In this document: positions 1-64,000 of the stretch, piece after piece | Layout of the letters: the number at the start of each line of letters is the position of its first letter | Position numbering within the stretch: the first letter of the stretch is position 1 | Source of the DNA: an uncultured Algibacter sp. | GTDB taxonomy: Bacteria > Bacteroidota > Bacteroidia > Flavobacteriales > Flavobacteriaceae | DNA length: 64,000 bases | Direction of reading: 5' to 3' | Assembly (NCBI RefSeq): GCF_947487575.1 | Contig: NZ_CANKXG010000011.1 | Span: forward strand, 1 to 64,000 | Position numbers and translations under genes: made by a program | The notes under the pieces: model-generated | What the model saw: the letters and a program-made list of their open reading frames with translations, nothing else | Databases searched by the model: none | Told to the model about the DNA's origin: nothing

Positions 1-33
1 CTTTACGTACCCAGTGTTTTCCGATGTTTTCAT
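1..33 (-). CDS. Start of a probable IS3-family transposase OrfA (partial)
   Basis: A minus-strand reading frame begins with ATG at 33 and runs off the left edge of the window. Only eleven codons are visible (MKTSENTGYVK). This N-terminus resembles, from memory, OrfA proteins of IS3-family elements in Bacteroidota, which start in the same way before a helix-turn-helix. The frame sits just inside a candidate IS end at 61-74. With eleven residues the call is tentative; it could be any short N-terminus. Confidence 0.4.
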   Translation of the reverse strand, partial: MKTSENTGYVK

Positions 34-74
34 TACACTAATGTTTTAGTGTATCGCTATTTCAGGACGGGACA
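1..74 (-). mobile_element. Probable right-hand boundary of an insertion sequence
   Basis: Read on the minus strand from 74, the DNA starts TGTCCCGTCCTGAA, which looks like an IS3-type terminal inverted repeat beginning with TG. It is followed by a 7-bp dyad (TACACTA at 34-40 against TAGTGTA at 48-54) and then by the start codon of the putative OrfA at 33. The other end and the target duplication lie outside the window, so the boundary at 74 is inferred. Flanking DNA from 88 onward looks like normal chromosome. Confidence 0.4.
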
Positions 75-87
75 AATTTTACATATA

Positions 88-119
88 AAAAAACCACGCT
101 GCTTAGCGTGGTTTTTTAT
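88..119. terminator. Bidirectional rho-independent terminator
   Basis: An 11-bp stem (AAAACCACGCT against AGCGTGGTTTT) with a GCTT loop is flanked by an A-run on the left and a T-run on the right, so it can act in both directions. It lies downstream of the OmpA-family gene (minus strand, ending at 310) and beside the IS end. The stretch from 120 to 309 shows nothing else I can support. Confidence 0.75.
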
Positions 120-309
120 TCATGGAAATTAATTAATAATGGATATCTATATAAAACTATTTATGTCTGTTTTAAAACTGGTGTAAATATATATCTATTA
201 GGTAGCTGCTCAAAGTCGCTTTTAAGCCTTTTAGACTATAAGACGAAATACTCGTTTAAAAACTTCTTCAATTGCATCTTAACGATTTTGGTGTTTTTAA
301 TCGATAAAT

Positions 310-1920
310 TTAGTCTACAATAACAAACTCAACTCGTCTGTTTGCTTGTAAATCTTCATTGGAACAATTGGTTTTGCAATCTATTAATGGTTTCGTTTCT
401 CCATAACCTTTTGAAGCTAGGCGATCTTTTGAAATTCCATTTTTAATTAAATACTTTACAGCAGAAGCGGCACGTTTATTTGATAGATTTAAGTTATAAG
501 AGTTTCTACCTTTGTTATCAGTGTGCGCGTTAATAGCTAATTTCATTTCAGGATGCTCTTTTAAAACTTTCATTATTTTATTTAAGGAAATAAAAGATTC
601 TTCTTTGACATTGTATCTATTAAAATCAAAATAGATGTTTTCTAAAACAATGCGCATTTCATTTTCAACTTCAGCAATTATTGGTTCAGTTGTAATTAAC
701 TCAATGTCTTTTTTGTAAGTAGTCTCACTTCCTCTGTTAGTGAAAAATTCAACAGAAGCATCTTTAAATCCGTCTTTAAAAGTTGAAATACTATATGTTT
801 CAAAAGGTATTACAGAAAAACTATAAGTTCCATCTTCCTTAGTTACAGTTCTAGAAATTTCAATTTCATCTTCATCTTTTAAAACAACTACAGTGTTCGG
901 AAGTTTAATTTGCGTTTCTAAATCTAGCACTTTACCTTTAATATGTTGCAGAATTTCATCGTTTGTAGCGGTATAAATATCGTATCCACCTTTACCGTTA
1001 GGTCTGTTGGAGGATATATAGCCTTTGTTTTTAGCAGCTAAAAAATAGGCAAGTTCATCATAAACAGTGTTTATCGTATTGCCCATATTTCTAGGCTTCT
1101 TATATTCTTTTTTAGAATTTTTAATTACAAAAAGGTCAAACCCTCCAATGTTATCATGTCCTTTTGATGCAAAGTAAAAATATTTATCATCTAAAGAAAG
1201 TGATGGGTATTTCTCGTCATAAGAGGTGTTTATGGTTTTTCCTAAATTTTTTGGACTGCCTAAAGTTCCATCCGATTTAATATCGGAAACATATAAATCA
1301 TAACCTCCAAACGAATCATCAAAATTTGCAGAAAAATATAATTTGTCTCCAGCATGATTTACAAAAGGAGTTTCTATTGAAACGTTATTTTTGTTAATAT
1401 CCAAAAGTTCATTGTTAATCCAATTACCATGAGAGTCAGCTTCTAATACTGCTTTGTAGAGTTTAAATTCAAGAGAATTTTCTTTACTGCTTCTAGTATA
1501 ATACACAGTTGTTTCGTTAGGAGAAAATGCTAACTGATCTTCACTAGCATTTGTGTTTAATATTCTACTAAATAAATAAGGCGAACTTAAAGCTCCATTT
1601 TTATCGATATCTAAACAAAATAATTCTTTATAGGCTTCTCTTGTATTAGGGTCTATTTTTGCTAAACCTCCTAATTTTTTTGAGGAGACCATAATTAGTT
1701 TATCTCTAAAAAACCCAGAGCCAATTTCAGAAAATGGTGTATTAACGCCAGCATCTAAAAGTTCAAAAGTATATCCGTTGGCACCAATAGTTGTTGTTTT
1801 TTTGGATGAAACCGTATGTAAATTAAACGAAGAGTTATTTACTGCTAATAAATTTGAAGGGCCTTGACTTATTATAACATTAGAAATAAGAAAAACTAAA
1901 AAACATAATTTTGTTTTCAT
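310..1920 (-). CDS. OmpA-family outer-membrane protein with PD40 repeats
   Basis: This 536-residue protein starts with a signal peptide (MKTKLCFLVFLISNVIISQ). Residues about 50-330 contain WD40-like PD40 repeats (patterns such as GGYDLYVSD and GGFDLFVIK). A carboxypeptidase-regulatory-like beta sandwich follows at about 335-415, then a C-terminal OmpA domain at about 425-535 with the peptidoglycan-binding pattern NAHTDNKG and LSNKRAASA. The same architecture occurs in PorE-like and SprF-linked proteins of Bacteroidota that anchor envelope complexes, including type IX secretion, to peptidoglycan. No PorP/SprF partner is seen next to it, so a secretion role is inference; the envelope location is well supported. 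Confidence 0.88.
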   Translation of the reverse strand: MKTKLCFLVFLISNVIISQGPSNLLAVNNSSFNLHTVSSKKTTTIGANGYTFELLDAGVNTPFSEIGSGFFRDKLIMVSSKKLGGLAKIDPNTREAYKELFCLDIDKNGALSSPYLFSRILNTNASEDQLAFSPNETTVYYTRSSKENSLEFKLYKAVLEADSHGNWINNELLDINKNNVSIETPFVNHAGDKLYFSANFDDSFGGYDLYVSDIKSDGTLGSPKNLGKTINTSYDEKYPSLSLDDKYFYFASKGHDNIGGFDLFVIKNSKKEYKKPRNMGNTINTVYDELAYFLAAKNKGYISSNRPNGKGGYDIYTATNDEILQHIKGKVLDLETQIKLPNTVVVLKDEDEIEISRTVTKEDGTYSFSVIPFETYSISTFKDGFKDASVEFFTNRGSETTYKKDIELITTEPIIAEVENEMRIVLENIYFDFNRYNVKEESFISLNKIMKVLKEHPEMKLAINAHTDNKGRNSYNLNLSNKRAASAVKYLIKNGISKDRLASKGYGETKPLIDCKTNCSNEDLQANRRVEFVIVD

Positions 1921-2046
1921 TGCTGAGAGGAGTTGGATTAATTTGTATAAATATAACCTCGATGCAAAGTGTATTAAAAATTTCTTAGACCAAGTAGCGG
2001 TTAAATTTGTTAATCTGTTGTTTTATAGTTGTTTCTGACAAAAAAA

Positions 2047-3561
2047 TCAAGAATTCAGTTTTAACAAATCATCTAGGTAGTTACGTGTATTTGAAAGTCG
2101 TGGTACTTTATGTTGACCTCCTAATTTATCATTTTGCTTAAGCCAATCATGAAACAGTTGGGTGCGAGCAATATTAATTTTTGGTTTATTAAGCGTTATA
2201 TTATTGTAGCGTTTCGCTTCGTAATCTGAATTTAGTGCTTTTAATGCGTTGTCAAACAATTCATTAAAGTAATTTATGTCCTTTGGGGGTGTTTTAAACT
2301 CAATTAACCACTCATGGGCTCCTTTTTCTTTGCCTTGCATAAATATTGGAGCAGCAGTGAAGTCAACAATTTCAGCTTTAGTGCGTTTACATACTTTTTT
2401 AAGAGCATCTTCAGCATTTTCAATAATTAATTCTTCTCCAAATACATTAATATGGTGTTTGGTTCTCCCCGAAATTTTTATTCTATAAGGGTTTAAAGAT
2501 GTAAACCTAACGGTGTCACCAATTTTATATCGCCATAATCCAGCATTTGTAGTAATAATAACGGCATAGTTCTGATTCAATCTCACCTCACTAAGTGGAA
2601 TAGCCTTTTCTGCTGAAGTGGCATATATATCCATAGGAATAAATTCGTAAAAAATCCCATAATCCAGCATTAGTAGTAACTCTGATGAATTATTTTGGTC
2701 TTGAATTGCAAAGAAACCTTCTGATGCATTATAGGATTCATAATATTTAAAACCTTTTTTTGGAAGTATTTTTTTATACTGGTCTTTGTAAGGTGTAAAA
2801 CTTACCCCGCCATGAAAGTACGCTTCCAAATTTGGCCAAACGTCATGTAAATTTTGTTTCCCAGTAGTTTCTAAAACATTATTTAACAAGACTAGCATCC
2901 AAGAGGGTACACCTGCTAAACTAGTTACGTTTTCGTTAATAGTTTCATCAACAATAGCCTGCATTTTATGTTCCCAATCACTCATTAATGAGACTTTGCT
3001 ACTAGGTGTGCTACTGAACTCTGCCCAAAATGGCATATTGTCAATTAAAATAGCAGATAAATCGCCGAAAACTGTCCCGTTTTCTCTATATAATTCTTTA
3101 CTTCCGCCAAGGCGCAAACTCTTACCGTTAAATAATTGAGAGCCTTCATTATTGTTTAAATACATACACAATAAATCTTTACTTGCAGCATAATGACAGT
3201 CTTCAAGTGACTCTTCGCTAACAGGAATAAATTTACTTTTTGCACTTGTTGTTCCACTAGATTTGGCAAACCATTTTATGGGAGTTGGCCAAAAAATATT
3301 ACTTTCTCCTCGTCTAGAACGCTCAATAGTATCTTGCCAACCTTCATAATTTTTTATAGGAATGCGTTCGGCAAAGGTTTTGTAATCTTTTACAGAAGCG
3401 AAATCATATTGTTTGCCAAGCTCAGTATTTTTAGCAAAATCTATTAAGCTTAGAAGTAGCTCGTTTTGCACTTCATTAGGGTATTTTAAAAACAATTCTA
3501 TTTGATGAAATCGCTTCTTTAGAAACCATGATGCAATAGAATTTACTAAGGGAATTGACAT
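2047..3561 (-). CDS. GH3 auxin-responsive promoter family protein
   Basis: This 504-residue protein matches the GH3 family, relatives of acyl-adenylate-forming enzymes that in plants conjugate amino acids to hormones. The nucleotide-binding motif SSGTTSAKSK is at residues 101-110, and the later motifs YNASEGFF (about 277-284) and GRTKHHINVFGEE (about 367-379) are intact. Length is normal for bacterial members. The substrate in Flavobacteria is unknown. The start codon overlaps by a few bases the region upstream of the divergent DUF2797 gene, so the two may share promoter DNA. Confidence 0.85.
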   Translation of the reverse strand: MSIPLVNSIASWFLKKRFHQIELFLKYPNEVQNELLLSLIDFAKNTELGKQYDFASVKDYKTFAERIPIKNYEGWQDTIERSRRGESNIFWPTPIKWFAKSSGTTSAKSKFIPVSEESLEDCHYAASKDLLCMYLNNNEGSQLFNGKSLRLGGSKELYRENGTVFGDLSAILIDNMPFWAEFSSTPSSKVSLMSDWEHKMQAIVDETINENVTSLAGVPSWMLVLLNNVLETTGKQNLHDVWPNLEAYFHGGVSFTPYKDQYKKILPKKGFKYYESYNASEGFFAIQDQNNSSELLLMLDYGIFYEFIPMDIYATSAEKAIPLSEVRLNQNYAVIITTNAGLWRYKIGDTVRFTSLNPYRIKISGRTKHHINVFGEELIIENAEDALKKVCKRTKAEIVDFTAAPIFMQGKEKGAHEWLIEFKTPPKDINYFNELFDNALKALNSDYEAKRYNNITLNKPKINIARTQLFHDWLKQNDKLGGQHKVPRLSNTRNYLDDLLKLNS

Positions 3562-3602
3562 ATTTATTCTATCTTTATTTTTTAAAAATAATACTTTTTT
3601 TT

Positions 3603-4397
3603 ATGACCTACCAAGGTGTTTTAACAAAAATGGTAACAGAATTTGAAAGTCCTATTCAATACTATCTAGTTTTTGAAAATGATTTTTTAAATATGAATCA
3701 ATTATTAAATAAAAATGTAACTATTCAATTTGTAAAATATCAATGTTTAAACTGCGGATTAGACAAGCCAATATATAGACAAGGTTTTGATAAACAGTGT
3801 TTTTATGATACGGCACGGGCTGGAGATTGGATTATGCGCCCAGAGTTAAGTACTGCTCATTTAAACATTGAAGACCGAGATTTAGAATATGAAAAAAAAG
3901 CGCAACTCCAACCACACATTGTGTATTTGGCTAATTCTAGTAATGTAAAAGTGGGAGTGACTAGAAAAAGTCAAGTACCAACACGTTGGATAGACCAAGG
4001 TGCTCATGAAGCTATTGAAATTGTTGAGGTTCCAAATAGATATTTAGCAGGTATTACAGAGGTTGCTTTAAAAGGCCATGTAGCTGATAAAACCAATTGG
4101 CGCAAAATGTTGAAAAATGATATTGAAGATGAGAGTTTAGTAGAATGGAGAGAACGTCTTAAAACCTATATTCCAGAAGAAGCATCAGAGTATTTTATTG
4201 AAAATAATACAGAAACCAATTTAGAATTTCCAGTAAATAAATATCCTGAAAAGCCAAAGAGCCTTAATATTAAAAAGGAGCAATCTTACACGGGTAAATT
4301 AGTTGGCGTAAAAGGGCAGTATCTTATTTTTGAAGATGAAACCGTTTTTAATGTTCGTGCTAATGAAGGTTTGGTTGTAAATATTTCAATAAACTAG
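3603..4397 (+). CDS. DUF2797 domain-containing protein
   Basis: This 264-residue protein matches DUF2797, a family of unknown function common in Bacteroidota and actinomycetes. A CxxC pair (C48, C51) with C66 in the N-terminal third suggests a small metal site, followed by the family pattern FYDTARAGDWIMRPELS. The ATG at 3603 is preferred: an upstream ATG at 3555 would add 16 hydrophobic residues that are not part of the family and would run into the divergent GH3 gene. Its 3' end overlaps the convergent lysE-type gene by four bases. No function is assigned. Confidence 0.8.
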   Translation: MTYQGVLTKMVTEFESPIQYYLVFENDFLNMNQLLNKNVTIQFVKYQCLNCGLDKPIYRQGFDKQCFYDTARAGDWIMRPELSTAHLNIEDRDLEYEKKAQLQPHIVYLANSSNVKVGVTRKSQVPTRWIDQGAHEAIEIVEVPNRYLAGITEVALKGHVADKTNWRKMLKNDIEDESLVEWRERLKTYIPEEASEYFIENNTETNLEFPVNKYPEKPKSLNIKKEQSYTGKLVGVKGQYLIFEDETVFNVRANEGLVVNISIN

Positions 4398-5017
4398 AGA
4401 ATGTAAAGTTTTACAGCTTGAGCAAAACTTATTACAATTAACAAAACACCAGTTGCTTTATTAACTACTAAAGAAATATTTTGTACTTTGTTTTTTATAA
4501 TAACACTTAGTTTACTATAAAAATAAAGTGTTAGTACTTTACCTAAATAAACGCCTAAGAAAAATAAAAATAATACCGAAGCTGAAGATTTTAAAGACAG
4601 CATAATATCATTGTTATTTAATACTCCAAAAGCAATAACCCAATAAATCAAAACGGGAGGATTTACAATACCTAATAAAAACCCAGTAGCATATTTTGAT
4701 TGGGTTAATTTTCCTTTTTTTGACTTAGTCTCAGATTGTTTCTTAAAAAGCAGATAAGAACCAGCTAAAAAAAGAATAGCTACAATTACCAGTTGTACCC
4801 ATAAATTGTCATTAAAAAAATCTTTAATTACTTGATTACAATCTAAAGCATAATAGGATAGCATAACTTCAGCAATACCTGCTGTTATTGCAATTTTAAA
4901 AGCCTGTTTCGCATTTTGTTTTAATGTGGTGTTGATAACCGCGATGTTTGAAGCTCCTAGAGGTAAGGCGCTTAGTATAGCTGCAAATACTCCAATTAAA
5001 AGATAAATTATAATCAT
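4394..5017 (-). CDS. LysE/RhtB-family amino-acid exporter
   Basis: This is a 207-residue membrane protein with about six hydrophobic segments. It opens with the LysE-type pattern of an N-terminal helix followed by a GASN loop (about residues 21-24) and an internal FLLGIVNPPVLIYW segment around 113-126, where the family conserves an NP motif. LysE-type proteins export amino acids or related small metabolites by proton antiport. The substrate cannot be read from the sequence. It lies downstream of rpsU on the same strand but is separated by a strong terminator, so it probably has its own promoter. Confidence 0.82.
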   Translation of the reverse strand: MIIIYLLIGVFAAILSALPLGASNIAVINTTLKQNAKQAFKIAITAGIAEVMLSYYALDCNQVIKDFFNDNLWVQLVIVAILFLAGSYLLFKKQSETKSKKGKLTQSKYATGFLLGIVNPPVLIYWVIAFGVLNNNDIMLSLKSSASVLFLFFLGVYLGKVLTLYFYSKLSVIIKNKVQNISLVVNKATGVLLIVISFAQAVKLYIL

Positions 5018-5054
5018 AACCCTTTTGTTGCAAAAGCGTTCGATTACTTACAAA

Positions 5055-5088
5055 TAAAATCCCATTTACATTAAAATGTAAATGGGAT
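5055..5088 (-). terminator. Rho-independent terminator of rpsU
   Basis: A perfect 14-bp stem (ATCCCATTTACATT and its complement, 5059-5072 and 5075-5088) has a two-base loop and is followed on the minus strand by TTTTATTTG. It lies just after the rpsU stop codon at 5114. Confidence 0.8.
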
Positions 5089-5113
5089 AGTTATATGAAT
5101 TAACAAGAAAGGT

Positions 5114-5308
5114 TTATATGTCTTCTTGGTCTCTTAAATTTTGAATATAAGCAGCTTTTTGAACTTCACGACGTCTTTTAACAGATGGTTTAGTGAAAAA
5201 TTGACCTTCTCTTAAATTTTGCATTACTTTAATATTTCTATGCTTTCTTTTGTAGCGTTTTAAAGCTCTCTCGATGTTTTCACCATCTTTAACTATAATC
5301 TTTAACAT
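5114..5308 (-). CDS. rpsU: 30S ribosomal protein S21
   Basis: This 64-residue basic protein matches ribosomal protein S21 of the small subunit. It starts MLKIIVKDGENIERALKRYK and has the typical Arg/Lys-rich body with the REGQFFTKPSVKRRREV segment. The ATG at 5308 is chosen over one 16 codons upstream because it gives the family's standard N-terminus and length. In Bacteroidota S21 helps sequester the anti-Shine-Dalgarno end of 16S rRNA; that is family knowledge, not visible here. It is followed by its own terminator. Confidence 0.95.
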   Translation of the reverse strand: MLKIIVKDGENIERALKRYKRKHRNIKVMQNLREGQFFTKPSVKRRREVQKAAYIQNLRDQEDI

Positions 5309-5381
5309 ATATATTGTATTATTTCGTTTTACTATTTTCCTTAAAAAGGGATGCAAAGTTCTAATTTTTTATTAGGAAAAC

Positions 5382-8054
5382 CTAATTAATTGTGTCTTGT
5401 TTCTTCTTTTTATTTCCTAATAGTCCGCCAAGTATATTTTTTACAGCATTTTTAGTTGTATTTGTATTGCTGGAATCCTTGCTATCATTACTTTCAAGTA
5501 TGTCTTCTAAGACATTTTTAACGGTGTTAGCTTGTTCCTGTTTTACAGAATCGTTTTTGGTTTTGTTACTTCCAAGAACATCACCAATTAAGTCTTTTAC
5601 TTTGTTTGTACCTTGATTAAGCAGTTTTTGTTTTTCAATTTCAATAAGTTGTTTTGTTAAGTTGGAAATACCACTTGTTAAATCGGTTTTTACGGTTGGA
5701 TTTGTATAGTTTCCACCAATATTTGCAGTTACTGGAATGCTGATATTACTGGCTTCACTATCATTTATTTTACCTATAAGTCTGTTAACCTCGCTACCTA
5801 AATATTTTGCTGGTACATTAAAAACAGCACTATAATCTAAAGTTTTATCGAAGCCATGAGCGCCAGAAACAGTTATGGAAATATCTTCATATTTTAAATC
5901 GAAAGGTTTTACGCTTACTTTTCCGTTAGCAAAGGCTAATTGTGTTTTTACATCTTTTAAATCGAGTTTATCAAAATCTATAAAACTTAAAGCGCCTTTA
6001 AGTTTGTTGAATAATTCACCTTTATTTGTATTTACTTTTGTGGTTAATAATTCTGCTAAAGCATTACCAGAAACGGTGCTTAAATCTGGAGAGAATTCTT
6101 TATCTAATTCCCCTGAAAGGTTAATGTTTGTATTTAGTTTTCCATCAAATAGTTTGGCTATAGGAGCTAAATTTTGGAGTAGTTCTAAATCTTTAAACGA
6201 CTTAGAGATGTTGAATCCATCTGCGCCTAAATTTAAATTAAAAGTTGGAGTATTTTCCTTAGTTGAAACATCTCCAGAAATTGCTAGAGCACCATCAAAA
6301 ATGTTGGATTTCATGTTTTGAAGTGTAACTTGTTGGTCTTTTATAATGAGTTTACCTGTTACTTCTTTTAAATTTAAATTGTCATAAATTACTGTTTTAG
6401 CATCAGCATTAATAGTACAATCTAAAAAAGCAGGAATTTTTAAAGATTCCGAATCGCTAGTAGTTTTCTTTTCTGAGGAGGCTTCATCTTCAGTCATAAA
6501 ATCACTCACTTTAAACAAATTGGAATCCACATTAAAGTTTCCTTTTAAGGTGTTATCGCTTAATAGAAATCCTAATAAATTATTAATGGTTCCTGTGGCT
6601 TCAAAGTCACTGTCGCCTGTTTTGGCTTTAAAATTATTGAGTGAAACGGTTCCTGGATTAAAGGTGATGTTGGCACTGGAAATATGAATGGGATTCACAA
6701 TATCTTCTGAAGAGAACACAAAATCTGTAATGCTCGCTGAACCATTATTTTTAATGCGATTGTAAGCATTGGTTTCAATAGCGTTCATATCAAAAGCAGT
6801 ATTTAATTTTCCTTTTAAAATACCAGTAAGTGCATTATCTAATTCTATAGGATAAGCCTTTGTTATGTTTGCTAAATTTAAAGCACCATCAATATTAGCA
6901 TTTACTAACATGTTTTTTGTGATGTCTTTTAAGGTTGCGGACGATTTAAAAACATCATCATCAATTTTAAAATTTAATGTTTTTATATTAATATAAGTGT
7001 CATCTACTTTTCCTGTAGTATTTTTTATTTCGGTATTAATAACGATGTTGCTAACACGTTTTGGTAAATCTGGATACTTAAATGATGCATTGTTTGAAGT
7101 AATGCTAATATCTAAATTAGGAATAGTTTCATCAGAACTTAATCCTTTTATAACCCCGTGTACTTTAAAATCGCCTGTGGTTTGAACATTTTCAATATTT
7201 TTAGAATATGCTTTTGGAATAACTGCTAAGAAATTTTTAAAATCAGATTCTGGATTTTTAAACGAAATGTTAATGTCTTGTCCATTTTCAAGTTGTTGCA
7301 CATAGCCTTGAAATTCTAGTGGTAAATCATTAATAAAGCCTTTGTTTTTTTTGAAAGTGTATTTACTGTTGTTTAAATCCAAGCCAATTAAAGCATCTAA
7401 TTTTATTGGATTATTACTTAAATAACTGGTGCTATCTAATGTAAAGCTTACGTTTCCTTTGCTTTTTGTGTTTAATTCTGAGGCTTCAGCAGAAAAAGTT
7501 CCATGACCTTCATGATTTAATTCTGTGACATGAATTATCATTTTTGAAACATCATCAATATGGGTTAAGGCACTATTATTTATTTGGTAGTCATTAATAC
7601 TAAATGCAAAACCATTTGGTTTCTTTTCCGCGGAAGCGTCATTAGTGTATTCTTTTGTTATATCGTAATTTTTATTTCCAAATTTATCGGTTTTTAAAGT
7701 TAAAAGCGCTTCATCTACATGTATTGAATTTATAACAATGGGAGTTTCCTCTGTTGTTTTAAATAATTCTTTAACAGACATGGTAAACGAAATGTCTTTA
7801 ACTGTTGCAAAAGTTTCGTCTTTAAATGGCTCAAAATTGGTAACTACTAAATCGTTTACATTTACATGTGCTTGCGGAAAGCTTGTTAATAGGCTTAAAG
7901 AGACATCGCTAAATTCAACTTGCGCATTTAGGTTTTGGTTAATAAATCGTTTTACCAGATCCTTAATTTTCCCTTGGAAAGCAAATGGTATTGCTATTAA
8001 AAGAGCAATTATTATAAGTAAAGTAATTCCAATAATTTTTAAAGCTTTTTTCAT
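5382..8054 (-). CDS. AsmA-family inner-membrane protein
   Basis: This 890-residue protein has an N-terminal membrane anchor (residues about 5-26) followed by a long beta-rich periplasmic region typical of AsmA proteins, with the AsmA C-terminal module near residues 560-800. AsmA and its relatives (TamB, YhdP) are bridge-like proteins linked to phospholipid transport and outer-membrane biogenesis. The last 90 residues are rich in Lys, Asn and Asp and look disordered. The downstream gene on this strand is rpsU, 73 bases away. Several long antisense open frames inside this gene are ignored as shadows. Confidence 0.85.
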   Translation of the reverse strand: MKKALKIIGITLLIIIALLIAIPFAFQGKIKDLVKRFINQNLNAQVEFSDVSLSLLTSFPQAHVNVNDLVVTNFEPFKDETFATVKDISFTMSVKELFKTTEETPIVINSIHVDEALLTLKTDKFGNKNYDITKEYTNDASAEKKPNGFAFSINDYQINNSALTHIDDVSKMIIHVTELNHEGHGTFSAEASELNTKSKGNVSFTLDSTSYLSNNPIKLDALIGLDLNNSKYTFKKNKGFINDLPLEFQGYVQQLENGQDINISFKNPESDFKNFLAVIPKAYSKNIENVQTTGDFKVHGVIKGLSSDETIPNLDISITSNNASFKYPDLPKRVSNIVINTEIKNTTGKVDDTYINIKTLNFKIDDDVFKSSATLKDITKNMLVNANIDGALNLANITKAYPIELDNALTGILKGKLNTAFDMNAIETNAYNRIKNNGSASITDFVFSSEDIVNPIHISSANITFNPGTVSLNNFKAKTGDSDFEATGTINNLLGFLLSDNTLKGNFNVDSNLFKVSDFMTEDEASSEKKTTSDSESLKIPAFLDCTINADAKTVIYDNLNLKEVTGKLIIKDQQVTLQNMKSNIFDGALAISGDVSTKENTPTFNLNLGADGFNISKSFKDLELLQNLAPIAKLFDGKLNTNINLSGELDKEFSPDLSTVSGNALAELLTTKVNTNKGELFNKLKGALSFIDFDKLDLKDVKTQLAFANGKVSVKPFDLKYEDISITVSGAHGFDKTLDYSAVFNVPAKYLGSEVNRLIGKINDSEASNISIPVTANIGGNYTNPTVKTDLTSGISNLTKQLIEIEKQKLLNQGTNKVKDLIGDVLGSNKTKNDSVKQEQANTVKNVLEDILESNDSKDSSNTNTTKNAVKNILGGLLGNKKKKQDTIN

Positions 8055-8069
8055 AAGGATATTTTGGTA

Positions 8070-8087
8070 TTCCTGCGAAAACAGAAA
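8070..8087. repeat. Degenerate copy of a short TTCCTGC hairpin repeat
   Basis: A sequence reading TTCCTGCGAAAACAGAAA just upstream of the AsmA gene resembles the hairpins at 41665-41680 and 59854-59871, but its stem is imperfect. I recall the family as common in flavobacterial intergenic DNA. Confidence 0.4.
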
Positions 8088-8179
8088 TGGTATTTGACGA
8101 AACTAACTAAAATAATATACGCAGAAAAAGTGTTAATGGTTGAAAAAGAAATCTTATCATTTTGTTAAGATTTGTAAAC

Positions 8180-8884
8180 TTATAATAAATTAATCTCTTC
8201 ATTAATTTTTAAACTGAAGCGTTTTCTAAATAAATACACGCCCAAATATAAAAAAGGTGTATCGCAAGCAGCTACTGCTATCTTAAATAAAAAACCACTT
8301 ATTAGAAGTCCCTGAAAACTACTCCAAGGTAAAACCTCAAAAAAACAGAGCAAGAATACTACTGAAAAAGTATCAACAAATTGGGATAACCAAGTTGAGA
8401 AATTATTTCGAAGCCATAAATGTTTTCCTTTAGTTAGTTGTTTCCAAAAATGATAAATACGAATATCTATAAATTGTGCAAATAAATAAGCAAACATACT
8501 AGCTCCAACTGCTAAAATTGTGCGCCCGAAAACATTAGAAAACACATCATCTTTTATTGGTGAACTTGATAGAGCGGGAACTGCATTAGCTATTAAAATA
8601 ATTAATACAGAAAAAAGCGATGCGAAAATTCCAACTACCACGACATCATTTGCGCGTTTTTTACCGTAAATTTCACTAATTAAATCTGTGATTAAAAACG
8701 TAATGGGATAAGGCAGAATGCCAACAGAAATTTCAAAAAGTTTGCTGCCAAAAATTTCAATATCAAAAGGATGCCAATAAAAGAATTTCTGAAAAATAAG
8801 ATTTGAAACTACCAATGATGTAATGAATAAGCCTCCTAAAAGGATGTAAATGCGTTGGGCAGCAAGTTTGTTTTTTATGGTCAT
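8180..8884 (-). CDS. Queuosine precursor transporter (YhhQ/QueT-like, ECF-type DUF165)
   Basis: This 234-residue integral membrane protein has about six transmembrane helices. It matches the DUF165/YhhQ family, with the conserved PYPITFLITDLISEIYGKKRAND segment at about residues 57-79 and the FSTWLSQFVDTFSVVFL helix near 142-158. Family members take up queuosine precursors such as preQ0/preQ1 for tRNA modification. It is a single gene divergent from folK-dNK. I looked for a preQ1 riboswitch upstream and saw none. Confidence 0.88.
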   Translation of the reverse strand: MTIKNKLAAQRIYILLGGLFITSLVVSNLIFQKFFYWHPFDIEIFGSKLFEISVGILPYPITFLITDLISEIYGKKRANDVVVVGIFASLFSVLIILIANAVPALSSSPIKDDVFSNVFGRTILAVGASMFAYLFAQFIDIRIYHFWKQLTKGKHLWLRNNFSTWLSQFVDTFSVVFLLCFFEVLPWSSFQGLLISGFLFKIAVAACDTPFLYLGVYLFRKRFSLKINEEINLL

Positions 8885-8954
8885 TTACAATTGTGGATAA
8901 ATAGCTTCTGTAAATATAAAGGAAACCATTTACTTTTTATTATTTTGCTTCTCG

Positions 8955-10085
8955 ATGTTAAAACCAAAAACATATCATATTGCCCTGGGTAGCAATAAAG
9001 ACGATAAGTTTAGAAACTTGCAGGCTGCTGTCAATGCCATTTATGTGCGTGTTGGTAATGTGAAACTGATTTCTAAAGTTTATAAATCGCCAGCATTTGG
9101 TTTTGAAAGTGATGATTTTTTTAATTGTTGTTTGGTTTTAGAGAGTTATTTAAAACCTCAAAAGGTTTTAGATATATTATTGGAAATTGAAACCTCCTTA
9201 GGAAGAATCAGAACAACGCAGAATACTTATGAAGCCCGAACAATAGATTTGGATATTGTTTTTGCTGAAGATGACATTATAAATACAAAAACACTACAAG
9301 TACCGCATCCAGAAATGAGCAAACGTAAGTTTGTTTTGTTGCCGCTTAACGATATTGCATCAAAAGTGAAGCATCCAAAATCAGATAAAGAAGTATCTGT
9401 TTTGTTAGATGAATGCAATGATGAATCGGTTTTAGAGCCTATTAAAATTTGGCTAAAAAACCCGAGCAAGCAGTATAATTTTTCAAAATATAATTACATT
9501 GCTATTGAAGGTAACATTGGTGCAGGAAAAACGAGTTTGGCTGCAAAAATGGCGTACGATTTTAATGCCAAATTGATTTTAGAACGCTTTGCAGATAATC
9601 CGTTTTTACCAAAGTTTTATGAAGATGCTAACAGGTATGCATTTACATTAGAAATGTCTTTTCTGGCAGACCGCTACCAACAATTTTCTGATGATTTATC
9701 GCAACTCGATTTGTTTAAAGATTTTATTGTGAGTGATTACGACGTATTTAAATCGCTTATTTTTTCTAAAATCACATTGAATGACGACGAGTTTAGTTTG
9801 TACCGAAAGTTATTCTACTTAATGTATAAAGATATTGCGAAGCCTGAGTTATATGTTTATTTATACCAAAATACTGAGCGTTTGCAACAAAATATAAAAA
9901 AACGCGGACGCGATTATGAGCAAAATATCGCTGACGATTATCTAGAAAAAATTAATACGGGCTATTTAGACTTCTTAAAAACTCAAAAAGATTTTAAAGT
10001 AAAAATTATTGATGTTTCTGATAGGGATTTCGTAGAGAATCGTAAGGATTATTTATGGGTTTTGAGTGAGATTTGCGGGTGTTGA
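8955..10085 (+). CDS. folK: Fused HPPK (FolK) and deoxynucleoside kinase
   Basis: This 376-residue protein joins two enzymes. Residues about 5-155 are 6-hydroxymethyl-7,8-dihydropterin pyrophosphokinase of folate synthesis, with IALGSN at 8-13 and RTIDLDIVF at 95-103. Residues about 178-376 are a deoxynucleoside kinase with Walker A GNIGAGKT at 186-193, an ERF motif at 210-212 and ADR at 238-240. The kinase half phosphorylates deoxynucleosides for salvage. This fusion is recurrent in Bacteroidota. The reading frame is continuous, with a linker around 156-177. It stands alone, divergent from the transporter gene. Confidence 0.93.
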   Translation: MLKPKTYHIALGSNKDDKFRNLQAAVNAIYVRVGNVKLISKVYKSPAFGFESDDFFNCCLVLESYLKPQKVLDILLEIETSLGRIRTTQNTYEARTIDLDIVFAEDDIINTKTLQVPHPEMSKRKFVLLPLNDIASKVKHPKSDKEVSVLLDECNDESVLEPIKIWLKNPSKQYNFSKYNYIAIEGNIGAGKTSLAAKMAYDFNAKLILERFADNPFLPKFYEDANRYAFTLEMSFLADRYQQFSDDLSQLDLFKDFIVSDYDVFKSLIFSKITLNDDEFSLYRKLFYLMYKDIAKPELYVYLYQNTERLQQNIKKRGRDYEQNIADDYLEKINTGYLDFLKTQKDFKVKIIDVSDRDFVENRKDYLWVLSEICGC

Positions 10086-10230
10086 TTTGTTGTTGCACTA
10101 ATATCTTGGCATTTAAGTCGTTTTAATGCTAATACTACAATATACTTATTTGAAACCATTAATTCAGGATGGTACAGGATAGAGTAGCTTGTTTAGTTTT
10201 TTAGTTTTACACAAAAATACATTATATGTT

Positions 10231-11166
10231 ATGAAAAAATCAAAATTCACCTACAAACTATTATCAATTACTTCTTTAATCGCCTTTGTAGCCTTATTTT
10301 CTTGTACAAAAGATGGGCTTGGGTTCTCTGAAGACGTTATCGTATTTGAATACGCCCCAGACTCAGACCCTAATCCGAATCCAGACCCTGTAGCTATAGT
10401 TGAGGATGAAGACACAGGTAGTGATTTATCATGTACTGCCGAAGGAGCAAATGCTACTAGGACATCAAGTGATTTGCCAAACGCTGTTAATGTTGGAACT
10501 ATTGATGACCGAAGCTGTTACGCAAATTACAAAGAAGTTGAAATTGATGGACTTACTTGGGGAATATACAATATAACAGCTGGCTCCAATAATCAGGATG
10601 CAGCAAATACCTTACAACCTCGAATAGAACGCTCATTACCTATAGCGGACTCTAATGTAGGATCATCTGTAAAATTTACAGGAGACTTTAGAATTCTTGA
10701 AGTAGCTGATGCAGGCTCTTTTGGTCAAGATGGTACATATATAGCACAAGCTAAAGGGCAACACACCGGTGGTGGAGGTTCTCCTGACCCCGCTATTTGT
10801 TTATATAGAGCACATCCTATTTACGGTACAGGTAGCAATGCAGACAAGCAAGTAGCTTTCGATATTTATGCTGAGCGTATATTAGAACGTGGCGGGTCAG
10901 GAAGCGGGAGAGAAGTAGTTCTACTAAAAAGAGTTAATAAAAATGAAATAACTTCTTTTGTGTTAGAGGTAGGTTTTAAAGTAGATCCAAGCGATTCTTC
11001 AAAAAAAATACACTATTGTAATGCCATAATTGGTGGTGAAGCATTTAATTGGAATATTCCTTCACCCGAAAGAGGGACGCAATCGAAAATTAGATATGGT
11101 GCATACCGAGTTAGAGGTGGGAGAGCACAGATTAGATGGGCAAATACTTCGCATGATAGAGTTTAA
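10231..11166 (+). CDS. Secreted lipoprotein, possible beta-jelly-roll lyase-like fold
   Basis: This 311-residue protein has an SPII signal with the lipobox LFSC and lipid-modified Cys at residue 25. An Asp/Pro-rich spacer (residues about 38-60) follows. The rest is beta-rich and ends with the pattern RYGAYRVRGGRAQIRW, which recalls the closing strands of jelly-roll polysaccharide lyases. No catalytic set is recognised, so an enzyme call is not supported. The ATG at 10231 is preferred over 10189 because it places the signal peptide at the N-terminus. It has its own terminator and looks monocistronic. Confidence 0.7.
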   Translation: MKKSKFTYKLLSITSLIAFVALFSCTKDGLGFSEDVIVFEYAPDSDPNPNPDPVAIVEDEDTGSDLSCTAEGANATRTSSDLPNAVNVGTIDDRSCYANYKEVEIDGLTWGIYNITAGSNNQDAANTLQPRIERSLPIADSNVGSSVKFTGDFRILEVADAGSFGQDGTYIAQAKGQHTGGGGSPDPAICLYRAHPIYGTGSNADKQVAFDIYAERILERGGSGSGREVVLLKRVNKNEITSFVLEVGFKVDPSDSSKKIHYCNAIIGGEAFNWNIPSPERGTQSKIRYGAYRVRGGRAQIRWANTSHDRV

Positions 11167-11221
11167 AACTAATTTAATTTGAACTTGAATGAATTAGAGA
11201 AGCTTATACTCTGTATATGTA

Positions 11222-11261
11222 AAACAAACAAGGCTACCTGATAAGGCAGCCTTGTTTGTTT
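11222..11261 (+). terminator. Rho-independent terminator after the lipoprotein gene
   Basis: A 14-bp perfect stem (AAACAAACAAGGCT against AGCCTTGTTTGTTT) encloses a 12-base loop. A-rich and T-rich ends make it usable in both directions, serving the convergent methyltransferase gene as well. Confidence 0.75.
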
Positions 11262-11288
11262 AGGGGACATACACACACAAGCGAATAT

Positions 11289-11948
11289 TTAGGGTAATTG
11301 ATATAATATGGTGATAATTTGACTTTTAGTGGGTCTCTCCAAATAATATGTCGCTAGGTGTTTCACATAATTAATTTTTAAATTAAACGGAGGTTTTAAT
11401 AAATCAACTCCACTATTCTGTTTTAACCTAATACCTTGCCCAGAAATAATATCTTTATTCGGAATAAAATCACCTAAAGGGATATGTTCAGTTAGGGTAA
11501 TATATTTGTAATCGTGAAGTTTTTTAAGGATGCTTTTAATTTCTGCGTTTGATAAATGTTGTAATACTTGTCTAAGAATAATGCAATCTGCAGGAGGTAA
11601 TTCATCTTTTATAATATCTAGGCAATAAAATTCTAAATTATCACTTTTAAAAAGAGTCTTATTTCTATTAATAAGTGTGTCAACAATATCTATAGCGATA
11701 TATTTTTTGGTATATGGAGTAAGATGCTTTCCGATATTAAAATCGCCACAGCCTAAATCGCAAACTACTAAAGGTTGTTTAAAAGAATCTAAAAATGAAA
11801 TAGTTTTTTCTAGATATGGGTTTATAATTTCAAGATGATGAGAGCCATCACCAGAATAAAAATCAAAATCTTTTCCACCCCAAAGTTTCATGTCATAAAT
11901 TTGATTCATTACAGCTTTGATTGGCCAAGATTGCTTTTTTTTAGTCAT
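11289..11948 (-). CDS. Class I SAM-dependent methyltransferase
   Basis: This 219-residue protein has the Rossmann methyltransferase motif I VVCDLGCGDFNIG at residues 61-73, an acidic residue after strand two (AIDIVD) and a motif IV-like LRQVLQHL segment. The substrate is unknown. Its start codon lies inside the end of the TrmH-family gene (8-bp overlap), so the two are translationally coupled. Confidence 0.8.
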   Translation of the reverse strand: MTKKKQSWPIKAVMNQIYDMKLWGGKDFDFYSGDGSHHLEIINPYLEKTISFLDSFKQPLVVCDLGCGDFNIGKHLTPYTKKYIAIDIVDTLINRNKTLFKSDNLEFYCLDIIKDELPPADCIILRQVLQHLSNAEIKSILKKLHDYKYITLTEHIPLGDFIPNKDIISGQGIRLKQNSGVDLLKPPFNLKINYVKHLATYYLERPTKSQIITILYQLP

Positions 11949-12474
11949 TTTTGAGTTTACTAAAAATATCCCAAACTACTACGCCACAACTCACAGATAT
12001 ATTTAAAGAGTGCTTAGTGCCAAACTGCGGTATCTCAATAATCATGTCACTTGTCGAAACCACATTTTGGTCAATACCTTTTACTTCGTTGCCAAAAACT
12101 AGAGCATATTTTGTGTTCGATTCAATCTCAAAATCGTTTAGCATTGTAGCGTTTTCAGTTTGTTCAATCGCGCAAATTTGTATGTTATCTGCTTTTAGTT
12201 TTTTAACTAAATCTATAGTATTTTCAGTATATTCCCAGTCAACGGTATCTGTACTTCCTAAGGCTGTTTTATGAATATCTTTATGTGGCGGTGTTGCTGT
12301 TATTCCACAGAGGTAAATTTTTTCAATCAAAAATGCATCACTAGTTCTAAAAATAGATCCAATATTATTTAAGCTACGAATATTATCGAGAACTATTATA
12401 ATTGGAGTCTTTTTTGCTTCTTTAAATCCTTCAATGCTTAATCTATCTAATTCGCTATTTTTAAGTTTGCGCAT
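11941..12474 (-). CDS. TrmH/SpoU-family RNA 2'-O-methyltransferase
   Basis: This 177-residue protein carries the three SPOUT motifs: motif 1 NNIGSIFRTS at residues 36-45, motif 2 FGNEVKGID at 127-135 and motif 3 HSLNISVSCGVV at 155-166. Such proteins form trefoil-knot dimers that methylate ribose in tRNA or rRNA. Length fits the short tRNA (guanosine-2'-O) or TrmL-like members lacking an extra RNA-binding domain, but the target nucleotide cannot be decided here. It is followed with overlap by the methyltransferase gene and is divergent from mutS. Confidence 0.88.
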   Translation of the reverse strand: MRKLKNSELDRLSIEGFKEAKKTPIIIVLDNIRSLNNIGSIFRTSDAFLIEKIYLCGITATPPHKDIHKTALGSTDTVDWEYTENTIDLVKKLKADNIQICAIEQTENATMLNDFEIESNTKYALVFGNEVKGIDQNVVSTSDMIIEIPQFGTKHSLNISVSCGVVVWDIFSKLKND

Positions 12475-12603
12475 GGCTTTATTGTTGAAATCTCGTTCTA
12501 ATTGTAGATAACTTCTAAAAAATCAAGCTAAAAAAACATGAAATTAATAGTACATTGCATGCTACAATTTTGTCAAAAGTAACACATATAAATCACTTCT
12601 CCA

Positions 12604-15216
12604 TTGGCTGAAAAAGTAAAAAAAGTAACGCCGTTAATGAAACAATATAATGCCATTAAGGTTAAATACCCTGATGCGTTGTTATTATTTCGTGTAGGTG
12701 ATTTTTACGAAACCTTTGGGAGTGATGCTGTTAAAACTGCTGGTATTTTGGGTATTATTTTAACAAAGCGGGGTGCAGGTAGTGAAAGTGAAACTGAGTT
12801 GGCTGGATTTCCACACCATTCATTAAATACTTATTTGCCAAAATTGGTAAAGGCAGGTGAGCGTGTTGCTATTTGCGACCAATTGGAAGATCCAAAACAA
12901 ACTAAAACCATTGTGAAACGAGGTGTTACTGAGTTGGTAACTCCAGGTGTGGCTTTAAATGATGAGGTTTTAATGTCAAAATCGAATAACTTTTTATGTT
13001 CGGTTTATTTTGATAAAAAATATATTGGGGTATCGTTTTTAGATATTTCTACAGGGGAGTTTTTAACGTCTCAAGGAAATGCAGAGTATATTGATAAATT
13101 GCTTCAAAACTTTGGACCAAGTGAAGTATTGGTTTCTAAACAGAAGCGCGCACTTTTTAATGATACTTTTGGCGACGATTTTCATACGTTTTTTTTAGAA
13201 GATTGGGTGTATCAAACCGATTATGCTTATGAAACTTTAACGAAACATTTTGATACAAAAACATTAAAAGGTTTTGGTATTGAAGATTTATATGAAGGTA
13301 TTATTGCTTCAGGTTCCATTCTGCATTATTTAGGCGAAACGCAGCATCATAAATTACAGCATATCGCATCTATTTCTAGAATCGCAGAAGATGATTATGT
13401 GTGGATGGATAAGTTTACCATCAGAAATTTAGAACTTTATAATTCTACAAATAACAATGCTGTTACACTTTTAAATGTGATTGACAAAACCATTTCGCCA
13501 ATGGGTGGGCGGTTGTTAAAGCGTTGGCTAGCATTGCCTTTAAAAAACGTTGAAAAAATAAAACAGCGTCATGAAGTGGTTAGTTTCTTAACCAAAGAAA
13601 ACACCATACTTAAAAAGATTCAAAATCATATTAAACATATTGGCGATTTAGAGCGTTTAATTTCTAAAACAGCCACAGGAAAGGTTAATCCACGCGAAGT
13701 TATTCAGCTTAAAAACTCATTGGAAGCCATTGTTCCTATAAAGTCTTTAGCTTCGAATTGTGATAACGAATCACTTAAAATCATTGGAGATACACTTCAA
13801 AGTTGTAATGTGCTTCGTGAAAAAATAAAGGAAACTCTAAATGAAGAAGCACCTGTAAATGTTTTAAAGGGGAGTAGTATTGCCGCTGGTTTTTCTTCAG
13901 AATTGGATGAATTAAGAGGTTTGTCAAAATCAGGAAAAGATTACCTCGATAATATGTTAGAGCGTGAAAGTGAGCGTACAGGGATTACTTCACTAAAAAT
14001 AGCGTCCAATAATGTTTTTGGGTATTATATTGAAGTTAGAAACACGCACAAAGATAAAGTTCCTGAAGAGTGGATTAGAAAGCAAACTCTAGTAAATGCT
14101 GAACGTTATATTACTGAAGAACTTAAAGAATACGAGGCTAAAATTTTAGGAGCCGAAGAACGTATTCTAGCCATAGAGCAACAATTATTTTCAGAATTAG
14201 TAAGCTGGTTAAATCAATATATAAAACCAGTACAGCAAAATGCTTATTTAGTTGGGCAATTAGATTGCCTGTGCGGGTTTGCACAATTAGCAAAGGATAA
14301 TAAATATATATATCCAACAATCGATGATTCTTTTGATTTAGAAATTAAAGATGGGCGTCATCCAGTTATTGAAAAGCAATTACCTATTGGCGAAGCGTAT
14401 ATTGCTAATGATGTTTTTTTAGATAGAACAGGTCAGCAAATTATTATGATTACTGGGCCAAATATGTCTGGTAAGTCTGCTATATTACGTCAAACAGCCT
14501 TAATTGTATTGTTGGCACAAATAGGAAGTTTTGTACCTGCTAAAGAAGCTAGAATTGGACTGGTTGATAAAATTTTCACAAGAGTAGGTGCAAGCGATAA
14601 TATCTCGATGGGAGAATCTACCTTTATGGTGGAAATGAATGAAACAGCTTCTATTTTGAATAATATATCTGATAGAAGTTTAGTATTACTTGATGAGATA
14701 GGGCGAGGAACTAGTACCTATGATGGCATATCTATAGCATGGGCGATAAGTGAATATTTACACGAACATCCAGCAAAACCAAAAACATTATTTGCAACCC
14801 ATTACCATGAGTTGAATGAGATGAGTGAAACGTTTGGACGCATAAAAAACTTTAATGTTTCTGTAAAAGAACTCAAAAACAATGTGTTGTTCTTAAGAAA
14901 ACTAGTAGAAGGCGGAAGTGCACACAGTTTTGGTATTCATGTGGCTAAAATGGCGGGAATGCCACAACAAGTTTTACATCGAGCAAATAAAATTTTAAAG
15001 AAATTAGAGCAATCGCATTCTAGTGAAGAGCTTACGGATAAAGTAAAAACTTTAAATGATGATTTACAATTGAGTTTTTTCAATCTTGATGATCCGCTTC
15101 TTGAAAATATCAAAGATGAAATATTACATATTGATATTGATACACTTACGCCAGTAGAAGCGCTTATGAAATTGAATGAAATTAAGCGTATGTTGGTTAA
15201 GAAAAAGCAAGCGTAA
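12604..15216 (+). CDS. mutS: DNA mismatch repair protein MutS
   Basis: This 870-residue protein is full-length MutS1, which recognises mismatches and starts repair with MutL. The mismatch-reading FYE motif is at residues 34-36 and Walker A GPNMSGKS at 618-625, followed by the Walker [13 protein letters not shown] segment and the THYHEL switch. The start is a TTG at 12604; the in-frame ATG at 12538 is cut off by a stop, and the TTG gives the normal N-terminus with about 33 residues before the FYE motif. The C-terminal end resembles the MutS dimerisation tail. Confidence 0.97.
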
Positions 15217-15245
15217 AATTATTTTTATTTATTTTAATAAAAGGC

Positions 15246-15275
15246 TTTGCAATTCCTAGAAATATTTTAAATTTG
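15246..15275 (+). promoter_or_regulatory. Bacteroidota-type promoter for the tRNA pair
   Basis: A TTTG at 15246-15249 and a perfect TAnnTTTG box (TAAATTTG, 15268-15275) are 18 bases apart, as expected for the Bacteroidota primary sigma factor. The box ends 37 bases before the tRNA-Gly gene. Confidence 0.65.
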
Positions 15276-15312
15276 CATCCGCAATCGAAGGGTTGTACGT
15301 TCATTAAAAACT

Positions 15313-15384
15313 GCGAAAGTAGCTCAGGGGTAGAGCATCACCTTGCCAAGGTGGGGGTCGCGGGTTCAAATCCCGTCTTTCGCT
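15313..15384 (+). tRNA. tRNA-Gly (GCC)
   Basis: The sequence folds as a complete cloverleaf. The acceptor stem is GCGAAAG against CTTTCGC, the D-arm is GCTC/GAGC, the anticodon stem is TCACC/GGTGG around loop TTGCCAA with anticodon GCC at 15345-15347, and the T-arm contains TTCAAAT. The 3' CCA is not encoded. It heads a two-tRNA transcript. Confidence 0.96.
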
Positions 15385-15433
15385 CTGAGACTTTCTTAAA
15401 ATATACCAATTGATATGTTTACATATCTAATTT

Positions 15434-15517
15434 GCTGAAGTGGTGGAATTGGTAGACACGTTGGACTTAAAATCCAATGTCCATTAGGACGTACGGGTTC
15501 AAGTCCCGTCTTCAGTA
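15434..15517 (+). tRNA. tRNA-Leu (TAA)
   Basis: This is a long class II tRNA. The acceptor stem is GCTGAAG against CTTCAGT, the anticodon stem is TTGGA/TCCAA with loop CTTAAAA and anticodon TAA at 15468-15470. A variable arm (about 15478-15492) and a T-loop TTCAAGT follow. CCA is not encoded. It lies 49 bases after tRNA-Gly and before a shared terminator. Confidence 0.96.
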
Positions 15518-15523
15518 CAGATG

Positions 15524-15553
15524 AAAAGCCGAAACGAAAGTTTCGGCTTTTTT
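15524..15553 (+). terminator. Terminator of the tRNA transcript
   Basis: A 12-bp stem (AAAAGCCGAAAC against GTTTCGGCTTTT) closes a GAAA tetraloop and is followed by further T residues. It starts seven bases after tRNA-Leu. Confidence 0.85.
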
Positions 15554-15555
15554 GG

Positions 15556-16057
15556 TTTAAGAAAATTTTTATTTGTTTGAAAAGTTCATATGCGACTCCA
15601 CACTTTCAATTTTGTTATCACTAAATAATTTTAATGGAGTTTGTTTTCTCAGTATCTGATGTTTCAATTTTCTTTTTTTCTGTTAGCTATTTTATTTGAT
15701 GTGAAACCTTATTTCTCTTAGCAATAGACTTATTTGTATTAGTAATAGACCTATTTGTTTTAGTAATAGAATGAAATCTTTTTTAGTTTTATAGAAATTA
15801 TAAATGTTTTTTTATTTACAATTTTCACAAAACTTATTTGATAACAGAAAATCTACCAATCGATGGAAAGTGTATAGATAGAATTATATAATAGAGAAAA
15901 AGTGCTAAAACATTCTGAAGCATTTTATGATAATTTAGAAGAACACAAAAAGAAAATAGCATCAGAAAATGACGTTTCGGTTTAGAAAAGGATTTTAAAA
16001 TTTTAATATAGTTGCTCACGTTGCAAGTAGTCATAATAAGTTAAACAAAACAAAACT
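15556..16057 (+). other. Gene-poor 0.5-kb gap before the gluconate operon
   Basis: No convincing gene is present. Open frames here are short, AT-rich and lack family resemblance. The only structured element is a 21-bp tandem repeat at 15718-15770. Promoter DNA for the downstream operon must lie in the last 100 bases, where TATAGTTG (near 16006) is a one-mismatch match to the TAnnTTTG box. Confidence 0.5.
15718..15770 (+). repeat. 21-bp tandem repeat, 2.5 copies
   Basis: Units lie at 15718-15738, 15739-15759 and 15760-15770 (partial). The core TTAGTAATAGAC is repeated with few changes, and the second unit contains the 12-bp dyad AATAGACCTATT. Copies are contiguous without spacers. Period 21 bp equals two helical turns, or seven codons if it is a coding remnant. 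Confidence 0.75.
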
Positions 16058-17023
16058 ATGTTTCAAAAACTAATACTAATTTTAAGTGCCATTATAATCT
16101 GTACAAGCTGCAATTCAAAGGAAAATAAAGTGAAAACAAATAAAAATTTGAAAGCTGAAATTGAATATAAAATAGCATCAGATTTAGGTGAAGGTGCCAT
16201 TTGGAACTATCAAACCCAAGAATTATATTGGATTGATATTGAAAAGAAAACTCTAAATATCTATAATCCAGAAAAGAAAGCGAATCGTATTATAAACATG
16301 TCTTCTAGAATTGGTACCGTGGTACCAATAGATACAAATGAAGTATTGTCTGCCCTTGAAGATGGTGTTTACAAAACGAACTTAAAAACAGGTCGTTCAA
16401 AGTTGTTTGTAGACATGAGCGATGAACTTAAAGATAGTAGACTAAACGATGGAAAGTGTGACCCTAGCGGACGTTTTTGGGTAGGCTCCATGCACTTAAA
16501 GCAAAAAGAAGGGCACGCAAAACTTTTCAATATAAATAACAAAAGTGAACTACAAATGAAAATTGATAGCGTTACAATTTCTAATGGTATTGTTTGGACT
16601 TCTGATAAAACAAAAATGTATTATATCGATACACCAACATCTGAAATTAAAGGCTATGAATATGATAATAAAACTGGACAAATTTCTAATGGTAAAGTGG
16701 TAGTGAAAATACCTGAAGCTTTAGGGTTTCCTGATGGGATGACTATTGATGAAAACAATATGCTTTGGGTAGCGATGTGGAATGGTAATGCAGTTATTCA
16801 ATTTAACCCTAACACAGGAAACGTAATTCAAAAAGTTGAAGTACCAGCGCATAACATTACATCTTGTGCTTTTGGCGGTAAAGATTTAAATATGCTGTAT
16901 ATTACTTCGGCAAGAGTAGACATGACCGAAGAAGAATTGGAAAAATATCCGCTTTCTGGTTCAGTATTTAAAGTTAATTTAGGAGTTAAAGGCGTTAAAA
17001 GCTCATTTTATAAAGCACATTAG
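16058..17023 (+). CDS. SMP-30/gluconolactonase-like lipoprotein
   Basis: This 321-residue beta-propeller protein belongs to the SMP-30/gluconolaconase/LRE family. An SPII signal ends in a lipobox with Cys at residue 18. The metal site pattern is present: GEGAIW near residue 46, the DGKCDPSGRFWVGSM segment near 144, SNGIVW near 174 and FPDGM near 227. Family members hydrolyse sugar lactones using a divalent metal. As the first gene of a run with gluconokinase, 6-phosphogluconate dehydrogenase and gluconate permease, it probably opens glucono-lactone outside the cytoplasm; that substrate is inferred from context. Confidence 0.87.
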   Translation: MFQKLILILSAIIICTSCNSKENKVKTNKNLKAEIEYKIASDLGEGAIWNYQTQELYWIDIEKKTLNIYNPEKKANRIINMSSRIGTVVPIDTNEVLSALEDGVYKTNLKTGRSKLFVDMSDELKDSRLNDGKCDPSGRFWVGSMHLKQKEGHAKLFNINNKSELQMKIDSVTISNGIVWTSDKTKMYYIDTPTSEIKGYEYDNKTGQISNGKVVVKIPEALGFPDGMTIDENNMLWVAMWNGNAVIQFNPNTGNVIQKVEVPAHNITSCAFGGKDLNMLYITSARVDMTEEELEKYPLSGSVFKVNLGVKGVKSSFYKAH

Positions 17024-17037
17024 AAAAATTTAGAATC

Positions 17038-19302
17038 ATGAAATATTACTATACATTAATTGTCATTTTATGCTTTTTTAGTTGTTCAAAAAAAGAACAA
17101 ACTCAAAATACAGCATCAGGAAACAATGCTCAAAAATATGAGGAAGTCATTAATGAATTACTTTCAAAAATGACTCTTGAAGAAAAAATTGGACAAACTA
17201 ATTTAAGAGGGACATCAAGTAGGGCTAAAACTTTGTCGGATGAATTAAAACAAGATGTGAGAGATGGTAAAGTTGGAGCATTATTAAATGTAATGCGTAC
17301 AGAATTTGTTGATGAATTACAAAAGGTTGCAGTTGAAGAAAGCCCTAATAAAATTCCATTAATTTTTGCCAGAGATGTGATTCATGGTTTTAAAACCATG
17401 TTCCCTATTCCACTAGGAATGGCTGCGTCTTGGGATGCAGATGTTGCAAAAACATCATCTAGAATTGCAGCTATTGAGTCAAGCCAAGTAGGTGTTCGAT
17501 GGACGTTTGCGCCCATGCTAGATATAGCAAAAGATAGCCGATGGGGAAGAATTGCTGAATCCCCAGGTGAAGATCCGTATTTAGCATCCATTTTAGGAAA
17601 AGCCTATGTAGAAGGTTTTCAAGGTGATTCATTAAATAATGCAACAAGTATAGCGGCTTGCGCCAAACATTATATTGGTTATGGAGCTGCAATAGGTGGG
17701 AGAGATTACAATACTACTGTCATACCAAACTCGTTATTACGTAATGTGTATTTGCCGCCTTTTGAGGCAGCTTTAAGAGCTGGTTCTGCAACGGTAATGA
17801 CCGCTTTTAATGAAATAAATGGCGTGCCTGCAACTGGAAATAAATACTTGTTGAAAGATGTTTTAAGAGATGAATTGCATTTTGATGGCCTTGTGGTTAG
17901 TGATTGGGATTCTGTAATAGAAATGATTGCTCATGGGTTTGCAACAGATGAGAAACACGCAGGTGAGTTGGCTGCCAATGCAGGTTTAGACATGGAAATG
18001 ACTAGTAAAGCTTATGAGCATCATTTAAAAAATTTAATAAATGAAGGCAAGGTTTCAGAAGCACAGTTAAATGAATTTGTAAGAAACATTTTAAGAGTAA
18101 AATTTCGATTAGGACTTTTTGAAACTCCATACATTGATAAATCTAATGAAGTTAATTTTTATACAAAGGAACATTTATCTGAAGCAAAAAAAGCAGCTAT
18201 TAAAAGTACAGTCTTGTTAAAAAACACGAAGGTTTTACCGATTTCAAAGCAAACAAAAATAGCCTTAATTGGTCCTATGGCTCATGCACCTTTGGATCAA
18301 ATGGGAACATGGGCGTTTGATGGCGAAAAGGAACATACAGTAACACCTTTTGAGGCTTTTAAAACGGCACAAGTCAATTTTAAATATGTATCTGGTTTAA
18401 CGCATAGTAGAGATCAATCCAACACGCAGTTTAAAAAAGCAATAACAACTGCTAAAGAAGCAGAGGTTGTTGTGTTTATAGCAGGTGAAGAAGCTATTTT
18501 ATCTGGGGAAGCCCACAGTAGATCTAATATAGATTTACCCGGAGCTCAAGAAGATTTAATAAAAGCACTGGCTAAAACTGGGAAACCTATTGTTTTGGTA
18601 ATTATGGCAGGTCGCCCAATAACCATCACTAATATTATAGATGATGTAGATGCGGTTTTAATGTCTTGGCACCCCGGAACAATGGGAGGCGAAGCGCTAC
18701 ACGACATCCTTTTTGGTATAATTGAACCTCAAGGAAGGTTACCAGTTTCATGGCCAAAAACTGCTGGACAATTACCTTATTTTTATAATCATAAAAATAC
18801 AGGAAGACCAGCAAATAAAGAAGATTATGTGGCTATGTATGATATTCCTATTGGTGCGTGGCAAAGTTCGTTAGGTAATGATTCTCACTATTTAGATATT
18901 GGATATACACCGCATTTTCCGTTTGGTTTTGGTTTAGGCTACACCACGTTTAGTTATGATGCTATTAAGGTTTCAAAAGACACTATTAATTTTAACGAAG
19001 ATATTATTGTAAAAGCCACTGTTTCTAATACAGGAAAACGGGTAGGTAAAGAAGTGGTTCAATTATATATTCGTGATGTTGTTGGTAGTATTACTAGACC
19101 TGTAAAAGAGTTGAAGCGATTTGAGCATGTAGTATTAGAGGCTGGAGAAACCAAAGATGTAACCTTTACATTATCATCAAAAGATTTTATATTTACAAAT
19201 AACGCGTCTGTTAGAGCAGCAGAAGCAGGAGATTTTGATGTTTGGGTAGGGCCGCATGCTGCATCAGGATTAAAAAAATCATTTTATCTCCAGAAAAAAT
19301 AG
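17038..19302 (+). CDS. bglX: Periplasmic beta-glucosidase BglX-like, GH3 lipoprotein
   Basis: This 754-residue glycoside hydrolase family 3 enzyme has an SPII signal with Cys16. The (beta/alpha)8 domain (about 35-360) carries the substrate motif KHYIGYG near 210 and the nucleophile Asp289 in VVSDW. The alpha/beta sandwich domain follows at about 390-600, and a fibronectin III-like domain closes the protein at about 660-750. Such enzymes release glucose from beta-glucosides. It lies 14 bases after the lactonase gene and 2 bases before gntK, so released glucose plausibly feeds an oxidative gluconate route. Confidence 0.93.
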   Translation: MKYYYTLIVILCFFSCSKKEQTQNTASGNNAQKYEEVINELLSKMTLEEKIGQTNLRGTSSRAKTLSDELKQDVRDGKVGALLNVMRTEFVDELQKVAVEESPNKIPLIFARDVIHGFKTMFPIPLGMAASWDADVAKTSSRIAAIESSQVGVRWTFAPMLDIAKDSRWGRIAESPGEDPYLASILGKAYVEGFQGDSLNNATSIAACAKHYIGYGAAIGGRDYNTTVIPNSLLRNVYLPPFEAALRAGSATVMTAFNEINGVPATGNKYLLKDVLRDELHFDGLVVSDWDSVIEMIAHGFATDEKHAGELAANAGLDMEMTSKAYEHHLKNLINEGKVSEAQLNEFVRNILRVKFRLGLFETPYIDKSNEVNFYTKEHLSEAKKAAIKSTVLLKNTKVLPISKQTKIALIGPMAHAPLDQMGTWAFDGEKEHTVTPFEAFKTAQVNFKYVSGLTHSRDQSNTQFKKAITTAKEAEVVVFIAGEEAILSGEAHSRSNIDLPGAQEDLIKALAKTGKPIVLVIMAGRPITITNIIDDVDAVLMSWHPGTMGGEALHDILFGIIEPQGRLPVSWPKTAGQLPYFYNHKNTGRPANKEDYVAMYDIPIGAWQSSLGNDSHYLDIGYTPHFPFGFGLGYTTFSYDAIKVSKDTINFNEDIIVKATVSNTGKRVGKEVVQLYIRDVVGSITRPVKELKRFEHVVLEAGETKDVTFTLSSKDFIFTNNASVRAAEAGDFDVWVGPHAASGLKKSFYLQKK

Positions 19303-19304
19303 CT

Positions 19305-19790
19305 ATGGTTATAGTTGTAATGGGGGTAAGTGGTTCTGGAAAAACAACCATAAGCAAAAAATTATCTGAAAGAATAGAAGTCCCTTATTTTGATGCGGAT
19401 GATTTTCATCCAGAATCAAATATCGATAAAATGGCAAGCGGTAAGGCTTTAAATGATGAAGATAGAAGGCCTTGGCTAGAAGAATTAGCTGAAAATATAA
19501 GTGTGTGGGCAAATGAAAAAGGTGCTGTTTTGGCATGTTCAGCATTAAAAGAAAGTTATAGAGTATTGCTGTCATTAAAATATAAATCTATTATTTGGGT
19601 ATATTTATCTGGCCATAAAGCCTTGATTAAAGATAGAATTGAAAAGCGACAAGGGCATTTTATGTCTTCAGATTTATTAAATGCACAGTTTAGAGATTTG
19701 GAAATACCAAACAAAGCTGTTGTAATAAATATATCTAAATCGCCTGAAGATATTATAAACACTATTATTTCAAAATTAAAAGATGAGTAA
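19305..19790 (+). CDS. gntK: Gluconokinase
   Basis: This 162-residue P-loop kinase phosphorylates gluconate to 6-phosphogluconate. The Walker A motif GVSGSGKT is at residues 7-14, followed by the gluconokinase pattern DADDFHPESNIDKMASG and the ACSALK motif. The ATG at 19305 is chosen; a longer frame reaching back into bglX would add residues before the first beta strand. It starts two bases after the bglX stop and overlaps gnd by eight bases, indicating tight coupling. Confidence 0.94.
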   Translation: MVIVVMGVSGSGKTTISKKLSERIEVPYFDADDFHPESNIDKMASGKALNDEDRRPWLEELAENISVWANEKGAVLACSALKESYRVLLSLKYKSIIWVYLSGHKALIKDRIEKRQGHFMSSDLLNAQFRDLEIPNKAVVINISKSPEDIINTIISKLKDE

Positions 19791-21180
19791 ATCATTTATA
19801 GGCGTTATTGGGTTAGGCGTTATGGGCAGCAGTTTAAGCTTAAATATTGCCGAAAAAGGCTTTCCATTGTCTGTGTTTAATAGGGCTATTCCAGGAGAAG
19901 CTTATATCCTCAAAAATTTTATGATGAATTTGGATGAAGGTATGCAGGTTGAAGGCTTTTCAGATTTCAAGAATTTTATAGATTCTTTAGAGCGCCCAAG
20001 AAAAATTTTAATAATGATAAAAGCTGGCGAAGCAATAGATTACGTTATAGAAGAATTATTACCGCTTTTATCTGAAAATGATATTTTAATAGATGGAGGT
20101 AATTCACATTATTTAGATACCAATAGAAGAACTACCTATTTGAATAAAAAAGGTATAAGCTTTGTGGGTTGTGGTGTTTCTGGTGGCGAAGAAGGTGCAA
20201 GAAAAGGCCCTTCAATAATGCCTGGGTGTTCAAAAAAAGCTTACGCAAATATAGCTCCAATTTTGGAGGCTATAGCAGCAAAAGATACTCGGGGTAAAAG
20301 TTGTTGTACACATATTAGTGAAGCTGGTTCAGGACATTTTGTAAAAATGGTTCATAATGGTATTGAATATGCCGAAATGCAACTATTGGCTGAGGCTTAT
20401 ACGTTATTAAAGGTTACTAAAACGAATGCCGCTATTGCTAAAATATTTAAAGCATGGCATAAAACAGATCTCTCAAGTTATCTATTGGAAATAACTATTG
20501 CTATTCTTCAAAAGGAAAAAGATGGTATTTATGTTTTGGATACTATTTTGGATAAAGCAGGAAATAAAGGCACAGGTTCATGGTCTACAAAAGCGTCTTT
20601 TGATTTAGGTACAGTAAATACAATGATGTCGTCTGCGGTTTTTGCGAGATACATTTCTGCTTTTAAAAGTAAAAGACATGAACTTTCTATAAGCGTAGCG
20701 CCAAATGTAAACCAAGCTGAAGCTATTGATATTTCTGTTTTGGAAAAAGCTTATCGATTTGCAAGACTTATTAATCATCATCAAGGTTTTGAATTGATGC
20801 AACAAGCTTCAAAAGCATATCATTGGGATTTAAACCTATCGGAAATTGCTCGTATTTGGACTAATGGATGTATTATTCGTTCTGAATTTATGGAGAAATC
20901 AATTACTGTTTTTAAGAAATATGAAAGTTATTTAGAAGATGAAAATAGTTTGAATCTATTAAAATCCGCTGAAGCTGCAATCAAGCAAAGTATTTCTGAT
21001 AGTTTATCAAGTCGTATTGCTTTCGATACGTTTTGGTCTGCCTATAATTATTGGGTTTCCATGACCACTAAAAATTTGCCAGCCAATTTAATACAGGCGC
21101 AACGCGATTATTTTGGAGCACACACCTATCAAAAAATAAATGCCCCTGAAAATCAATTTTTTCACACTAAATGGTATTAA
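19783..21180 (+). CDS. gnd: 6-phosphogluconate dehydrogenase, decarboxylating
   Basis: This 465-residue enzyme oxidises 6-phosphogluconate to ribulose 5-phosphate. The Rossmann motif GVIGLGVMGSSL is at residues 7-18, the 6-phosphogluconate signature GVSGGEEGARKGPSIMPG at 131-148, and catalytic K188 and N192 lie in KMVHN. Length fits the standard family. It overlaps gntK and its stop codon overlaps the start of gntP, so the three cytoplasmic and membrane steps of gluconate use are co-translated. Confidence 0.96.
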   Translation: MSKSFIGVIGLGVMGSSLSLNIAEKGFPLSVFNRAIPGEAYILKNFMMNLDEGMQVEGFSDFKNFIDSLERPRKILIMIKAGEAIDYVIEELLPLLSENDILIDGGNSHYLDTNRRTTYLNKKGISFVGCGVSGGEEGARKGPSIMPGCSKKAYANIAPILEAIAAKDTRGKSCCTHISEAGSGHFVKMVHNGIEYAEMQLLAEAYTLLKVTKTNAAIAKIFKAWHKTDLSSYLLEITIAILQKEKDGIYVLDTILDKAGNKGTGSWSTKASFDLGTVNTMMSSAVFARYISAFKSKRHELSISVAPNVNQAEAIDISVLEKAYRFARLINHHQGFELMQQASKAYHWDLNLSEIARIWTNGCIIRSEFMEKSITVFKKYESYLEDENSLNLLKSAEAAIKQSISDSLSSRIAFDTFWSAYNYWVSMTTKNLPANLIQAQRDYFGAHTYQKINAPENQFFHTKWY

Positions 21181-22532
21181 TGATGATAGATTTTTCACTT
21201 TTAGGAGCTGTTTTATTAAGTGTTGTTTTTCTTATTGTACTTATTTTAAGGTTTAAAATTCAAGCCTTTTTAGCATTATTAATGGCTAGTATTTTGGTAG
21301 GTGTTTTATCTGGCATGGATCCGCTAGCTATTGTGAAAACTGTTCAAAAAGGTATGGGTAATACGCTGGGTTTTGTTGCAGTTGTTGTAGGTTTAGGTGG
21401 TGTTTTTGGTGCAATTTTAGAACATTCTGGTGGAGCAGAATCTCTAGCAAATAAATTATTAGCTAAATTTGGAGTAAAACATTCATCTTGGGCATTAGTA
21501 CTAACTGGGTTTATAGTTGCTATACCTGTATTTTTTGAAGTGGCTTTTATCATTTTAGTACCTATGATTTATGCGCTTCAAAAGAAAACAAAAAAATCAA
21601 TTTTACTATATGGTATTCCTTTATTGGCAGGTTTAGCCATTACGCATACTTTTATTCCACCAACACCTGGGCCTGTGGCTGTGGCCGATATTTTAAAAGC
21701 AGATTTAGGTTGGGTTATTTTATTCGGATTTATTGCTGGTATTCCTACTGCAATTTTATGCGGCCCTGTTTTAGGAAAATTTATTTCAAAACGTATTACT
21801 ACTTCTGGTATTCCTATTCAAGAAGTAGCAGCTGTTACTAAACATAAAAGTCTCCCATCAGTAGGTGTTATCATAAGCATTATCGCTATTCCTATTGTCC
21901 TCATTTTATTGAATACAACACTTAATAGCCCGCTAGTTAATGAAAAGGTAATTCCAATATCTGTTTTAAAATGGTTGGGTATGATAGGGCATCCTTTTTC
22001 AGCATTAATAATTGCGAATATTATTGCTTGGTATGTTTTAGGTATACGCAGAGGATTTACAAAAGCACAATTGTTAGATATCAGCTCAAAATCCATGGCG
22101 CCAGCTGGGATTATCATTTTAATAACTGGTGCGGGTGGCGTGTTTAAACAAATGCTTATAAATACTGGAGCTGGAGAAATGTTAGCCAATTATTTTGCAG
22201 ATAAAGGGGTTAGTATTTTGTTATTTGCGTTTATATCTGCAGCTATAGTTAGAATTTTACAAGGGTCGGCAACGGTTGCTATGATTACTGCCGCAGGACT
22301 TACAGCGCCTCTTTTGGTAGAGTCTATATCTGAGCCTCAAAAAGCACTACTTGTTATAGCTGTGGCTTCGGGTGCAAGTATCATGTCTCATGTAAATGAT
22401 AGTGGTTTCTGGTTGGTTGGTAAATATCTGGGTTTAACCGAAAAGCAAACTTTTAAAAGTTGGACGCTCATGACGACACTATTAGCTCTCATTGGGTTTA
22501 GTTGTGCCTCTTTATTGTCTTTGTTTTTTTAA
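21180..22532 (+). CDS. gntP: Gluconate:H+ symporter, GntP family
   Basis: This polytopic membrane protein of about 450 residues has twelve or more hydrophobic segments. It matches the GntP family with the TFIPPTPGPVAVADIL segment in the first half, a late HVNDSGFW motif and a GSATVAMITAAG segment. It imports gluconate or related aldonates. ATG at 21180 overlaps the gnd stop (TAATG); ATG at 21171 and 21183 are alternatives. It closes the gluconate operon, before a terminator. Confidence 0.93.
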   Translation: MMIDFSLLGAVLLSVVFLIVLILRFKIQAFLALLMASILVGVLSGMDPLAIVKTVQKGMGNTLGFVAVVVGLGGVFGAILEHSGGAESLANKLLAKFGVKHSSWALVLTGFIVAIPVFFEVAFIILVPMIYALQKKTKKSILLYGIPLLAGLAITHTFIPPTPGPVAVADILKADLGWVILFGFIAGIPTAILCGPVLGKFISKRITTSGIPIQEVAAVTKHKSLPSVGVIISIIAIPIVLILLNTTLNSPLVNEKVIPISVLKWLGMIGHPFSALIIANIIAWYVLGIRRGFTKAQLLDISSKSMAPAGIIILITGAGGVFKQMLINTGAGEMLANYFADKGVSILLFAFISAAIVRILQGSATVAMITAAGLTAPLLVESISEPQKALLVIAVASGASIMSHVNDSGFWLVGKYLGLTEKQTFKSWTLMTTLLALIGFSCASLLSLFF

Positions 22533-22610
22533 GGGGTTTAGGTTTTAATTTTATGATTTATAACAATTATGATATATGTTCATTTGCGAAGACTATAAGT
22601 ATAGTCATAA

Positions 22611-22640
22611 AAAAAACCACCTATAAGGTGGTTTTAATTT
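22611..22640. terminator. Bidirectional terminator between gntP and the lipoprotein gene
   Basis: The stem AAAACCACCT/AGGTGGTTTT (22613-22635) is flanked by an A-run and a T-run, so it can end both converging transcripts. A second dyad (GACTATA/TATAGTC, 22591-22606) lies just upstream. Confidence 0.8.
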
Positions 22641-22658
22641 TTTAAAAACTAGTCTAAA

Positions 22659-22982
22659 TTAGTGACCTTCTTTTAATTTTTCAGCTTCTTTTTTAACAGC
22701 ATCTGCAGCTTTATCGGCAGTTTCGCTTGCAGCGTCTACAGCAGAATCAACTGCATTACCAGCAGCATCTGCGGCTGAATCCACAGCGTCGCTTGCGGCA
22801 TCAGCAGCTTTTTCAACAGCATCGCCAGCAGCATCTACTGCATCACCAGCAGCATCAGTGGCGTTTTCAGCAGCGTTCTCAACAGCTTCTTCAACTGAGT
22901 CTGCTTTTTTTGTGTCTCTACATGATGTGAAGCTTAAACTTAAAGCTAATAACAAGATTGAACTTAATAATAATTTTTTCAT
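22659..22982 (-). CDS. Small lipoprotein with Ala/Asp-rich amphipathic repeats
   Basis: This 107-residue protein has a clear SPII signal (MKKLLLSSILLLALSLSFTSC, Cys21). Residues about 32-100 are built of degenerate repeats of the type DAAGDAVDAA/KAADAASDAV with Lys near the end. This predicts a long amphipathic helix, as in YtxH-like or apolipoprotein-like helices. The function is unknown; low-complexity composition makes similarity searches unreliable. It appears to be a single-gene unit. Confidence 0.75.
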   Translation of the reverse strand: MKKLLLSSILLLALSLSFTSCRDTKKADSVEEAVENAAENATDAAGDAVDAAGDAVEKAADAASDAVDSAADAAGNAVDSAVDAASETADKAADAVKKEAEKLKEGH

Positions 22983-23078
22983 CGGTTTTTGTTTTAGTGT
23001 TAACTATTAATAGATGTGTAATTTAATGACTTTTTACTGAAAATAAGAACTTTATAAAAAATCTTCATTAAAAACACT

Positions 23079-24314
23079 TTATATACGTAAATAATCAAGT
23101 ATTTGGATTACGGCTCCCTTGTTTTTATCTATATATACTCTGTTATTAATTCCTGAAGCCAATCTTTTTTTAGAGTTGTGAATTAATTCATTTAAAATAC
23201 TATTAAACTCTTTTTGATTAGAAATAGAAAACATACCTCCATTATTAATTAGGGCTTGGGCTTCTGGAAATTTGCCATGATTATTGCCTATAATTATAGG
23301 AATGCTGAATACTGCTGGTTCTAGGGTGTTGTGCAGTCCAGTATTACCTAATGCACCTCCTACATAAGCAATATCTGCATAACTATATATTTTTGAAAGA
23401 AGACCAATAGTGTCTATTATAAAGACTTTGAATTCAGTTAAAACGGTATCATTTTTCTTAGAAAATAATATAGATTTTGAAGTAATCTTATCTTGTATCT
23501 GTTTTATTCGATGTGGTTTAATATCGTGGGGAACAATAATAAATTTCACATTTCTGGGGGCTTCGGAATTTATATAATTTATAAGCAGCGTTTCTCCTTG
23601 AGGCCATGTGCTACCTGCAACTATACATAGGTTTTTGTTTTTAAATTTTTCAATAAAATCTAAATTGTTATTATTTTTTAATTGATTGTGAACTCTATCA
23701 AATCGAGTGTCTCCACTAACGGTAACTGAATTGTAGTTTAATGATTGCAGTAACGTTTTAGATGTTTCGTTTTGTGTAAAAATGTGCTCAAAAGCAAAAA
23801 GAGCTTGTTTAAGTTGTTTTCCGTAGAATTTAAAATATGATTGATTTTTTCTAAATGAAGCAGATATTAATATGGCACGTAATTTTCTAAGCTTTAATTC
23901 ATTTAAGAAATTTGGCCAAATATCGTATTTAACAAATATTGTAAGCTGCGGATTTACAATATCTAAAAACCGTTTAGCATTGTTTCTAGTATCTAAAGGT
24001 AGATAGATAACAACATCGGCAATAGGCGTGTTTTTTTTAATTTCATATCCAGAAGGTGAAAAAAAACTAAGAATGATTTTGTGATTTTTGTAATGGTCTC
24101 TAAGTTTTGTAAATACAGGAAGACCTTGTTCAAATTCACCTAATGAGGCACAATGAAACCAAATTGTTTTATCACCTACATTTAATTTGTTTTGTAAAAG
24201 TTGGAATGTGTATTTTCTACCTTGCACACCTTTTTTAAGCTTAATATTAAATAATGCTCCAAATTTTAGAGCAAAAGAGGTAAGATATATTCCTATGTTA
24301 TAAATAAAATGCAA
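23079..24314 (-). CDS. waaA: 3-deoxy-D-manno-octulosonic acid transferase
   Basis: This 411-residue glycosyltransferase family 30 protein adds Kdo to lipid IVA on the cytoplasmic face of the inner membrane. A short N-terminal membrane anchor precedes the WFHCASLGEFEQG motif (residues 52-64), where E60 matches the catalytic glutamate of the family. The VKYDIWPNF segment and the C-terminal GGALGNTGLHNTLEPA motif are intact. The gene is divergent from the DegT gene; nothing else of the lipid A path is adjacent. Confidence 0.93.
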   Translation of the reverse strand: MHFIYNIGIYLTSFALKFGALFNIKLKKGVQGRKYTFQLLQNKLNVGDKTIWFHCASLGEFEQGLPVFTKLRDHYKNHKIILSFFSPSGYEIKKNTPIADVVIYLPLDTRNNAKRFLDIVNPQLTIFVKYDIWPNFLNELKLRKLRAILISASFRKNQSYFKFYGKQLKQALFAFEHIFTQNETSKTLLQSLNYNSVTVSGDTRFDRVHNQLKNNNNLDFIEKFKNKNLCIVAGSTWPQGETLLINYINSEAPRNVKFIIVPHDIKPHRIKQIQDKITSKSILFSKKNDTVLTEFKVFIIDTIGLLSKIYSYADIAYVGGALGNTGLHNTLEPAVFSIPIIIGNNHGKFPEAQALINNGGMFSISNQKEFNSILNELIHNSKKRLASGINNRVYIDKNKGAVIQILDYLRI

Positions 24315-24469
24315 TATTATTTCTTTTAATGCTAAAATACATTTCTTTAAAATAAATTCATTGGTTAGCGTTAATCATTTTTGTAATTTTACTATCTGTT
24401 AATCCGCAAAATATTAGCGTTAATAACTGTTTTTATTTATGATTTTAAATATAAACACATTTTTTTTAG

Positions 24470-25624
24470 ATGAAAAAAATTCAAATGGTTGACCTTAAAG
24501 GTCAGTACGGCAATATAAAAGATATTGTTAATTCTTCTATTCAAGAGGTAATAGAAAACACAGCATTTATAAACGGACCCAAAGTTCATGAGTTTCAAAA
24601 AAACCTTGAGTCTTATTTAGAGGTTAAGCATGTAATTCCGTGTGCAAATGGAACAGATGCATTGCAAATAGCGATGATGGGTTTAGGATTAAAGCCTGGA
24701 GATGAAGTTATTACTGCTGATTTTACTTTTGCAGCTACAGTTGAGGTTATTGCTTTATTGCAACTTACGCCTGTGTTGGTAGATGTTAATGAAGATGATT
24801 TTAATATTAATATTAATGCCATAAAAAAGGCAATTACGCCCAAAACAAAAGCCATTGTTCCAGTTCATTTATTTGGACAATGTGCTAATATGGAGGAGAT
24901 TATGAAACTTGCTAAAGCTCATGATTTATTTGTTATTGAAGATAATGCTCAAGCTATAGGAGCAAATTACACATACAGTAATGGTACTAAAGTGAAAGCT
25001 GGAACCATTGGAAATGTGGGAGCTACTTCTTTTTTTCCATCTAAAAACTTAGGTTGTTATGGCGATGGAGGTGCTATCTTTACAAATGATGACAATTTAG
25101 CACATACCATTAGAGGAATAGTTAACCATGGTATGTATGAACGATACCATCATGATGTTGTAGGCGTAAACTCTAGATTAGATAGTATTCAAGCAGTAGT
25201 TTTGGATGCAAAACTTCCACTTTTGGATACTTATAATAAAGCAAGGCAAATAGCAGCAAGAAAATACAATTTAGCTTTTAAAGATCTAGAAAGTATAACA
25301 ATACCAAAAACTGTAAACGGTTGTGATGGTATTTGTGATACTTGTGATTGTCATGTATTTCATCAATATACATTAAGATTAAATGGTGTTAACAGAGATG
25401 CATTAGTAAAATATTTAAATGATAAGGGAATTCCCTGTGGTGTGTATTATCCAATTCCATTACATAAACAAAAAGCCTATTTGGATAAAAGATATAATGA
25501 ATCTGATTTTGAAGTTACTAATCAATTAGTAAAAGATGTTATTTCATTACCAATGCATACAGAATTAGATGACCAACAAATAGAGTTTATCACATCAACA
25601 ATTATAAAATTTATAAATGAATAA
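24470..25624 (+). CDS. DegT/DnrJ/EryC1/StrS sugar aminotransferase
   Basis: This 384-residue PLP enzyme transaminates a nucleotide keto-sugar, usually for surface polysaccharides. The cofactor lysine is K192 in SFFPSKNLG, and the EDNAQA motif at 157-162 is intact. An insert at residues 285-294 holds four cysteines (C285, C289, C292, C294) just before the conserved HVFHQYTLR, which could bind metal or form disulfides. It overlaps galE by eight bases, so both act in the same sugar-nucleotide supply. The exact sugar cannot be read from sequence. Confidence 0.9.
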   Translation: MKKIQMVDLKGQYGNIKDIVNSSIQEVIENTAFINGPKVHEFQKNLESYLEVKHVIPCANGTDALQIAMMGLGLKPGDEVITADFTFAATVEVIALLQLTPVLVDVNEDDFNININAIKKAITPKTKAIVPVHLFGQCANMEEIMKLAKAHDLFVIEDNAQAIGANYTYSNGTKVKAGTIGNVGATSFFPSKNLGCYGDGGAIFTNDDNLAHTIRGIVNHGMYERYHHDVVGVNSRLDSIQAVVLDAKLPLLDTYNKARQIAARKYNLAFKDLESITIPKTVNGCDGICDTCDCHVFHQYTLRLNGVNRDALVKYLNDKGIPCGVYYPIPLHKQKAYLDKRYNESDFEVTNQLVKDVISLPMHTELDDQQIEFITSTIIKFINE

Positions 25625-26639
25625 AATATTAGTTACAGGAGGATTGGGATTTATTGGTTCTCATACAGTAGTTGAACTTCAAAATGAAGGCTATGAGGTT
25701 GTTATTATTGACGATTTATCAAATTCTTCTGAAAAAGTTTTAGATGGTATTACTGCTATTACTGGTAAAACACCAATTTTTGAAAAATTAGATTTAAAAG
25801 ATAAAGCTGGTGTTGAAGCTTTTTTTGCTAAACACAATGGTGTAAAAGGTGTTATTCATTTTGCAGCTAGTAAAGCTGTTGGAGAGAGTGTAAAAGAACC
25901 ATTGTTATATTATGAAAACAATATTTCAACTTTGGTTTATATTCTTAAAGAATTGAAGAAATTACCATCTGCAGCTTTTATTTTTAGTTCGTCTTGCACA
26001 GTTTACGGACAAGCTGATGAATTACCAATTACTGAGAGTGCTCCAGTAAAACAGGCTGAATCTCCTTACGGAAACACGAAACAAATTGGTGAAGAGATTA
26101 TCCAAGATACTTGTAAAGTAGTACCGACTTTAAAAGCTATAGCATTACGTTATTTCAATCCAATTGGCGCACACGAGTCAGTTGAAATTGGAGAACTACC
26201 AATTGGTGTTCCTCAAAACTTAGTGCCATTTATTACACAAACGGCTATAGGGTTACGTGAAGAGTTGTCTGTGTTTGGAGATGATTATCCTACACCTGAT
26301 GGAACATGTATTCGAGATTATATTCATGTTGTAGATTTAGCTAAAGCCCACGTTATAGCTCTTGGTAGATTATTAAAAGGTAAAAATAAGGCTAACTATG
26401 AAACGTTTAATTTAGGAACAGGTAAAGGGAGTTCTGTTCTTGAAGTAGTTCAATCTTTTGAAAAAGTTTCTGGAAAGAAATTGAACTATAAGATTGTTGA
26501 TAGAAGAGAAGGTGATATTATTTCTGCTTATGCTGATACTAATAAAGCTAATGATGAATTAGGATGGAAAACTAAACTATCTCTTGATGATGCTATGAGT
26601 TCTGCGTGGAAGTGGGAGCAAAAAGTAAGATTAGAATAG
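25617..26639 (+). CDS. galE: UDP-glucose 4-epimerase
   Basis: This 340-residue short-chain dehydrogenase/epimerase interconverts UDP-glucose and UDP-galactose. The NAD motif GGLGFIG is at residues 8-14, the catalytic pair Y151/K155 is in YGNTK, and the upstream SSSCTVYG segment is intact. The family's typical C-terminal WGW-like segment (LGWKTKLSLDDAM) is present. It is translationally coupled to the DegT gene and followed by a terminator. Confidence 0.94.
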   Translation: MNKILVTGGLGFIGSHTVVELQNEGYEVVIIDDLSNSSEKVLDGITAITGKTPIFEKLDLKDKAGVEAFFAKHNGVKGVIHFAASKAVGESVKEPLLYYENNISTLVYILKELKKLPSAAFIFSSSCTVYGQADELPITESAPVKQAESPYGNTKQIGEEIIQDTCKVVPTLKAIALRYFNPIGAHESVEIGELPIGVPQNLVPFITQTAIGLREELSVFGDDYPTPDGTCIRDYIHVVDLAKAHVIALGRLLKGKNKANYETFNLGTGKGSSVLEVVQSFEKVSGKKLNYKIVDRREGDIISAYADTNKANDELGWKTKLSLDDAMSSAWKWEQKVRLE

Positions 26640-26656
26640 TAATAAACCATAGATAT

Positions 26657-26688
26657 AAAAAAGGTCGCTATTTATAGCGACCTTTTTT
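26657..26688. terminator. Bidirectional terminator between galE and lspA
   Basis: The 14-bp stem AAAAAAGGTCGCTA/TAGCGACCTTTTTT with a short loop carries an A-run and a T-run on either side, fitting two convergent genes. Confidence 0.85.
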
Positions 26689-26712
26689 ATTTTATAAACT
26701 TTAGACTAATAT

Positions 26713-27231
26713 TTAATTAGACTCACTAGTTTTCTTCTTCTTAAAACTCATAAATACAAGTATAATCATACCTGTAGTAACTGATAAGTCTGCAAGATTA
26801 AAAATGCCAGTTCTAAAAACGCCTCCTAAATCTATGAACAAGAAATCGGTTACTTTTCCAAAGGCTATCCTATCAAAAACATTTGCAATACCTCCACCAA
26901 TAATACTAGCAAAGGCGAAAAGCGACCAATTGTCTAAAGATTTATCTTTAAAAATATGACGAAGCACAAAGCCTAAAACTAGAATTGGTAAAATGAGTAA
27001 TAAAATGATTCTGAGGGTAGGATTTAAATCGCTCCCCATACCTAGAAAAGCACCAGTGTTTTCAATATTCATCATTATAAAGGCATCACCAATTAAGGGA
27101 ATACGCTCTCCTGGGTTGATTTCTGTTCTAAGTGTAATGTTATCTCTAACAATAACTTTAGAAATTTGATCAACCGCAATAGTCAAAATAATAACTAATA
27201 TGATGAATATGGAGCGTTTATTAAGTTTCAT
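26713..27231 (-). CDS. lspA: Lipoprotein signal peptidase (signal peptidase II)
   Basis: This 172-residue inner-membrane aspartic protease removes lipoprotein signal peptides. Four hydrophobic helices are visible. The catalytic aspartates are D120 (in IANVFDRI) and D148 (in FNLADLS), and the NTGAFLG segment at 58-64 corresponds to the conserved active-site loop. Its start codon overlaps the fabD stop by one base. The window encodes several lipoproteins that would be its substrates. Confidence 0.95.
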   Translation of the reverse strand: MKLNKRSIFIILVIILTIAVDQISKVIVRDNITLRTEINPGERIPLIGDAFIMMNIENTGAFLGMGSDLNPTLRIILLLILPILVLGFVLRHIFKDKSLDNWSLFAFASIIGGGIANVFDRIAFGKVTDFLFIDLGGVFRTGIFNLADLSVTTGMIILVFMSFKKKKTSESN

Positions 27232-28124
27232 TAACTATTAGTTTCAAAAGTTGCAGAAGCAGTTTCAGATACTCTGTTAATTTTTTTTACCAAACCTTGT
27301 AATACTTTACCAGGACCAACTTCTGTAAATAAGGTAGCACCATCAGCAATCATTTGTTGTACAGATTGCGTCCAGCGTACTGGAGCGGTTAATTGAGATA
27401 TAAGGTTTGCTTTTATTGCCGCTTCATCAATTACTGCATTGGCAGTAACGTTTTGATAAATTGGGCAGTTTGGTTTGCTAAATGTTGTGTTTTCTATTGC
27501 AGCAGCTAATTCTTCACGAGCAGGCTCCATTAAAGGCGAATGGAATGCGCCTCCAACTGGTAAAACTAAAGCTCTACGTGCGCCTTCTTCTTTTAAAGAT
27601 TCGCAAGCTTTGTTGATAGCTTCAACTTCACCAGAAATCACTAATTGTCCTGGGCAATTATAATTTGCTGCAACTACAATACCTTTAGTTGTTGCACATA
27701 TTTTTTCAACAATATCATCATCAAGTCCTAAAACAGCAGCCATTGTGCTTGGTTGAATTTCGCAAGCCTTTTGCATTGCTGTAGCACGTTGAGATACTAA
27801 TTTTAAACCATCTTCAAAAGTTAAAGCGCCGTTTGCCACTAAAGCAGATAACTCTCCAAGAGAATGTCCTGCAACCATATCTGGTTGAAAGCTATCTCCT
27901 AAAGTTTTTGCTAAAATTACTGAATGTAAAAATATAGCAGGTTGGGTTACTTTAGTTTGTTTTAAGTCTTCAGCAGAACCTTCAAACATCGTATCTGTGA
28001 TGTTGAAACCTAGTATATCATTAGCTTGTTCGAATAAATCTTGTGCTAACGGTGAGTTTTCATATAGGTCTAAACCCATTCCAGAGAATTGAGCGCCTTG
28101 ACCAGGAAAAACGTATGCTTTCAT
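27231..28124 (-). CDS. fabD: Malonyl-CoA:ACP transacylase
   Basis: This 297-residue enzyme loads malonate onto acyl carrier protein in fatty acid synthesis. The nucleophile is S88 in GHSLGE, with R113 in the SQRATAM segment and His195 in GGAFHSPLM. Length and N-terminus (FPGQGAQ at 6-12) are standard. It is coupled to lspA downstream. The 230 bases upstream hold one copy of the window's dispersed 88-bp repeat with inserted DNA. Confidence 0.95.
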   Translation of the reverse strand: MKAYVFPGQGAQFSGMGLDLYENSPLAQDLFEQANDILGFNITDTMFEGSAEDLKQTKVTQPAIFLHSVILAKTLGDSFQPDMVAGHSLGELSALVANGALTFEDGLKLVSQRATAMQKACEIQPSTMAAVLGLDDDIVEKICATTKGIVVAANYNCPGQLVISGEVEAINKACESLKEEGARRALVLPVGGAFHSPLMEPAREELAAAIENTTFSKPNCPIYQNVTANAVIDEAAIKANLISQLTAPVRWTQSVQQMIADGATLFTEVGPGKVLQGLVKKINRVSETASATFETNS

Positions 28125-28205
28125 ATTTAGTTAGTTTTTTTGTGTCGCAAAAATAACAATAAAACTTTAGATGGAGTGATTCTGTTTTTTGAAAGTTCGA
28201 GGTTT

Positions 28206-28348
28206 GCGTTAGGGATTGCAGTGGAAAGCCCGCAGCCCGATCCCGATAGCTATCGGGAGAGGTGCGAGGACTTGGAACGTAAAGCCCGACTTTTTGCGAT
28301 CCTGCAAGGTTTTTAAAACCTAGCAGGTATGAGTAAAAAGTAACGCCC
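28206..28348 (+). repeat. Dispersed GCGTTA repeat, copy A (with insertions)
   Basis: This is a long version of a repeat also at 31586-31673, 54154-54241 and 59748-59836. It begins GCGTTAGGGATTGCAG and ends GTAACGCC, giving GCGTTA/TAACGC inverted ends. Relative to the 88-bp copies it carries an 18-bp perfect palindrome (TCCCGATAGCTATCGGGA, 28241-28258) and a second hairpin-bearing segment before its right end (about 28293-28340). It lies between fabD and the FAD protein gene, antisense to both. Confidence 0.85.
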
Positions 28349-28356
28349 AAATAAAA

Positions 28357-29913
28357 CTATAAAGCACCAATAGCCGCTTCCGCACAACGCTCGCCATCCA
28401 TAGCTGCAGATACGATGCCGCCTGCGTAACCGCCACCTTCACCGCAGGGATATAAATTGGAAATTTGTGGATGCTGTAATTGCTCGTTTCTAGGGATGGA
28501 AACGGGTGATGAGGTTCTGGATTCTACACCAACAATGTTAGCTTCCTCGGTGTAATAGCCTTTCATTTTTCTGCCAAAAGCTTCAAAGCCTTTTCTGAGT
28601 CTGCCTCCAATAAATTTTGGTAATAAGGAGTGCAAAGGCGCAGATTTAAGTCCGGGTTGATAGGAAGTGTCGTTTAATTCTGGCGACAATCTACCTTCAA
28701 CAAAATCGGTTAATCGTTGTGCTGGGGCTACTTGACTTCGACCTCCAGAGGTGAATGCTAAACGCTCTAAATTCTTTTGATATTCTAGACCTTTTAAGGC
28801 GCCGAATTTCTCGTATTTGGGTAAATCGGTATCCACATTAATTTCGACAACAATACCCGAATTGGCATACAAATTATTTCGTTTTGAAGGTGACATCCCA
28901 TTTACAACTACTTCTCCATTGGCTGTTGCAGCTGGCACAATAAACCCACCAGGGCACATGCAAAACGAGTACACACCGCGGTCTTTTACTTGTTGCACCA
29001 AACCGTAAGAAGCTGCAGGAAGTAATTCGTGGCGCTTGCCAGAACAGTGGTACTGAATGGAGTCTATAATATGTTGCGGATGCTCTACACGAACGCCCAT
29101 GGCAAAGGATTTAGCCTCAATTGCAATGTCTTTTTTATTAAGCAGATAAAAAATATCTCGTGCCGAGTGTCCTGTTGCTAAAATGACATTTTCAACAGGT
29201 AATTCTTTACCATTTTTAAGTTGAATACCCTTTATTTTATTATCCTTTAAAATAAAATCTGTAACACGGGTTTCAAAATGAATTTCACCACCATATTTAA
29301 GAATGGTTTCGCGGATATTCTGAACCACTTTTGGGAGTTTATTGGTTCCTATGTGCGGGTGTGCATCAACCAAAATCTGGTCGGTTGCGCCATGATATAC
29401 TAAGTTTTCAAAAATGCGACGGACATCGCCACGTTTTAAACTTCTGGTATACAGCTTGCCATCACTATAAGTTCCTGCGCCACCTTCTCCAAAACAATAA
29501 TTAGAATCTTCGTTTACAAAATGGTCTTGATTTATGGCTTTTAAATCTCTCCGACGGTCTTGTACATTTTTTCCACGCTCTAAAACAATGGGTTTAAAAC
29601 CAAGTTCTATACAGCGTAAAGCGGCATACATTCCTGCAGGACCAAAGCCGATAATATGAATGGGTTTTGCTTTAGAAACGTCTTTATATTCAAAGGTATA
29701 TGCTGAGTTTTCCGGAACAGGCTCTTTAATATAAACCGTTAGCTTATAATTTAAAATAATTTTAGGTTTCCTAGCATCAATAGACTTTCTAAGAACTTTT
29801 ACTCCAGTAATATCTTTTCTGTCAATATCTAGTTTAATAGCAGATTTTAAAACTAAAATATCAGGCTGTCCTTCCTCTTTAAGTGTAATACGAAGTTGTA
29901 TTTCTTTTAACAT
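28357..29913 (-). CDS. FAD-dependent dehydrogenase of the COG2509 type
   Basis: This 518-residue protein matches the uncharacterised FAD-dependent dehydrogenase family COG2509. An N-terminal region of about 80 residues with a ferredoxin-like feel precedes the FAD motif GFGPAGMYAALR at 89-100. FGEGGAGTYSDGKL (about 142-155) and the late GEGGGYAGGIVSAAMDG segment, where FAD is bound again, are intact. The reaction is unknown. It ends a few bases from repeat copy A; the upstream gap to the DHFR gene is 80 bases on the same strand, so an operon is possible. Confidence 0.88.
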   Translation of the reverse strand: MLKEIQLRITLKEEGQPDILVLKSAIKLDIDRKDITGVKVLRKSIDARKPKIILNYKLTVYIKEPVPENSAYTFEYKDVSKAKPIHIIGFGPAGMYAALRCIELGFKPIVLERGKNVQDRRRDLKAINQDHFVNEDSNYCFGEGGAGTYSDGKLYTRSLKRGDVRRIFENLVYHGATDQILVDAHPHIGTNKLPKVVQNIRETILKYGGEIHFETRVTDFILKDNKIKGIQLKNGKELPVENVILATGHSARDIFYLLNKKDIAIEAKSFAMGVRVEHPQHIIDSIQYHCSGKRHELLPAASYGLVQQVKDRGVYSFCMCPGGFIVPAATANGEVVVNGMSPSKRNNLYANSGIVVEINVDTDLPKYEKFGALKGLEYQKNLERLAFTSGGRSQVAPAQRLTDFVEGRLSPELNDTSYQPGLKSAPLHSLLPKFIGGRLRKGFEAFGRKMKGYYTEEANIVGVESRTSSPVSIPRNEQLQHPQISNLYPCGEGGGYAGGIVSAAMDGERCAEAAIGAL

Positions 29914-29993
29914 TTGGTAAATTACTTAAAATTTAAATCAAGAATTTAGAAAAAGAAATTGCGAAAAATTTCACTAACTAATTTAAAGACGAA

Positions 29994-30911
29994 TTACTTC
30001 CTTTCATAAGTCAAAAACGAAAACTCGTAGTCATGAGCATCATCTTTTTTATGAAACACATTTGCAGTTTCTTTCCAAACCGAAGTATCCACTTCAGGGA
30101 AATACGTATCCGCATCAAAATCATGATGCACACGCGTTAATTCAATTCTATCTGCAATAGCCATAGCTTGCTTATAAATCTGGCCACCACCAATAATAAA
30201 CGGTTGCGAATCACTTTTAGACGCATCAATGGCATCTTCCAAACTATGCACAATTATAACACCATCAGGCGCTTTGTAGTCTTTCTGTCTTGTTATAACA
30301 ACGTGCGTTCTATTAGGCAACGGCTTCGGGAAACTTTCAAAAGTTTTACGCCCCATGATAATATGGTGCCCGTTGGTAAGCGATTTAAAACGTTTCAAAT
30401 CATCACTTAAATGCCATATTAACTTATTACCTAAACCAATCGCATTATTTTCAGCCGCAGCAACAATTATTGTTAGTTCTGATTTAGTGCTTATAGAATT
30501 AGTGTTTTTTTCATTATAAACTTCGCTTTGCGCTATAAGTTTTTCTTCCTTTTCAAAACCCGATTTAAGTTTATCAATACGCTGTTGTTGTTTGGTAACT
30601 AATTTCTCAAGCTGTTCTTTCTCCCAAGCTTTTCCCATAAATTTATGCGTTACAAACACATTAAAAAGATGATATATAAATAGGGATAACCAAATCAGAA
30701 TCGCAAACACAAACCAATCAATACCAAAAAGTTTAAAATCTTTACCAATCCCTAAAACCGTATTAGCAATAATTAAAAATATGGCGCCAATTAAAAAAAG
30801 AACAAAATGTGCATACAAACGTTTTTTTTGTTTAATACGTTTCTGAGCATTTTCAATAAGCTCTAATTGGTCTTTATCTATCTGTGGTGTGGGTTTCTTT
30901 TTTCCGAACAT
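29994..30911 (-). CDS. folA: Dihydrofolate reductase fused to an N-terminal 2TM domain
   Basis: This 305-residue protein joins a 2TM domain (helices about 33-51 and 63-87) and a charged coiled-coil-like linker (about 95-130) to a complete dihydrofolate reductase (about 146-305). DHFR features are the IVAAAENNAIG strand, the substrate Asp in LSDDLKRF (around 170) and MGRKTFES. The enzyme makes tetrahydrofolate, needed by ThyA encoded nearby. No methionine lies between the linker and the DHFR start, so a separate enzyme would need an unusual start codon; the fusion therefore looks real and places DHFR at the inner membrane. The 2TM domain is often a separate small gene elsewhere. Confidence 0.9.
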   Translation of the reverse strand: MFGKKKPTPQIDKDQLELIENAQKRIKQKKRLYAHFVLFLIGAIFLIIANTVLGIGKDFKLFGIDWFVFAILIWLSLFIYHLFNVFVTHKFMGKAWEKEQLEKLVTKQQQRIDKLKSGFEKEEKLIAQSEVYNEKNTNSISTKSELTIIVAAAENNAIGLGNKLIWHLSDDLKRFKSLTNGHHIIMGRKTFESFPKPLPNRTHVVITRQKDYKAPDGVIIVHSLEDAIDASKSDSQPFIIGGGQIYKQAMAIADRIELTRVHHDFDADTYFPEVDTSVWKETANVFHKKDDAHDYEFSFLTYERK

Positions 30912-31227
30912 ACTAGTAAAATAATGAGTGTAAAGTTAATCCTTTTTAATAAAAGTAAGCGTAATATAAAAATACTTGAGAATTAACCATTAACGAAAAG
31001 GTTTTCGTTTTTAAACAGACTGATAATCAGTTAAAAACAGGCTTTTAGAGTTGATAATAATATAAATATTCTGCCAATTTTTTACCTACTCTATTTTTTT
31101 GCAGAACACAAATTGTCAAATTAATAATTTTAAAAAAGTAAAGAGACTTAAATAGTTACGGGTTATAATTTGTTTTTAAATTTGTACCGTTATTAAACGT
31201 TAAAGTAAAAAATTAAATTATATAATT
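30912..31227. promoter_or_regulatory. Divergent regulatory region between DHFR and CBM48 genes
   Basis: This 316-base gap holds no gene. It contains a perfect 18-bp inverted repeat (AACGAAAA/TTTTCGTT around GG, 30992-31009) and a 13-bp dyad ACTGATAATCAGT (31019-31031), both plausible operators or hairpins. A perfect TAnnTTTG box (TAAATTTG, 31177-31184) lies 43 bases before the CBM48 start codon and is the likely promoter for that gene. Confidence 0.55.
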
Positions 31228-31524
31228 ATGGCTATTAAAAAACAATTTTTAAAAAGTAAACCAGTTTGTAAAGTAACTTTTACTTTACCTGCTGCCGATG
31301 CTAAAAAAGTCTCTGTTGTTGGGTCTTTCAACGAATGGAATACTAAAAAAGCACCACTTAAAAAATTAAAAAACGGAACTTTTAAAGGTACTGTAGATTT
31401 AGAATCTGGGGCATCTCACGAGTTTAAGTATGTTGTAGATGGTGTATACGTAAACGACGATGCTGCCGATGCTTATGCATGGAACGATTATGCAGGTGCA
31501 GAAAACGGTGTTATAAACCTATAA
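31228..31524 (+). CDS. Stand-alone CBM48/isoamylase early-set domain protein
   Basis: This 98-residue protein consists almost only of a glycogen-recognition (CBM48, isoamylase N-terminal) fold, with the VSVVGSFNEWN pattern at about residues 28-38 and the later FKYVVDG strand. No signal peptide or catalytic domain is present, so it is probably cytoplasmic. Such short proteins are common in Bacteroidota; their role is unknown and could be glycogen or ligand sensing. It has its own promoter and terminator. Confidence 0.88.
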   Translation: MAIKKQFLKSKPVCKVTFTLPAADAKKVSVVGSFNEWNTKKAPLKKLKNGTFKGTVDLESGASHEFKYVVDGVYVNDDAADAYAWNDYAGAENGVINL

Positions 31525-31546
31525 TTACTGTTTAGTAATCATATTG

Positions 31547-31574
31547 AAAGCACCTCGTTTGGGGTGCTTTTTTG
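31547..31574 (+). terminator. Terminator after the CBM48 gene
   Basis: A stem of up to ten pairs (AAAGCACCTC against GGGGTGCTTT) closes a GTTT loop and is followed by a T-run. It starts 22 bases after the stop codon. Confidence 0.85.
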
Positions 31575-31585
31575 TTTAACTTTCT

Positions 31586-31673
31586 GGGCGTTACCACAAG
31601 GGTCGGGCTTTTCGTTGCAAGTCCTCGCACCTCCTGTGTCGGGCTGTGGGCTTTTCTCTGCAATCCCTAACGC
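31586..31673 (-). repeat. Dispersed GCGTTA repeat, copy C
   Basis: This is a canonical 88-bp copy in minus orientation. It has GCGTTA/TAACGC ends and the internal blocks AAAGCCCACAGCCCGAC, GGAGGTGCGAGGACTTGCAA and AAAAGCCCGACC. It lies between the convergent CBM48 and thyA genes, in sense orientation relative to thyA. Confidence 0.9.
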
Positions 31674-31717
31674 AATATCTGCTAAGGTTAGTATTCTTGG
31701 TCTAAAGGTCAAGTTTA

Positions 31718-32542
31718 TTAAACAGCAACAACCCCTTTAATATGTGGATGTGGATTATAATCAACCAAAGTAAAATCTTCAAAATCAAAGTCAAAAATAT
31801 CTTTAATTTCAGGATTAAGAATCATTTTTGGTAACGGACGAATATCTCTTGAAAGTTGTAATTCCAATTGCTCGTAATGGTTACTATAAATATGTGCATC
31901 GCCAAAGGTGTGAATAAACTCTCCAGCTTCATAACCACATACTTGCGCCATCATCATGGTGAATAAAGCATACGATGCAATATTAAAAGGTACACCTAAA
32001 AAGATGTCAGCACTACGCTGATAAAGCTGACAAGATAATTTACCATTAGCTACGTAAAACTGAAAAAATGCATGGCATGGTGGTAATGCCGCTTTTCCAT
32101 TCGCCACATTCTCACTAAAACTTTTTGAAGTATCAGGTAAAACCGAAGGATTCCAAGCAGAAACTAGCATACGACGGCTATTCGGGTTATTCTTTAAGGC
32201 CTGTATAACCTCTTTAATTTGGTCAATTTCATCGCCATTCCAATTACGCCATTGGTAGCCATAAACAGGGCCTAAATCACCATTTTCATCTGCCCATTCA
32301 TTCCAAATACGCACACCATTTTCTGTAAGATATTTAGTGTTTGTGTCACCTTTTAAAAACCAAAGTAACTCATAAACAATAGATTTTAAATGAAGCTTCT
32401 TAGTAGTAACCATAGGGAAACCCTCGCTTAAATCAAATCGCATTTGGTGTCCAAAAACACTTTTTGTTCCCGTGCCTGTGCGGTCTCCTTTTTCATTTCC
32501 GTTTTCTAAAACGTGATTTACTAGGTCGTGATATTGTTTCAT
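31718..32542 (-). CDS. thyA: Thymidylate synthase
   Basis: This 274-residue enzyme methylates dUMP to dTMP using methylene-tetrahydrofolate. The catalytic Cys is in [10 protein letters not shown] (C156 from the chosen start), the [10 protein letters not shown] segment precedes it, and the C-terminus [10 protein letters not shown] is typical. The ATG at 32542 (MKQYHDL) is preferred because it matches the family N-terminus; the longer frame needs a GTG inside an intergenic repeat. It lies near the folA fusion gene, consistent with coupled folate use, though CBM48 intervenes on the other strand. Confidence 0.96.
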
Positions 32543-32545
32543 AGC

Positions 32546-32640
32546 TTTTCCCACGAAAGTGAGAATCTCATTAAATTAAACTTGATTTTATTATAATAAA
32601 ATGTCCAAGATGAGATACTTCGACTGCGCTCAGTATGACA
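32546..32640. repeat. Two short hairpin repeats upstream of thyA
   Basis: The first, near 32546-32570, reads CCCACGAAAGTGAGAA with a CAC/GTG hairpin. The second, 32611-32640, contains the block CTTCGACTGCGCTCAG flanked by ATACT/AGTAT arms. Both resemble short intergenic repeats that I recall as abundant in Flavobacteriaceae genomes. They occupy the leader region of thyA. Confidence 0.55.
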
Positions 32641-32766
32641 AAATGTACACTATAAAAATAGATAAATCATCAAACTTAAAGGTCTGTTTTTTCAACAAAG
32701 TATTACAAAGTTATTAACGAAAGTATTTTGTATTTAGTTTTCCCTTTAGGAGAATTAAAGGGGCTT

Positions 32767-34299
32767 TTATCCAATTATCATTCCAGCAATAGTAGCCGAA
32801 ATTAAAGATGCAATAGTACCGCCAATCAAGGCTTTTATTCCAAATTTAGAAAGCGTTTTACGTTGCCCAGGAGCCAACGAACCAATACCTCCAATTTGAA
32901 TTCCAATTGACGCAAAATTTGCAAACCCACAAAGCATGTATGTTGCCATTACAACTGATTTTTGATAATTTAAATGTAAAGCATTCGATACGTTTTTTAA
33001 CTCCACCAATTGCATATATCCAATAAATTCGCTTGCAGCTAATTTAATCCCAATTAGTTGCCCCATCATCATCGTGTCTTCTTTAGAGACACCAATTAAC
33101 CACATTAAAGGCGCAAAAATAGTTCCTAAAATTGACTCTAGTGAAAGATTTGTGTAAGGGCTATTTTCAGCTACCCATTCATTAATTCCACCAATACTTC
33201 CTAGTTTTAGTAACCCATAGTTTATCATTGCTATGAAAGCAACAAATACTAATAACATGGCAGCTACATTTACAGCCAATTTTAAGCCTTCAGTAGTACC
33301 GTTGGCTATTGCATCCAAAATATTTGAACCTATTTTTTCTTGTGAAACTTCAACGTTTGTATCAACTTCTTCGGTTTGAGGATATAATATCTTTGAAATC
33401 ACTATAGCTCCAGGGGCAGCCATTACAGAGGCTGCCAATAAATGGCTTGCAAAGAATTCTCTTAAAACAATGTTATCTCCTCCTAAAAACTGAATATATA
33501 CAGCTAAAACTCCTCCAGCTACAGTTGCCATTCCTCCAATCATGACCAAAAGCATTTCGGATTTATTCATTTTTTCCAAATACGCTTTAATCATTAAAGG
33601 TGCTTCAGTTTGTCCTAAAAATATATTGCCTGCAACACTTAAACTTTCTGCCCCAGAAATGCCTAATATTTTCGTAAGTAACCATGCTAAAGCTTTAACA
33701 ACTTTTTGAATAATACCTAAATAAAATAGAACAGAAGTTAATGCAGAAAAGAAAATAATAGTTGGCAATATAGAAACAGCAAAATTTACTAAAGGGCTTT
33801 CAATACTTCCAGAGACAAAAGAGCTAAAAAGGAATTCAGTGCCAGCTTCAGTAAACGTCAGAACTTTATTAAAAGCTTTTCCTAAGTATTTAAAAATTGC
33901 TTTTATAAATGGGACTTTTAAAACCCCAATAGCAATTAGAAGTTGAAATACTAATCCAATACCAATAATTTTCCAATCAATAGCTTTTCTGTTACTACTA
34001 AAAAGGAAGGCTACAAAAATTAAAGTAATCATTCCAAGAACACCACGCCATAAACTATTTATGGAGAAGCCTTGGCTTGGGGTAATGGTTTTATTCGTTT
34101 TTTTTACTACTGAAACCTTAGAAGTGGTCGAGGTTTCTGGTTTTGAAAAATTGATATTTGTTGAATCTATTAAAATCGTTTCTGTTTGCGAAATAGTTTC
34201 AATAGATTCAGTAGGAACTGTTTTTTCTAAATCTTGCGCTATAATTGTTGAAGTAAAACAAAAAGTTATAGCAACAAAGAGCAAAAACAGCTTTCTCAT
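32767..34299 (-). CDS. NupC/CNT-family nucleoside transporter with signal-peptide extension
   Basis: This 510-residue protein is a concentrative nucleoside transporter, with about nine membrane helices after residue 80 and the conserved FLGQTEAPLMIKAYL segment (about 229-243) and GFANFASIGIQIGG near the end. It has an unusual N-terminal part: a cleavable-looking signal (residues 1-21, ending AQ) and a Thr/Ser-rich stretch of about 60 residues before the first transport helix. It imports nucleosides by cation symport. Its stop is followed by the thyA leader; upstream lies the bifunctional nuclease gene 15 bases away on the same strand. Confidence 0.9.
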   Translation of the reverse strand: MRKLFLLFVAITFCFTSTIIAQDLEKTVPTESIETISQTETILIDSTNINFSKPETSTTSKVSVVKKTNKTITPSQGFSINSLWRGVLGMITLIFVAFLFSSNRKAIDWKIIGIGLVFQLLIAIGVLKVPFIKAIFKYLGKAFNKVLTFTEAGTEFLFSSFVSGSIESPLVNFAVSILPTIIFFSALTSVLFYLGIIQKVVKALAWLLTKILGISGAESLSVAGNIFLGQTEAPLMIKAYLEKMNKSEMLLVMIGGMATVAGGVLAVYIQFLGGDNIVLREFFASHLLAASVMAAPGAIVISKILYPQTEEVDTNVEVSQEKIGSNILDAIANGTTEGLKLAVNVAAMLLVFVAFIAMINYGLLKLGSIGGINEWVAENSPYTNLSLESILGTIFAPLMWLIGVSKEDTMMMGQLIGIKLAASEFIGYMQLVELKNVSNALHLNYQKSVVMATYMLCGFANFASIGIQIGGIGSLAPGQRKTLSKFGIKALIGGTIASLISATIAGMIIG

Positions 34300-34314
34300 A
34301 ATAAAAAATAAGAG

Positions 34315-34938
34315 TTATTCTCGTTTTGATATTTCATCACGAATGTGAGCTGCTTTCTCATAATTTTCATTTGTAACAGCTTCTTCAAGCATCGTCTGAA
34401 GTTCTTCTAAAGTTTTTCCTTTGTAGTTTTCACGAGGTTCATTAGGCTCTAATTCATTAGCAACTAATTCATCCATTAAAATACTGTCTTGAGCTTCATC
34501 ATCTTCATCTTCCTTTTTTGGGTTTACTTTTAAGTAAATCCCCGCTTTATCAAGAATGTTTTTATATGTAAATATCGGTGCTTGAAAACGAAGGGCTAAG
34601 GCAATAGCATCACTTGTTCTAGCATCTATAATTTCTTCAATTTTATCGCGTTCGCAAATTAAACTAGAATAGAAAACACCATCTACAAGTTTGTGAATAA
34701 TCACTTGTTTTACAACAACATCAAAACGGTCTGCAAAATTTTTAAACAAATCGTGGGTTAATGGTCTTGGTGGGCTAATTTCTTTCTCTAATGCTATAGC
34801 AATAGATTGTGCTTCGAAAGCGCCAATAACTATTGGGAGTTTACGGTCTCCATCTACTTCATTCAATATTAGGGCATAAGCGCCATTTTGGGTTTGGCTG
34901 TATGAAATGCCTTTTATATTTAATCTTACTAAACTCAT
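34315..34938 (-). CDS. Bifunctional nuclease (DUF151) with C-terminal UVR motif
   Basis: This 207-residue protein starts with the bifunctional nuclease/DUF151 domain (about 1-135, with VIGAFEAQSIAIALE at 37-51 and DARTSDAIALALR at 105-117). It ends with a UvrB/UvrC-type motif (about 168-205, ENYEKAAHIRDEI). Family members are reported to have DNase and RNase activity. The gene precedes the nucleoside transporter by only 15 bases, suggesting a nucleotide-recycling pair; that link is inference. Confidence 0.86.
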   Translation of the reverse strand: MSLVRLNIKGISYSQTQNGAYALILNEVDGDRKLPIVIGAFEAQSIAIALEKEISPPRPLTHDLFKNFADRFDVVVKQVIIHKLVDGVFYSSLICERDKIEEIIDARTSDAIALALRFQAPIFTYKNILDKAGIYLKVNPKKEDEDDEAQDSILMDELVANELEPNEPRENYKGKTLEELQTMLEEAVTNENYEKAAHIRDEISKRE

Positions 34939-34955
34939 AATTTATAAAAACGCAA

Positions 34956-35027
34956 AGAACTGCTTAAATTAGAACTTTACCAACTGCATGTGGTATATTA
35001 AGTCAAAATGCTAATTTAAGCAGTTCT
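34956..35027. repeat. 72-bp element with 17-bp perfect inverted ends
   Basis: AGAACTGCTTAAATTAG (34956-34972) and its exact complement (35011-35027) enclose 38 bases. It lies between the stop of etfA and the start of the nuclease gene, both on the minus strand. It could be a terminator with a very long stem, although the following T-run is broken, or a small palindromic insertion. Confidence 0.7.
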
Positions 35028-35044
35028 AAAGTACTACACAAAAA

Positions 35045-36004
35045 TTATTGTTGTGCTTTAAATGCTTTTAATTTTTCTATTAATTCTGGAACTACTTGAA
35101 AAGCGTCTCCAACAACCCCGTAATCAGCAGCTTTAAAGAAAGGTGCTTCAGGATCTGTATTGATTACTACTTTCACTTTTGAAGCGTTAATACCAGCTAA
35201 ATGTTGAATGGCGCCAGAAATTCCAATGGCTATATATAAGTTTGAAGCTACAGGTTTTCCTGTTTGTCCTACGTGTTCACCATGAGGTCTCCATCCTAAG
35301 TCTGAAACTGGTTTAGAGCAGGCAGTTGCTGCTCCTAAAACATCTGCAAGTTCTTCAATCATACCCCAGTTTTCTGGACCTTTTAATCCACGACCAGCAG
35401 AAACTACTATTTCAGCATCGGCAATGGTTACTTTATCTGTGGCTTTATCTACTGATTTAACAGTAACTCCTAAATCTGGAATTGAAGGTGAGAAGTCTTC
35501 CGCGGAAGCGCTAACACTATTTTCAACCAAACCAAACGCATTGTTAGAAACACCAACAATTTTAACATCAGTATTAATTTGAGTTGTTTCAAATGCTTTA
35601 TTGGTAAAAGCTGTTCGTTTTACTGTAAACGGGCTTGTGCTAGATGGTGCTTCAACAACATTTGAAGCATAACCAGCATTTAACCCAACGGCCAATAAGG
35701 GTGCTAAATATTTACTATCTGCGGTAGAACTAACGATAACAACTTGCGTGTTTTCTTTTTCTGCAGCTTGTTTAATGGCAGATGCATAAGCATTCGCATT
35801 AAAGTTATCCAGTTGCGAATTTGATATATTTAAAACTTTATCAACACCATAATTACCTAAAGCAGAGGTATCATTAACATTTATAGAAACTGCTGTGACA
35901 GTTGTTCCTAATTGATTAGCAACCGCTTTTGCATAAGAAGCTACCTCAAAAGCTGCTTTTTTGAAAGCACCTTGTTCTGATTCTGTATATACTAAAACTG
36001 ACAT
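35045..36004 (-). CDS. etfA: Electron transfer flavoprotein, alpha subunit
   Basis: This 319-residue protein is the FAD-binding subunit of ETF, which collects electrons from acyl-CoA dehydrogenases and passes them to ETF:quinone oxidoreductase. The C-terminal FAD domain contains GRGLKGPENW, the KPVSDLGWRPHGEHVGQTG segment and the IGISGAIQHLAG signature. It starts 11 bases after etfB, forming etfBA. Confidence 0.95.
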   Translation of the reverse strand: MSVLVYTESEQGAFKKAAFEVASYAKAVANQLGTTVTAVSINVNDTSALGNYGVDKVLNISNSQLDNFNANAYASAIKQAAEKENTQVVIVSSTADSKYLAPLLAVGLNAGYASNVVEAPSSTSPFTVKRTAFTNKAFETTQINTDVKIVGVSNNAFGLVENSVSASAEDFSPSIPDLGVTVKSVDKATDKVTIADAEIVVSAGRGLKGPENWGMIEELADVLGAATACSKPVSDLGWRPHGEHVGQTGKPVASNLYIAIGISGAIQHLAGINASKVKVVINTDPEAPFFKAADYGVVGDAFQVVPELIEKLKAFKAQQ

Positions 36005-36015
36005 ATTTTTTATTT

Positions 36016-36762
36016 TTAAATCACTTTCGCTTCATTGTGAAGCAAGTTTACTAATTCATCTAAATTATCTGGAGATACCAATGTAACCGCGCCTTTTGGA
36101 GTAGGCTTTTCAAAAGAAACCGAAGTTGTTTCAGGATTTGCATTTACAGGTTCAAGGACATTTAATGGTTTTTTACGAGCCATCATAATACCACGCATAT
36201 TTGGGATTCGTAAATCACTTTCTTCAACTAAACCTTTTTGTCCACCTATTACTAATGGAAGCGATGTCGTAACAGTTTCTTTACCACCATCAATTTCTCT
36301 AGTAGCTTTAGCTGAATTGCCATCAACTTCAAGTTCAATGCAGTTATTTACAAAATTGGCATTTATTAAACCAGCAATCATTCCTGGGACCATGCCGCCA
36401 TTATAATCAATAGATTCTCTACCAGCAATAACTAAATTGTAACCACCAGAATTTATAACGTTTGCTAATTGTTTAGCAACTGAAAATCCATCTGTAGCAA
36501 TTGTGTTTACTCTAATAGCTTCATCTGCTCCAATGGCTAATGCTTTTCTTAGCGTAGGCTCTGTTTCAGGGCCACCAACATTAACTACAGTTACTGAAGC
36601 ACCTTGTTTTTCTTTAAACCACATAGCACGTGTTAAACCAAATTCATCATTAGGGTTGATAACAAACTGTACGCCATTGGTGTCGAATGTAGTGTTATCA
36701 TCACTAAAATTAATCTTTGATGTGGTGTCTGGTACGTGACTTATACACACTAATATTTTCAT
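36016..36762 (-). CDS. etfB: Electron transfer flavoprotein, beta subunit
   Basis: This 248-residue protein is the AMP-binding subunit of ETF. It shows the N-terminal ISHVPDT segment, the family region NPNDEFGLTRAMWFKE and the VIAGRESIDYNGGMVPGMIAG motif (about 130-150). It is the first gene of etfBA and is divergent from the pyruvate dehydrogenase gene across a 155-base region that contains a 24-bp palindrome. Confidence 0.95.
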   Translation of the reverse strand: MKILVCISHVPDTTSKINFSDDNTTFDTNGVQFVINPNDEFGLTRAMWFKEKQGASVTVVNVGGPETEPTLRKALAIGADEAIRVNTIATDGFSVAKQLANVINSGGYNLVIAGRESIDYNGGMVPGMIAGLINANFVNNCIELEVDGNSAKATREIDGGKETVTTSLPLVIGGQKGLVEESDLRIPNMRGIMMARKKPLNVLEPVNANPETTSVSFEKPTPKGAVTLVSPDNLDELVNLLHNEAKVI

Positions 36763-36825
36763 GATTTTATGTATTAAAATGTCTTATTTTTTTGAATTTA
36801 CGAAGTTAATTATTTTATTCTGAAT

Positions 36826-36849
36826 ATTTACTATGCATGCATAGTAAAT
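36826..36849. promoter_or_regulatory. 24-bp perfect palindrome, candidate operator
   Basis: The half site ATTTACTATGCA is followed directly by its exact complement TGCATAGTAAAT, centred between 36837 and 36838. It sits 64 bases from the etfB start and 69 bases from the pdhB-like start, upstream of a promoter box. Length and symmetry fit a homodimeric regulator such as a TetR or MarR protein. No T-run follows, so a terminator is unlikely. Confidence 0.7.
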
Positions 36850-36887
36850 TTTAAAAAAATCTTATAAAAAGGTATCTCATTTATTGT

Positions 36888-36895
36888 TATTTTTG
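36888..36895 (+). promoter_or_regulatory. TAnnTTTG promoter box for the E1-beta gene
   Basis: TATTTTTG matches the Bacteroidota -7 consensus exactly and lies 22 bases before the ATG at 36918. No clear -33 element was picked out. The palindromic operator candidate ends 38 bases upstream of the box. Confidence 0.5.
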
Positions 36896-36917
36896 CAGTT
36901 CTAAAAATAAATTTTAA

Positions 36918-37895
36918 ATGAAGACAATTCAATTTAGAGAGGCTATTTGCGAAGCGATGAGTGAAGAAATGCGCAGAGACGAAAGCGTATACTTAATGGG
37001 TGAAGAAGTGGCAGAGTACAATGGTGCCTACAAAGCATCAAAAGGGATGTTAGATGAGTTTGGTGCAAAACGAGTAATTGATACCCCAATTGCTGAACTT
37101 GGTTTTGCTGGTATAGCTATAGGTTCTACAATGACAGGTAACAGACCAATTGTTGAGTACATGACCTTTAACTTCTCTTTAGTAGGAATTGATCAAATTA
37201 TTAATAATGCTGCTAAAATCAGACAAATGTCTGGTGGACAATTTAAATGCCCAATTGTTTTTCGTGGGCCAACAGGTTCTGCGGGTCAGTTAGGAGCAAC
37301 GCATTCACAAGCTTTTGAAAATTGGTTTGCTAACACTCCAGGATTAAAAGTAGTGGTGCCATCAAATCCTTATGATGCTAAAGGGTTATTAAAAGCTGCT
37401 ATTCGTGATGACGATCCAGTTATTTTCATGGAAAGTGAGCAAATGTATGGTGATAAAGGTGAAGTGCCAGAAGGCGAATATATTATTCCAATTGGTGTTG
37501 CTGAGCTTAAGCGAGAAGGTACTGATGTAACGATTGTGTCTTTTGGAAAAATAATTAAAGAGGCTTATAAAGCTGCTGATGAATTAGAGAAAGAAGGTAT
37601 TTCTTGTGAGATTATAGATTTACGTACTGTGCGTCCTTTAGATAGAAAAGCAATATTGGAATCTGTGAAGAAAACAAATAGATTAGTAGTTTTAGAAGAA
37701 GCTTGGCCGTTTGGAAATGTAGCAACAGAAATTACGTATTTAGTACAATCGGAAGCATTCGATTATTTAGATGCGCCAGTTGTGAAAATTAATACAGCTG
37801 ATACTCCTGCGCCATATTCGCCAACATTATTGGCTGAGTGGTTGCCAGATTACACAGAGGTAATTAAAGCTGTAAAAAAAGTACTTTATAAATAA
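36918..37895 (+). CDS. pdhB: Pyruvate dehydrogenase E1 component, beta subunit
   Basis: This 325-residue protein is a thiamine-diphosphate-dependent 2-oxoacid dehydrogenase E1 beta subunit. It shows the N-terminal FREAICEAMSEEM helix, the FRGPTGSAGQLGATHSQ segment (about 115-131) and the C-terminal transketolase-type domain with DLRTVRPLD near 237-245. The alpha subunit and E2 are not adjacent, which is common in Flavobacteriaceae. Pyruvate is the most likely substrate; a branched-chain oxoacid enzyme is the alternative. It has its own promoter and terminator. Confidence 0.88.
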   Translation: MKTIQFREAICEAMSEEMRRDESVYLMGEEVAEYNGAYKASKGMLDEFGAKRVIDTPIAELGFAGIAIGSTMTGNRPIVEYMTFNFSLVGIDQIINNAAKIRQMSGGQFKCPIVFRGPTGSAGQLGATHSQAFENWFANTPGLKVVVPSNPYDAKGLLKAAIRDDDPVIFMESEQMYGDKGEVPEGEYIIPIGVAELKREGTDVTIVSFGKIIKEAYKAADELEKEGISCEIIDLRTVRPLDRKAILESVKKTNRLVVLEEAWPFGNVATEITYLVQSEAFDYLDAPVVKINTADTPAPYSPTLLAEWLPDYTEVIKAVKKVLYK

Positions 37896-37917
37896 AACAA
37901 CATTTTTAAGTTATTTA

Positions 37918-37953
37918 AACTTCATTAGCATTAATTGTTAATGAAGTTTTTTT
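37918..37953 (+). terminator. Terminator of the E1-beta gene
   Basis: A 10-bp stem AACTTCATTA/TAATGAAGTT (37918-37927, 37939-37948) is followed by a T-run, 23 bases after the stop codon. Confidence 0.8.
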
Positions 37954-38029
37954 ATGAATTTAATCAACTTAATTAGTTTTATATTATTGTTTGAATAGGA
38001 TGATTCTAAATTCATAACAATATCAATTT

Positions 38030-38061
38030 AAAAAAAAAGAACCACCTTTTTAAGGCAGTCC
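38030..38061 (-). terminator. Terminator of metK
   Basis: On the minus strand GGACTGCCTT pairs with AAGGTGGTTC, allowing three G-U pairs, around an AAA loop, followed by nine T residues. It begins 27 bases after the metK stop. Confidence 0.75.
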
Positions 38062-38087
38062 TTTAAATATTTAAAAAGCTTTAAGGT

Positions 38088-39341
38088 TTACAACCCAAAA
38101 GCAGTTTTTACTTTATCAACATAATCCAATTTCTCCCAAGTAAATAATTCTACATCAAGAGTTGTAGTTTTGCCGTTTGGTTGAGAAAATGTTTTAGTTA
38201 CTGTTTCGTTTTTACGCCCCATGTGTCCGTAAGCAGCAGTTTCACTGTACATTGGCGAACGTAATTTTAAACGTTCTTCAATAGCAAAAGGTCGCATATC
38301 AAAAATTTCAGTTACTTTTTCAGCAATTTCTCCATCGGTTAAATTAAATGGACATGTGCCGTACGTATCAACAAAAATTCCCATAGGTTCAACTACCCCA
38401 ATAGCATAACTTACTTGAACTAAAATTTCATCAGCAACACCTGCGGCAACTAAGTTTTTAGCAATATGGCGAGTCGCATAAGCAGCACTTCTATCTACTT
38501 TACTTGGGTCTTTTCCAGAAAATGCACCACCTCCGTGAGCACCTTTTCCACCGTAAGTATCAACTATGATTTTTCGTCCTGTTAAACCTGTATCTCCATG
38601 AGGTCCCCCTATTACAAATTTCCCAGTTGGGTTAATGTGATAGGTAATATCGTTGTTAAATAATTTCTGAATAGCCTCAGGAAGTTTAGCGACTACTCTA
38701 GGTATTAAAATAGCAACTATATCTTTTCTGATTTTTGCAAGCATAGCATCATCTTCATCAAAATCATCATGCTGTGTAGAAACAACAATGGCATCAATAC
38801 GTTGCGGAATATTATCATCGCTATATTCAATGGTAACTTGACTTTTAGAATCTGGTCTTAAGTAGTTAATATCTTTATTTTCACGTCTTAATTCAGCAAG
38901 TTCAATTAAAATACGATGAGATAAATCTAATGCTAAAGGCATAAAGTTTTCTGTTTCGTTGGTTGCATAACCAAACATCATTCCTTGGTCTCCGGCCCCT
39001 TGTTCTTCTTTACTGCCTCTATCTACACCTTGATTGATGTCTTCAGATTGTTCATGAATTGCAGATAGAACTCCACATGAATTGCCATCAAACATATATT
39101 CGCCTTTGGTGTAACCAATTTTGTTTATGGTGTCCCTTGCTATTTTTTGAACATCTAAATACGTATTCGATTTTACCTCACCAGCAAGTATAACTTGTCC
39201 AGTTGTTACTAAAGTTTCACAAGCTACTTTCGATTCAGTATCAAACGCTAAAAAATTATCAATTAATGCATCACTAATTTGGTCTGCTACTTTGTCTGGG
39301 TGTCCTTCAGATACACTTTCTGAAGTGAATAAATAAGCCAT
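38088..39341 (-). CDS. metK: S-adenosylmethionine synthetase
   Basis: This 417-residue enzyme makes S-adenosylmethionine from methionine and ATP. The [13 protein letters not shown] motif (residues 14-26), [10 protein letters not shown] (about 117-126) and the [19 protein letters not shown] segment are intact. It is slightly longer than the E. coli protein because of small loop insertions. Its leader carries a probable SAM-II riboswitch, so its own product would repress it. Confidence 0.97.
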
Positions 39342-39389
39342 TTCTTTTATTTTATAGTAAGATTTGACGAGAACGTCGAAGGAAGTTTA

Positions 39390-39489
39390 CACTGCCTTTA
39401 GCATTTTTACTTGTGCTGAACTCGTTTCAGTGTCTTATGAATTTTAGTTCAATACAAAGAGGTTGCAATCAGTCAAATCCTTCCTCTAT
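39390..39489 (-). ncRNA. Probable SAM-II riboswitch in the metK leader
   Basis: Read on the minus strand, the RNA starts with the P1 strand AGAGG (39487-39483), then GGATTTGACTGATTGCAA, then the closing CCTCT (39462-39458), and ends with ATGCTAAAGGCAGT (39404-39391). This matches the SAM-II pattern: P1 stem, GATTT loop, ATTGCAA and the downstream GCTAAA segment. The pseudoknot can form by GC/GC and ACTG/CAGT pairing. The loop between P1 and GCTAAA is unusually long and holds a CTGAA/TTCAG hairpin from an intergenic repeat (39410-39433). The aptamer ends 49 bases before the metK ATG. SAM-II is known from Bacteroidota; the fold here is by eye. Confidence 0.75.
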
Positions 39490-39501
39490 TAATTGTTTCA
39501 A

Positions 39502-39536
39502 CAAAAGTAAAAAAATAAAAGAATATGTACATCAAA
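39502..39536 (-). promoter_or_regulatory. Promoter of metK and its riboswitch
   Basis: On the minus strand TTTG (39536-39533) and an exact TAnnTTTG box, TACTTTTG (39509-39502), are separated by 23 bases. Transcription would start close to 39495, immediately before the first strand of the SAM-II P1 stem. Confidence 0.6.
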
Positions 39537-39558
39537 TTTTATTTTTTTTGACAATAAG

Positions 39559-39591
39559 TTGGCTGTTAAATTTTAATTACAAATATTTGTA
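39559..39591 (+). promoter_or_regulatory. Candidate promoter and palindrome for the ilv leader
   Basis: TTG at 39559-39561 and AATATTTG at 39582-39589 (one mismatch to TAnnTTTG) are 20 bases apart. The -7 box is embedded in a 14-bp perfect palindrome TACAAATATTTGTA (39578-39591), which could be an operator. The leader ATG follows at 39602, so the 5' untranslated part would be very short. Confidence 0.45.
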
Positions 39592-39601
39592 GTAATTTAA
39601 G

Positions 39602-39664
39602 ATGAAAAACCAATTTTTAAATACCATTTCTATTATTGTCATTGTGATTATTTCACAACGATAA
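39602..39664 (+). CDS. ilvL: Ile/Val-rich leader peptide of the ilv operon
   Basis: A 20-codon frame starts at ATG 39602 and stops at TAA 39662-39664. Residues 9-17 read ISIIVIVII, so six of the 20 codons are Ile and two are Val, with one Leu and one Thr before them. A terminator follows 36 bases later, and the branched-chain amino-acid operon begins at 39974. This is the classic arrangement of ribosome-mediated attenuation: scarcity of Ile or Val stalls the ribosome in the leader. I could not find a clean competing antiterminator pairing, so the exact switching mechanism is inferred. The gene symbol is by analogy. Confidence 0.72.
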   Translation: MKNQFLNTISIIVIVIISQR

Positions 39665-39699
39665 GGTAGGGTGTTTAAAAGTAAAGATAGATTTTAAGA

Positions 39700-39727
39700 G
39701 CCTTCCAGAAAACGGAAGGTTTTTTTA
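39700..39727 (+). terminator. Attenuator terminator upstream of ilvD
   Basis: CCTTCC (39701-39706) pairs with GGAAGG (39714-39719) around a 7-base loop and is followed by seven T residues. It lies between the leader peptide and ilvD. From 39728 to 39973 the DNA is AT-rich and shows no further gene or strong hairpin. Confidence 0.8.
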
Positions 39728-39973
39728 TGGATTTTTTTTGTGTATTGAACATCATAAAAAAATAAGTCTAAATAATTGATAGTTAGTTTTTTAATTAAGT
39801 TTTTGTAGTCGTGAATTTAACCTGAAAAGGGTAAGTATTTATTCGTATAAGAACCTAATAAATTAATTTCGATAACTTGTTGAATACAATTTGAAGAATT
39901 TTTGTTAAAAATCTTAAATTATTTAGAATACTAAAATTAAATAAGGTTAAACGTAAGGTTATCTGTAATAAAA

Positions 39974-41653
39974 ATGAAGGAACTTAATAAACATAGTAAA
40001 AGACTAACACAAGACGAATCTCAGCCAGCATCTCAAGCCATGTTGTATGCAGCAGGATTGACTGATGAAGATATGAGTAAAGCTCAAGTAGGTATTGCTA
40101 GTACTGGATACGATGGTAATCCATGTAATATGCATTTAAATGGTTTGAAAGATGAGGTTAAGATTGAATGTAATATAGCTGGGTTAGTTGGTTTAGGGTT
40201 TAATACTATTGGTGTTAGTGATGGTATCTCTATGGGAACTTCTGGCATGAATTATTCTTTGGCATCTCGTGATATTATTGCAGATTCTATAGAAACAGTA
40301 ATGCAAGCTCAAAGTTACGATGCTCTTGTTTCAGTTGTGGGTTGTGATAAAAATATGCCTGGAGCTGTTATTGCAATGTTACGCTTAAACCGTCCATCAA
40401 TTATGATGTATGGTGGCTCTACGGCCTCAGGTAATTACAAAGGGAAAAAATTAAATATTGTATCGGCTTTTGAAGCATTAGGACAAAAAGTGGCTGGAGA
40501 AATAGACGAAGAAGAATATAAAGAAATTATTAAAAGAGCTATACCAGGAGCTGGTGCCTGCGGCGGTATGTATACTGCAAATACTATGGCTTCTGCAATA
40601 GAATGTATGGGTTTTGCATTGCCATATAACTCATCAATACCTGCTCAAAATCCTAACAAATTGTCAGAAAGTGAAAGAACAGCAAGAGCTATAAAAAATC
40701 TTTTAGAATTAGATTTGAAACCTCAAGATATCATTTCAAAAAAATCTATAGAGAATGCTATCACTGTTGTAAATGCCTTAGGAGGTTCTACAAATGCAGT
40801 ATTACACTTTTTAGCCATTGCACATGCTGCGGATATTGAATTTACTTTAGAAGATTTTCAACGTGTTAGTGATAGAACACCCTTAATAGGCGATTTGAAA
40901 CCTAGTGGAAAATATTTAATGGAAGACGTTCATAGTATTGGAGGGATTCCTGCAATTATGAAATATTTATTAGAAAACGGTTATTTACATGGAGAATGTA
41001 TGACGGTTACTGGTAAAACTTTAGCTGAAAACTTAGCAGATGTTGAAGCTATTGAGTTTGAAGAACAAGATATTGTTTATCAAAAAGAGAATGCTTTAAA
41101 ATCTTCAGGAAACTTACAGATTCTTTACGGAAACTTAGCAACTGAAGGAGCGGTAGCAAAAATATCAGGAAATGAGGGGCTTTTGTTTGAAGGGAAAGCT
41201 GTGGTATATGATGGGGAACAAGCCGCAAATACAGGAATTTCAAATGGAGAAGTAGAAAGAGGTGATGTTGTCGTCATTCGTTATGTAGGCCCTAAAGGAG
41301 GTCCAGGAATGCCAGAAATGTTAAAACCAACCTCATTAATTATGGGTGCTGGTTTAGGGAAATCTGTTGCATTAATTACAGATGGTCGTTTTTCAGGAGG
41401 TACACACGGATTTGTAGTAGGTCATATCACGCCAGAAGCACAATCAGGCGGAACAATTGGACTCTTAAAAACAGGAGATAAAATTAGAATTAGTGCTGAG
41501 GATAATACGATTAATGTTTTGCTTTCTGATGAAGAATTAGCAGAAAGAAAAGCACAGTGGGAACAACCACCATTAAAACATAAAAAAGGAATATTATATA
41601 AATATGCAAAATCAGTAGCATCAGCTTCAAAAGGTTGTGTAACGGATGCATAA
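39974..41653 (+). CDS. ilvD: Dihydroxy-acid dehydratase
   Basis: This 559-residue iron-sulfur enzyme dehydrates dihydroxy acids in valine, leucine and isoleucine synthesis. Cluster-binding cysteines are seen in [18 protein letters not shown] and [15 protein letters not shown]. The C-terminal [19 protein letters not shown] segment is intact. It is the first enzyme gene after the attenuator and is followed by ilvB after a 51-base gap that holds a small hairpin repeat. Confidence 0.97.
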
Positions 41654-41663
41654 TAAATTGTTA

Positions 41664-41681
41664 TTTCTGCGCAAGCAGAAG
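41664..41681 (+). repeat. Short hairpin repeat between ilvD and ilvB
   Basis: TTCTGC and GCAGAA close a GCAA loop (41665-41680). It resembles the hairpin at 59854-59871 and a degenerate copy at 8070-8087. It has no T-run, so it is unlikely to terminate the operon but could affect mRNA stability. Confidence 0.5.
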
Positions 41682-41704
41682 TCTCATAGTTAAATGTTGA
41701 GAAC

Positions 41705-43438
41705 ATGAAAACACAAACAATTAACAAAAAACAAGAAGTGGCAGAAAAGACAGAACGTATAACAGGTAGCGAAGCTATAGTAAAAAGCTTGATAGCAGAG
41801 GGTGTTGATATTCTTTACGGATATCCAGGAGGTGCTATTATGCCTGTTTATGATGAGTTATACAAATTTCAAGATAAAATTCATCATGTTTTAACACGTC
41901 ATGAACAAGGCGCTGCACACGCTGCGCAAGGTTATGCACGTATATCTGGTAAAGTTGGTGTTGCTATGGCAACTTCAGGACCAGGAGCAACGAATTTAAT
42001 TACAGGAATTGCAGATGCACAAATAGATTCTACACCGTTAGTATGTATTACTGGTCAAGTGTTTTCTCATTTATTAGGTAGTGATGCGTTTCAAGAAACT
42101 GATATTGTTGGTATTTCTACGCCAGTTACTAAATGGAATTGTCAAGTTACTAAAGCAGAAGATATTCCGGGTGCTATTGCAAAAGCATTTTATATTGCTA
42201 AAAGTGGAAGACCAGGGCCTGTGTTAGTTGATATTACTAAAGATGCTCAGATTACTGAATTTGATTTTAGATATGAAAAATGTGATGGCGTAAGGAGCTA
42301 TAATCCTGTCCCAAAAACAAGTCAAGAGGCTGTTAACGCTGCTGCTGAATTGATTAATAACGCTAAAAAACCAATGATTGTTTGGGGGCAAGGTGTTATT
42401 TTGGGTCAAGCTGAAGAAGAACTTAAAACGGTTATTGAAAAAGCGGGAATTCCTGCTGCGTGGACTATTTTAGGTGCTTCAGCATTACCAACATCACATC
42501 CATTAAACATTGGTATGGTTGGTATGCACGGTAATTATGCGCCAAATAAATTGACAAACGAATGTGATGTGTTAATTGCAATCGGGATGCGTTTTGATGA
42601 CCGTGTAACGGGGAGTTTAGACACGTATGCAAAACAAGCTAAAATTATTCATTTTGATATTGACCCTGCGGAAATTGATAAAAATGTAAAAACAGATGTT
42701 GCTGTTTTAGGGAATTCTAAAGAAAGTCTAGCCATGCTTGCTGATGCTTTAAATAAAAATTCTCATGAGTCTTGGTTGCAAGAATTCAAAGATTTATATG
42801 CTATTGAATTTGAAAAAGTAATAAAAGGAGATCTCCATCCTACGAAAGAAGGGTTGACTATGGGGGAGGTATTGAAGCAAATAAATATTGAAAGTAAAGG
42901 TAATGCTGCAATTGTTTCAGATGTTGGGCAACATCAAATGATAGCTTGTAGATATGCTGATTTTAATGTTTCAAAAAGTAATATTACTTCAGGAGGTTTG
43001 GGTACCATGGGATTTGCACTTCCTGCGGCTATCGGAGCTAAAATGGCAGCGCCAGAACGCGAGGTTGTAGCAATTATTGGTGATGGTGGCTACCAAATGA
43101 ATATCCAAGAATTAGGTACTATTTTTCAACAAAAGACCGCTGTAAAAATTGTGGTGCTTAATAATGAATTCTTAGGCATGGTACGCCAATGGCAACAATT
43201 GTTTTTTGATAAGCGTTATGCATCTACTGAAATGACAAACCCAAATTTTGTAGCTATTGCTGAAGGGTATTACATTAAAGCAAGAAAAGTAACAAAACGT
43301 GATGAATTAGAAGAGGCTGTTAAGGAAATGATGGCTTCAAAAGAATCATATTTCTTAGAGGTTTGTGTGGAGAAAGAAGATAATGTATTTCCAATGATTC
43401 CCTCGGGAGCGTCGGTTTCAGATGTTAGATTAAGTTAA
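41705..43438 (+). CDS. ilvB: Acetolactate synthase, large subunit
   Basis: This 577-residue thiamine-diphosphate enzyme makes acetolactate or acetohydroxybutyrate. The catalytic glutamate lies in the RHEQGAAHAAQGYAR segment (about 64-78), and the ThDP motif starts at GDGGYQMNIQEL (about 460-471). The N-terminal 18 residues are Lys/Glu-rich and dispensable-looking. It is followed 10 bases later by its regulatory subunit gene. Confidence 0.97.
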   Translation: MKTQTINKKQEVAEKTERITGSEAIVKSLIAEGVDILYGYPGGAIMPVYDELYKFQDKIHHVLTRHEQGAAHAAQGYARISGKVGVAMATSGPGATNLITGIADAQIDSTPLVCITGQVFSHLLGSDAFQETDIVGISTPVTKWNCQVTKAEDIPGAIAKAFYIAKSGRPGPVLVDITKDAQITEFDFRYEKCDGVRSYNPVPKTSQEAVNAAAELINNAKKPMIVWGQGVILGQAEEELKTVIEKAGIPAAWTILGASALPTSHPLNIGMVGMHGNYAPNKLTNECDVLIAIGMRFDDRVTGSLDTYAKQAKIIHFDIDPAEIDKNVKTDVAVLGNSKESLAMLADALNKNSHESWLQEFKDLYAIEFEKVIKGDLHPTKEGLTMGEVLKQINIESKGNAAIVSDVGQHQMIACRYADFNVSKSNITSGGLGTMGFALPAAIGAKMAAPEREVVAIIGDGGYQMNIQELGTIFQQKTAVKIVVLNNEFLGMVRQWQQLFFDKRYASTEMTNPNFVAIAEGYYIKARKVTKRDELEEAVKEMMASKESYFLEVCVEKEDNVFPMIPSGASVSDVRLS

Positions 43439-43448
43439 GATTAAAGAA

Positions 43449-43982
43449 ATGAACGAAGACATAAAATCATTCACTATATCAATATATACCGAAAACAATA
43501 TCGGATTATTGAATCGTATATCTGCTATTTTTCAGCGCAGACATATTAATATTGAAAGTTTAACAACATCGCAATCTGAAATTGATGGTGTAAATCGTTT
43601 TGTAATTGTAGTGAATATTACCGAGACAAATGCGACTAAGATTGTTAAACAAATTGAAAAGCAGGTTGAAACGATTAGAGCATATTATCACACTGAAGAC
43701 GAGACTATTTTTACGGAGTCTTGTATGTTCAAAATTAAATCTGATTTGTTGTTTAATGAACCTCAAATTCAAAACATAATTAAAGAAAGTTATGCGAGAA
43801 TAGTAACCGTAAATAAAGAATTTTTTGTACTTGAAAAATCTGGTAGAAGAAACGAAATTGAGTCTTTACGTAGAGATTTAAATGTATTTGGTATTATGCA
43901 ATTTGTACGTTCTGGAAGAATTGCAGTAACAAAAGATGAAATGAAAGTAACTGAATTGCTAAAAGCATTCAATAACCAATAA
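43449..43982 (+). CDS. ilvN: Acetolactate synthase, small regulatory subunit
   Basis: This 177-residue protein has an N-terminal ACT domain (about 8-82, with NNIGLLNRISAIFQRRHINIESL) and a second ACT-like half. The small subunit gives feedback inhibition by valine and full activity. It lies between ilvB and ilvC in one transcription unit. Confidence 0.94.
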   Translation: MNEDIKSFTISIYTENNIGLLNRISAIFQRRHINIESLTTSQSEIDGVNRFVIVVNITETNATKIVKQIEKQVETIRAYYHTEDETIFTESCMFKIKSDLLFNEPQIQNIIKESYARIVTVNKEFFVLEKSGRRNEIESLRRDLNVFGIMQFVRSGRIAVTKDEMKVTELLKAFNNQ

Positions 43983-44003
43983 TAATTACAATTAAATATA
44001 ACA

Positions 44004-45479
44004 ATGGGAAATTATTTTAACACATTATCGCTAAGAGATAAATTAAATCAATTATCGAAGTGTAGATTTATGGACGCTTCAGAATTTACAGATGGCGTAA
44101 ACGCATTAAAAGGTAAAAAAATAGTTATCGTAGGGTGTGGGGCTCAAGGTTTAAACCAAGGGTTAAATATGAGAGATTCTGGTTTAGATATTTCTTATGC
44201 TTTACGTGATGCTGCTATTGCTGAAAAGCGTCAGTCTTTTATTAATGCTACAGAAAATGGATTTAATGTTGGTACTTACCAAGAGTTAATTCCAACTGCA
44301 GATTTAGTGTTAAACTTAACACCAGATAAACAACATACAAGTGTTGTAAAAGCTGTAATGCCATTAATGAAAAAAGGAGCAACTTTATCTTATTCTCATG
44401 GGTTTAATATTGTTGAAGAAGGTACACAAGTACGTGAAGACCTTACTGTAATTATGGTAGCTCCAAAATGTCCAGGAACAGAAGTTCGTGAGGAATATAA
44501 AAGAGGTTTTGGTGTGCCAACATTAATTGCAGTACACGAAGAAAATGACCCAGAAGCAAAAGGTTGGGCACAAGCAAAAGCTTATGCAGTAGCAACTGGT
44601 GGTGATAAGGCAGGTGTTTTAGCATCGTCTTTTATTGCTGAAGTGAAGTCTGATTTAATGGGAGAGCAAACTATTCTTTGTGGGTTATTACAAACAGGTT
44701 CAATCCTTTGTTTTGATAAAATGGTTGAAGAGGGTATTGATGCAGGTTATGCTTCTAAATTAATTCAATACGGATGGGAAACTGTAACAGAAGGTCTTAA
44801 ATATGGTGGTGTAACTAACATGATGGATCGTCTTTCTAACCCAGCAAAAATTAAAGCGTTTGAATTATCTGAAGAATTAAAAGATATTATGCGTCCGTTA
44901 TTCCAAAAACATATGGATGATATTATTGAAGGTCGTTTCTCTGCTGGTATGATGGCAGATTGGGCTAATGATGATAAAGATCTATTAGGATGGAGAGCAG
45001 CAACTGCTGAAACTGCATTTGAAAAAACACCAGCTGGAAACGTTGAAATTTCTGAGCAAGAATATTATGATAATGGTGTATTAATGGTTGCTATGGTAAG
45101 AGCAGGAGTAGAATTAGCTTTTGAAGCTATGACTGATTCAGGAATTATCGATGCCTCTGCATACTACGAATCATTACACGAAACACCTCTTATTGCAAAC
45201 ACCATTGCAAGAAAGAAGTTGTACGAAATGAATAGTGTGATTTCTGATACGGCAGAGTACGGATGTTACTTATTCGACCATGCATGTAAACCGTTATTAA
45301 CAGATTTTATGAAAAATATCAAAACAGATGTTATCGGTAAGCCTTACGCTGTAGATAACGGTAACGGTGTTGATAATGCAAAACTTATTGAAGTAAATGC
45401 AGCTTTAAGAAATCATCCAGTTGAAAAAGTAGGTGAGTTTTTAAGATCTTCTATGACGGCTATGAAGCCAATAGTATAA
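44004..45479 (+). CDS. ilvC: Ketol-acid reductoisomerase, class II
   Basis: This 491-residue enzyme isomerises and reduces acetohydroxy acids. Its length marks the long class II (E. coli-like) form with a duplicated helical domain. The nucleotide motif [17 protein letters not shown] (about 45-61) and the [15 protein letters not shown] segment (about 153-167) are intact. A terminator follows, so it may be the last gene of the attenuated unit unless there is read-through into ilvA. Confidence 0.96.
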
Positions 45480-45508
45480 CAAGTACTACTAAACTAAACT
45501 ATATTTTT

Positions 45509-45546
45509 AAAAACCTGTCGGATGATATCATTTTGACAGGTTTTTT
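45509..45546 (+). terminator. Terminator between ilvC and ilvA
   Basis: AAAACCTGTC and GACAGGTTTT close an 18-base loop, followed by more T residues. The CCTGTC/GACAGG core recurs in the hairpin at 54054. Confidence 0.7.
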
Positions 45547-45598
45547 ATTACAACAAATTGTAACTTGCATTAAAGATTGAATATTAAATTATAAAAAA

Positions 45599-46864
45599 AT
45601 GAATCAGGAGAAACAGACTTACTTTCCTACTATAGAAAATGTAAAAATAGCTGCAAAAGCTATTAGAAAAGTCTCAACTGTAACACCTTTAGGTCATAGT
45701 TTAAGATATTCAAAACAGTATGACTCTAATATCTTTTTAAAACGTGAAGATTTACAGCAAGTTCGCTCTTATAAAATTAGAGGAGCATATAATAAAATAA
45801 GTTCGCTAAGTACTGAACAATCTAAAAAAGGAGTGGTCTGTGCAAGTGCAGGAAACCATGCGCAAGGTGTGGCTTTGTCTTGTAAGCTATTAAAAATAAA
45901 AGGCACTATTTATATGCCTGCTCCAACACCAAATCAAAAGGTAGAACAAGTTAAAATGTTTGGAGAAGATTTTATAGAAATTAAATTAGAAGGTGATACG
46001 TTTGATGACTCTTATTATGCAGCAATAGCGGAATGTAATGGGTTAAAAAAAACATTTATTCACCCATTTAATGATGAAAAAGTTATTGAAGGACAAGCTA
46101 CTATCGGTTTAGAAATTTTAGAACAATTTGATGCGTCCATTGATTATGTTTTTATTGCAGTTGGAGGAGGAGGTTTAGCAGCAGGATTATCAACTGTGTT
46201 TAAAGCATTGTCCCCAAATACGAAAATTATTGGTGTTGAGCCAGAAGGGGCACCTTCCATGAGTGAATCCATAAAAAATGACAAGAATACAGAGTTAAAA
46301 TCAATTGAGAAATTTATTGATGGTGCTGCCGTAAAACGTGTTGGCGATTTAAACTTTGCTATATGCAAAGAGAATCTTGATGATATGATTACAGTGCCAG
46401 AAGGTAAAGTATGTGAAACTATTTTAGAGCTTTACAATAAAGATGCTATTGTAGTTGAACCAGCAGGAGCTTTGAGTATTTCGGTTTTAGACTTTTATGC
46501 TGAAAAAATAAAAGATAAAAATGTTGTTTGTGTTGTTAGTGGAAGCAATAATGATATTACAAGAACTCCTGAAATTAAAGAACGCGCATTATTATATGCA
46601 AATTTGAAACATTATTTTATTATAAATTTCCCACAAAGAGCGGGTGCGTTAAAAGAATTTGTGGTTGATATTTTAGGAGAGAATGATGATATTACTTATT
46701 TTCAATATGCTAAAAAAACAAATCGTGAAAACGGTTCTGCAGTAGTAGGAGTTCAGCTAAAATCAGCTTCTGATTTAGAACCTTTAATTAAAAAAATGAA
46801 GCAAAATGATTTTTATGGAGATTATTTAAATGATAAACCAGATTTGTTTCAGTTTTTGGTGTAA
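45599..46864 (+). CDS. ilvA: Threonine dehydratase (threonine ammonia-lyase)
   Basis: This 421-residue PLP enzyme deaminates threonine to 2-oxobutanoate, the first step of isoleucine synthesis. The cofactor lysine is K59 in SYKIRGAYN, the GGGGLAAGL phosphate loop lies near 189-197, and a C-terminal ACT-like regulatory domain covers about 325-421. Length suggests one regulatory domain, as in Bacillus-type enzymes. It lies after ilvC behind a terminator, so it is partly independent of the attenuated operon. Confidence 0.95.
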   Translation: MNQEKQTYFPTIENVKIAAKAIRKVSTVTPLGHSLRYSKQYDSNIFLKREDLQQVRSYKIRGAYNKISSLSTEQSKKGVVCASAGNHAQGVALSCKLLKIKGTIYMPAPTPNQKVEQVKMFGEDFIEIKLEGDTFDDSYYAAIAECNGLKKTFIHPFNDEKVIEGQATIGLEILEQFDASIDYVFIAVGGGGLAAGLSTVFKALSPNTKIIGVEPEGAPSMSESIKNDKNTELKSIEKFIDGAAVKRVGDLNFAICKENLDDMITVPEGKVCETILELYNKDAIVVEPAGALSISVLDFYAEKIKDKNVVCVVSGSNNDITRTPEIKERALLYANLKHYFIINFPQRAGALKEFVVDILGENDDITYFQYAKKTNRENGSAVVGVQLKSASDLEPLIKKMKQNDFYGDYLNDKPDLFQFLV

Positions 46865-46899
46865 ATCGATTAACTTTATAATTGAAAATCAATATGTAT

Positions 46900-47406
46900 A
46901 TGAAAGTAATCAAAATTATAGTTTTAGCAATCTTTTCAGTAGCTTTATTAAGTTGTGGAGGAAAAGAAGAAAAGAAAAAAGAAGGATTTAGGTATGATAA
47001 GAAATCTGAGGTTTCTAAAACTGTTGAAAATAATCTTAACGATATTGTAATTACAGGCAATGATGCTATGCAATTCAATAAAAAAGAAATTAAAGTTAAG
47101 GCTGGTAAAAAAGTAAAAATCACATTAAAGCACATTGGTAAGATGGATAAAAATGTGATGGGACATAATTTTGTTTTGCTAAAGCAAGGTGTGAATCTAG
47201 TGGCTTTTGGAAATAAAGCAGCATCAGCAAGGAAAAGTGAATATGTTCCTGAAGGCTCAAAAGATGTTATTGCGTATACAAAACTTATTGGTGGAGGAGA
47301 AACCGCTGTTATTGAGTTTGATGCTCCTGAGGTTGGGACTTACGAGTTTTTATGTAGTTTTCCTGGGCATTATGGTATGATGAAGGGGATGTTTATTGTA
47401 GAATAA
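46900..47406 (+). CDS. Lipid-anchored azurin (blue copper protein)
   Basis: This 168-residue cupredoxin has an SPII signal with Cys19 and a Lys/Glu-rich linker. From the chosen start the type 1 copper ligands are His89 (in GHNFVLL), Cys152, His157 and Met161 (in the CSFPGHYGMMKG loop), with azurin spacing. It probably carries electrons at the periplasmic face. ATG at 46900 is preferred over ATG 46894 and TTG 46882 because it begins directly with the signal peptide. It stands between ilvA and the DUF1080 gene and could serve the nearby GMC-type dehydrogenase, but that is speculation. Confidence 0.92.
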   Translation: MKVIKIIVLAIFSVALLSCGGKEEKKKEGFRYDKKSEVSKTVENNLNDIVITGNDAMQFNKKEIKVKAGKKVKITLKHIGKMDKNVMGHNFVLLKQGVNLVAFGNKAASARKSEYVPEGSKDVIAYTKLIGGGETAVIEFDAPEVGTYEFLCSFPGHYGMMKGMFIVE

Positions 47407-47409
47407 ACT

Positions 47410-48171
47410 TTAATTTAAATCAAGGATTTCAATATTCTTAAATTCTACTGGATGACTTTCGCTTTGTAGTGAAATATAACCGCTTTTTAATGGTTGATAT
47501 TCTTTAGATTTCCAAAGGGCTTTATTGTGGTCTACAGTACCACCAAAATGTGGTTTTGAATACCGTAATACTTCTTTGCCGTTTATAAAATGTTTGATTA
47601 TAGAATCGTGTCTAACTTCAATTTCTACATGAACCCATTGCTCACCATGATAAGTATTAGATGATGATTGAATAATATGTTCAGTCACTAAAGTGTCATT
47701 GTATTTCACATGTGTTCCAGGAGTACACAAATTGCCTGTTGGTCGCTTATTAATACCGTTTCCGCCTAAAAGCTGCACTTCTATGGATACAGGAAAATTT
47801 TGTTTTAAACCCATGCCTTTTGGGTCTTCACAATGAATCATAATACCACTATTTCTTGAAGCCCATGGTCTGCCACCCGAAATTTGTTCTCCAGTAAAAC
47901 GGTAATCCATCTTAAAACGATAATTACTGTATTGATTTTTATAAAAAATATGCCCAAAGGTATTATTAAAAGAGTCATAGGCTTTATATGAAACTTTCAT
48001 TACACCATCTTCAACTAAAAATGTGTTTTTGTAATTATCTCCTAATGCATATCCTCTTATTTTTGGAGTCCAGCCATCCAGATTTTTCCCATTGAATAGT
48101 TTAATCCATTTTTCTTTTTGAGAACAAGAATATAATGTTGTTACAACAAGGCAAAGCACAAAAGTTTTCAT
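47410..48171 (-). CDS. DUF1080 (3-keto-disaccharide hydrolase family) lipoprotein
   Basis: This 253-residue protein has an SPII signal with Cys16 and a single concanavalin-like DUF1080 domain (KWIKLFNGKNLDGWTP at about 20-35; NSGIMIHCEDP near 114). The family has been renamed 3-keto-disaccharide hydrolase after members that cleave oxidised glycosides. The ATG at 48171 is chosen; upstream starts would overlap the preceding gene and precede the signal peptide. It is the third gene of a GMC oxidoreductase operon, which supports a role after sugar oxidation. Confidence 0.85.
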   Translation of the reverse strand: MKTFVLCLVVTTLYSCSQKEKWIKLFNGKNLDGWTPKIRGYALGDNYKNTFLVEDGVMKVSYKAYDSFNNTFGHIFYKNQYSNYRFKMDYRFTGEQISGGRPWASRNSGIMIHCEDPKGMGLKQNFPVSIEVQLLGGNGINKRPTGNLCTPGTHVKYNDTLVTEHIIQSSSNTYHGEQWVHVEIEVRHDSIIKHFINGKEVLRYSKPHFGGTVDHNKALWKSKEYQPLKSGYISLQSESHPVEFKNIEILDLN

Positions 48172-48179
48172 AAAAGCAT

Positions 48180-48818
48180 TTACCATCTTTGAAAAGACCA
48201 AGTGTGACCATTTGGAACATTTTCTAATGGAATACATCCTAATTGTTGCCCAGGAACAGGGTCGTAATTTAAAACGTCTTCACCTATTTTTTCTGAAGTA
48301 AAGTAACCTAACAAAGTATATCTTCTTACTGCTATTAAAAATTTGTAGAGCATGTAGTGGTCTTTTTCTAAATCTGGTAGGGTTTCTAAATACTTACTTT
48401 GTTGTTGTAAAATGGTTGTAGTAGCTTTTTTAGAAAGTTTAAATAAAGATGTTAAAAGTGTTTCAAACTGTGCTTTTTTGCCTTTTTTAGCTTCTAAATC
48501 AAATGTAGTTTTAAATAATTTGGAAAATACTAAAGCTCCTTTTTTAAATAGATTCTGATTTGCTTTTTGTTCAATCTCGTTATAGATCATATCAATAAAC
48601 TGAGGTACATTCACATCTAAAGCTCCAGGAGTATCGGTAGTTGGTAGAATAATATCAGTTAAGTGGGTTACCATATATTTTTCTTCAGAAGATAAAAAAA
48701 GTGGTTTCCAATCTTTATTTGTAGCACTGCAAGACGATACTATATTTAGAATAGTAGGCGTTGCAACTGCGTACCCTAATCCAATACTTAACTGTTTTAA
48801 TGCGGTTCTTCTATCCAT
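48180..48818 (-). CDS. Gluconate 2-dehydrogenase subunit 3 family protein, Tat-exported
   Basis: This 212-residue protein starts with a twin-arginine-type signal (DRRTALKQL, residues 2-10, then a hydrophobic stretch). The remainder matches the gluconate 2-dehydrogenase subunit 3 family, small partners that accompany GMC flavoproteins and help their export and maturation. It lies 3 bases after the GMC gene and 8 bases before the DUF1080 gene. Confidence 0.85.
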   Translation of the reverse strand: MDRRTALKQLSIGLGYAVATPTILNIVSSCSATNKDWKPLFLSSEEKYMVTHLTDIILPTTDTPGALDVNVPQFIDMIYNEIEQKANQNLFKKGALVFSKLFKTTFDLEAKKGKKAQFETLLTSLFKLSKKATTTILQQQSKYLETLPDLEKDHYMLYKFLIAVRRYTLLGYFTSEKIGEDVLNYDPVPGQQLGCIPLENVPNGHTWSFQRW

Positions 48819-48821
48819 ATT

Positions 48822-50537
48822 TTAGGATGTTTTTTTGTTTTTTTTAAACTCAGCTGCTGCATAATTTGCAGCTCTAGCAGTAATAGCCATATAGGTTAAA
48901 GATGGGTTTTGACATGCAGAAGATGTCATACACGATCCATCGGTTACATAAACATTTGGTACAGCGTGTATTTGGTTGTATTTGTTTAATACTGATGTTT
49001 TTGGGTCGCGCCCCATTCTGGCAGCACCCATTTCGTGTATACCTATTCCTGGTGTACTTTCGTTATTATGCCCTTTTACATCTTTAAAACCTGCAGCTTT
49101 AAGCATGGCAACGGCTTGTTGTTCAATATCTTCTTTTATTCTAAATTCGTTTTCTCTAAAGGTTACATGAAAATCTACAGTTGGTAAGCCCCAATCGTCT
49201 AGTTTGTCGTAATTTAATTCAATTCGGTTATCATGGTAAGGTAAACACTCACCAAAGCCAGTCATACCTATTTGCCATTGCCCCGGTTTCATTAAACTAT
49301 CTTTCAAGTCTGCACCAAAACTAAGTTCTCCCATACCGCTTTTCCAATCGGTTCTACTTGCTCTTCCTTGATAGCCGTAACCTCTTAAGAACCCTTTTTG
49401 TTTTGTTTTTTCATCTAAATTTCTAAAGCGAGGAATGTAAAAGCCGTTGGGTCTTTGGCCTTTATAATAAACATCTTCAAAACCGTCCATTTTAGCCGAA
49501 GCACCAGAGCGTGTGGTGTGGTCCATAATATTGTGCCCTAATTCTCCACTATCATTACCCAAACCGTTTGGAAAACGTTCTGATTTAGATTGCATTAAAA
49601 TACTAGCACTACCAATGGTGGAGGCACAACTAAAAATTATGGAAGCTTTAAAAAATATTTTTTCGTGTGTTTCTGCATCAATAATGCGCACACCTAATGC
49701 TACCCCTTTTTTATCATCATAAACTATTTCATAAGCAATAGAGTTGGGTCTCAAATGCATATTGCCTGTACGTTCTGCAGCAGGAAGTGTTGAAGAGTTA
49801 CTGCTAAAATATCCACCAAATGGGCATCCTCTAACACATCTATTTCTAAATTGACAATTGGAACGTCCCTCATGTACGGCATCACCTGTTTTGTGAGCTG
49901 TTCGTCCTATGGTTAGTAAACGGTCATCAAAATTTTCTTTTAATTTTTTTTGAAAATCAAGCTCCACACAATTTAGCTCCATGGGTTTTGTTAATTTACC
50001 ATCAGGCAATTGTGAAAGTCCTAAATTTTGCCCCGATACACCAATAAAAGTTTCTACTTTGTCATACCAAGGCGAAATATCTTTGTAGCGTATAGGCCAA
50101 TCTACACCATGACCATCTTTTTTATTGGCTTCAAAATCCAAATCGCTTAATCTATAAGATTGTCTTGCCCACATGAGCGATCGCCCACCTACGTGATACC
50201 CTCTTATCCAACTAAAAGGTTTGGGCTCATTATACGGATGTTTAAAATCGTCTACAAACCAATGTTGACTTGTAGGTGCTAATATATAAGACTTGTTTTG
50301 TTTGGGTTGTTTTTTAACATCTTCAGGATTTTTTATACCTCTGTGTTTTAAATCCCAAGGGTCTTGATGCATAGTAGGATAATCTTCAATATGTTTTACC
50401 ATGCGCCCCCGATCTAAAACAAGCGTTTTTAGTCCGTTTTCACAAAGCTCTTTAGCTGCCCAACCTCCACTTATGCCTGTGCCAATTACAATGGCGTCAT
50501 AGGCGGTAGGGTATTCGGTTATCTTATCTTCAATCAT
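48822..50537 (-). CDS. GMC-family FAD oxidoreductase
   Basis: This 571-residue flavoprotein has the N-terminal FAD motif VIGTGISGGWAAKEL (about 17-31), the GGRSLMWARQSYR segment (about 117-129), and a C-terminal GMC signature around the TDGSCMTSSACQNPSLTYMA region with the expected His/Asn-type catalytic area. A Cys-rich patch (CQFRNRCVRGCPFGG, about 228-242) is typical of the glucose/gluconate dehydrogenase-like branch. With the subunit 3 partner it probably oxidises a sugar hydroxyl, for example at C3, in the periplasm. It carries no signal peptide and may be carried out by the Tat partner. Confidence 0.9.
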   Translation of the reverse strand: MIEDKITEYPTAYDAIVIGTGISGGWAAKELCENGLKTLVLDRGRMVKHIEDYPTMHQDPWDLKHRGIKNPEDVKKQPKQNKSYILAPTSQHWFVDDFKHPYNEPKPFSWIRGYHVGGRSLMWARQSYRLSDLDFEANKKDGHGVDWPIRYKDISPWYDKVETFIGVSGQNLGLSQLPDGKLTKPMELNCVELDFQKKLKENFDDRLLTIGRTAHKTGDAVHEGRSNCQFRNRCVRGCPFGGYFSSNSSTLPAAERTGNMHLRPNSIAYEIVYDDKKGVALGVRIIDAETHEKIFFKASIIFSCASTIGSASILMQSKSERFPNGLGNDSGELGHNIMDHTTRSGASAKMDGFEDVYYKGQRPNGFYIPRFRNLDEKTKQKGFLRGYGYQGRASRTDWKSGMGELSFGADLKDSLMKPGQWQIGMTGFGECLPYHDNRIELNYDKLDDWGLPTVDFHVTFRENEFRIKEDIEQQAVAMLKAAGFKDVKGHNNESTPGIGIHEMGAARMGRDPKTSVLNKYNQIHAVPNVYVTDGSCMTSSACQNPSLTYMAITARAANYAAAEFKKNKKTS

Positions 50538-50730
50538 TTAAATATTTAAGTCTTTTTAAGAGTAAATTGATAATTAAATCTTGCAAAATTTAAGGAATTT
50601 ATAATTAAATTCTTAATTATTAGAAAATTAATTAATTTGCATGAATTAAAAGTTTATTTTTCTACTGAATAAAACAGATCATGATATGTTCGATTCAAAA
50701 GCATTCAATAAACTACTAACGAATCAATTT

Positions 50731-51693
50731 ATGAAAAGACGCGATTTTGTAAAACAAACATCTAAAGCAAGTTTAGGAATAGCTGCATTAGGCATGTATG
50801 CTTGTAAAAATGCAACAAAACAACAGGCACAAGAAGCTATTATTGAGGATAAAAAAGAAGCGGATTTGTTTTTCAAAATATCACTGGCGCAATGGTCGTT
50901 GCATAATGCTTTGTTTGATAAGAAGATGAATAATCTTGATTTTGCTGCTGCTTCCAGAGGTTTTGGGTGTGAAGGTTTAGAGTATGTAAATGCTTTTTTT
51001 AAAGATAAAGCGACAGACAAGGCGTATTTAAAAGAGATGAATAATAGGGCAGATGCTGAAGGGCAACAAAACGTGTTAATTATGATTGATGGTGAAGGTA
51101 AGTTAGCGCATGCTGATACAAAAGCACGATTACAGGCCATTGAAAACCATCATAAATGGGTAGATGCGGCTCACTTTTTAGGTTGTCATGCCATTCGTGT
51201 TAATTTAGCGGGAGGGGTTAATAAGGTAGATGCTGCAAAAGCTGCAGTTGATTCTTTAGAACAACTCTCAGCGTATGCAAAAGATTCTAATATTAATATT
51301 TTAGTTGAAAACCACGGTGGCTTTTCTTCAAATGGTGAATGGATGTCTGGCGTGTTTTCAAATGTGAAAAGTGAAAATTGTGGCACCTTGCCAGATTTTG
51401 GAAATTTCTGTATCACTAAAGATAAAGACCGTAATTGTTTAGAGGCTTACGATAGGTATAAAGGTATGGAAGCATTGCTCCCTTTTGCTAAAGCGGTAAG
51501 CGCAAAGTCTTATGATTTTGATGCTAACGGTAACGAAACCACTATAGATTTTATGAAAGTGATGAACATGGTAAAGGACGTAAATTATACAGGATTTGTA
51601 GGTGTTGAATATGAAGGTAAGCGTTTACCCGAAGATGAAGGTATAAAAGCAACCAGAGATTTATTGCTTAAAGTGGGGAAACAACTGTCTTAA
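50731..51693 (+). CDS. TIM-barrel sugar isomerase/epimerase, Tat-exported
   Basis: This 320-residue protein begins with a Tat-type signal (KRRDFVKQ, residues 2-9, then a hydrophobic segment ending in Cys). The rest is an AP-endonuclease-2-type TIM barrel of the sugar phosphate isomerase/epimerase group, with the metal-binding pattern VENHGGFS and VGVEYEG near the end. The ATG at 50731 is preferred over 50686 because it puts the Tat motif at the N-terminus. It heads the plus-strand arm of the keto-sugar locus, divergent from the GMC gene. Confidence 0.86.
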   Translation: MKRRDFVKQTSKASLGIAALGMYACKNATKQQAQEAIIEDKKEADLFFKISLAQWSLHNALFDKKMNNLDFAAASRGFGCEGLEYVNAFFKDKATDKAYLKEMNNRADAEGQQNVLIMIDGEGKLAHADTKARLQAIENHHKWVDAAHFLGCHAIRVNLAGGVNKVDAAKAAVDSLEQLSAYAKDSNINILVENHGGFSSNGEWMSGVFSNVKSENCGTLPDFGNFCITKDKDRNCLEAYDRYKGMEALLPFAKAVSAKSYDFDANGNETTIDFMKVMNMVKDVNYTGFVGVEYEGKRLPEDEGIKATRDLLLKVGKQLS

Positions 51694-51721
51694 AAATAAA
51701 ACCAACCAAACCAAATAAATT

Positions 51722-52891
51722 ATGGAACATGTTAATAAGAATAGACTGTTTTTAGCAAGTTGTTTAGCCTTAATTACTACAGCAATGACGTTTGCCATTC
51801 GAGCACGATTGGAAACCGTTTTTGGTCCCGAAGGCGTTGGTTTAACTTTAGAGCAAATTGGTTATGCTTTTGCACCAGCATTTTTTGGATTTACAATAGC
51901 CATGATTATTGGTGGACCGTTAGTAGATTTATTAGGTATTAAAAAAATAACGTGGATGGCGTTTATAACGCATGCTGTTGGTATTGTGTTAACGTTGATG
52001 GCAGATTCCATGACGTCACTATTTATTGCAACACTTTTTATAGGCATTGGTAATGGTTTTGTGGAGGCTGCTTTAAACCCCATGGTAGCATCAATGTATC
52101 CTGAGGAAAAAACTAAAATGCTAAATCGGTTTCATGTATGGTTTCCTGGAGGTATCGTAATTGGTGCATTGGTGGGTTGGCTTGTTATGGATGTTTTAGG
52201 GTTAAGTTGGCAAGTTATGGTAGGCACTTTGTTTGTGCCTTTAGCAATTTATGGATTTTTGTTTTTAGGGCAAACTATTCCGGTAACAGAGCGTGTGCAG
52301 TTGGGTATTAGTAATAAAAAAATGTTTTCCAGTGTTTTAAAGCCTTTGTTTTTATTCATGGTGGCTTGTATGTTTTTAACTGCAGCATCAGAATTGGGAA
52401 CTACACAACGTATAGAATCTTTGTTGAAAGCATCGGTAGCTAAACCTTTGTTAGTGTTAGCATTTATTAATGGTATTATGGCTTTGGGGCGTTTATTTGC
52501 AGGTAAGGTTGTGCATAAATTAAGTCCTTCTGGAATGTTGTTATATTCTGCAATATTTACGTTTGCAGGCTTGTGGTTGCTCACCATATCTAGTGGTGGA
52601 ATGACGTTTGTTGCGGCCGCAGTTTTTGCGGTAGGTGTTACCTTTTTCTGGCCAACAATGCTTGGTTTTGTAGCAGAGTATTTACCAGAAACTGGTGCTT
52701 TGGGACTTTCCATTATGGGAGGTGCAGGTATGTTTTCAGTATCAATTGTGCTCCCTGTAATGGGTAATTTAATGGATAATGCAAGTGCTGCGGAAGCGTT
52801 ACGAACCATGTCTATCTTACCTGCAATACTTATTGTAGCGTTTTTAGGATTACATATGTATATGAAAAAAAGAAATAAAGTAGAAGCTTAA
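51722..52891 (+). CDS. MFS transporter, probably sugar uptake
   Basis: This 389-residue major facilitator has about twelve membrane helices and a GGPLVDLLGIKK loop between helices two and three (about 63-74). It lies 28 bases after the TIM-barrel gene and 7 bases before the Gfo/Idh gene, so it probably imports the modified sugar made in the periplasm. The substrate cannot be read from sequence. Confidence 0.87.
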   Translation: MEHVNKNRLFLASCLALITTAMTFAIRARLETVFGPEGVGLTLEQIGYAFAPAFFGFTIAMIIGGPLVDLLGIKKITWMAFITHAVGIVLTLMADSMTSLFIATLFIGIGNGFVEAALNPMVASMYPEEKTKMLNRFHVWFPGGIVIGALVGWLVMDVLGLSWQVMVGTLFVPLAIYGFLFLGQTIPVTERVQLGISNKKMFSSVLKPLFLFMVACMFLTAASELGTTQRIESLLKASVAKPLLVLAFINGIMALGRLFAGKVVHKLSPSGMLLYSAIFTFAGLWLLTISSGGMTFVAAAVFAVGVTFFWPTMLGFVAEYLPETGALGLSIMGGAGMFSVSIVLPVMGNLMDNASAAEALRTMSILPAILIVAFLGLHMYMKKRNKVEA

Positions 52892-52898
52892 ATAGAAT

Positions 52899-54044
52899 AT
52901 GAGTAGGAAATTAAGAATGGGAATGGTTGGCGGTGGCGCTGGCTCATTTATAGGCGATGTACATAGAAAGGCTGCGGCTATTGATGGGGTGATTGAATTG
53001 GTATGTGGTGCATTTAGTAGTACTGCAGAAAAGTCTATTACATCTGGCATAGCACTTGGCTTAGACGAAAGCCGATGTTATGGTACGTTTGAAGACATGA
53101 TGCAAAAGGAAAAAGCATTGCCTGAGGATTTGAGAATGGATTTTGTGGCTATTGTAACGCCTAATCATATGCACTTTCCACCAGCAAAAATGGCTTTAGA
53201 GCATGGGTTTCATGTTGTTTCAGATAAACCTGTAACTTTAACTTTAGAAGAAGCCGAAGCACTGGAAAAGATTGTTGGAAAAAGTGGAAAGCTATTTGCG
53301 CTTACACATAATTACACTGGCAATTCTATGGTAAAACAAGCCAAAGCTATGGTAGCAAAAGGCGAACTTGGAACCATTAGAAAAATACAAGCGCAGTATT
53401 TACAAGGGTGGTTATCTACACCTTTGGAGAAAACAGAGCAAAAGCAAGCGGCTTGGAGAGTAGACCCCAAACGTTCTGGTATTGGTGGTGCTTTAGGCGA
53501 TATTGGTACGCATGCCGAAAACCTAATTGAATACATTACTGGATTAAAAATAGAGGAAATTGCGGCCGATTTAGGTCGATTTGGCGAAGGTCGTGTTTTG
53601 GACGACGATGGCAATATGTTGATACGTATGGAAAATGGTGCGAAAGGCACAATGTCTATTTCGCAAATTGCTTTAGGTGAAGAAAATAATTTAGGTATTA
53701 AAGTGTACGGTACAAAAGGCAGCTTGGAATGGTATCAAGAAAATCCGAATGAATTGATTACGCGTTGGCTGGAAGCACCCAAAAAAATATACACGCCAAA
53801 CGGCAATGGTTTGCATGATGAAGCTTTGGCGGTTTCTAGAATTCCTGCGGGACACCCCGAAGGGTATTTAGAGGCTTTTGCTACTATTTATAAAAATTTT
53901 GCAACACATGTTAATGCTGTTTACGAAGGAAAATCTATTGATACACCAGATTATCCTACGATTGCTGATGGTGTTCGTGGGATGAAATTTATTTACGCTG
54001 CTGTAGAAAGTGATACCAATAATGCAGCTTGGACAAAAATTTAA
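52899..54044 (+). CDS. Gfo/Idh/MocA-family oxidoreductase
   Basis: This 381-residue NAD(P)-dependent oxidoreductase has a modified nucleotide motif (MVGGGAGSFIGDVHR, about 8-22), the DKPVTLTLEEAEAL segment (about 110-123) with its EKP-like lysine, and GDIGTHAEN near 202-210. Related proteins reduce or oxidise sugars at C3 in keto-glycoside pathways. No signal peptide is visible, so it acts in the cytoplasm. It is followed by a hairpin and by repeat copy B, then the second TIM-barrel gene. Confidence 0.9.
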   Translation: MSRKLRMGMVGGGAGSFIGDVHRKAAAIDGVIELVCGAFSSTAEKSITSGIALGLDESRCYGTFEDMMQKEKALPEDLRMDFVAIVTPNHMHFPPAKMALEHGFHVVSDKPVTLTLEEAEALEKIVGKSGKLFALTHNYTGNSMVKQAKAMVAKGELGTIRKIQAQYLQGWLSTPLEKTEQKQAAWRVDPKRSGIGGALGDIGTHAENLIEYITGLKIEEIAADLGRFGEGRVLDDDGNMLIRMENGAKGTMSISQIALGEENNLGIKVYGTKGSLEWYQENPNELITRWLEAPKKIYTPNGNGLHDEALAVSRIPAGHPEGYLEAFATIYKNFATHVNAVYEGKSIDTPDYPTIADGVRGMKFIYAAVESDTNNAAWTKI

Positions 54045-54053
54045 CCTATATCT

Positions 54054-54092
54054 AGACCTGTCAGGTTTTAAAAACCTGACAGGTCTTTTTTG
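54054..54092 (+). terminator. Long hairpin after the Gfo/Idh gene
   Basis: AGACCTGTCAGGTTTT and its complement form a near-perfect 33-base palindrome, followed by a T-run. It may be a strong terminator or a repeat used as one; the CCTGTC/GACAGG core matches the ilvC terminator. Confidence 0.75.
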
Positions 54093-54153
54093 AATTAAAG
54101 GTATTTGATAATAAGTTAACTAGCGGATAAAATAAAAATTGGCAAATACACCC

Positions 54154-54241
54154 GCGTTAGGGATTGCAGTGGAAAGCCCACAGCCCGACGTAGGAGGTGC
54201 GAGGACTTGCAACGTAAAGCCCGACCCTTGTGGTAACGCCC
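54154..54241 (+). repeat. Dispersed GCGTTA repeat, copy B
   Basis: This is a canonical 88-bp copy with GCGTTAGGGATTGCAG at its left end, the block GGAGGTGCGAGGACTTGCAA, and GTAACGCC at its right end, followed by CAAATAAAA. It lies inside the keto-sugar gene run, in sense orientation. Confidence 0.92.
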
Positions 54242-54270
54242 AAATAAAAAATAATTGAGTTCTCAATTCC

Positions 54271-54296
54271 ACCCTTCTGGGGAGGTTAGGAGGGGC
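54271..54296 (+). repeat. Short GGGGAGG-type repeat
   Basis: CCCTTCTGGGGAGGTTAGGA followed by GGGG forms a G-rich hairpin-prone block right before the TIM-barrel gene. Similar blocks occur at 59718-59743 and 59625-59651. I recall this type as frequent in Flavobacteriaceae intergenic DNA. Confidence 0.5.
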
Positions 54297-54312
54297 TTAT
54301 AAACAATATTTT

Positions 54313-55365
54313 ATGAAAACTATAAAAGGACCAGCAGTATTTTTAGCGCAATTTGCAGGAAGTGAAGCGCCGTTTAACAGTTTGGATGGCATGTGCAAAT
54401 GGGCTTCAGATTTAGGATATAAAGGCATACAAATACCAACTTGGGAAACGGGATTAATTGACATTGAGAAGGCCGCGGATAGCCAAACGTATTGTGATGA
54501 GTTGAAAGGAAAAGTGGCGTCGTACGGCTTGGAAATCACAGAATTATCGACACACTTGCAAGGGCAATTGGTGGCTGTAAACCCTGCGTATAACACCATG
54601 TTTGATGGGTTTGCACCAGAAGCCGTAAGAGGCAACCCAAAAGCTAGAACGGAATGGGCGATAGATTTTGTAAAAAAATCTGGAACAGCAAGCGCGCGTT
54701 TGGGGTTAAAGGCACATGCTACGTTTTCGGGAGCGTTAATGTGGCATACCGTGTACCCATGGCCGCAGCGTCCTAACGGATTGGTAGAGATGGGTTTTAA
54801 GGAATTGGCGGCGCGTTGGCTACCTATTTTAAATCATTTTGATACGCAGGGTGTGGATGTGTGTTATGAAATTCATCCGGGGGAAGATTTGCACGATGGG
54901 ATATCGTATGAACGTTTTTTAGAGGCTACGGGACATCATAACCGTTGTAATATTTTGTACGACCCGAGTCATTTTGTGCTACAGCAGTTAGATTATTTGG
55001 CGTTTATAGATATTTATCATGAGCGTATTCGTGCGTTTCATGTAAAGGATGCTGAGTTTAATCCAACGGGTAAGCAAGGTGTTTATGGTGGTTATGCCGA
55101 TTGGAAAGATCGTGCTGGGCGTTTTAGAAGTTTGGGCGATGGACAGGTAGATTTTGGCGGTATTTTTTCAAAACTGACTAAATACGGGTTAGATTTATGG
55201 GCGGTTATGGAATGGGAATGCTGCATAAAATCTTCGGAGCAAGGCGCAAGAGAAGGCGCACCATTTATTCAAAAACATATTATTGAAGCGGCAACGCGTA
55301 GTTTTGATGATTTTGCTGGTGGTGCTATTGATGCCGATTATTTGAAAGGTATTTTGGGAATTTAG
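54313..55365 (+). CDS. TIM-barrel sugar isomerase/epimerase (cytoplasmic)
   Basis: This 350-residue AP-endonuclease-2-type TIM barrel lacks a signal peptide. Metal-site signs are CYEIHPGEDLHDG (about 188-200), LYDPSHF, FHVKDAE and a final VMEWECC segment with Glu. It resembles proteins next to Gfo/Idh oxidoreductases that process keto-sugars or inositols. Codon use is somewhat richer in GC than the neighbouring genes, for example around 54640-54800. It lies 10 bases before the ThuA gene. Confidence 0.87.
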   Translation: MKTIKGPAVFLAQFAGSEAPFNSLDGMCKWASDLGYKGIQIPTWETGLIDIEKAADSQTYCDELKGKVASYGLEITELSTHLQGQLVAVNPAYNTMFDGFAPEAVRGNPKARTEWAIDFVKKSGTASARLGLKAHATFSGALMWHTVYPWPQRPNGLVEMGFKELAARWLPILNHFDTQGVDVCYEIHPGEDLHDGISYERFLEATGHHNRCNILYDPSHFVLQQLDYLAFIDIYHERIRAFHVKDAEFNPTGKQGVYGGYADWKDRAGRFRSLGDGQVDFGGIFSKLTKYGLDLWAVMEWECCIKSSEQGAREGAPFIQKHIIEAATRSFDDFAGGAIDADYLKGILGI

Positions 55366-55375
55366 GAGCAATTAA

Positions 55376-56377
55376 ATGAAAATAGTAAACTGTAAATCAA
55401 CTATGTTAAAATCAACATTTTATTTATTATTGGGATTTGTCTTTTTTGCAAGTATATCCTGCCAGTCTAAAGACGAAAAAATTAAAGTTTTAATTGTTGA
55501 TGGACAAAATAATCACGTAGTGTGGCCTAAATCAACAATAATGATGAAGCAATATTTGGAAGAAACTGGTGTGTTTCAAGTTGATATTTCTAGGACTCAA
55601 TTCTTGAATAAAAGTGAAACGTTTAGTGAATGGTTAGCATTAGCTGATGTTCCTAAAGGTGTTGAAGGTAAACCGAAAACGGATCCAGGTTTTAATCCAG
55701 ATTTTTCAAAATATGATGTTGTTATTTCTAATTTTGGCTGGCAGGCAGCATCTTGGTCTGAGAAAACAAAGGCGGAATTTGAGACTTATGTGAATAATGG
55801 TGGCGGTTTTGTTAGTGTCCATGCTGCTGATAATAGTTTCCCAGAATGGAAAGCATATAATAAAATGATTGCTATTGGTGGTTGGGGAAATAGAAATGAA
55901 AAAGATGGGCCTTATTTATACGTGGATAAAGATAATATGCCTAAAAGAGATTATACTGAAGGGGCTGCAGGTAGCCATGGTCCCAAAGAACCATTTCTTG
56001 TGACTACTTACAATAAAGAACATCCGATTACAAAAGGTATGCCTGATTCATGGATGCACACCAGTGATGAATGTTATGCGTTTTTAAGAGGACCTGCTGA
56101 GAATGTAACTATTTTGGCTACAGCGTTATCAAGTAAAAAAGCACCAGAGTTAGAACAAAAAGAACCCGTAGTCATGGCCATAGATTATGGTAAAGGCAGA
56201 GTTTTTCACACAACTCTTGGTCACGATACAACATCATTTGAATGTGTTGGTTTTATAACGCTTTTAAGACGAGGCGTTGAATGGGCAGCTACAGGGCAAG
56301 TTGTTAATAATGAGATGCCTGAAGATTTTCCTACTGCTCAAAAAACAGCTTCTAGGTCTTTTAAAGTACAGAAATGA
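55376..56377 (+). CDS. ThuA-domain lipoprotein (trehalose-utilisation-like)
   Basis: This 333-residue protein has an SPII signal with Cys29 from the first ATG (a second ATG at 55403 would shorten the leader) and a class I glutamine-amidotransferase-like ThuA domain (about 35-310), with the FVSVHAADNSFPEW and FHTTLGHD segments. ThuA proteins occur with keto-disaccharide pathways. It ends the keto-sugar run. The 467 bases that follow contain the arginine-operon leader. Confidence 0.88.
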   Translation: MKIVNCKSTMLKSTFYLLLGFVFFASISCQSKDEKIKVLIVDGQNNHVVWPKSTIMMKQYLEETGVFQVDISRTQFLNKSETFSEWLALADVPKGVEGKPKTDPGFNPDFSKYDVVISNFGWQAASWSEKTKAEFETYVNNGGGFVSVHAADNSFPEWKAYNKMIAIGGWGNRNEKDGPYLYVDKDNMPKRDYTEGAAGSHGPKEPFLVTTYNKEHPITKGMPDSWMHTSDECYAFLRGPAENVTILATALSSKKAPELEQKEPVVMAIDYGKGRVFHTTLGHDTTSFECVGFITLLRRGVEWAATGQVVNNEMPEDFPTAQKTASRSFKVQK

Positions 56378-56469
56378 TTATAGGAACGGCCATTTTAATT
56401 AACTTTCAAAGTAAAATTTGCTAAAAATCCGTTATAAAATTAAGTTTTTTGAAACAAAAGCATGAAATA

Positions 56470-56514
56470 ATAGAAATTTCTATAATTGTTGTTAAAAACT
56501 CTATGATTTTTAAC
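56470..56514. promoter_or_regulatory. Two dyads upstream of the arginine leader
   Basis: A 14-bp perfect palindrome ATAGAAATTTCTAT lies at 56470-56483. An 8-bp inverted repeat GTTAAAAA/TTTTTAAC with an 8-base gap follows at 56491-56514. They lie 33-77 bases before the first Arg-rich mini-ORF and may be operators, for instance for an arginine repressor, or RNA hairpins. A box TAGTTTTA (56535-56542) has one mismatch to TAnnTTTG, but it lies so close to the mini-ORF start that I do not call it the promoter. Confidence 0.45.
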
Positions 56515-56546
56515 CATTTAAAAAAATAATATCTTAGTTTTACACT

Positions 56547-56618
56547 GTGAAAAATTTAAAAAATAAAATACGTTGTTCTACTCCCGGTTTGCCCGTGCGC
56601 AATCGCCGTCGCTTCTAA
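56547..56618 (+). CDS. Arg-rich leader peptide 1 of the arginine/proline operon
   Basis: A 23-codon frame starts at GTG 56547 (an in-frame stop at 56535 excludes a longer frame) and ends at TAA 56616-56618. The last residues read VRNRRRF, and five of 23 codons are Arg (CGT or CGC), four of them in the final six sense codons. The segment is a clear GC-rich island in very AT-rich DNA. Its position upstream of argG-argC suggests an arginine-sensing leader. No terminator is seen between it and the first enzyme gene. The GTG start is inferred. Confidence 0.6.
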   Translation: MKNLKNKIRCSTPGLPVRNRRRF

Positions 56619-56731
56619 TGCTCCAATATTAGTAAAAACCAAACGTAATTTTAATTTTTCAAAAAGTGTCTAAAAATTTTCTCATAGTATTTCAAAATAA
56701 AGTTAATTCGATAATTAACAACAGTTCTATT

Positions 56732-56761
56732 ATGCGCCGTAAATTTCCACGTCGCCCGTAA
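56732..56761 (+). CDS. Arg-rich leader peptide 2 of the arginine/proline operon
   Basis: A nine-codon frame starts with ATG at 56732 and reads MRRKFPRRP before TAA at 56759-56761. Four of nine codons are Arg (CGC/CGT) and one is Lys. It follows the first mini-ORF by 113 bases; a 7-bp hairpin (GTTAATT/AATTAAC, 56702-56719) lies just before it. Two independent Arg-rich mini-ORFs in one leader make chance unlikely. The first operon gene starts 83 bases later. Confidence 0.6.
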   Translation: MRRKFPRRP

Positions 56762-56844
56762 GGGTATGTATCAATTTATTGAATTAGGTGAGTCCAGTTC
56801 AGCTTTAAAAACAGATAGTAATTGACATTAATAAAGACAAGGAA

Positions 56845-57459
56845 ATGAAGGTTGTAATAGCCGATAAATCACACATTAAATATGCAGATGTAATTTGTGA
56901 AACCATTGAAGCCTCAGCTCAAATTAGAGGTACGGGTATCGCAAAACGTACACCTGAATATGTAGCATCCAAAATGGAAAATGGAAATGCTGTTATTGCT
57001 ATTGAAAATAGTAAATTTGCAGGGTTTTGTTATATAGAAAAGTGGGGTCATGGTAAGTTTGTTGCCAACTCTGGTTTAATAGTACATCCGGATTTTAGAG
57101 GAAGAGGACTTGCTAAAAAAATTAAGCATAAAGTATTTGAGCATTCTAGAAATAAGTTTCCAGATGCTAAGGTGTTTAGTATTACTACGGGCCCAGCTGT
57201 TATGAAAATGAATAGTGATTTAGGTTATAAACCTGTACCGTTTTCTGAGTTAACAGACGATTCAACTTTTTGGGATGGTTGTCAAACTTGTAAAAATTAC
57301 GATGTTTTAACACGCACAAACAGAAAAATGTGTTTATGTACAGGTATGTTGTACGACCCTAAAAGTAAAAAAGAAGATATAAAGCCAATAAAAGAAAGCG
57401 TGTTTATGCGTTTAAAGAAAATCAAGCAAGCTTTGTTTTTAAAAAAAGATAAAAAATAA
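56845..57459 (+). CDS. GNAT acetyltransferase heading the arginine operon
   Basis: This 204-residue protein has a GNAT core with the acyl-CoA loop pattern VHPDFRGRGLAKKIKHKVFE (about 84-103) and a Cys-rich tail (C146, C149, plus CLC near 169). It sits four bases before argG. The same order (GNAT, argG, argC, argD, proC) is recalled from Bacteroides. Since no ArgA or ArgJ is seen here and Bacteroidota use N-acylated intermediates, it is a good candidate for the first N-acylglutamate-forming step. That role is inference. Confidence 0.82.
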   Translation: MKVVIADKSHIKYADVICETIEASAQIRGTGIAKRTPEYVASKMENGNAVIAIENSKFAGFCYIEKWGHGKFVANSGLIVHPDFRGRGLAKKIKHKVFEHSRNKFPDAKVFSITTGPAVMKMNSDLGYKPVPFSELTDDSTFWDGCQTCKNYDVLTRTNRKMCLCTGMLYDPKSKKEDIKPIKESVFMRLKKIKQALFLKKDKK

Positions 57460-57463
57460 TAAA

Positions 57464-58639
57464 ATGAAAAAATTAGTAATAGCCTATAGCGGTGGATTAG
57501 ATACTTCATATTGTGCGGTAAGTTTATCGAAGGAATATGATGTACATGCAGTAAGTGTAAATACAGGTGGATTTACAGATGAAGAAATAAAGCATATAGA
57601 AAGTAACGCTTATAAAATGGGAGTTTCAACATATAAAAATATTGATGCGGTAGCCACATTTTACCAAAAAGTAGTGAAGTATTTAATATTTGGAAATGTT
57701 TTAAAAAACAGCACATATCCTCTTTCTGTAAGTGCAGAACGTATTATTCAAGCCATTGAAATTATTGAATATGCAAAGAGTATTGATGCAGAATATATTG
57801 CTCACGGAAGTACTGGTGCAGGAAATGACCAAGTACGTTTTGATATGATTTTTCAAACATTGGCGCCAAATATTAAAATTATTACACCAATTAGAGACGA
57901 GAAATTAACTAGACAAGAAGAAATTGACTATTTAAAATCTGAGGGTATTGATATGCCTTGGGAAAAATCTAAATACTCTGTAAACAAAGGGCTTTGGGGG
58001 ACAAGTGTTGGTGGTGTTGAAACTTTAGAATCTGAAAAACCTTTACCATGTGAAGCATATCCGTCGCAGTTAGAAAAAGAAGGCGAAGAAAAAGTATCAT
58101 TGACTTTTAAGAATGGTGAGTTTGTGGCGTTAAATGGAGAAGAAAATACTCCTGAAGTAAATATTGAGAAATTAAACGATATAGCCTCGGCATATGCCAT
58201 TGGTAGAGATATTCACGTTGGAGATACCATTGTTGGGACAAAAGGACGTGTTGGTTTTGAAGCTGCTGCTGCTTTAATTACAGTAAAAGCACATCATTTA
58301 TTAGAAAAGCACACACTTACTAAATGGCAATTACAACACAAAGAATATTTGTCTAGTTTCTACGGGATGCATTTACATGAAGGTCAGTATTTAGACCCTG
58401 TAATGAGAGATATTGAATCCTTTTTACAAAGTTCTCAAAAGATGGTTTCTGGTAATGTTGTTGTGGCTTTAAAACCGTATCACTTTTCTTTAGATGGTAT
58501 TGTATCAGACCATGATTTAATGTCGAGTAAGTTTAGTACGTATGGTGAAGAAAACAAAGCTTGGACTGCTGATGATGCAAAAGGATTTATTAAAATTCTA
58601 GGAAACCAAAATAAAATATACAGACAAGTAAATTCTTAA
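57464..58639 (+). CDS. argG: Argininosuccinate synthase
   Basis: This 391-residue enzyme joins citrulline and aspartate using ATP. The PP-loop AYSGGLDTS is at residues 7-15, and STGAGNDQVRF (about 115-125) and the SPMRSL-equivalent C-terminal region are intact in form. Length is normal for the family. It follows the GNAT gene by four bases and precedes argC by three. Confidence 0.96.
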   Translation: MKKLVIAYSGGLDTSYCAVSLSKEYDVHAVSVNTGGFTDEEIKHIESNAYKMGVSTYKNIDAVATFYQKVVKYLIFGNVLKNSTYPLSVSAERIIQAIEIIEYAKSIDAEYIAHGSTGAGNDQVRFDMIFQTLAPNIKIITPIRDEKLTRQEEIDYLKSEGIDMPWEKSKYSVNKGLWGTSVGGVETLESEKPLPCEAYPSQLEKEGEEKVSLTFKNGEFVALNGEENTPEVNIEKLNDIASAYAIGRDIHVGDTIVGTKGRVGFEAAAALITVKAHHLLEKHTLTKWQLQHKEYLSSFYGMHLHEGQYLDPVMRDIESFLQSSQKMVSGNVVVALKPYHFSLDGIVSDHDLMSSKFSTYGEENKAWTADDAKGFIKILGNQNKIYRQVNS

Positions 58640-58642
58640 GAT

Positions 58643-59620
58643 ATGATTAAGGTTGGAATTATAGGAGGTGCAGGATATACAGCAGGCGAATTAATTAGAT
58701 TGTTAATTAATCATCCTGAAACTGATATTGATTTTGTTTTTAGTACCAGTAATGCTGGAAACAAGATTAGCAAGATTCATCAAGATTTAGTGGGTAGTTT
58801 AAATTTGAAATTTACAGATACTGTAAATCCAAATATTGATGTGTTGTTTTTGTGTTTAGGGCATGGGAATTCGGTAAAATTTTTATCTGCAAACACATTT
58901 TCTGAAGACACTAAGATTATTGATTTAGGAAATGATTTTAGGCTGGAAGCAGACAAAATTTTTGAAGGTAAAACTTTTGTGTATGGTTTGCCAGAATTAA
59001 ATAAAGATGCCATTGTAAAAGCAAAATATATTGCAAACCCTGGATGTTTTGCTACGGCGATTCAATTGGGGTTGTTGCCGTTAGCTGATGCTGGTTTAAT
59101 TAAAAAAGATGTACATGTTAATGCGGTAACTGGTGCTACTGGTGCTGGAACATCATTATCTGCTACAACGCATTATACGTGGCGAGATAATAATTTTTCG
59201 TATTACAAACCCTTTACGCACCAGCATTTAGGTGAAATCAATCAGTCTGTGAATCAATTACAATCTGATTTTTCTTCTGAAATTATTTTTATGCCAAATA
59301 GGGGTAATTTTTCCAGAGGTATTTTTGCAACAATTTATACTGATTTTGAGGGCGATGTTGAAGATGCTAAAGCGATTTATAAATCGTTTTACAATGATGC
59401 GAAGTTTACCTTTGTGTCAGACGACTTTTTACATATGAAACAGGTAGTAAATACCAACAAATGTTTGGTACATCTACATAAGCATAATGGTAAATTATTA
59501 ATTACAAGTACTATTGATAATTTATTGAAAGGTGCCTCTGGACAAGCAGTACAGAATATGAATTTAATGTTTGGCTTAGATGAAACGACTGGACTAGGAT
59601 TAAAAGGGACTTACTTTTAG
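58643..59620 (+). CDS. argC: N-acetyl-gamma-glutamyl-phosphate reductase
   Basis: This 325-residue enzyme reduces the acylated glutamyl phosphate to the semialdehyde. The NADP motif GIIGGAGYTAGELIRLL is at 5-21 and the catalytic Cys135 is in ANPGCFATA. In Bacteroidota the acyl group may be succinyl rather than acetyl. It is followed by 297 bases of repeat-rich DNA before proC on the same strand. Confidence 0.95.
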   Translation: MIKVGIIGGAGYTAGELIRLLINHPETDIDFVFSTSNAGNKISKIHQDLVGSLNLKFTDTVNPNIDVLFLCLGHGNSVKFLSANTFSEDTKIIDLGNDFRLEADKIFEGKTFVYGLPELNKDAIVKAKYIANPGCFATAIQLGLLPLADAGLIKKDVHVNAVTGATGAGTSLSATTHYTWRDNNFSYYKPFTHQHLGEINQSVNQLQSDFSSEIIFMPNRGNFSRGIFATIYTDFEGDVEDAKAIYKSFYNDAKFTFVSDDFLHMKQVVNTNKCLVHLHKHNGKLLITSTIDNLLKGASGQAVQNMNLMFGLDETTGLGLKGTYF

Positions 59621-59747
59621 CTCCACTTAACCTCCTCGAAGGGGGAGGAAAAGGATTGACATGCGCGAGGTTTTAAAATCTTGTAGGTCTGAGTAAGAAG
59701 ATTTGAGTAAGAGTTCTTCTCCTTAGGAAGGGTTAGGGGAGGTTTCC
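59621..59747 (+). repeat. Cluster of short G/C-rich repeats after argC
   Basis: Three blocks follow each other. CCTCCTCGAAGGGGGAGG (about 59631-59648) is a hairpin. The block near 59660-59700 contains GAGGTTTTAAAATCTTGTAGG and GTCTGAGTAAG, which resembles the inserted segment of repeat copy A. TCTCCTTAGGAAGGGTTAGG, ending in GGAGG (59718-59743), is a GGGGAGG-type repeat. None encodes a protein that I can support. Confidence 0.6.
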
Positions 59748-59836
59748 GCGTTAGGGATAGAAGAGGAAAGCCCAAAGCCCGACGAAGGAGGTGTGAGGAC
59801 TTATAACGGATAGCCCGACCCCTTGTGGGTAGCGCC
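59748..59836 (+). repeat. Dispersed GCGTTA repeat, copy D
   Basis: This is a diverged 89-bp copy. It starts GCGTTAGGGATAGAAGAGG, contains AAAGCCCGACGAAGGAGGTG and ends GTAGCGCC, with TAGCGC in place of TAACGC at the right end. It lies inside the arginine/proline operon between argC and proC, in sense orientation. Confidence 0.85.
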
Positions 59837-59853
59837 ATAAAAAATAAAATAGA

Positions 59854-59871
59854 TTCCTGCCTGCGCAGGAA
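59854..59871 (+). repeat. Short TTCCTGC hairpin repeat before proC
   Basis: TTCCTGC and GCAGGAA close a CTGC loop, giving a perfect 7-bp stem 47 bases before proC. No T-run follows. Confidence 0.55.
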
Positions 59872-59917
59872 AGACAAATAAAAGGAACAAGTTTTCAACT
59901 TTGAAAAGACATTAATT

Positions 59918-60712
59918 ATGAAAATAGCGATTATTGGAACTGGTAATTTAGGAAGCTCGATTGCCAAGGGTTTGATTGGGAATAAATCGTTTACAACGCT
60001 GTATTTGAGTGATATTAATACAGGGAATGTAGATAAATTTGGCGTTGAAGATGGCGTGACTGTGACGAATGATAATACGTTGGCGGTAGAGGAGTCTGAT
60101 ATTGTAATTTTTGCGCTTCAGCCTAAACATATTGATAAGGTAATGGCTGGTGTTGCTGATAAAATCACTGATAGTCATGTGATAATGTCGGTTGCTGCAG
60201 GTGTTGAGATTGAGAGGATTGAAGGTGTGATTGGATATGATAAAACGATTATTCGTGTGATGCCAAATACGGCAATTTCTATTGGGAAATCGATGACCTG
60301 TTTAGCGGCAAATGATAAAGGCAAAGCTAAAATGGATTTGGCAAAAGGGATTTTTAACCAGTTAGGGACAACTATGGTAATTCCGGAGGACCAAATACAA
60401 GCGGCTACTGTTATTTGTGCGAGCGGTATTGCGTTTTGGATGAGACTGGTTCGTGCTACTACGCAAGGTGCTATTCAGTTAGGTTTTGAGGCTGAAGAGG
60501 CGCACGAATTAGCAGTGCAAACCTGCTTTGGGTCTGCAAGTTTATTGATAGAATCCGGTAGACACCCAGAGCAAGAAATTGATAGAGTTACCACGCCAAG
60601 TGGATGTACTATTGAAGGTTTAAATGAAATGGAACACCAAGGTTTAAGCTCTGCTTTAATTCAAGGAATTACGGCATCTTTTGAAAAAATTAACCAATTA
60701 AAGAAAAACTAA
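59918..60712 (+). CDS. proC: Pyrroline-5-carboxylate reductase
   Basis: This 264-residue enzyme performs the last step of proline synthesis. The Rossmann motif IIGTGNLGSSIAKGL is at 4-18, VMPNTA appears near 111, and the C-terminal TTPSGCTIEGLNEME segment (about 226-240) is typical. It sits between arginine genes, two bases before argD, so proline and arginine synthesis share a transcript. Confidence 0.95.
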   Translation: MKIAIIGTGNLGSSIAKGLIGNKSFTTLYLSDINTGNVDKFGVEDGVTVTNDNTLAVEESDIVIFALQPKHIDKVMAGVADKITDSHVIMSVAAGVEIERIEGVIGYDKTIIRVMPNTAISIGKSMTCLAANDKGKAKMDLAKGIFNQLGTTMVIPEDQIQAATVICASGIAFWMRLVRATTQGAIQLGFEAEEAHELAVQTCFGSASLLIESGRHPEQEIDRVTTPSGCTIEGLNEMEHQGLSSALIQGITASFEKINQLKKN

Positions 60713-60713
60713 C

Positions 60714-61862
60714 ATGCCACTTTTTAATGTTTACCCACTTTATGATGTAACACCAGTTTCAGGGAAAGGTGTTTACGTTTACGATGAAAAAGGAACCGAA
60801 TATTTAGACCTTTATGGCGGTCATGCTGTGATTTCTATTGGACATGCGCATCCTAAATATGTTGAGGCTGTGACTAATCAAGTTTCTAAGCTTGGATTTT
60901 ATTCGAATGCGATTCAGAATCCTTTACAGGTTGAATTGGCAGATAAAATAGAAGCACATTCTGGTTGCAAGGATTATGAACTTTTTTTATGTAGTTCTGG
61001 TGCAGAAGCTAATGAAAATGCTTTAAAATTAGCCTCTTTTAGAACAGGAAAAGCTAGAGTTTTAGCGTTTAGTAATGGGTTTCATGGGCGTACATCGGCA
61101 GCTGTAGCGGCTACTGATAACAAGAATATTATTGCGCCAATTAATGCGCAACAGGCAGTAGCTATTTTGCCTTTAAATGATATTGAAGGTGTTAAAAAAG
61201 AGCTTGAAAAAGGCGATGTTTGCGCTGTTATTGTTGAGTTTATTCAGGGTGTTGGTGGATTAGACGAAGGCTCAGCTGAGTTTTTTGAGGCTGTTGATGC
61301 TTTATGTAAAGCGAATAACACCATGTTTATTGCCGATGAGGTGCAATCTGGCTACGGACGTTCTGGGAAATTCTTTGCGTTTCAACATTATAATGTAAAC
61401 CCAGATATTATTTCTATAGCCAAAGGTATGGGGAATGGTTTTCCTATTGGTGGGATTTTGATTCATCCTGATATTGAAGCAAAGTTTGGTATGTTAGGAA
61501 CTACTTTTGGAGGTAATCATTTGGCATGTGCTGCTGGTTTATCAGTTTTAAATGTTATTGAAGAGCAGAAATTAATAGACAATGTTAATGCAATGTCTAT
61601 GTACTTTATAAAATTGGCTGAAACGATACCGCAAATAAAAAATATTAAAGGAAGAGGCTTAATGCTTGGTTTAGAATTTGATTTTGAGGTGGGCGATTTA
61701 AGAAAAAAATTAATTTACGACCATAATATTTTTACAGGTGGTGCTGCAAATAAAAAATTACTAAGGATTTTACCACCATTAACGGTTAGAAAGGAACATA
61801 TCAGTATGTTTTTTGAAGCATTAATTGAGGTTTTATCTGAAGTTAAATCAACTGTTGTATAA
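60714..61862 (+). CDS. argD: Acyl-ornithine aminotransferase
   Basis: This 382-residue PLP enzyme transaminates the N-acylglutamate semialdehyde to N-acylornithine. The cofactor lysine is K237 in SIAKGMGNG, ADEVQSGYGR spans 207-216, and SSGAEANENALK spans 94-105. It lies one base pair from proC and precedes proA directly. Ornithine aminotransferase is an alternative, but the operon favours the biosynthetic role. Confidence 0.92.
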   Translation: MPLFNVYPLYDVTPVSGKGVYVYDEKGTEYLDLYGGHAVISIGHAHPKYVEAVTNQVSKLGFYSNAIQNPLQVELADKIEAHSGCKDYELFLCSSGAEANENALKLASFRTGKARVLAFSNGFHGRTSAAVAATDNKNIIAPINAQQAVAILPLNDIEGVKKELEKGDVCAVIVEFIQGVGGLDEGSAEFFEAVDALCKANNTMFIADEVQSGYGRSGKFFAFQHYNVNPDIISIAKGMGNGFPIGGILIHPDIEAKFGMLGTTFGGNHLACAAGLSVLNVIEEQKLIDNVNAMSMYFIKLAETIPQIKNIKGRGLMLGLEFDFEVGDLRKKLIYDHNIFTGGAANKKLLRILPPLTVRKEHISMFFEALIEVLSEVKSTVV

Positions 61863-61863
61863 C

Positions 61864-63057
61864 ATGAATACACTATTATCTATAGAAACTAGAAATGCTA
61901 TTTTGCTTAAAATGGCTGTGCTTTTAGAGCATGAACGAGAAGCTTTAATTGCAATTAATAAAACAGATTTAGACGCTTATAAGGGCGATGATATATCTAT
62001 GTTTGACCGTTTAAAAGTGGATGATGCTAAAGTTGATGAGATGATAAAATCGGTAACGCATTTAGCATCTCAGGAAGACCCTGTTGGTGTTGAACGTTTT
62101 AGTTTTAAGCATGACAATGGGATGCAGATTTACAATAAAACGGCGTCGTTTGGAGCGGTGTTGATTATATACGAATCGCGTCCAGATGTTACAGTTGAAG
62201 CTGCTGGAATTGCTTTTAAATCTGGAAACAAAATACTGCTTAAAGGCGGAAAGGAATCATTACGCTCAAATTTAAAAATTGTTGAGTTATGGCATGAGGC
62301 TTTAAAAGCTTATGATGCATCAACAAATTGGGTGGAATATTTGCAGTTTAACAGAACTGAAACGCAAGCATTTTTAGAAAAGCCAACTCAAAAAGTTGAT
62401 TTGATTGTGCCTCGTGGTGGTGAACGTTTAATTGCTTTTGTGAAACAACACGCTACATGCCCTGTGATTATAAGTGGACGAGGAAACAATTTTGTATATG
62501 TGCATAAGGAAGCCGATTTAGATATTGCCATTGATGTGATTATGAATGGGAAGTCTAAAATTTCAGCTTGTAATGCAGTTGATAAGGTTTTGATAGATGA
62601 AAACCTTCCAAATAAGGATGAGTTTGTTAAAACATTGATTTCAAAGTTAAAAGAATCTAAAATTGAGGTTTTAGGGGATGATATAGTCTCAAAAGATAAT
62701 GGACTTGAAACTATCAAGTCTGATGATATCTGGTATAAAGAATTTTTAGATTACAAGATTTTAATAGGCGAAATAGCATCAAACCAAGATGCTATTGCCA
62801 TGATTAATAAGTACTCTGGAGGGCATTCATCATCCATTATTACAAGCAATGATGACGAGGCAAAACTGTTTATGGAAAATGTAGATACAGCAGCAGTATA
62901 TCATAATGCATCAACGCGATTTACGGATGGAGGGCAGTTAGGATTAGGTGGTGAATTAGCAATTAGTACAGATAAATTACACCAACGCGGACCAATTGGA
63001 TTACAACATTTAGTAACTAATAAATGGTATGTTCATGGTAATGGACAAATAAGATAA
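61864..63057 (+). CDS. proA: Gamma-glutamyl phosphate reductase
   Basis: This 397-residue enzyme makes glutamate semialdehyde for proline. The catalytic Cys236 lies in SACNAVDKVL, ESRPDVTVEA spans 104-113, and a HASTRF-like segment (HNASTRFTDG) is present near the end. The ATG at 61864 is chosen over an upstream start inside argD because it gives the standard N-terminus. It precedes proB by one base. Confidence 0.95.
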   Translation: MNTLLSIETRNAILLKMAVLLEHEREALIAINKTDLDAYKGDDISMFDRLKVDDAKVDEMIKSVTHLASQEDPVGVERFSFKHDNGMQIYNKTASFGAVLIIYESRPDVTVEAAGIAFKSGNKILLKGGKESLRSNLKIVELWHEALKAYDASTNWVEYLQFNRTETQAFLEKPTQKVDLIVPRGGERLIAFVKQHATCPVIISGRGNNFVYVHKEADLDIAIDVIMNGKSKISACNAVDKVLIDENLPNKDEFVKTLISKLKESKIEVLGDDIVSKDNGLETIKSDDIWYKEFLDYKILIGEIASNQDAIAMINKYSGGHSSSIITSNDDEAKLFMENVDTAAVYHNASTRFTDGGQLGLGGELAISTDKLHQRGPIGLQHLVTNKWYVHGNGQIR

Positions 63058-63058
63058 G

Positions 63059-63823
63059 ATGCAGAAAAAGAAACGCATATTACTAAAAATAGGGTCAAAT
63101 ACCTTAACTAAAGAAACCGATAATATTTCTAGAGGTAAGATTGAAGACATTGCAAATCAGATTGCAAAACTTCAAGATACTTGCGAGTTTATTATTGTGA
63201 GTTCTGGTGCTATTGCTGTGGCAAAACAATTTGTGAAATTGGAAAGCAAGCAAAAAGAAGTTTTCGTAAAACAAGCATTAGCATCTATTGGTCAGCCACA
63301 TTTGATAAGGATTTATCAAGAGATTTTTAGAGAATATGGGTTGTTAACCTCGCAATGTTTATTGTCGTATTCTGATTTTGAAAAAGAAGAAAGTCGTATT
63401 AATATTACAAACACTATTAAAGTGCTAGTAAATAATAACTACATTCCTATTATAAATGAAAATGATACGGTAGCTACTGACGAAATTAAATTTGGCGATA
63501 ATGATAAATTAGGTGCTTTAACAGCGTCTCTTTTGGGGGTTGATTTATTCATGATTGCAACAAATACAAATGGGATTTACACTAAAGAATCTATTGAAAA
63601 TGGTTTACCAGAAACCATAAGTGAAGTTCAAAATTTTGATAAATTGAGAACGCAAGTGGTAAGTTCCAAATCAACACACGGTAGCGGAGGAATGGCATCA
63701 AAAATTGAAGCCGCTTCGGTTACTAAAAAGGCGAATATAGAAACATGGATTGTAAACGGGTTAGAAGATAATTTTATAGTGAATGCTATGGAAGATAAAG
63801 TGACTTTTACAAAAATAAAGTAG
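63059..63823 (+). CDS. proB: Glutamate 5-kinase, short form without PUA domain
   Basis: This 254-residue amino-acid kinase phosphorylates glutamate to start proline synthesis. It has KIGSNTLT at residues 9-16, IIVSSGAIAVAK near 47-58, INENDTVATDEIKFGDND near 137-154 and a GSGGMASKIEAA segment near 204-215. The C-terminal PUA domain of the long E. coli form is absent, which is usual in some lineages. It follows proA by one base, so both are coupled. Confidence 0.94.
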   Translation: MQKKKRILLKIGSNTLTKETDNISRGKIEDIANQIAKLQDTCEFIIVSSGAIAVAKQFVKLESKQKEVFVKQALASIGQPHLIRIYQEIFREYGLLTSQCLLSYSDFEKEESRINITNTIKVLVNNNYIPIINENDTVATDEIKFGDNDKLGALTASLLGVDLFMIATNTNGIYTKESIENGLPETISEVQNFDKLRTQVVSSKSTHGSGGMASKIEAASVTKKANIETWIVNGLEDNFIVNAMEDKVTFTKIK

Positions 63824-64000
63824 TTGGATGCTTTAGAGTTAAAATATATTAATGTTGAAAGTTCTTTTTATGAGGAAGCCGTAAAATTAAGAGAACATCT
63901 GTTTTTTAAAAACATGAAAAATAGACGTAACTTAATTCAAGATGATTTTGAACTAAATGGGAATCATTTAATATGTTTGAGTAATGGAGAGGTTGTTGGA
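63824..64000 (+). CDS. Start of a GNAT-family acetyltransferase (partial)
   Basis: An open frame starts with TTG at 63824, directly after the proB stop, and runs to the window edge (59 codons). The visible residues include VESSFYEEAVKLREHLFF and LICLSNGEVVG, which look like the first strands of a GNAT-fold acyltransferase. The TTG start is inferred because the near ATG at 63828 is in another frame. Whether it belongs to arginine synthesis cannot be judged from the part seen. Confidence 0.55.
   Translation, partial: MDALELKYINVESSFYEEAVKLREHLFFKNMKNRRNLIQDDFELNGNHLICLSNGEVVG

What the first reader, a model, noticed from the sequence alone, without database searches (positions are those of the whole stretch)
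56547..56761. Two Arg-rich mini-ORFs in tandem in the arginine/proline operon leader
The sequence shows a GTG-started frame of 23 codons ending VRNRRRF and, 113 bases later, an ATG-started frame MRRKFPRRP. Five of 23 and four of nine codons are Arg, all CGC/CGT, in otherwise very AT-rich non-coding DNA. They precede a GNAT-argG-argC-proC-argD-proA-proB run. Leader-peptide control is established for many amino-acid operons, but two tandem Arg-coding mini-ORFs without a visible intrinsic terminator is not an arrangement I know. Inference: ribosome stalling or release at the Arg codons senses charged tRNA-Arg and controls Rho-dependent termination, RNA decay or translation downstream.
Basis: partly seen in the sequence, partly recalled or inferred. 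Interest (0 to 1): 0.88.

Follow-up and report, generated by a model that had tools for sequence, protein, structure and literature searches.

The report
Arginine-sensing leader of Flavobacteriaceae arg operon
Ahead of an arginine and proline gene cluster, many bacteria of the family Flavobacteriaceae keep one or two tiny arginine-rich genes and a pair of RNA hairpins that probably let a stalled ribosome report arginine shortage, without the usual stop signal for transcription.

Summary
The two mini-ORFs are real and conserved, but the second is longer than reported: its conserved start is GTG 56666 (31 codons), not ATG 56732. In 188 non-redundant Flavobacteriaceae leaders, ORF2 ends in Arg-Pro encoded inside a GC hairpin (A), with a stop directly after in 158. 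Downstream lies a covarying hairpin (B) with a nearly fixed GGUGNGUCC apex. The element matched once per genome, in 151 of 249 family genomes and, in a phylum sample, only in this family; GNAT follows within 53-78 nt in 177 of 188. Rfam 15 gave no match. Leader Arg codons are mostly CGU/CGC, against mostly AGA in genes, pointing to tRNA-Arg(ACG). A sigma-A-type box lies exactly 4 nt before ORF1 in 75 of 107, predicting a leaderless ORF1; 79 of 188 leaders lack ORF1. ArgR was not detected in 60 relatives. His and trp leaders of this genome carry strong intrinsic terminators; the arg leader does not. Best reading: a ribosome-mediated arginine attenuator with an unexplained, possibly new RNA read-out. 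Sensing rests on comparison; nothing was tested experimentally.

The parts
56535..56542 (+). TAGTTTTA, near-match to the flavobacterial sigma-A box TAnnTTTG; ends four bases before ORF1's start codon, so the predicted transcription start is the G of GTG 56547
   Evidence: With ORF1 defined without using the box, the box ends 4 nt upstream in 75 and 5 nt in 13 of 107. Box position -12 to -5 from passages of PMC9723704. Start site not measured.
56547..56618 (+). ORF1, probable leaderless Arg leader peptide VKNLKNKIRCSTPGLPVRNRRRF
   Evidence: Present in 109 of 188 leaders under the filter; dN/dS about 0.46 (36 pairs) against 1.10 in the intergenic control (19 pairs); Arg codons CGC329 CGT147 AGA48 CGA33 AGG25 CGG1 in 120 candidates, about 11 of them spurious.
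56666..56761 (+). ORF2, Arg leader peptide VSKNFLIVFQNKVNSIINNSSIMRRKFPRRP (conserved start GTG 56666)
   Evidence: In-frame NTG at -93..-78 from CGCCC in 106 of 109 tandem loci; last 13 codons dN/dS about 0.32, the part before them 0.86; stop directly after Arg-Pro in 158 of 188.
56702..56719 (+). Hairpin C, GTTAATT-CGAT-AATTAAC, inside ORF2 upstream of its Arg codons; tandem architecture only
   Evidence: Mean longest stem 6.25 against at most 5.76 in 200 arm swaps (109 tandem loci); 4.22 against 4.20 in 79 single loci.
56753..56765 (+). Hairpin A, CGCCC-GTAA-GGGT, overlapping ORF2's Arg-Pro-stop
   Evidence: CGCCC-loop-GGG in 182 of 188; 3-7 contiguous pairs, 5 in 104 of 182. Nearly invariant, so no covariation support.
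56779..56802 (+). Hairpin B, TTGAATT-A-GGTGAGTCC-AGTTCAG; two-pair apex with pentaloop UGNGU and a 5' bulge
   Evidence: Stem of 5-8 pairs in 179 of 188; mean 6.18 against at most 3.95 in 100 arm swaps. In 58 distinct sequences preselected for a one-base bulge, 7 of 9 pairs change on both sides and 69 cells do, against 16.8 in shuffles (0 of 500).
56845..57459 (+). First structural gene: GNAT-family acetyltransferase (substrate unknown)
   Evidence: Pfam PF00583, 32.8 bits; a relative lies downstream of the element in 186 of 188 leaders.
57464..63823 (+). argG-argC-proC-argD-proA-proB
   Evidence: argG and argD match their families but lie below the NCBIfam cut-offs.

Best explanation
A ribosome-mediated attenuator for arginine. 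Transcription starts at the first leader ORF, which is translated from a leaderless (or near-leaderless) 5' end. Scarce charged tRNA-Arg(ACG) stalls the ribosome on the CGU/CGC runs of ORF1 and ORF2. On the last Arg codons of ORF2 a stalled ribosome would cover hairpin A, which overlaps Arg-Pro-stop; after normal termination and release hairpin A can fold beside hairpin B. I infer that A plus B is the OFF state and that stalling keeps A open and the operon ON. Supported by comparison: the ORFs, the codon bias, the promoter spacing, hairpin B. Inferred: leaderless start, stalling, direction of the switch. Unknown: whether A+B acts on transcription (pause or weak terminator at A, or Rho), on RNA decay, or through a factor that binds the UGNGU loop. 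The confidence is for an Arg-sensing leader-peptide attenuator; no single read-out gets more than about 0.35.
For: Arg codons in the 12 ORF2 codons before the anchoring CGC: CGT283 CGC203 CGA28 AGG18 AGA16 CGG0 (188 leaders), against AGA721 CGT230 CGA198 AGG159 CGC100 CGG69 in the GNAT genes; the genome has tRNA-Arg genes ACG, UCU and UCG (2 of 34 tRNA matches not typed). Constraint lies in ORF1 and the end of ORF2. Box 4 nt before ORF1 in 75 of 107, and 4-9 nt before ORF2's ATG in 43 of 51 single leaders. One match per matching genome, GNAT downstream in 186 of 188. Of 27 family genomes (G010-G036) seen, 16 of 17 with the GNAT gene have the element and 0 of 10 without it. Hairpin B covaries. 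ArgR not detected in 60 of 60. The same genome uses his and trp leader peptides.
Against: No canonical terminator and no alternative helix shown; hairpin A has no covariation; the leader as a whole is not unusually stable (z -0.88). The near-fixed CGCCC and GGUGNGUCC exceed what a plain attenuator needs. ORF2's first part is near neutral (0.86). Seven of 80 named loci lack the strict hairpin-B motif. In 30 of 188 the stop is not directly after Pro. In F. psychrophilum only 5.5% of mapped mRNAs are leaderless (PMC9723704). In one search the number of further pair types did not exceed shuffles (16 against 14.6, 137 of 500). No expression data.
Confidence: 0.82

Rival explanations
1. Read-out 1: hairpin A is a minimal intrinsic terminator or an RNA polymerase pause hairpin, and the system is an ordinary transcription attenuator with weak parts.
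For: A loose scan finds terminator-like sites in 81 of 186 leaders against 14 expected, 84 of the 103 sites at hairpin A; the spacer after A is T-rich.
Against: Stem mostly 4-5 bp and T tract interrupted: at most 4 T in the best 8-nt window in 114 of 182; the his and trp terminators of the same genome have 12-pair stems. Leaves the fixed apex of hairpin B unexplained.
Confidence: 0.3
2. Read-out 2: hairpin B with its UGNGU pentaloop binds a protein or small molecule (riboswitch-like or protein-operator RNA), and the leader ORFs gate its folding or effect.
For: Apex nearly fixed while the stem varies (though GGTGNGTCC was part of the selection); of 12 other GGTGNGTCC sites in the genome only one has as many as 5 stem pairs, with wobbles; no Rfam match.
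Against: No ligand or protein identified. A PyrR-type binder was considered: PyrR-like genes occur in 58 of 60 genomes, with and without the element, and ten pyrR upstream regions gave one chance-like pattern hit.
Confidence: 0.35
3. ORF2 is an arrest peptide: the nascent Arg-Arg-Pro end senses arginine or another metabolite in the ribosome, rather than tRNA charging.
For: Stop directly after Arg-Pro in 158 of 188 and Arg just before it in 162; Pro at a stop codon is a feature of known arrest peptides (recalled).
Against: Strong CGU/CGC choice, which an amino-acid sequence alone does not demand; residues before the Arg run vary; the Arg-Pro codons coincide with hairpin A; ORF1 does not end in Arg-Pro in the window.
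Confidence: 0.12
4. The ORFs are by-products of a conserved GC-rich RNA element and are not regulatory coding sequences.
For: CGCCC is nearly fixed at nucleotide level and hairpin A spans Arg-Pro-stop.
Against: ORF1 ends about 135 nt upstream of hairpin A and shows coding constraint; Arg runs vary in position; starts and box spacing are kept.
Confidence: 0.04

Closest known systems
Classical his/trp ribosome-mediated attenuators
   Same: Short leader ORF with runs of codons for the end product; in this genome MTFIQSHHHFHICSQAK and MKKTLNNTWWWNFRN.
   Different: Those are followed by strong intrinsic terminators; the arg leader has none, has a two-hairpin element, and often two ORFs.
Polycysteine leaderless short-ORF attenuators of mycobacteria (Canestrari et al. 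2020; seen only as described in passages of PMC9031893 and cited in PMC13236596)
   Same: Leaderless short ORF with contiguous codons for one amino acid that controls downstream genes by elongation speed.
   Different: Cysteine, another phylum; I did not read the original, so tandem ORFs or RNA elements there are unknown to me.
Salmonella speF leader orf34 (PMC6386406, passages read, abstract among them)
   Same: Arg codons in a leader ORF and a hairpin downstream of the stop; Rho and RNase G act instead of an intrinsic terminator.
   Different: Controls ornithine decarboxylase; its sensing Arg codons are at positions 12-13 of 34; arginine destabilises the message.
S. aureus rbfL (PMC13009471, passages read, abstract among them)
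   Same: Leader ORF that senses arginine by its codons.
   Different: Rare AGA/AGG codons; a paused ribosome blocks the next binding site and lowers expression; not a biosynthetic operon.
uORFC-8-2 before cysS in Rhodobacterales (PMC8632094, passages read)
   Same: Conserved uORF with tandem Cys codons inside a structured RNA, described as ribosome-mediated attenuation.
   Different: Other amino acid, gene and class.
Leader-peptide attenuation reported for Flavobacterium psychrophilum (PMC9723704, passages read)
   Same: Same bacterial family; leader peptides suspected before amino-acid operons.
   Different: The passages name no arginine case; details are in supplements I could not read.

Membership tests
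Ribosome-mediated attenuator | Conserved short ORF in the operon leader | tested here: met
   (conservation only; translation not measured)
Ribosome-mediated attenuator | Runs of codons for the operon's product | tested here: met
   Arg 24% of the 12 ORF2 codons before the anchoring CGC, with CGU/CGC bias
Ribosome-mediated attenuator | Terminator / antiterminator alternative | tested here: inconclusive
   None by scanner in the window; loose hits in 81 of 186, mostly hairpin A; no alternative helix shown
Ribosome-mediated attenuator | Response to tRNA charging | not testable with these tools
   Needs a reporter or ribosome profiling
Leaderless leader-peptide ORF | Start codon at the mRNA 5' end | tested here: inconclusive
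   Predicted by box spacing, 75 of 107 at exactly 4 nt; start site not mapped
RNA families of Rfam 15 (riboswitches, leaders, T-box) | Match at gathering score | tested here: not met
   Window at gathering score, 56400-56900 and 56700-56900 at permissive E-values, six relatives; best weak match not obviously absurd DUF805, 22.4 of 51.1 bits, with non-standard pairs
ArgR-controlled operon | ArgR present in the genome | tested here: not met
   PF02863 in 0 of 60 genomes incl. the own; controls positive in 8 of 14
PyrR-binding RNA | PyrR distribution and loop consensus | tested here: inconclusive
   PyrR-like genes in 58 of 60 genomes irrespective of the element; loop consensus recalled; one chance-like hit in ten pyrR upstream regions
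orf34/SpeFL leader | DUF2618 peptide before speF | not tested
   Different operon; no profile search of the peptides was made

The most novel reading that the evidence does not exclude
A ribosome-gated RNA switch of a kind not yet described: leaderless, often tandem Arg leader peptides control a two-hairpin element whose UGNGU loop is recognised by an unknown factor or ligand, regulating an arginine/proline operon without an intrinsic terminator, in bacteria where ArgR is not detected.
Probability: 0.35. Interest if true: 0.82.

Novelty: new variant of a known kind. Interest (0 to 1): 0.64.

Why it matters
It suggests how a large bacterial family in which ArgR is not detected may control arginine and proline synthesis, adds a conserved RNA element without an Rfam 15 match, and gives a natural comparison inside one genome (his and trp with terminators, arg without) for learning how leader peptides act in bacteria that rarely use Shine-Dalgarno sites. 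One-ORF and two-ORF forms change at least 12 times on a quick GNAT tree (186 rows), so the role of the second ORF can be tested with natural variants.

Tried and rejected
Pseudoknot CGCC with GGUG: no association of N with the third base of the codon before CGCCC, and L244 and L254 keep CGCCC while the apex changes to GA..UC, a compensatory inner pair; disfavoured. Pairing of AGGUG with the 16S 3' end: weakened by the same variants; the 16S sequence was recalled, and the assembly search found no 16S gene. tRNA-Arg(ACG) mimicry: no likeness by eye. Hairpin at the ORF1 stop: not above arm swaps (5.80 against 5.75). PyrR binder: not supported. DUF805: taken as chance. RNAalifold on A1 gave only 5 pairs, none with double changes, because the stem-B arms were out of register.

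Counting caveats. Minus-strand loci were not turned round, so misses there include orientation errors (for example L010-L013, L017, L018, L020-L022). The 211 loci were selected by the regex GGTGNGTCC, and the anchor by CGNCC, so these letters and the Arg-Pro pair are fixed by selection (CGCCC itself in 186 of 188); 7 of 80 named and 7 of 144 unnamed loci failed the first, 3 of 211 the second; 208 reduce to 188 distinct. The 144 unnamed loci are 135 of the 151 genomes matching plus 9; L149 was left out by oversight. Some named and unnamed loci are the same organism; only identical sequences were removed. R1 was built from the same family. One search chose the spacing nearest 4 among candidates; the unbiased count is. 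The 79 'single' leaders are those failing my ORF1 filter; 51 have an ATG at -81 to -48. Outputs were cut. A2 was preselected for a one-base bulge, so its percentage paired is biased upward.

Full report
Observation. ORF1 is as described. ORF2 is real but its conserved start is GTG 56666, not ATG 56732; the latter codon is Met in 40 of 188 leaders. The operon behind is GNAT-argG-argC-proC-argD-proA-proB; argG and argD match their families but lie below the NCBIfam cut-offs. The scanner sees no intrinsic terminator in 56300-57000.

Conservation. I examined 110 loci around relatives of the GNAT gene, then leaders found with RNA model R1 in family genomes (fetched). Of 80 named loci, 73 carry GGTGNGTCC upstream of GNAT. 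In all 211 loci pass, 188 of them non-redundant with a hairpin-A anchor. A GNAT relative lies downstream in 186 of 188, within 53-78 nt of GGTG in 177 and at 82-158 nt in 9. R1 hits the own genome at E 3.3e-16, next best E 3.4. Of 249 family genomes 151 match at E 0.001, each listed with one match; in a phylum sample 13 of 247 match, all of the same family, and all 14 listed genomes of one genus of the family (g146) do not. Of the 27 family genomes G010-G036 seen in both searches have GNAT and element, 1 (G029) GNAT only, 10 neither, 0 the element only.

Two architectures. In 109 leaders an ORF1 with at least three Arg starts 190-230 nt before CGCCC. With ORF1 defined without reference to the promoter box (107 of 188), a TAnnTTT box ends exactly 4 nt upstream in 75 and 5 nt in 13. 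In F. psychrophilum this sigma-A box spans -12 to -5 (PMC9723704, passages), so a 4-nt gap puts the start codon at +1; the same paper finds only 5.5% leaderless mRNAs. Of the other 79 leaders, 51 have an ATG for ORF2 at -81 to -48, and 43 of these have a box 4-9 nt upstream, most often 7, a predicted 5' UTR of about 3 nt. On a quick GNAT tree the state changes at least 12 times.

Coding evidence. dN/dS is about 0.46 for ORF1 (36 pairs), 0.32 for the last 13 ORF2 codons (38 pairs), 0.86 for the part before them (36 pairs), 0.37 for single-architecture ORF2 (only 6 pairs) and 1.10 for the intergenic control (19 pairs). That fits a leader peptide: the Arg end matters, the rest little. Arg codons are CGU/CGC in 486 of 548 cases in the 12 ORF2 codons before the anchoring CGC, against 330 of 1477 in GNAT. 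Pro is also enriched (9.8% against 3.0%), which fits a joint arg/pro operon, but I do not claim Pro sensing.

RNA element. Hairpin A spans Arg-Pro-stop; its loop varies while CCC and GGG hardly change. Hairpin B is supported by covariation and by rare variants in which the inner G-C of the apex becomes A-U (L244, L254), so the apex is two pairs closed by UGNGU; L210/L090 change it in another way. In tandem leaders a third hairpin, C, lies within ORF2. No Rfam family matched at gathering score in the leader, nor convincingly below it.

Contrast inside the genome. The his and trp operons have textbook leader peptides with strong terminators. The arg leader does not; the excess of the loose scan (81 of 186 against 14) falls mostly on hairpin A (84 of 103 sites), a short stem with an interrupted T tract. 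ArgR was not detected in 60 of 60 relatives, the own genome included.

Mechanism. Supported by comparison: Arg leader ORFs, codon choice, promoter spacing, hairpin B. Inferred: leaderless initiation, stalling at uncharged tRNA-Arg(ACG), a stalled ribosome keeping hairpin A open. Not shown: the read-out. A weak terminator or pause at A and a factor bound to B are my two leading options; Rho and decay stay open, as in the speF leader (PMC6386406).

Literature. Eight paper searches listed no paper on an arginine leader in Flavobacteriaceae by title or abstract, the most specific, returned none. PMC9723704 reports clues for leader-peptide attenuation before amino-acid operons in F. psychrophilum without naming arginine in the passages read; its supplements could not be opened, so an arginine case may be listed there.

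Noticed in passing
window 39388-39492 (-): SAM-II riboswitch (47.2 bits, gathering 44), long-loop form.
   Followed up: no
L294:1187-1240 and the trp leader in L295 (same genome): Classical his and trp leader peptides, each followed by a strong intrinsic terminator.
   Followed up: partly
L041 (Flaviramulus MAG), upstream of GNAT: Keeps ORF1 (MRNLKNKIRCSVPGSPVRFRRRL) but has lost CGCCC and the hairpin-B motif.
   Followed up: no
L064, L065, L068 (Confluentibacter), L076, L103 (Mariniflexile): Degenerate hairpin-B apex although ORF1 is kept; possible natural loss of the read-out.
   Followed up: no
L210/L090, L244, L254: Rare hairpin-B apex variants with GAUG in place of GGUG.
   Followed up: partly
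L063:5857-5934: Flavo-1 RNA (49.4 bits) near the arg operon in a Polaribacter.
   Followed up: no
window 56647-56659 and other tandem leaders: Conserved U-rich tract shortly before ORF2's start; translation enhancer or second promoter, unknown.
   Followed up: no
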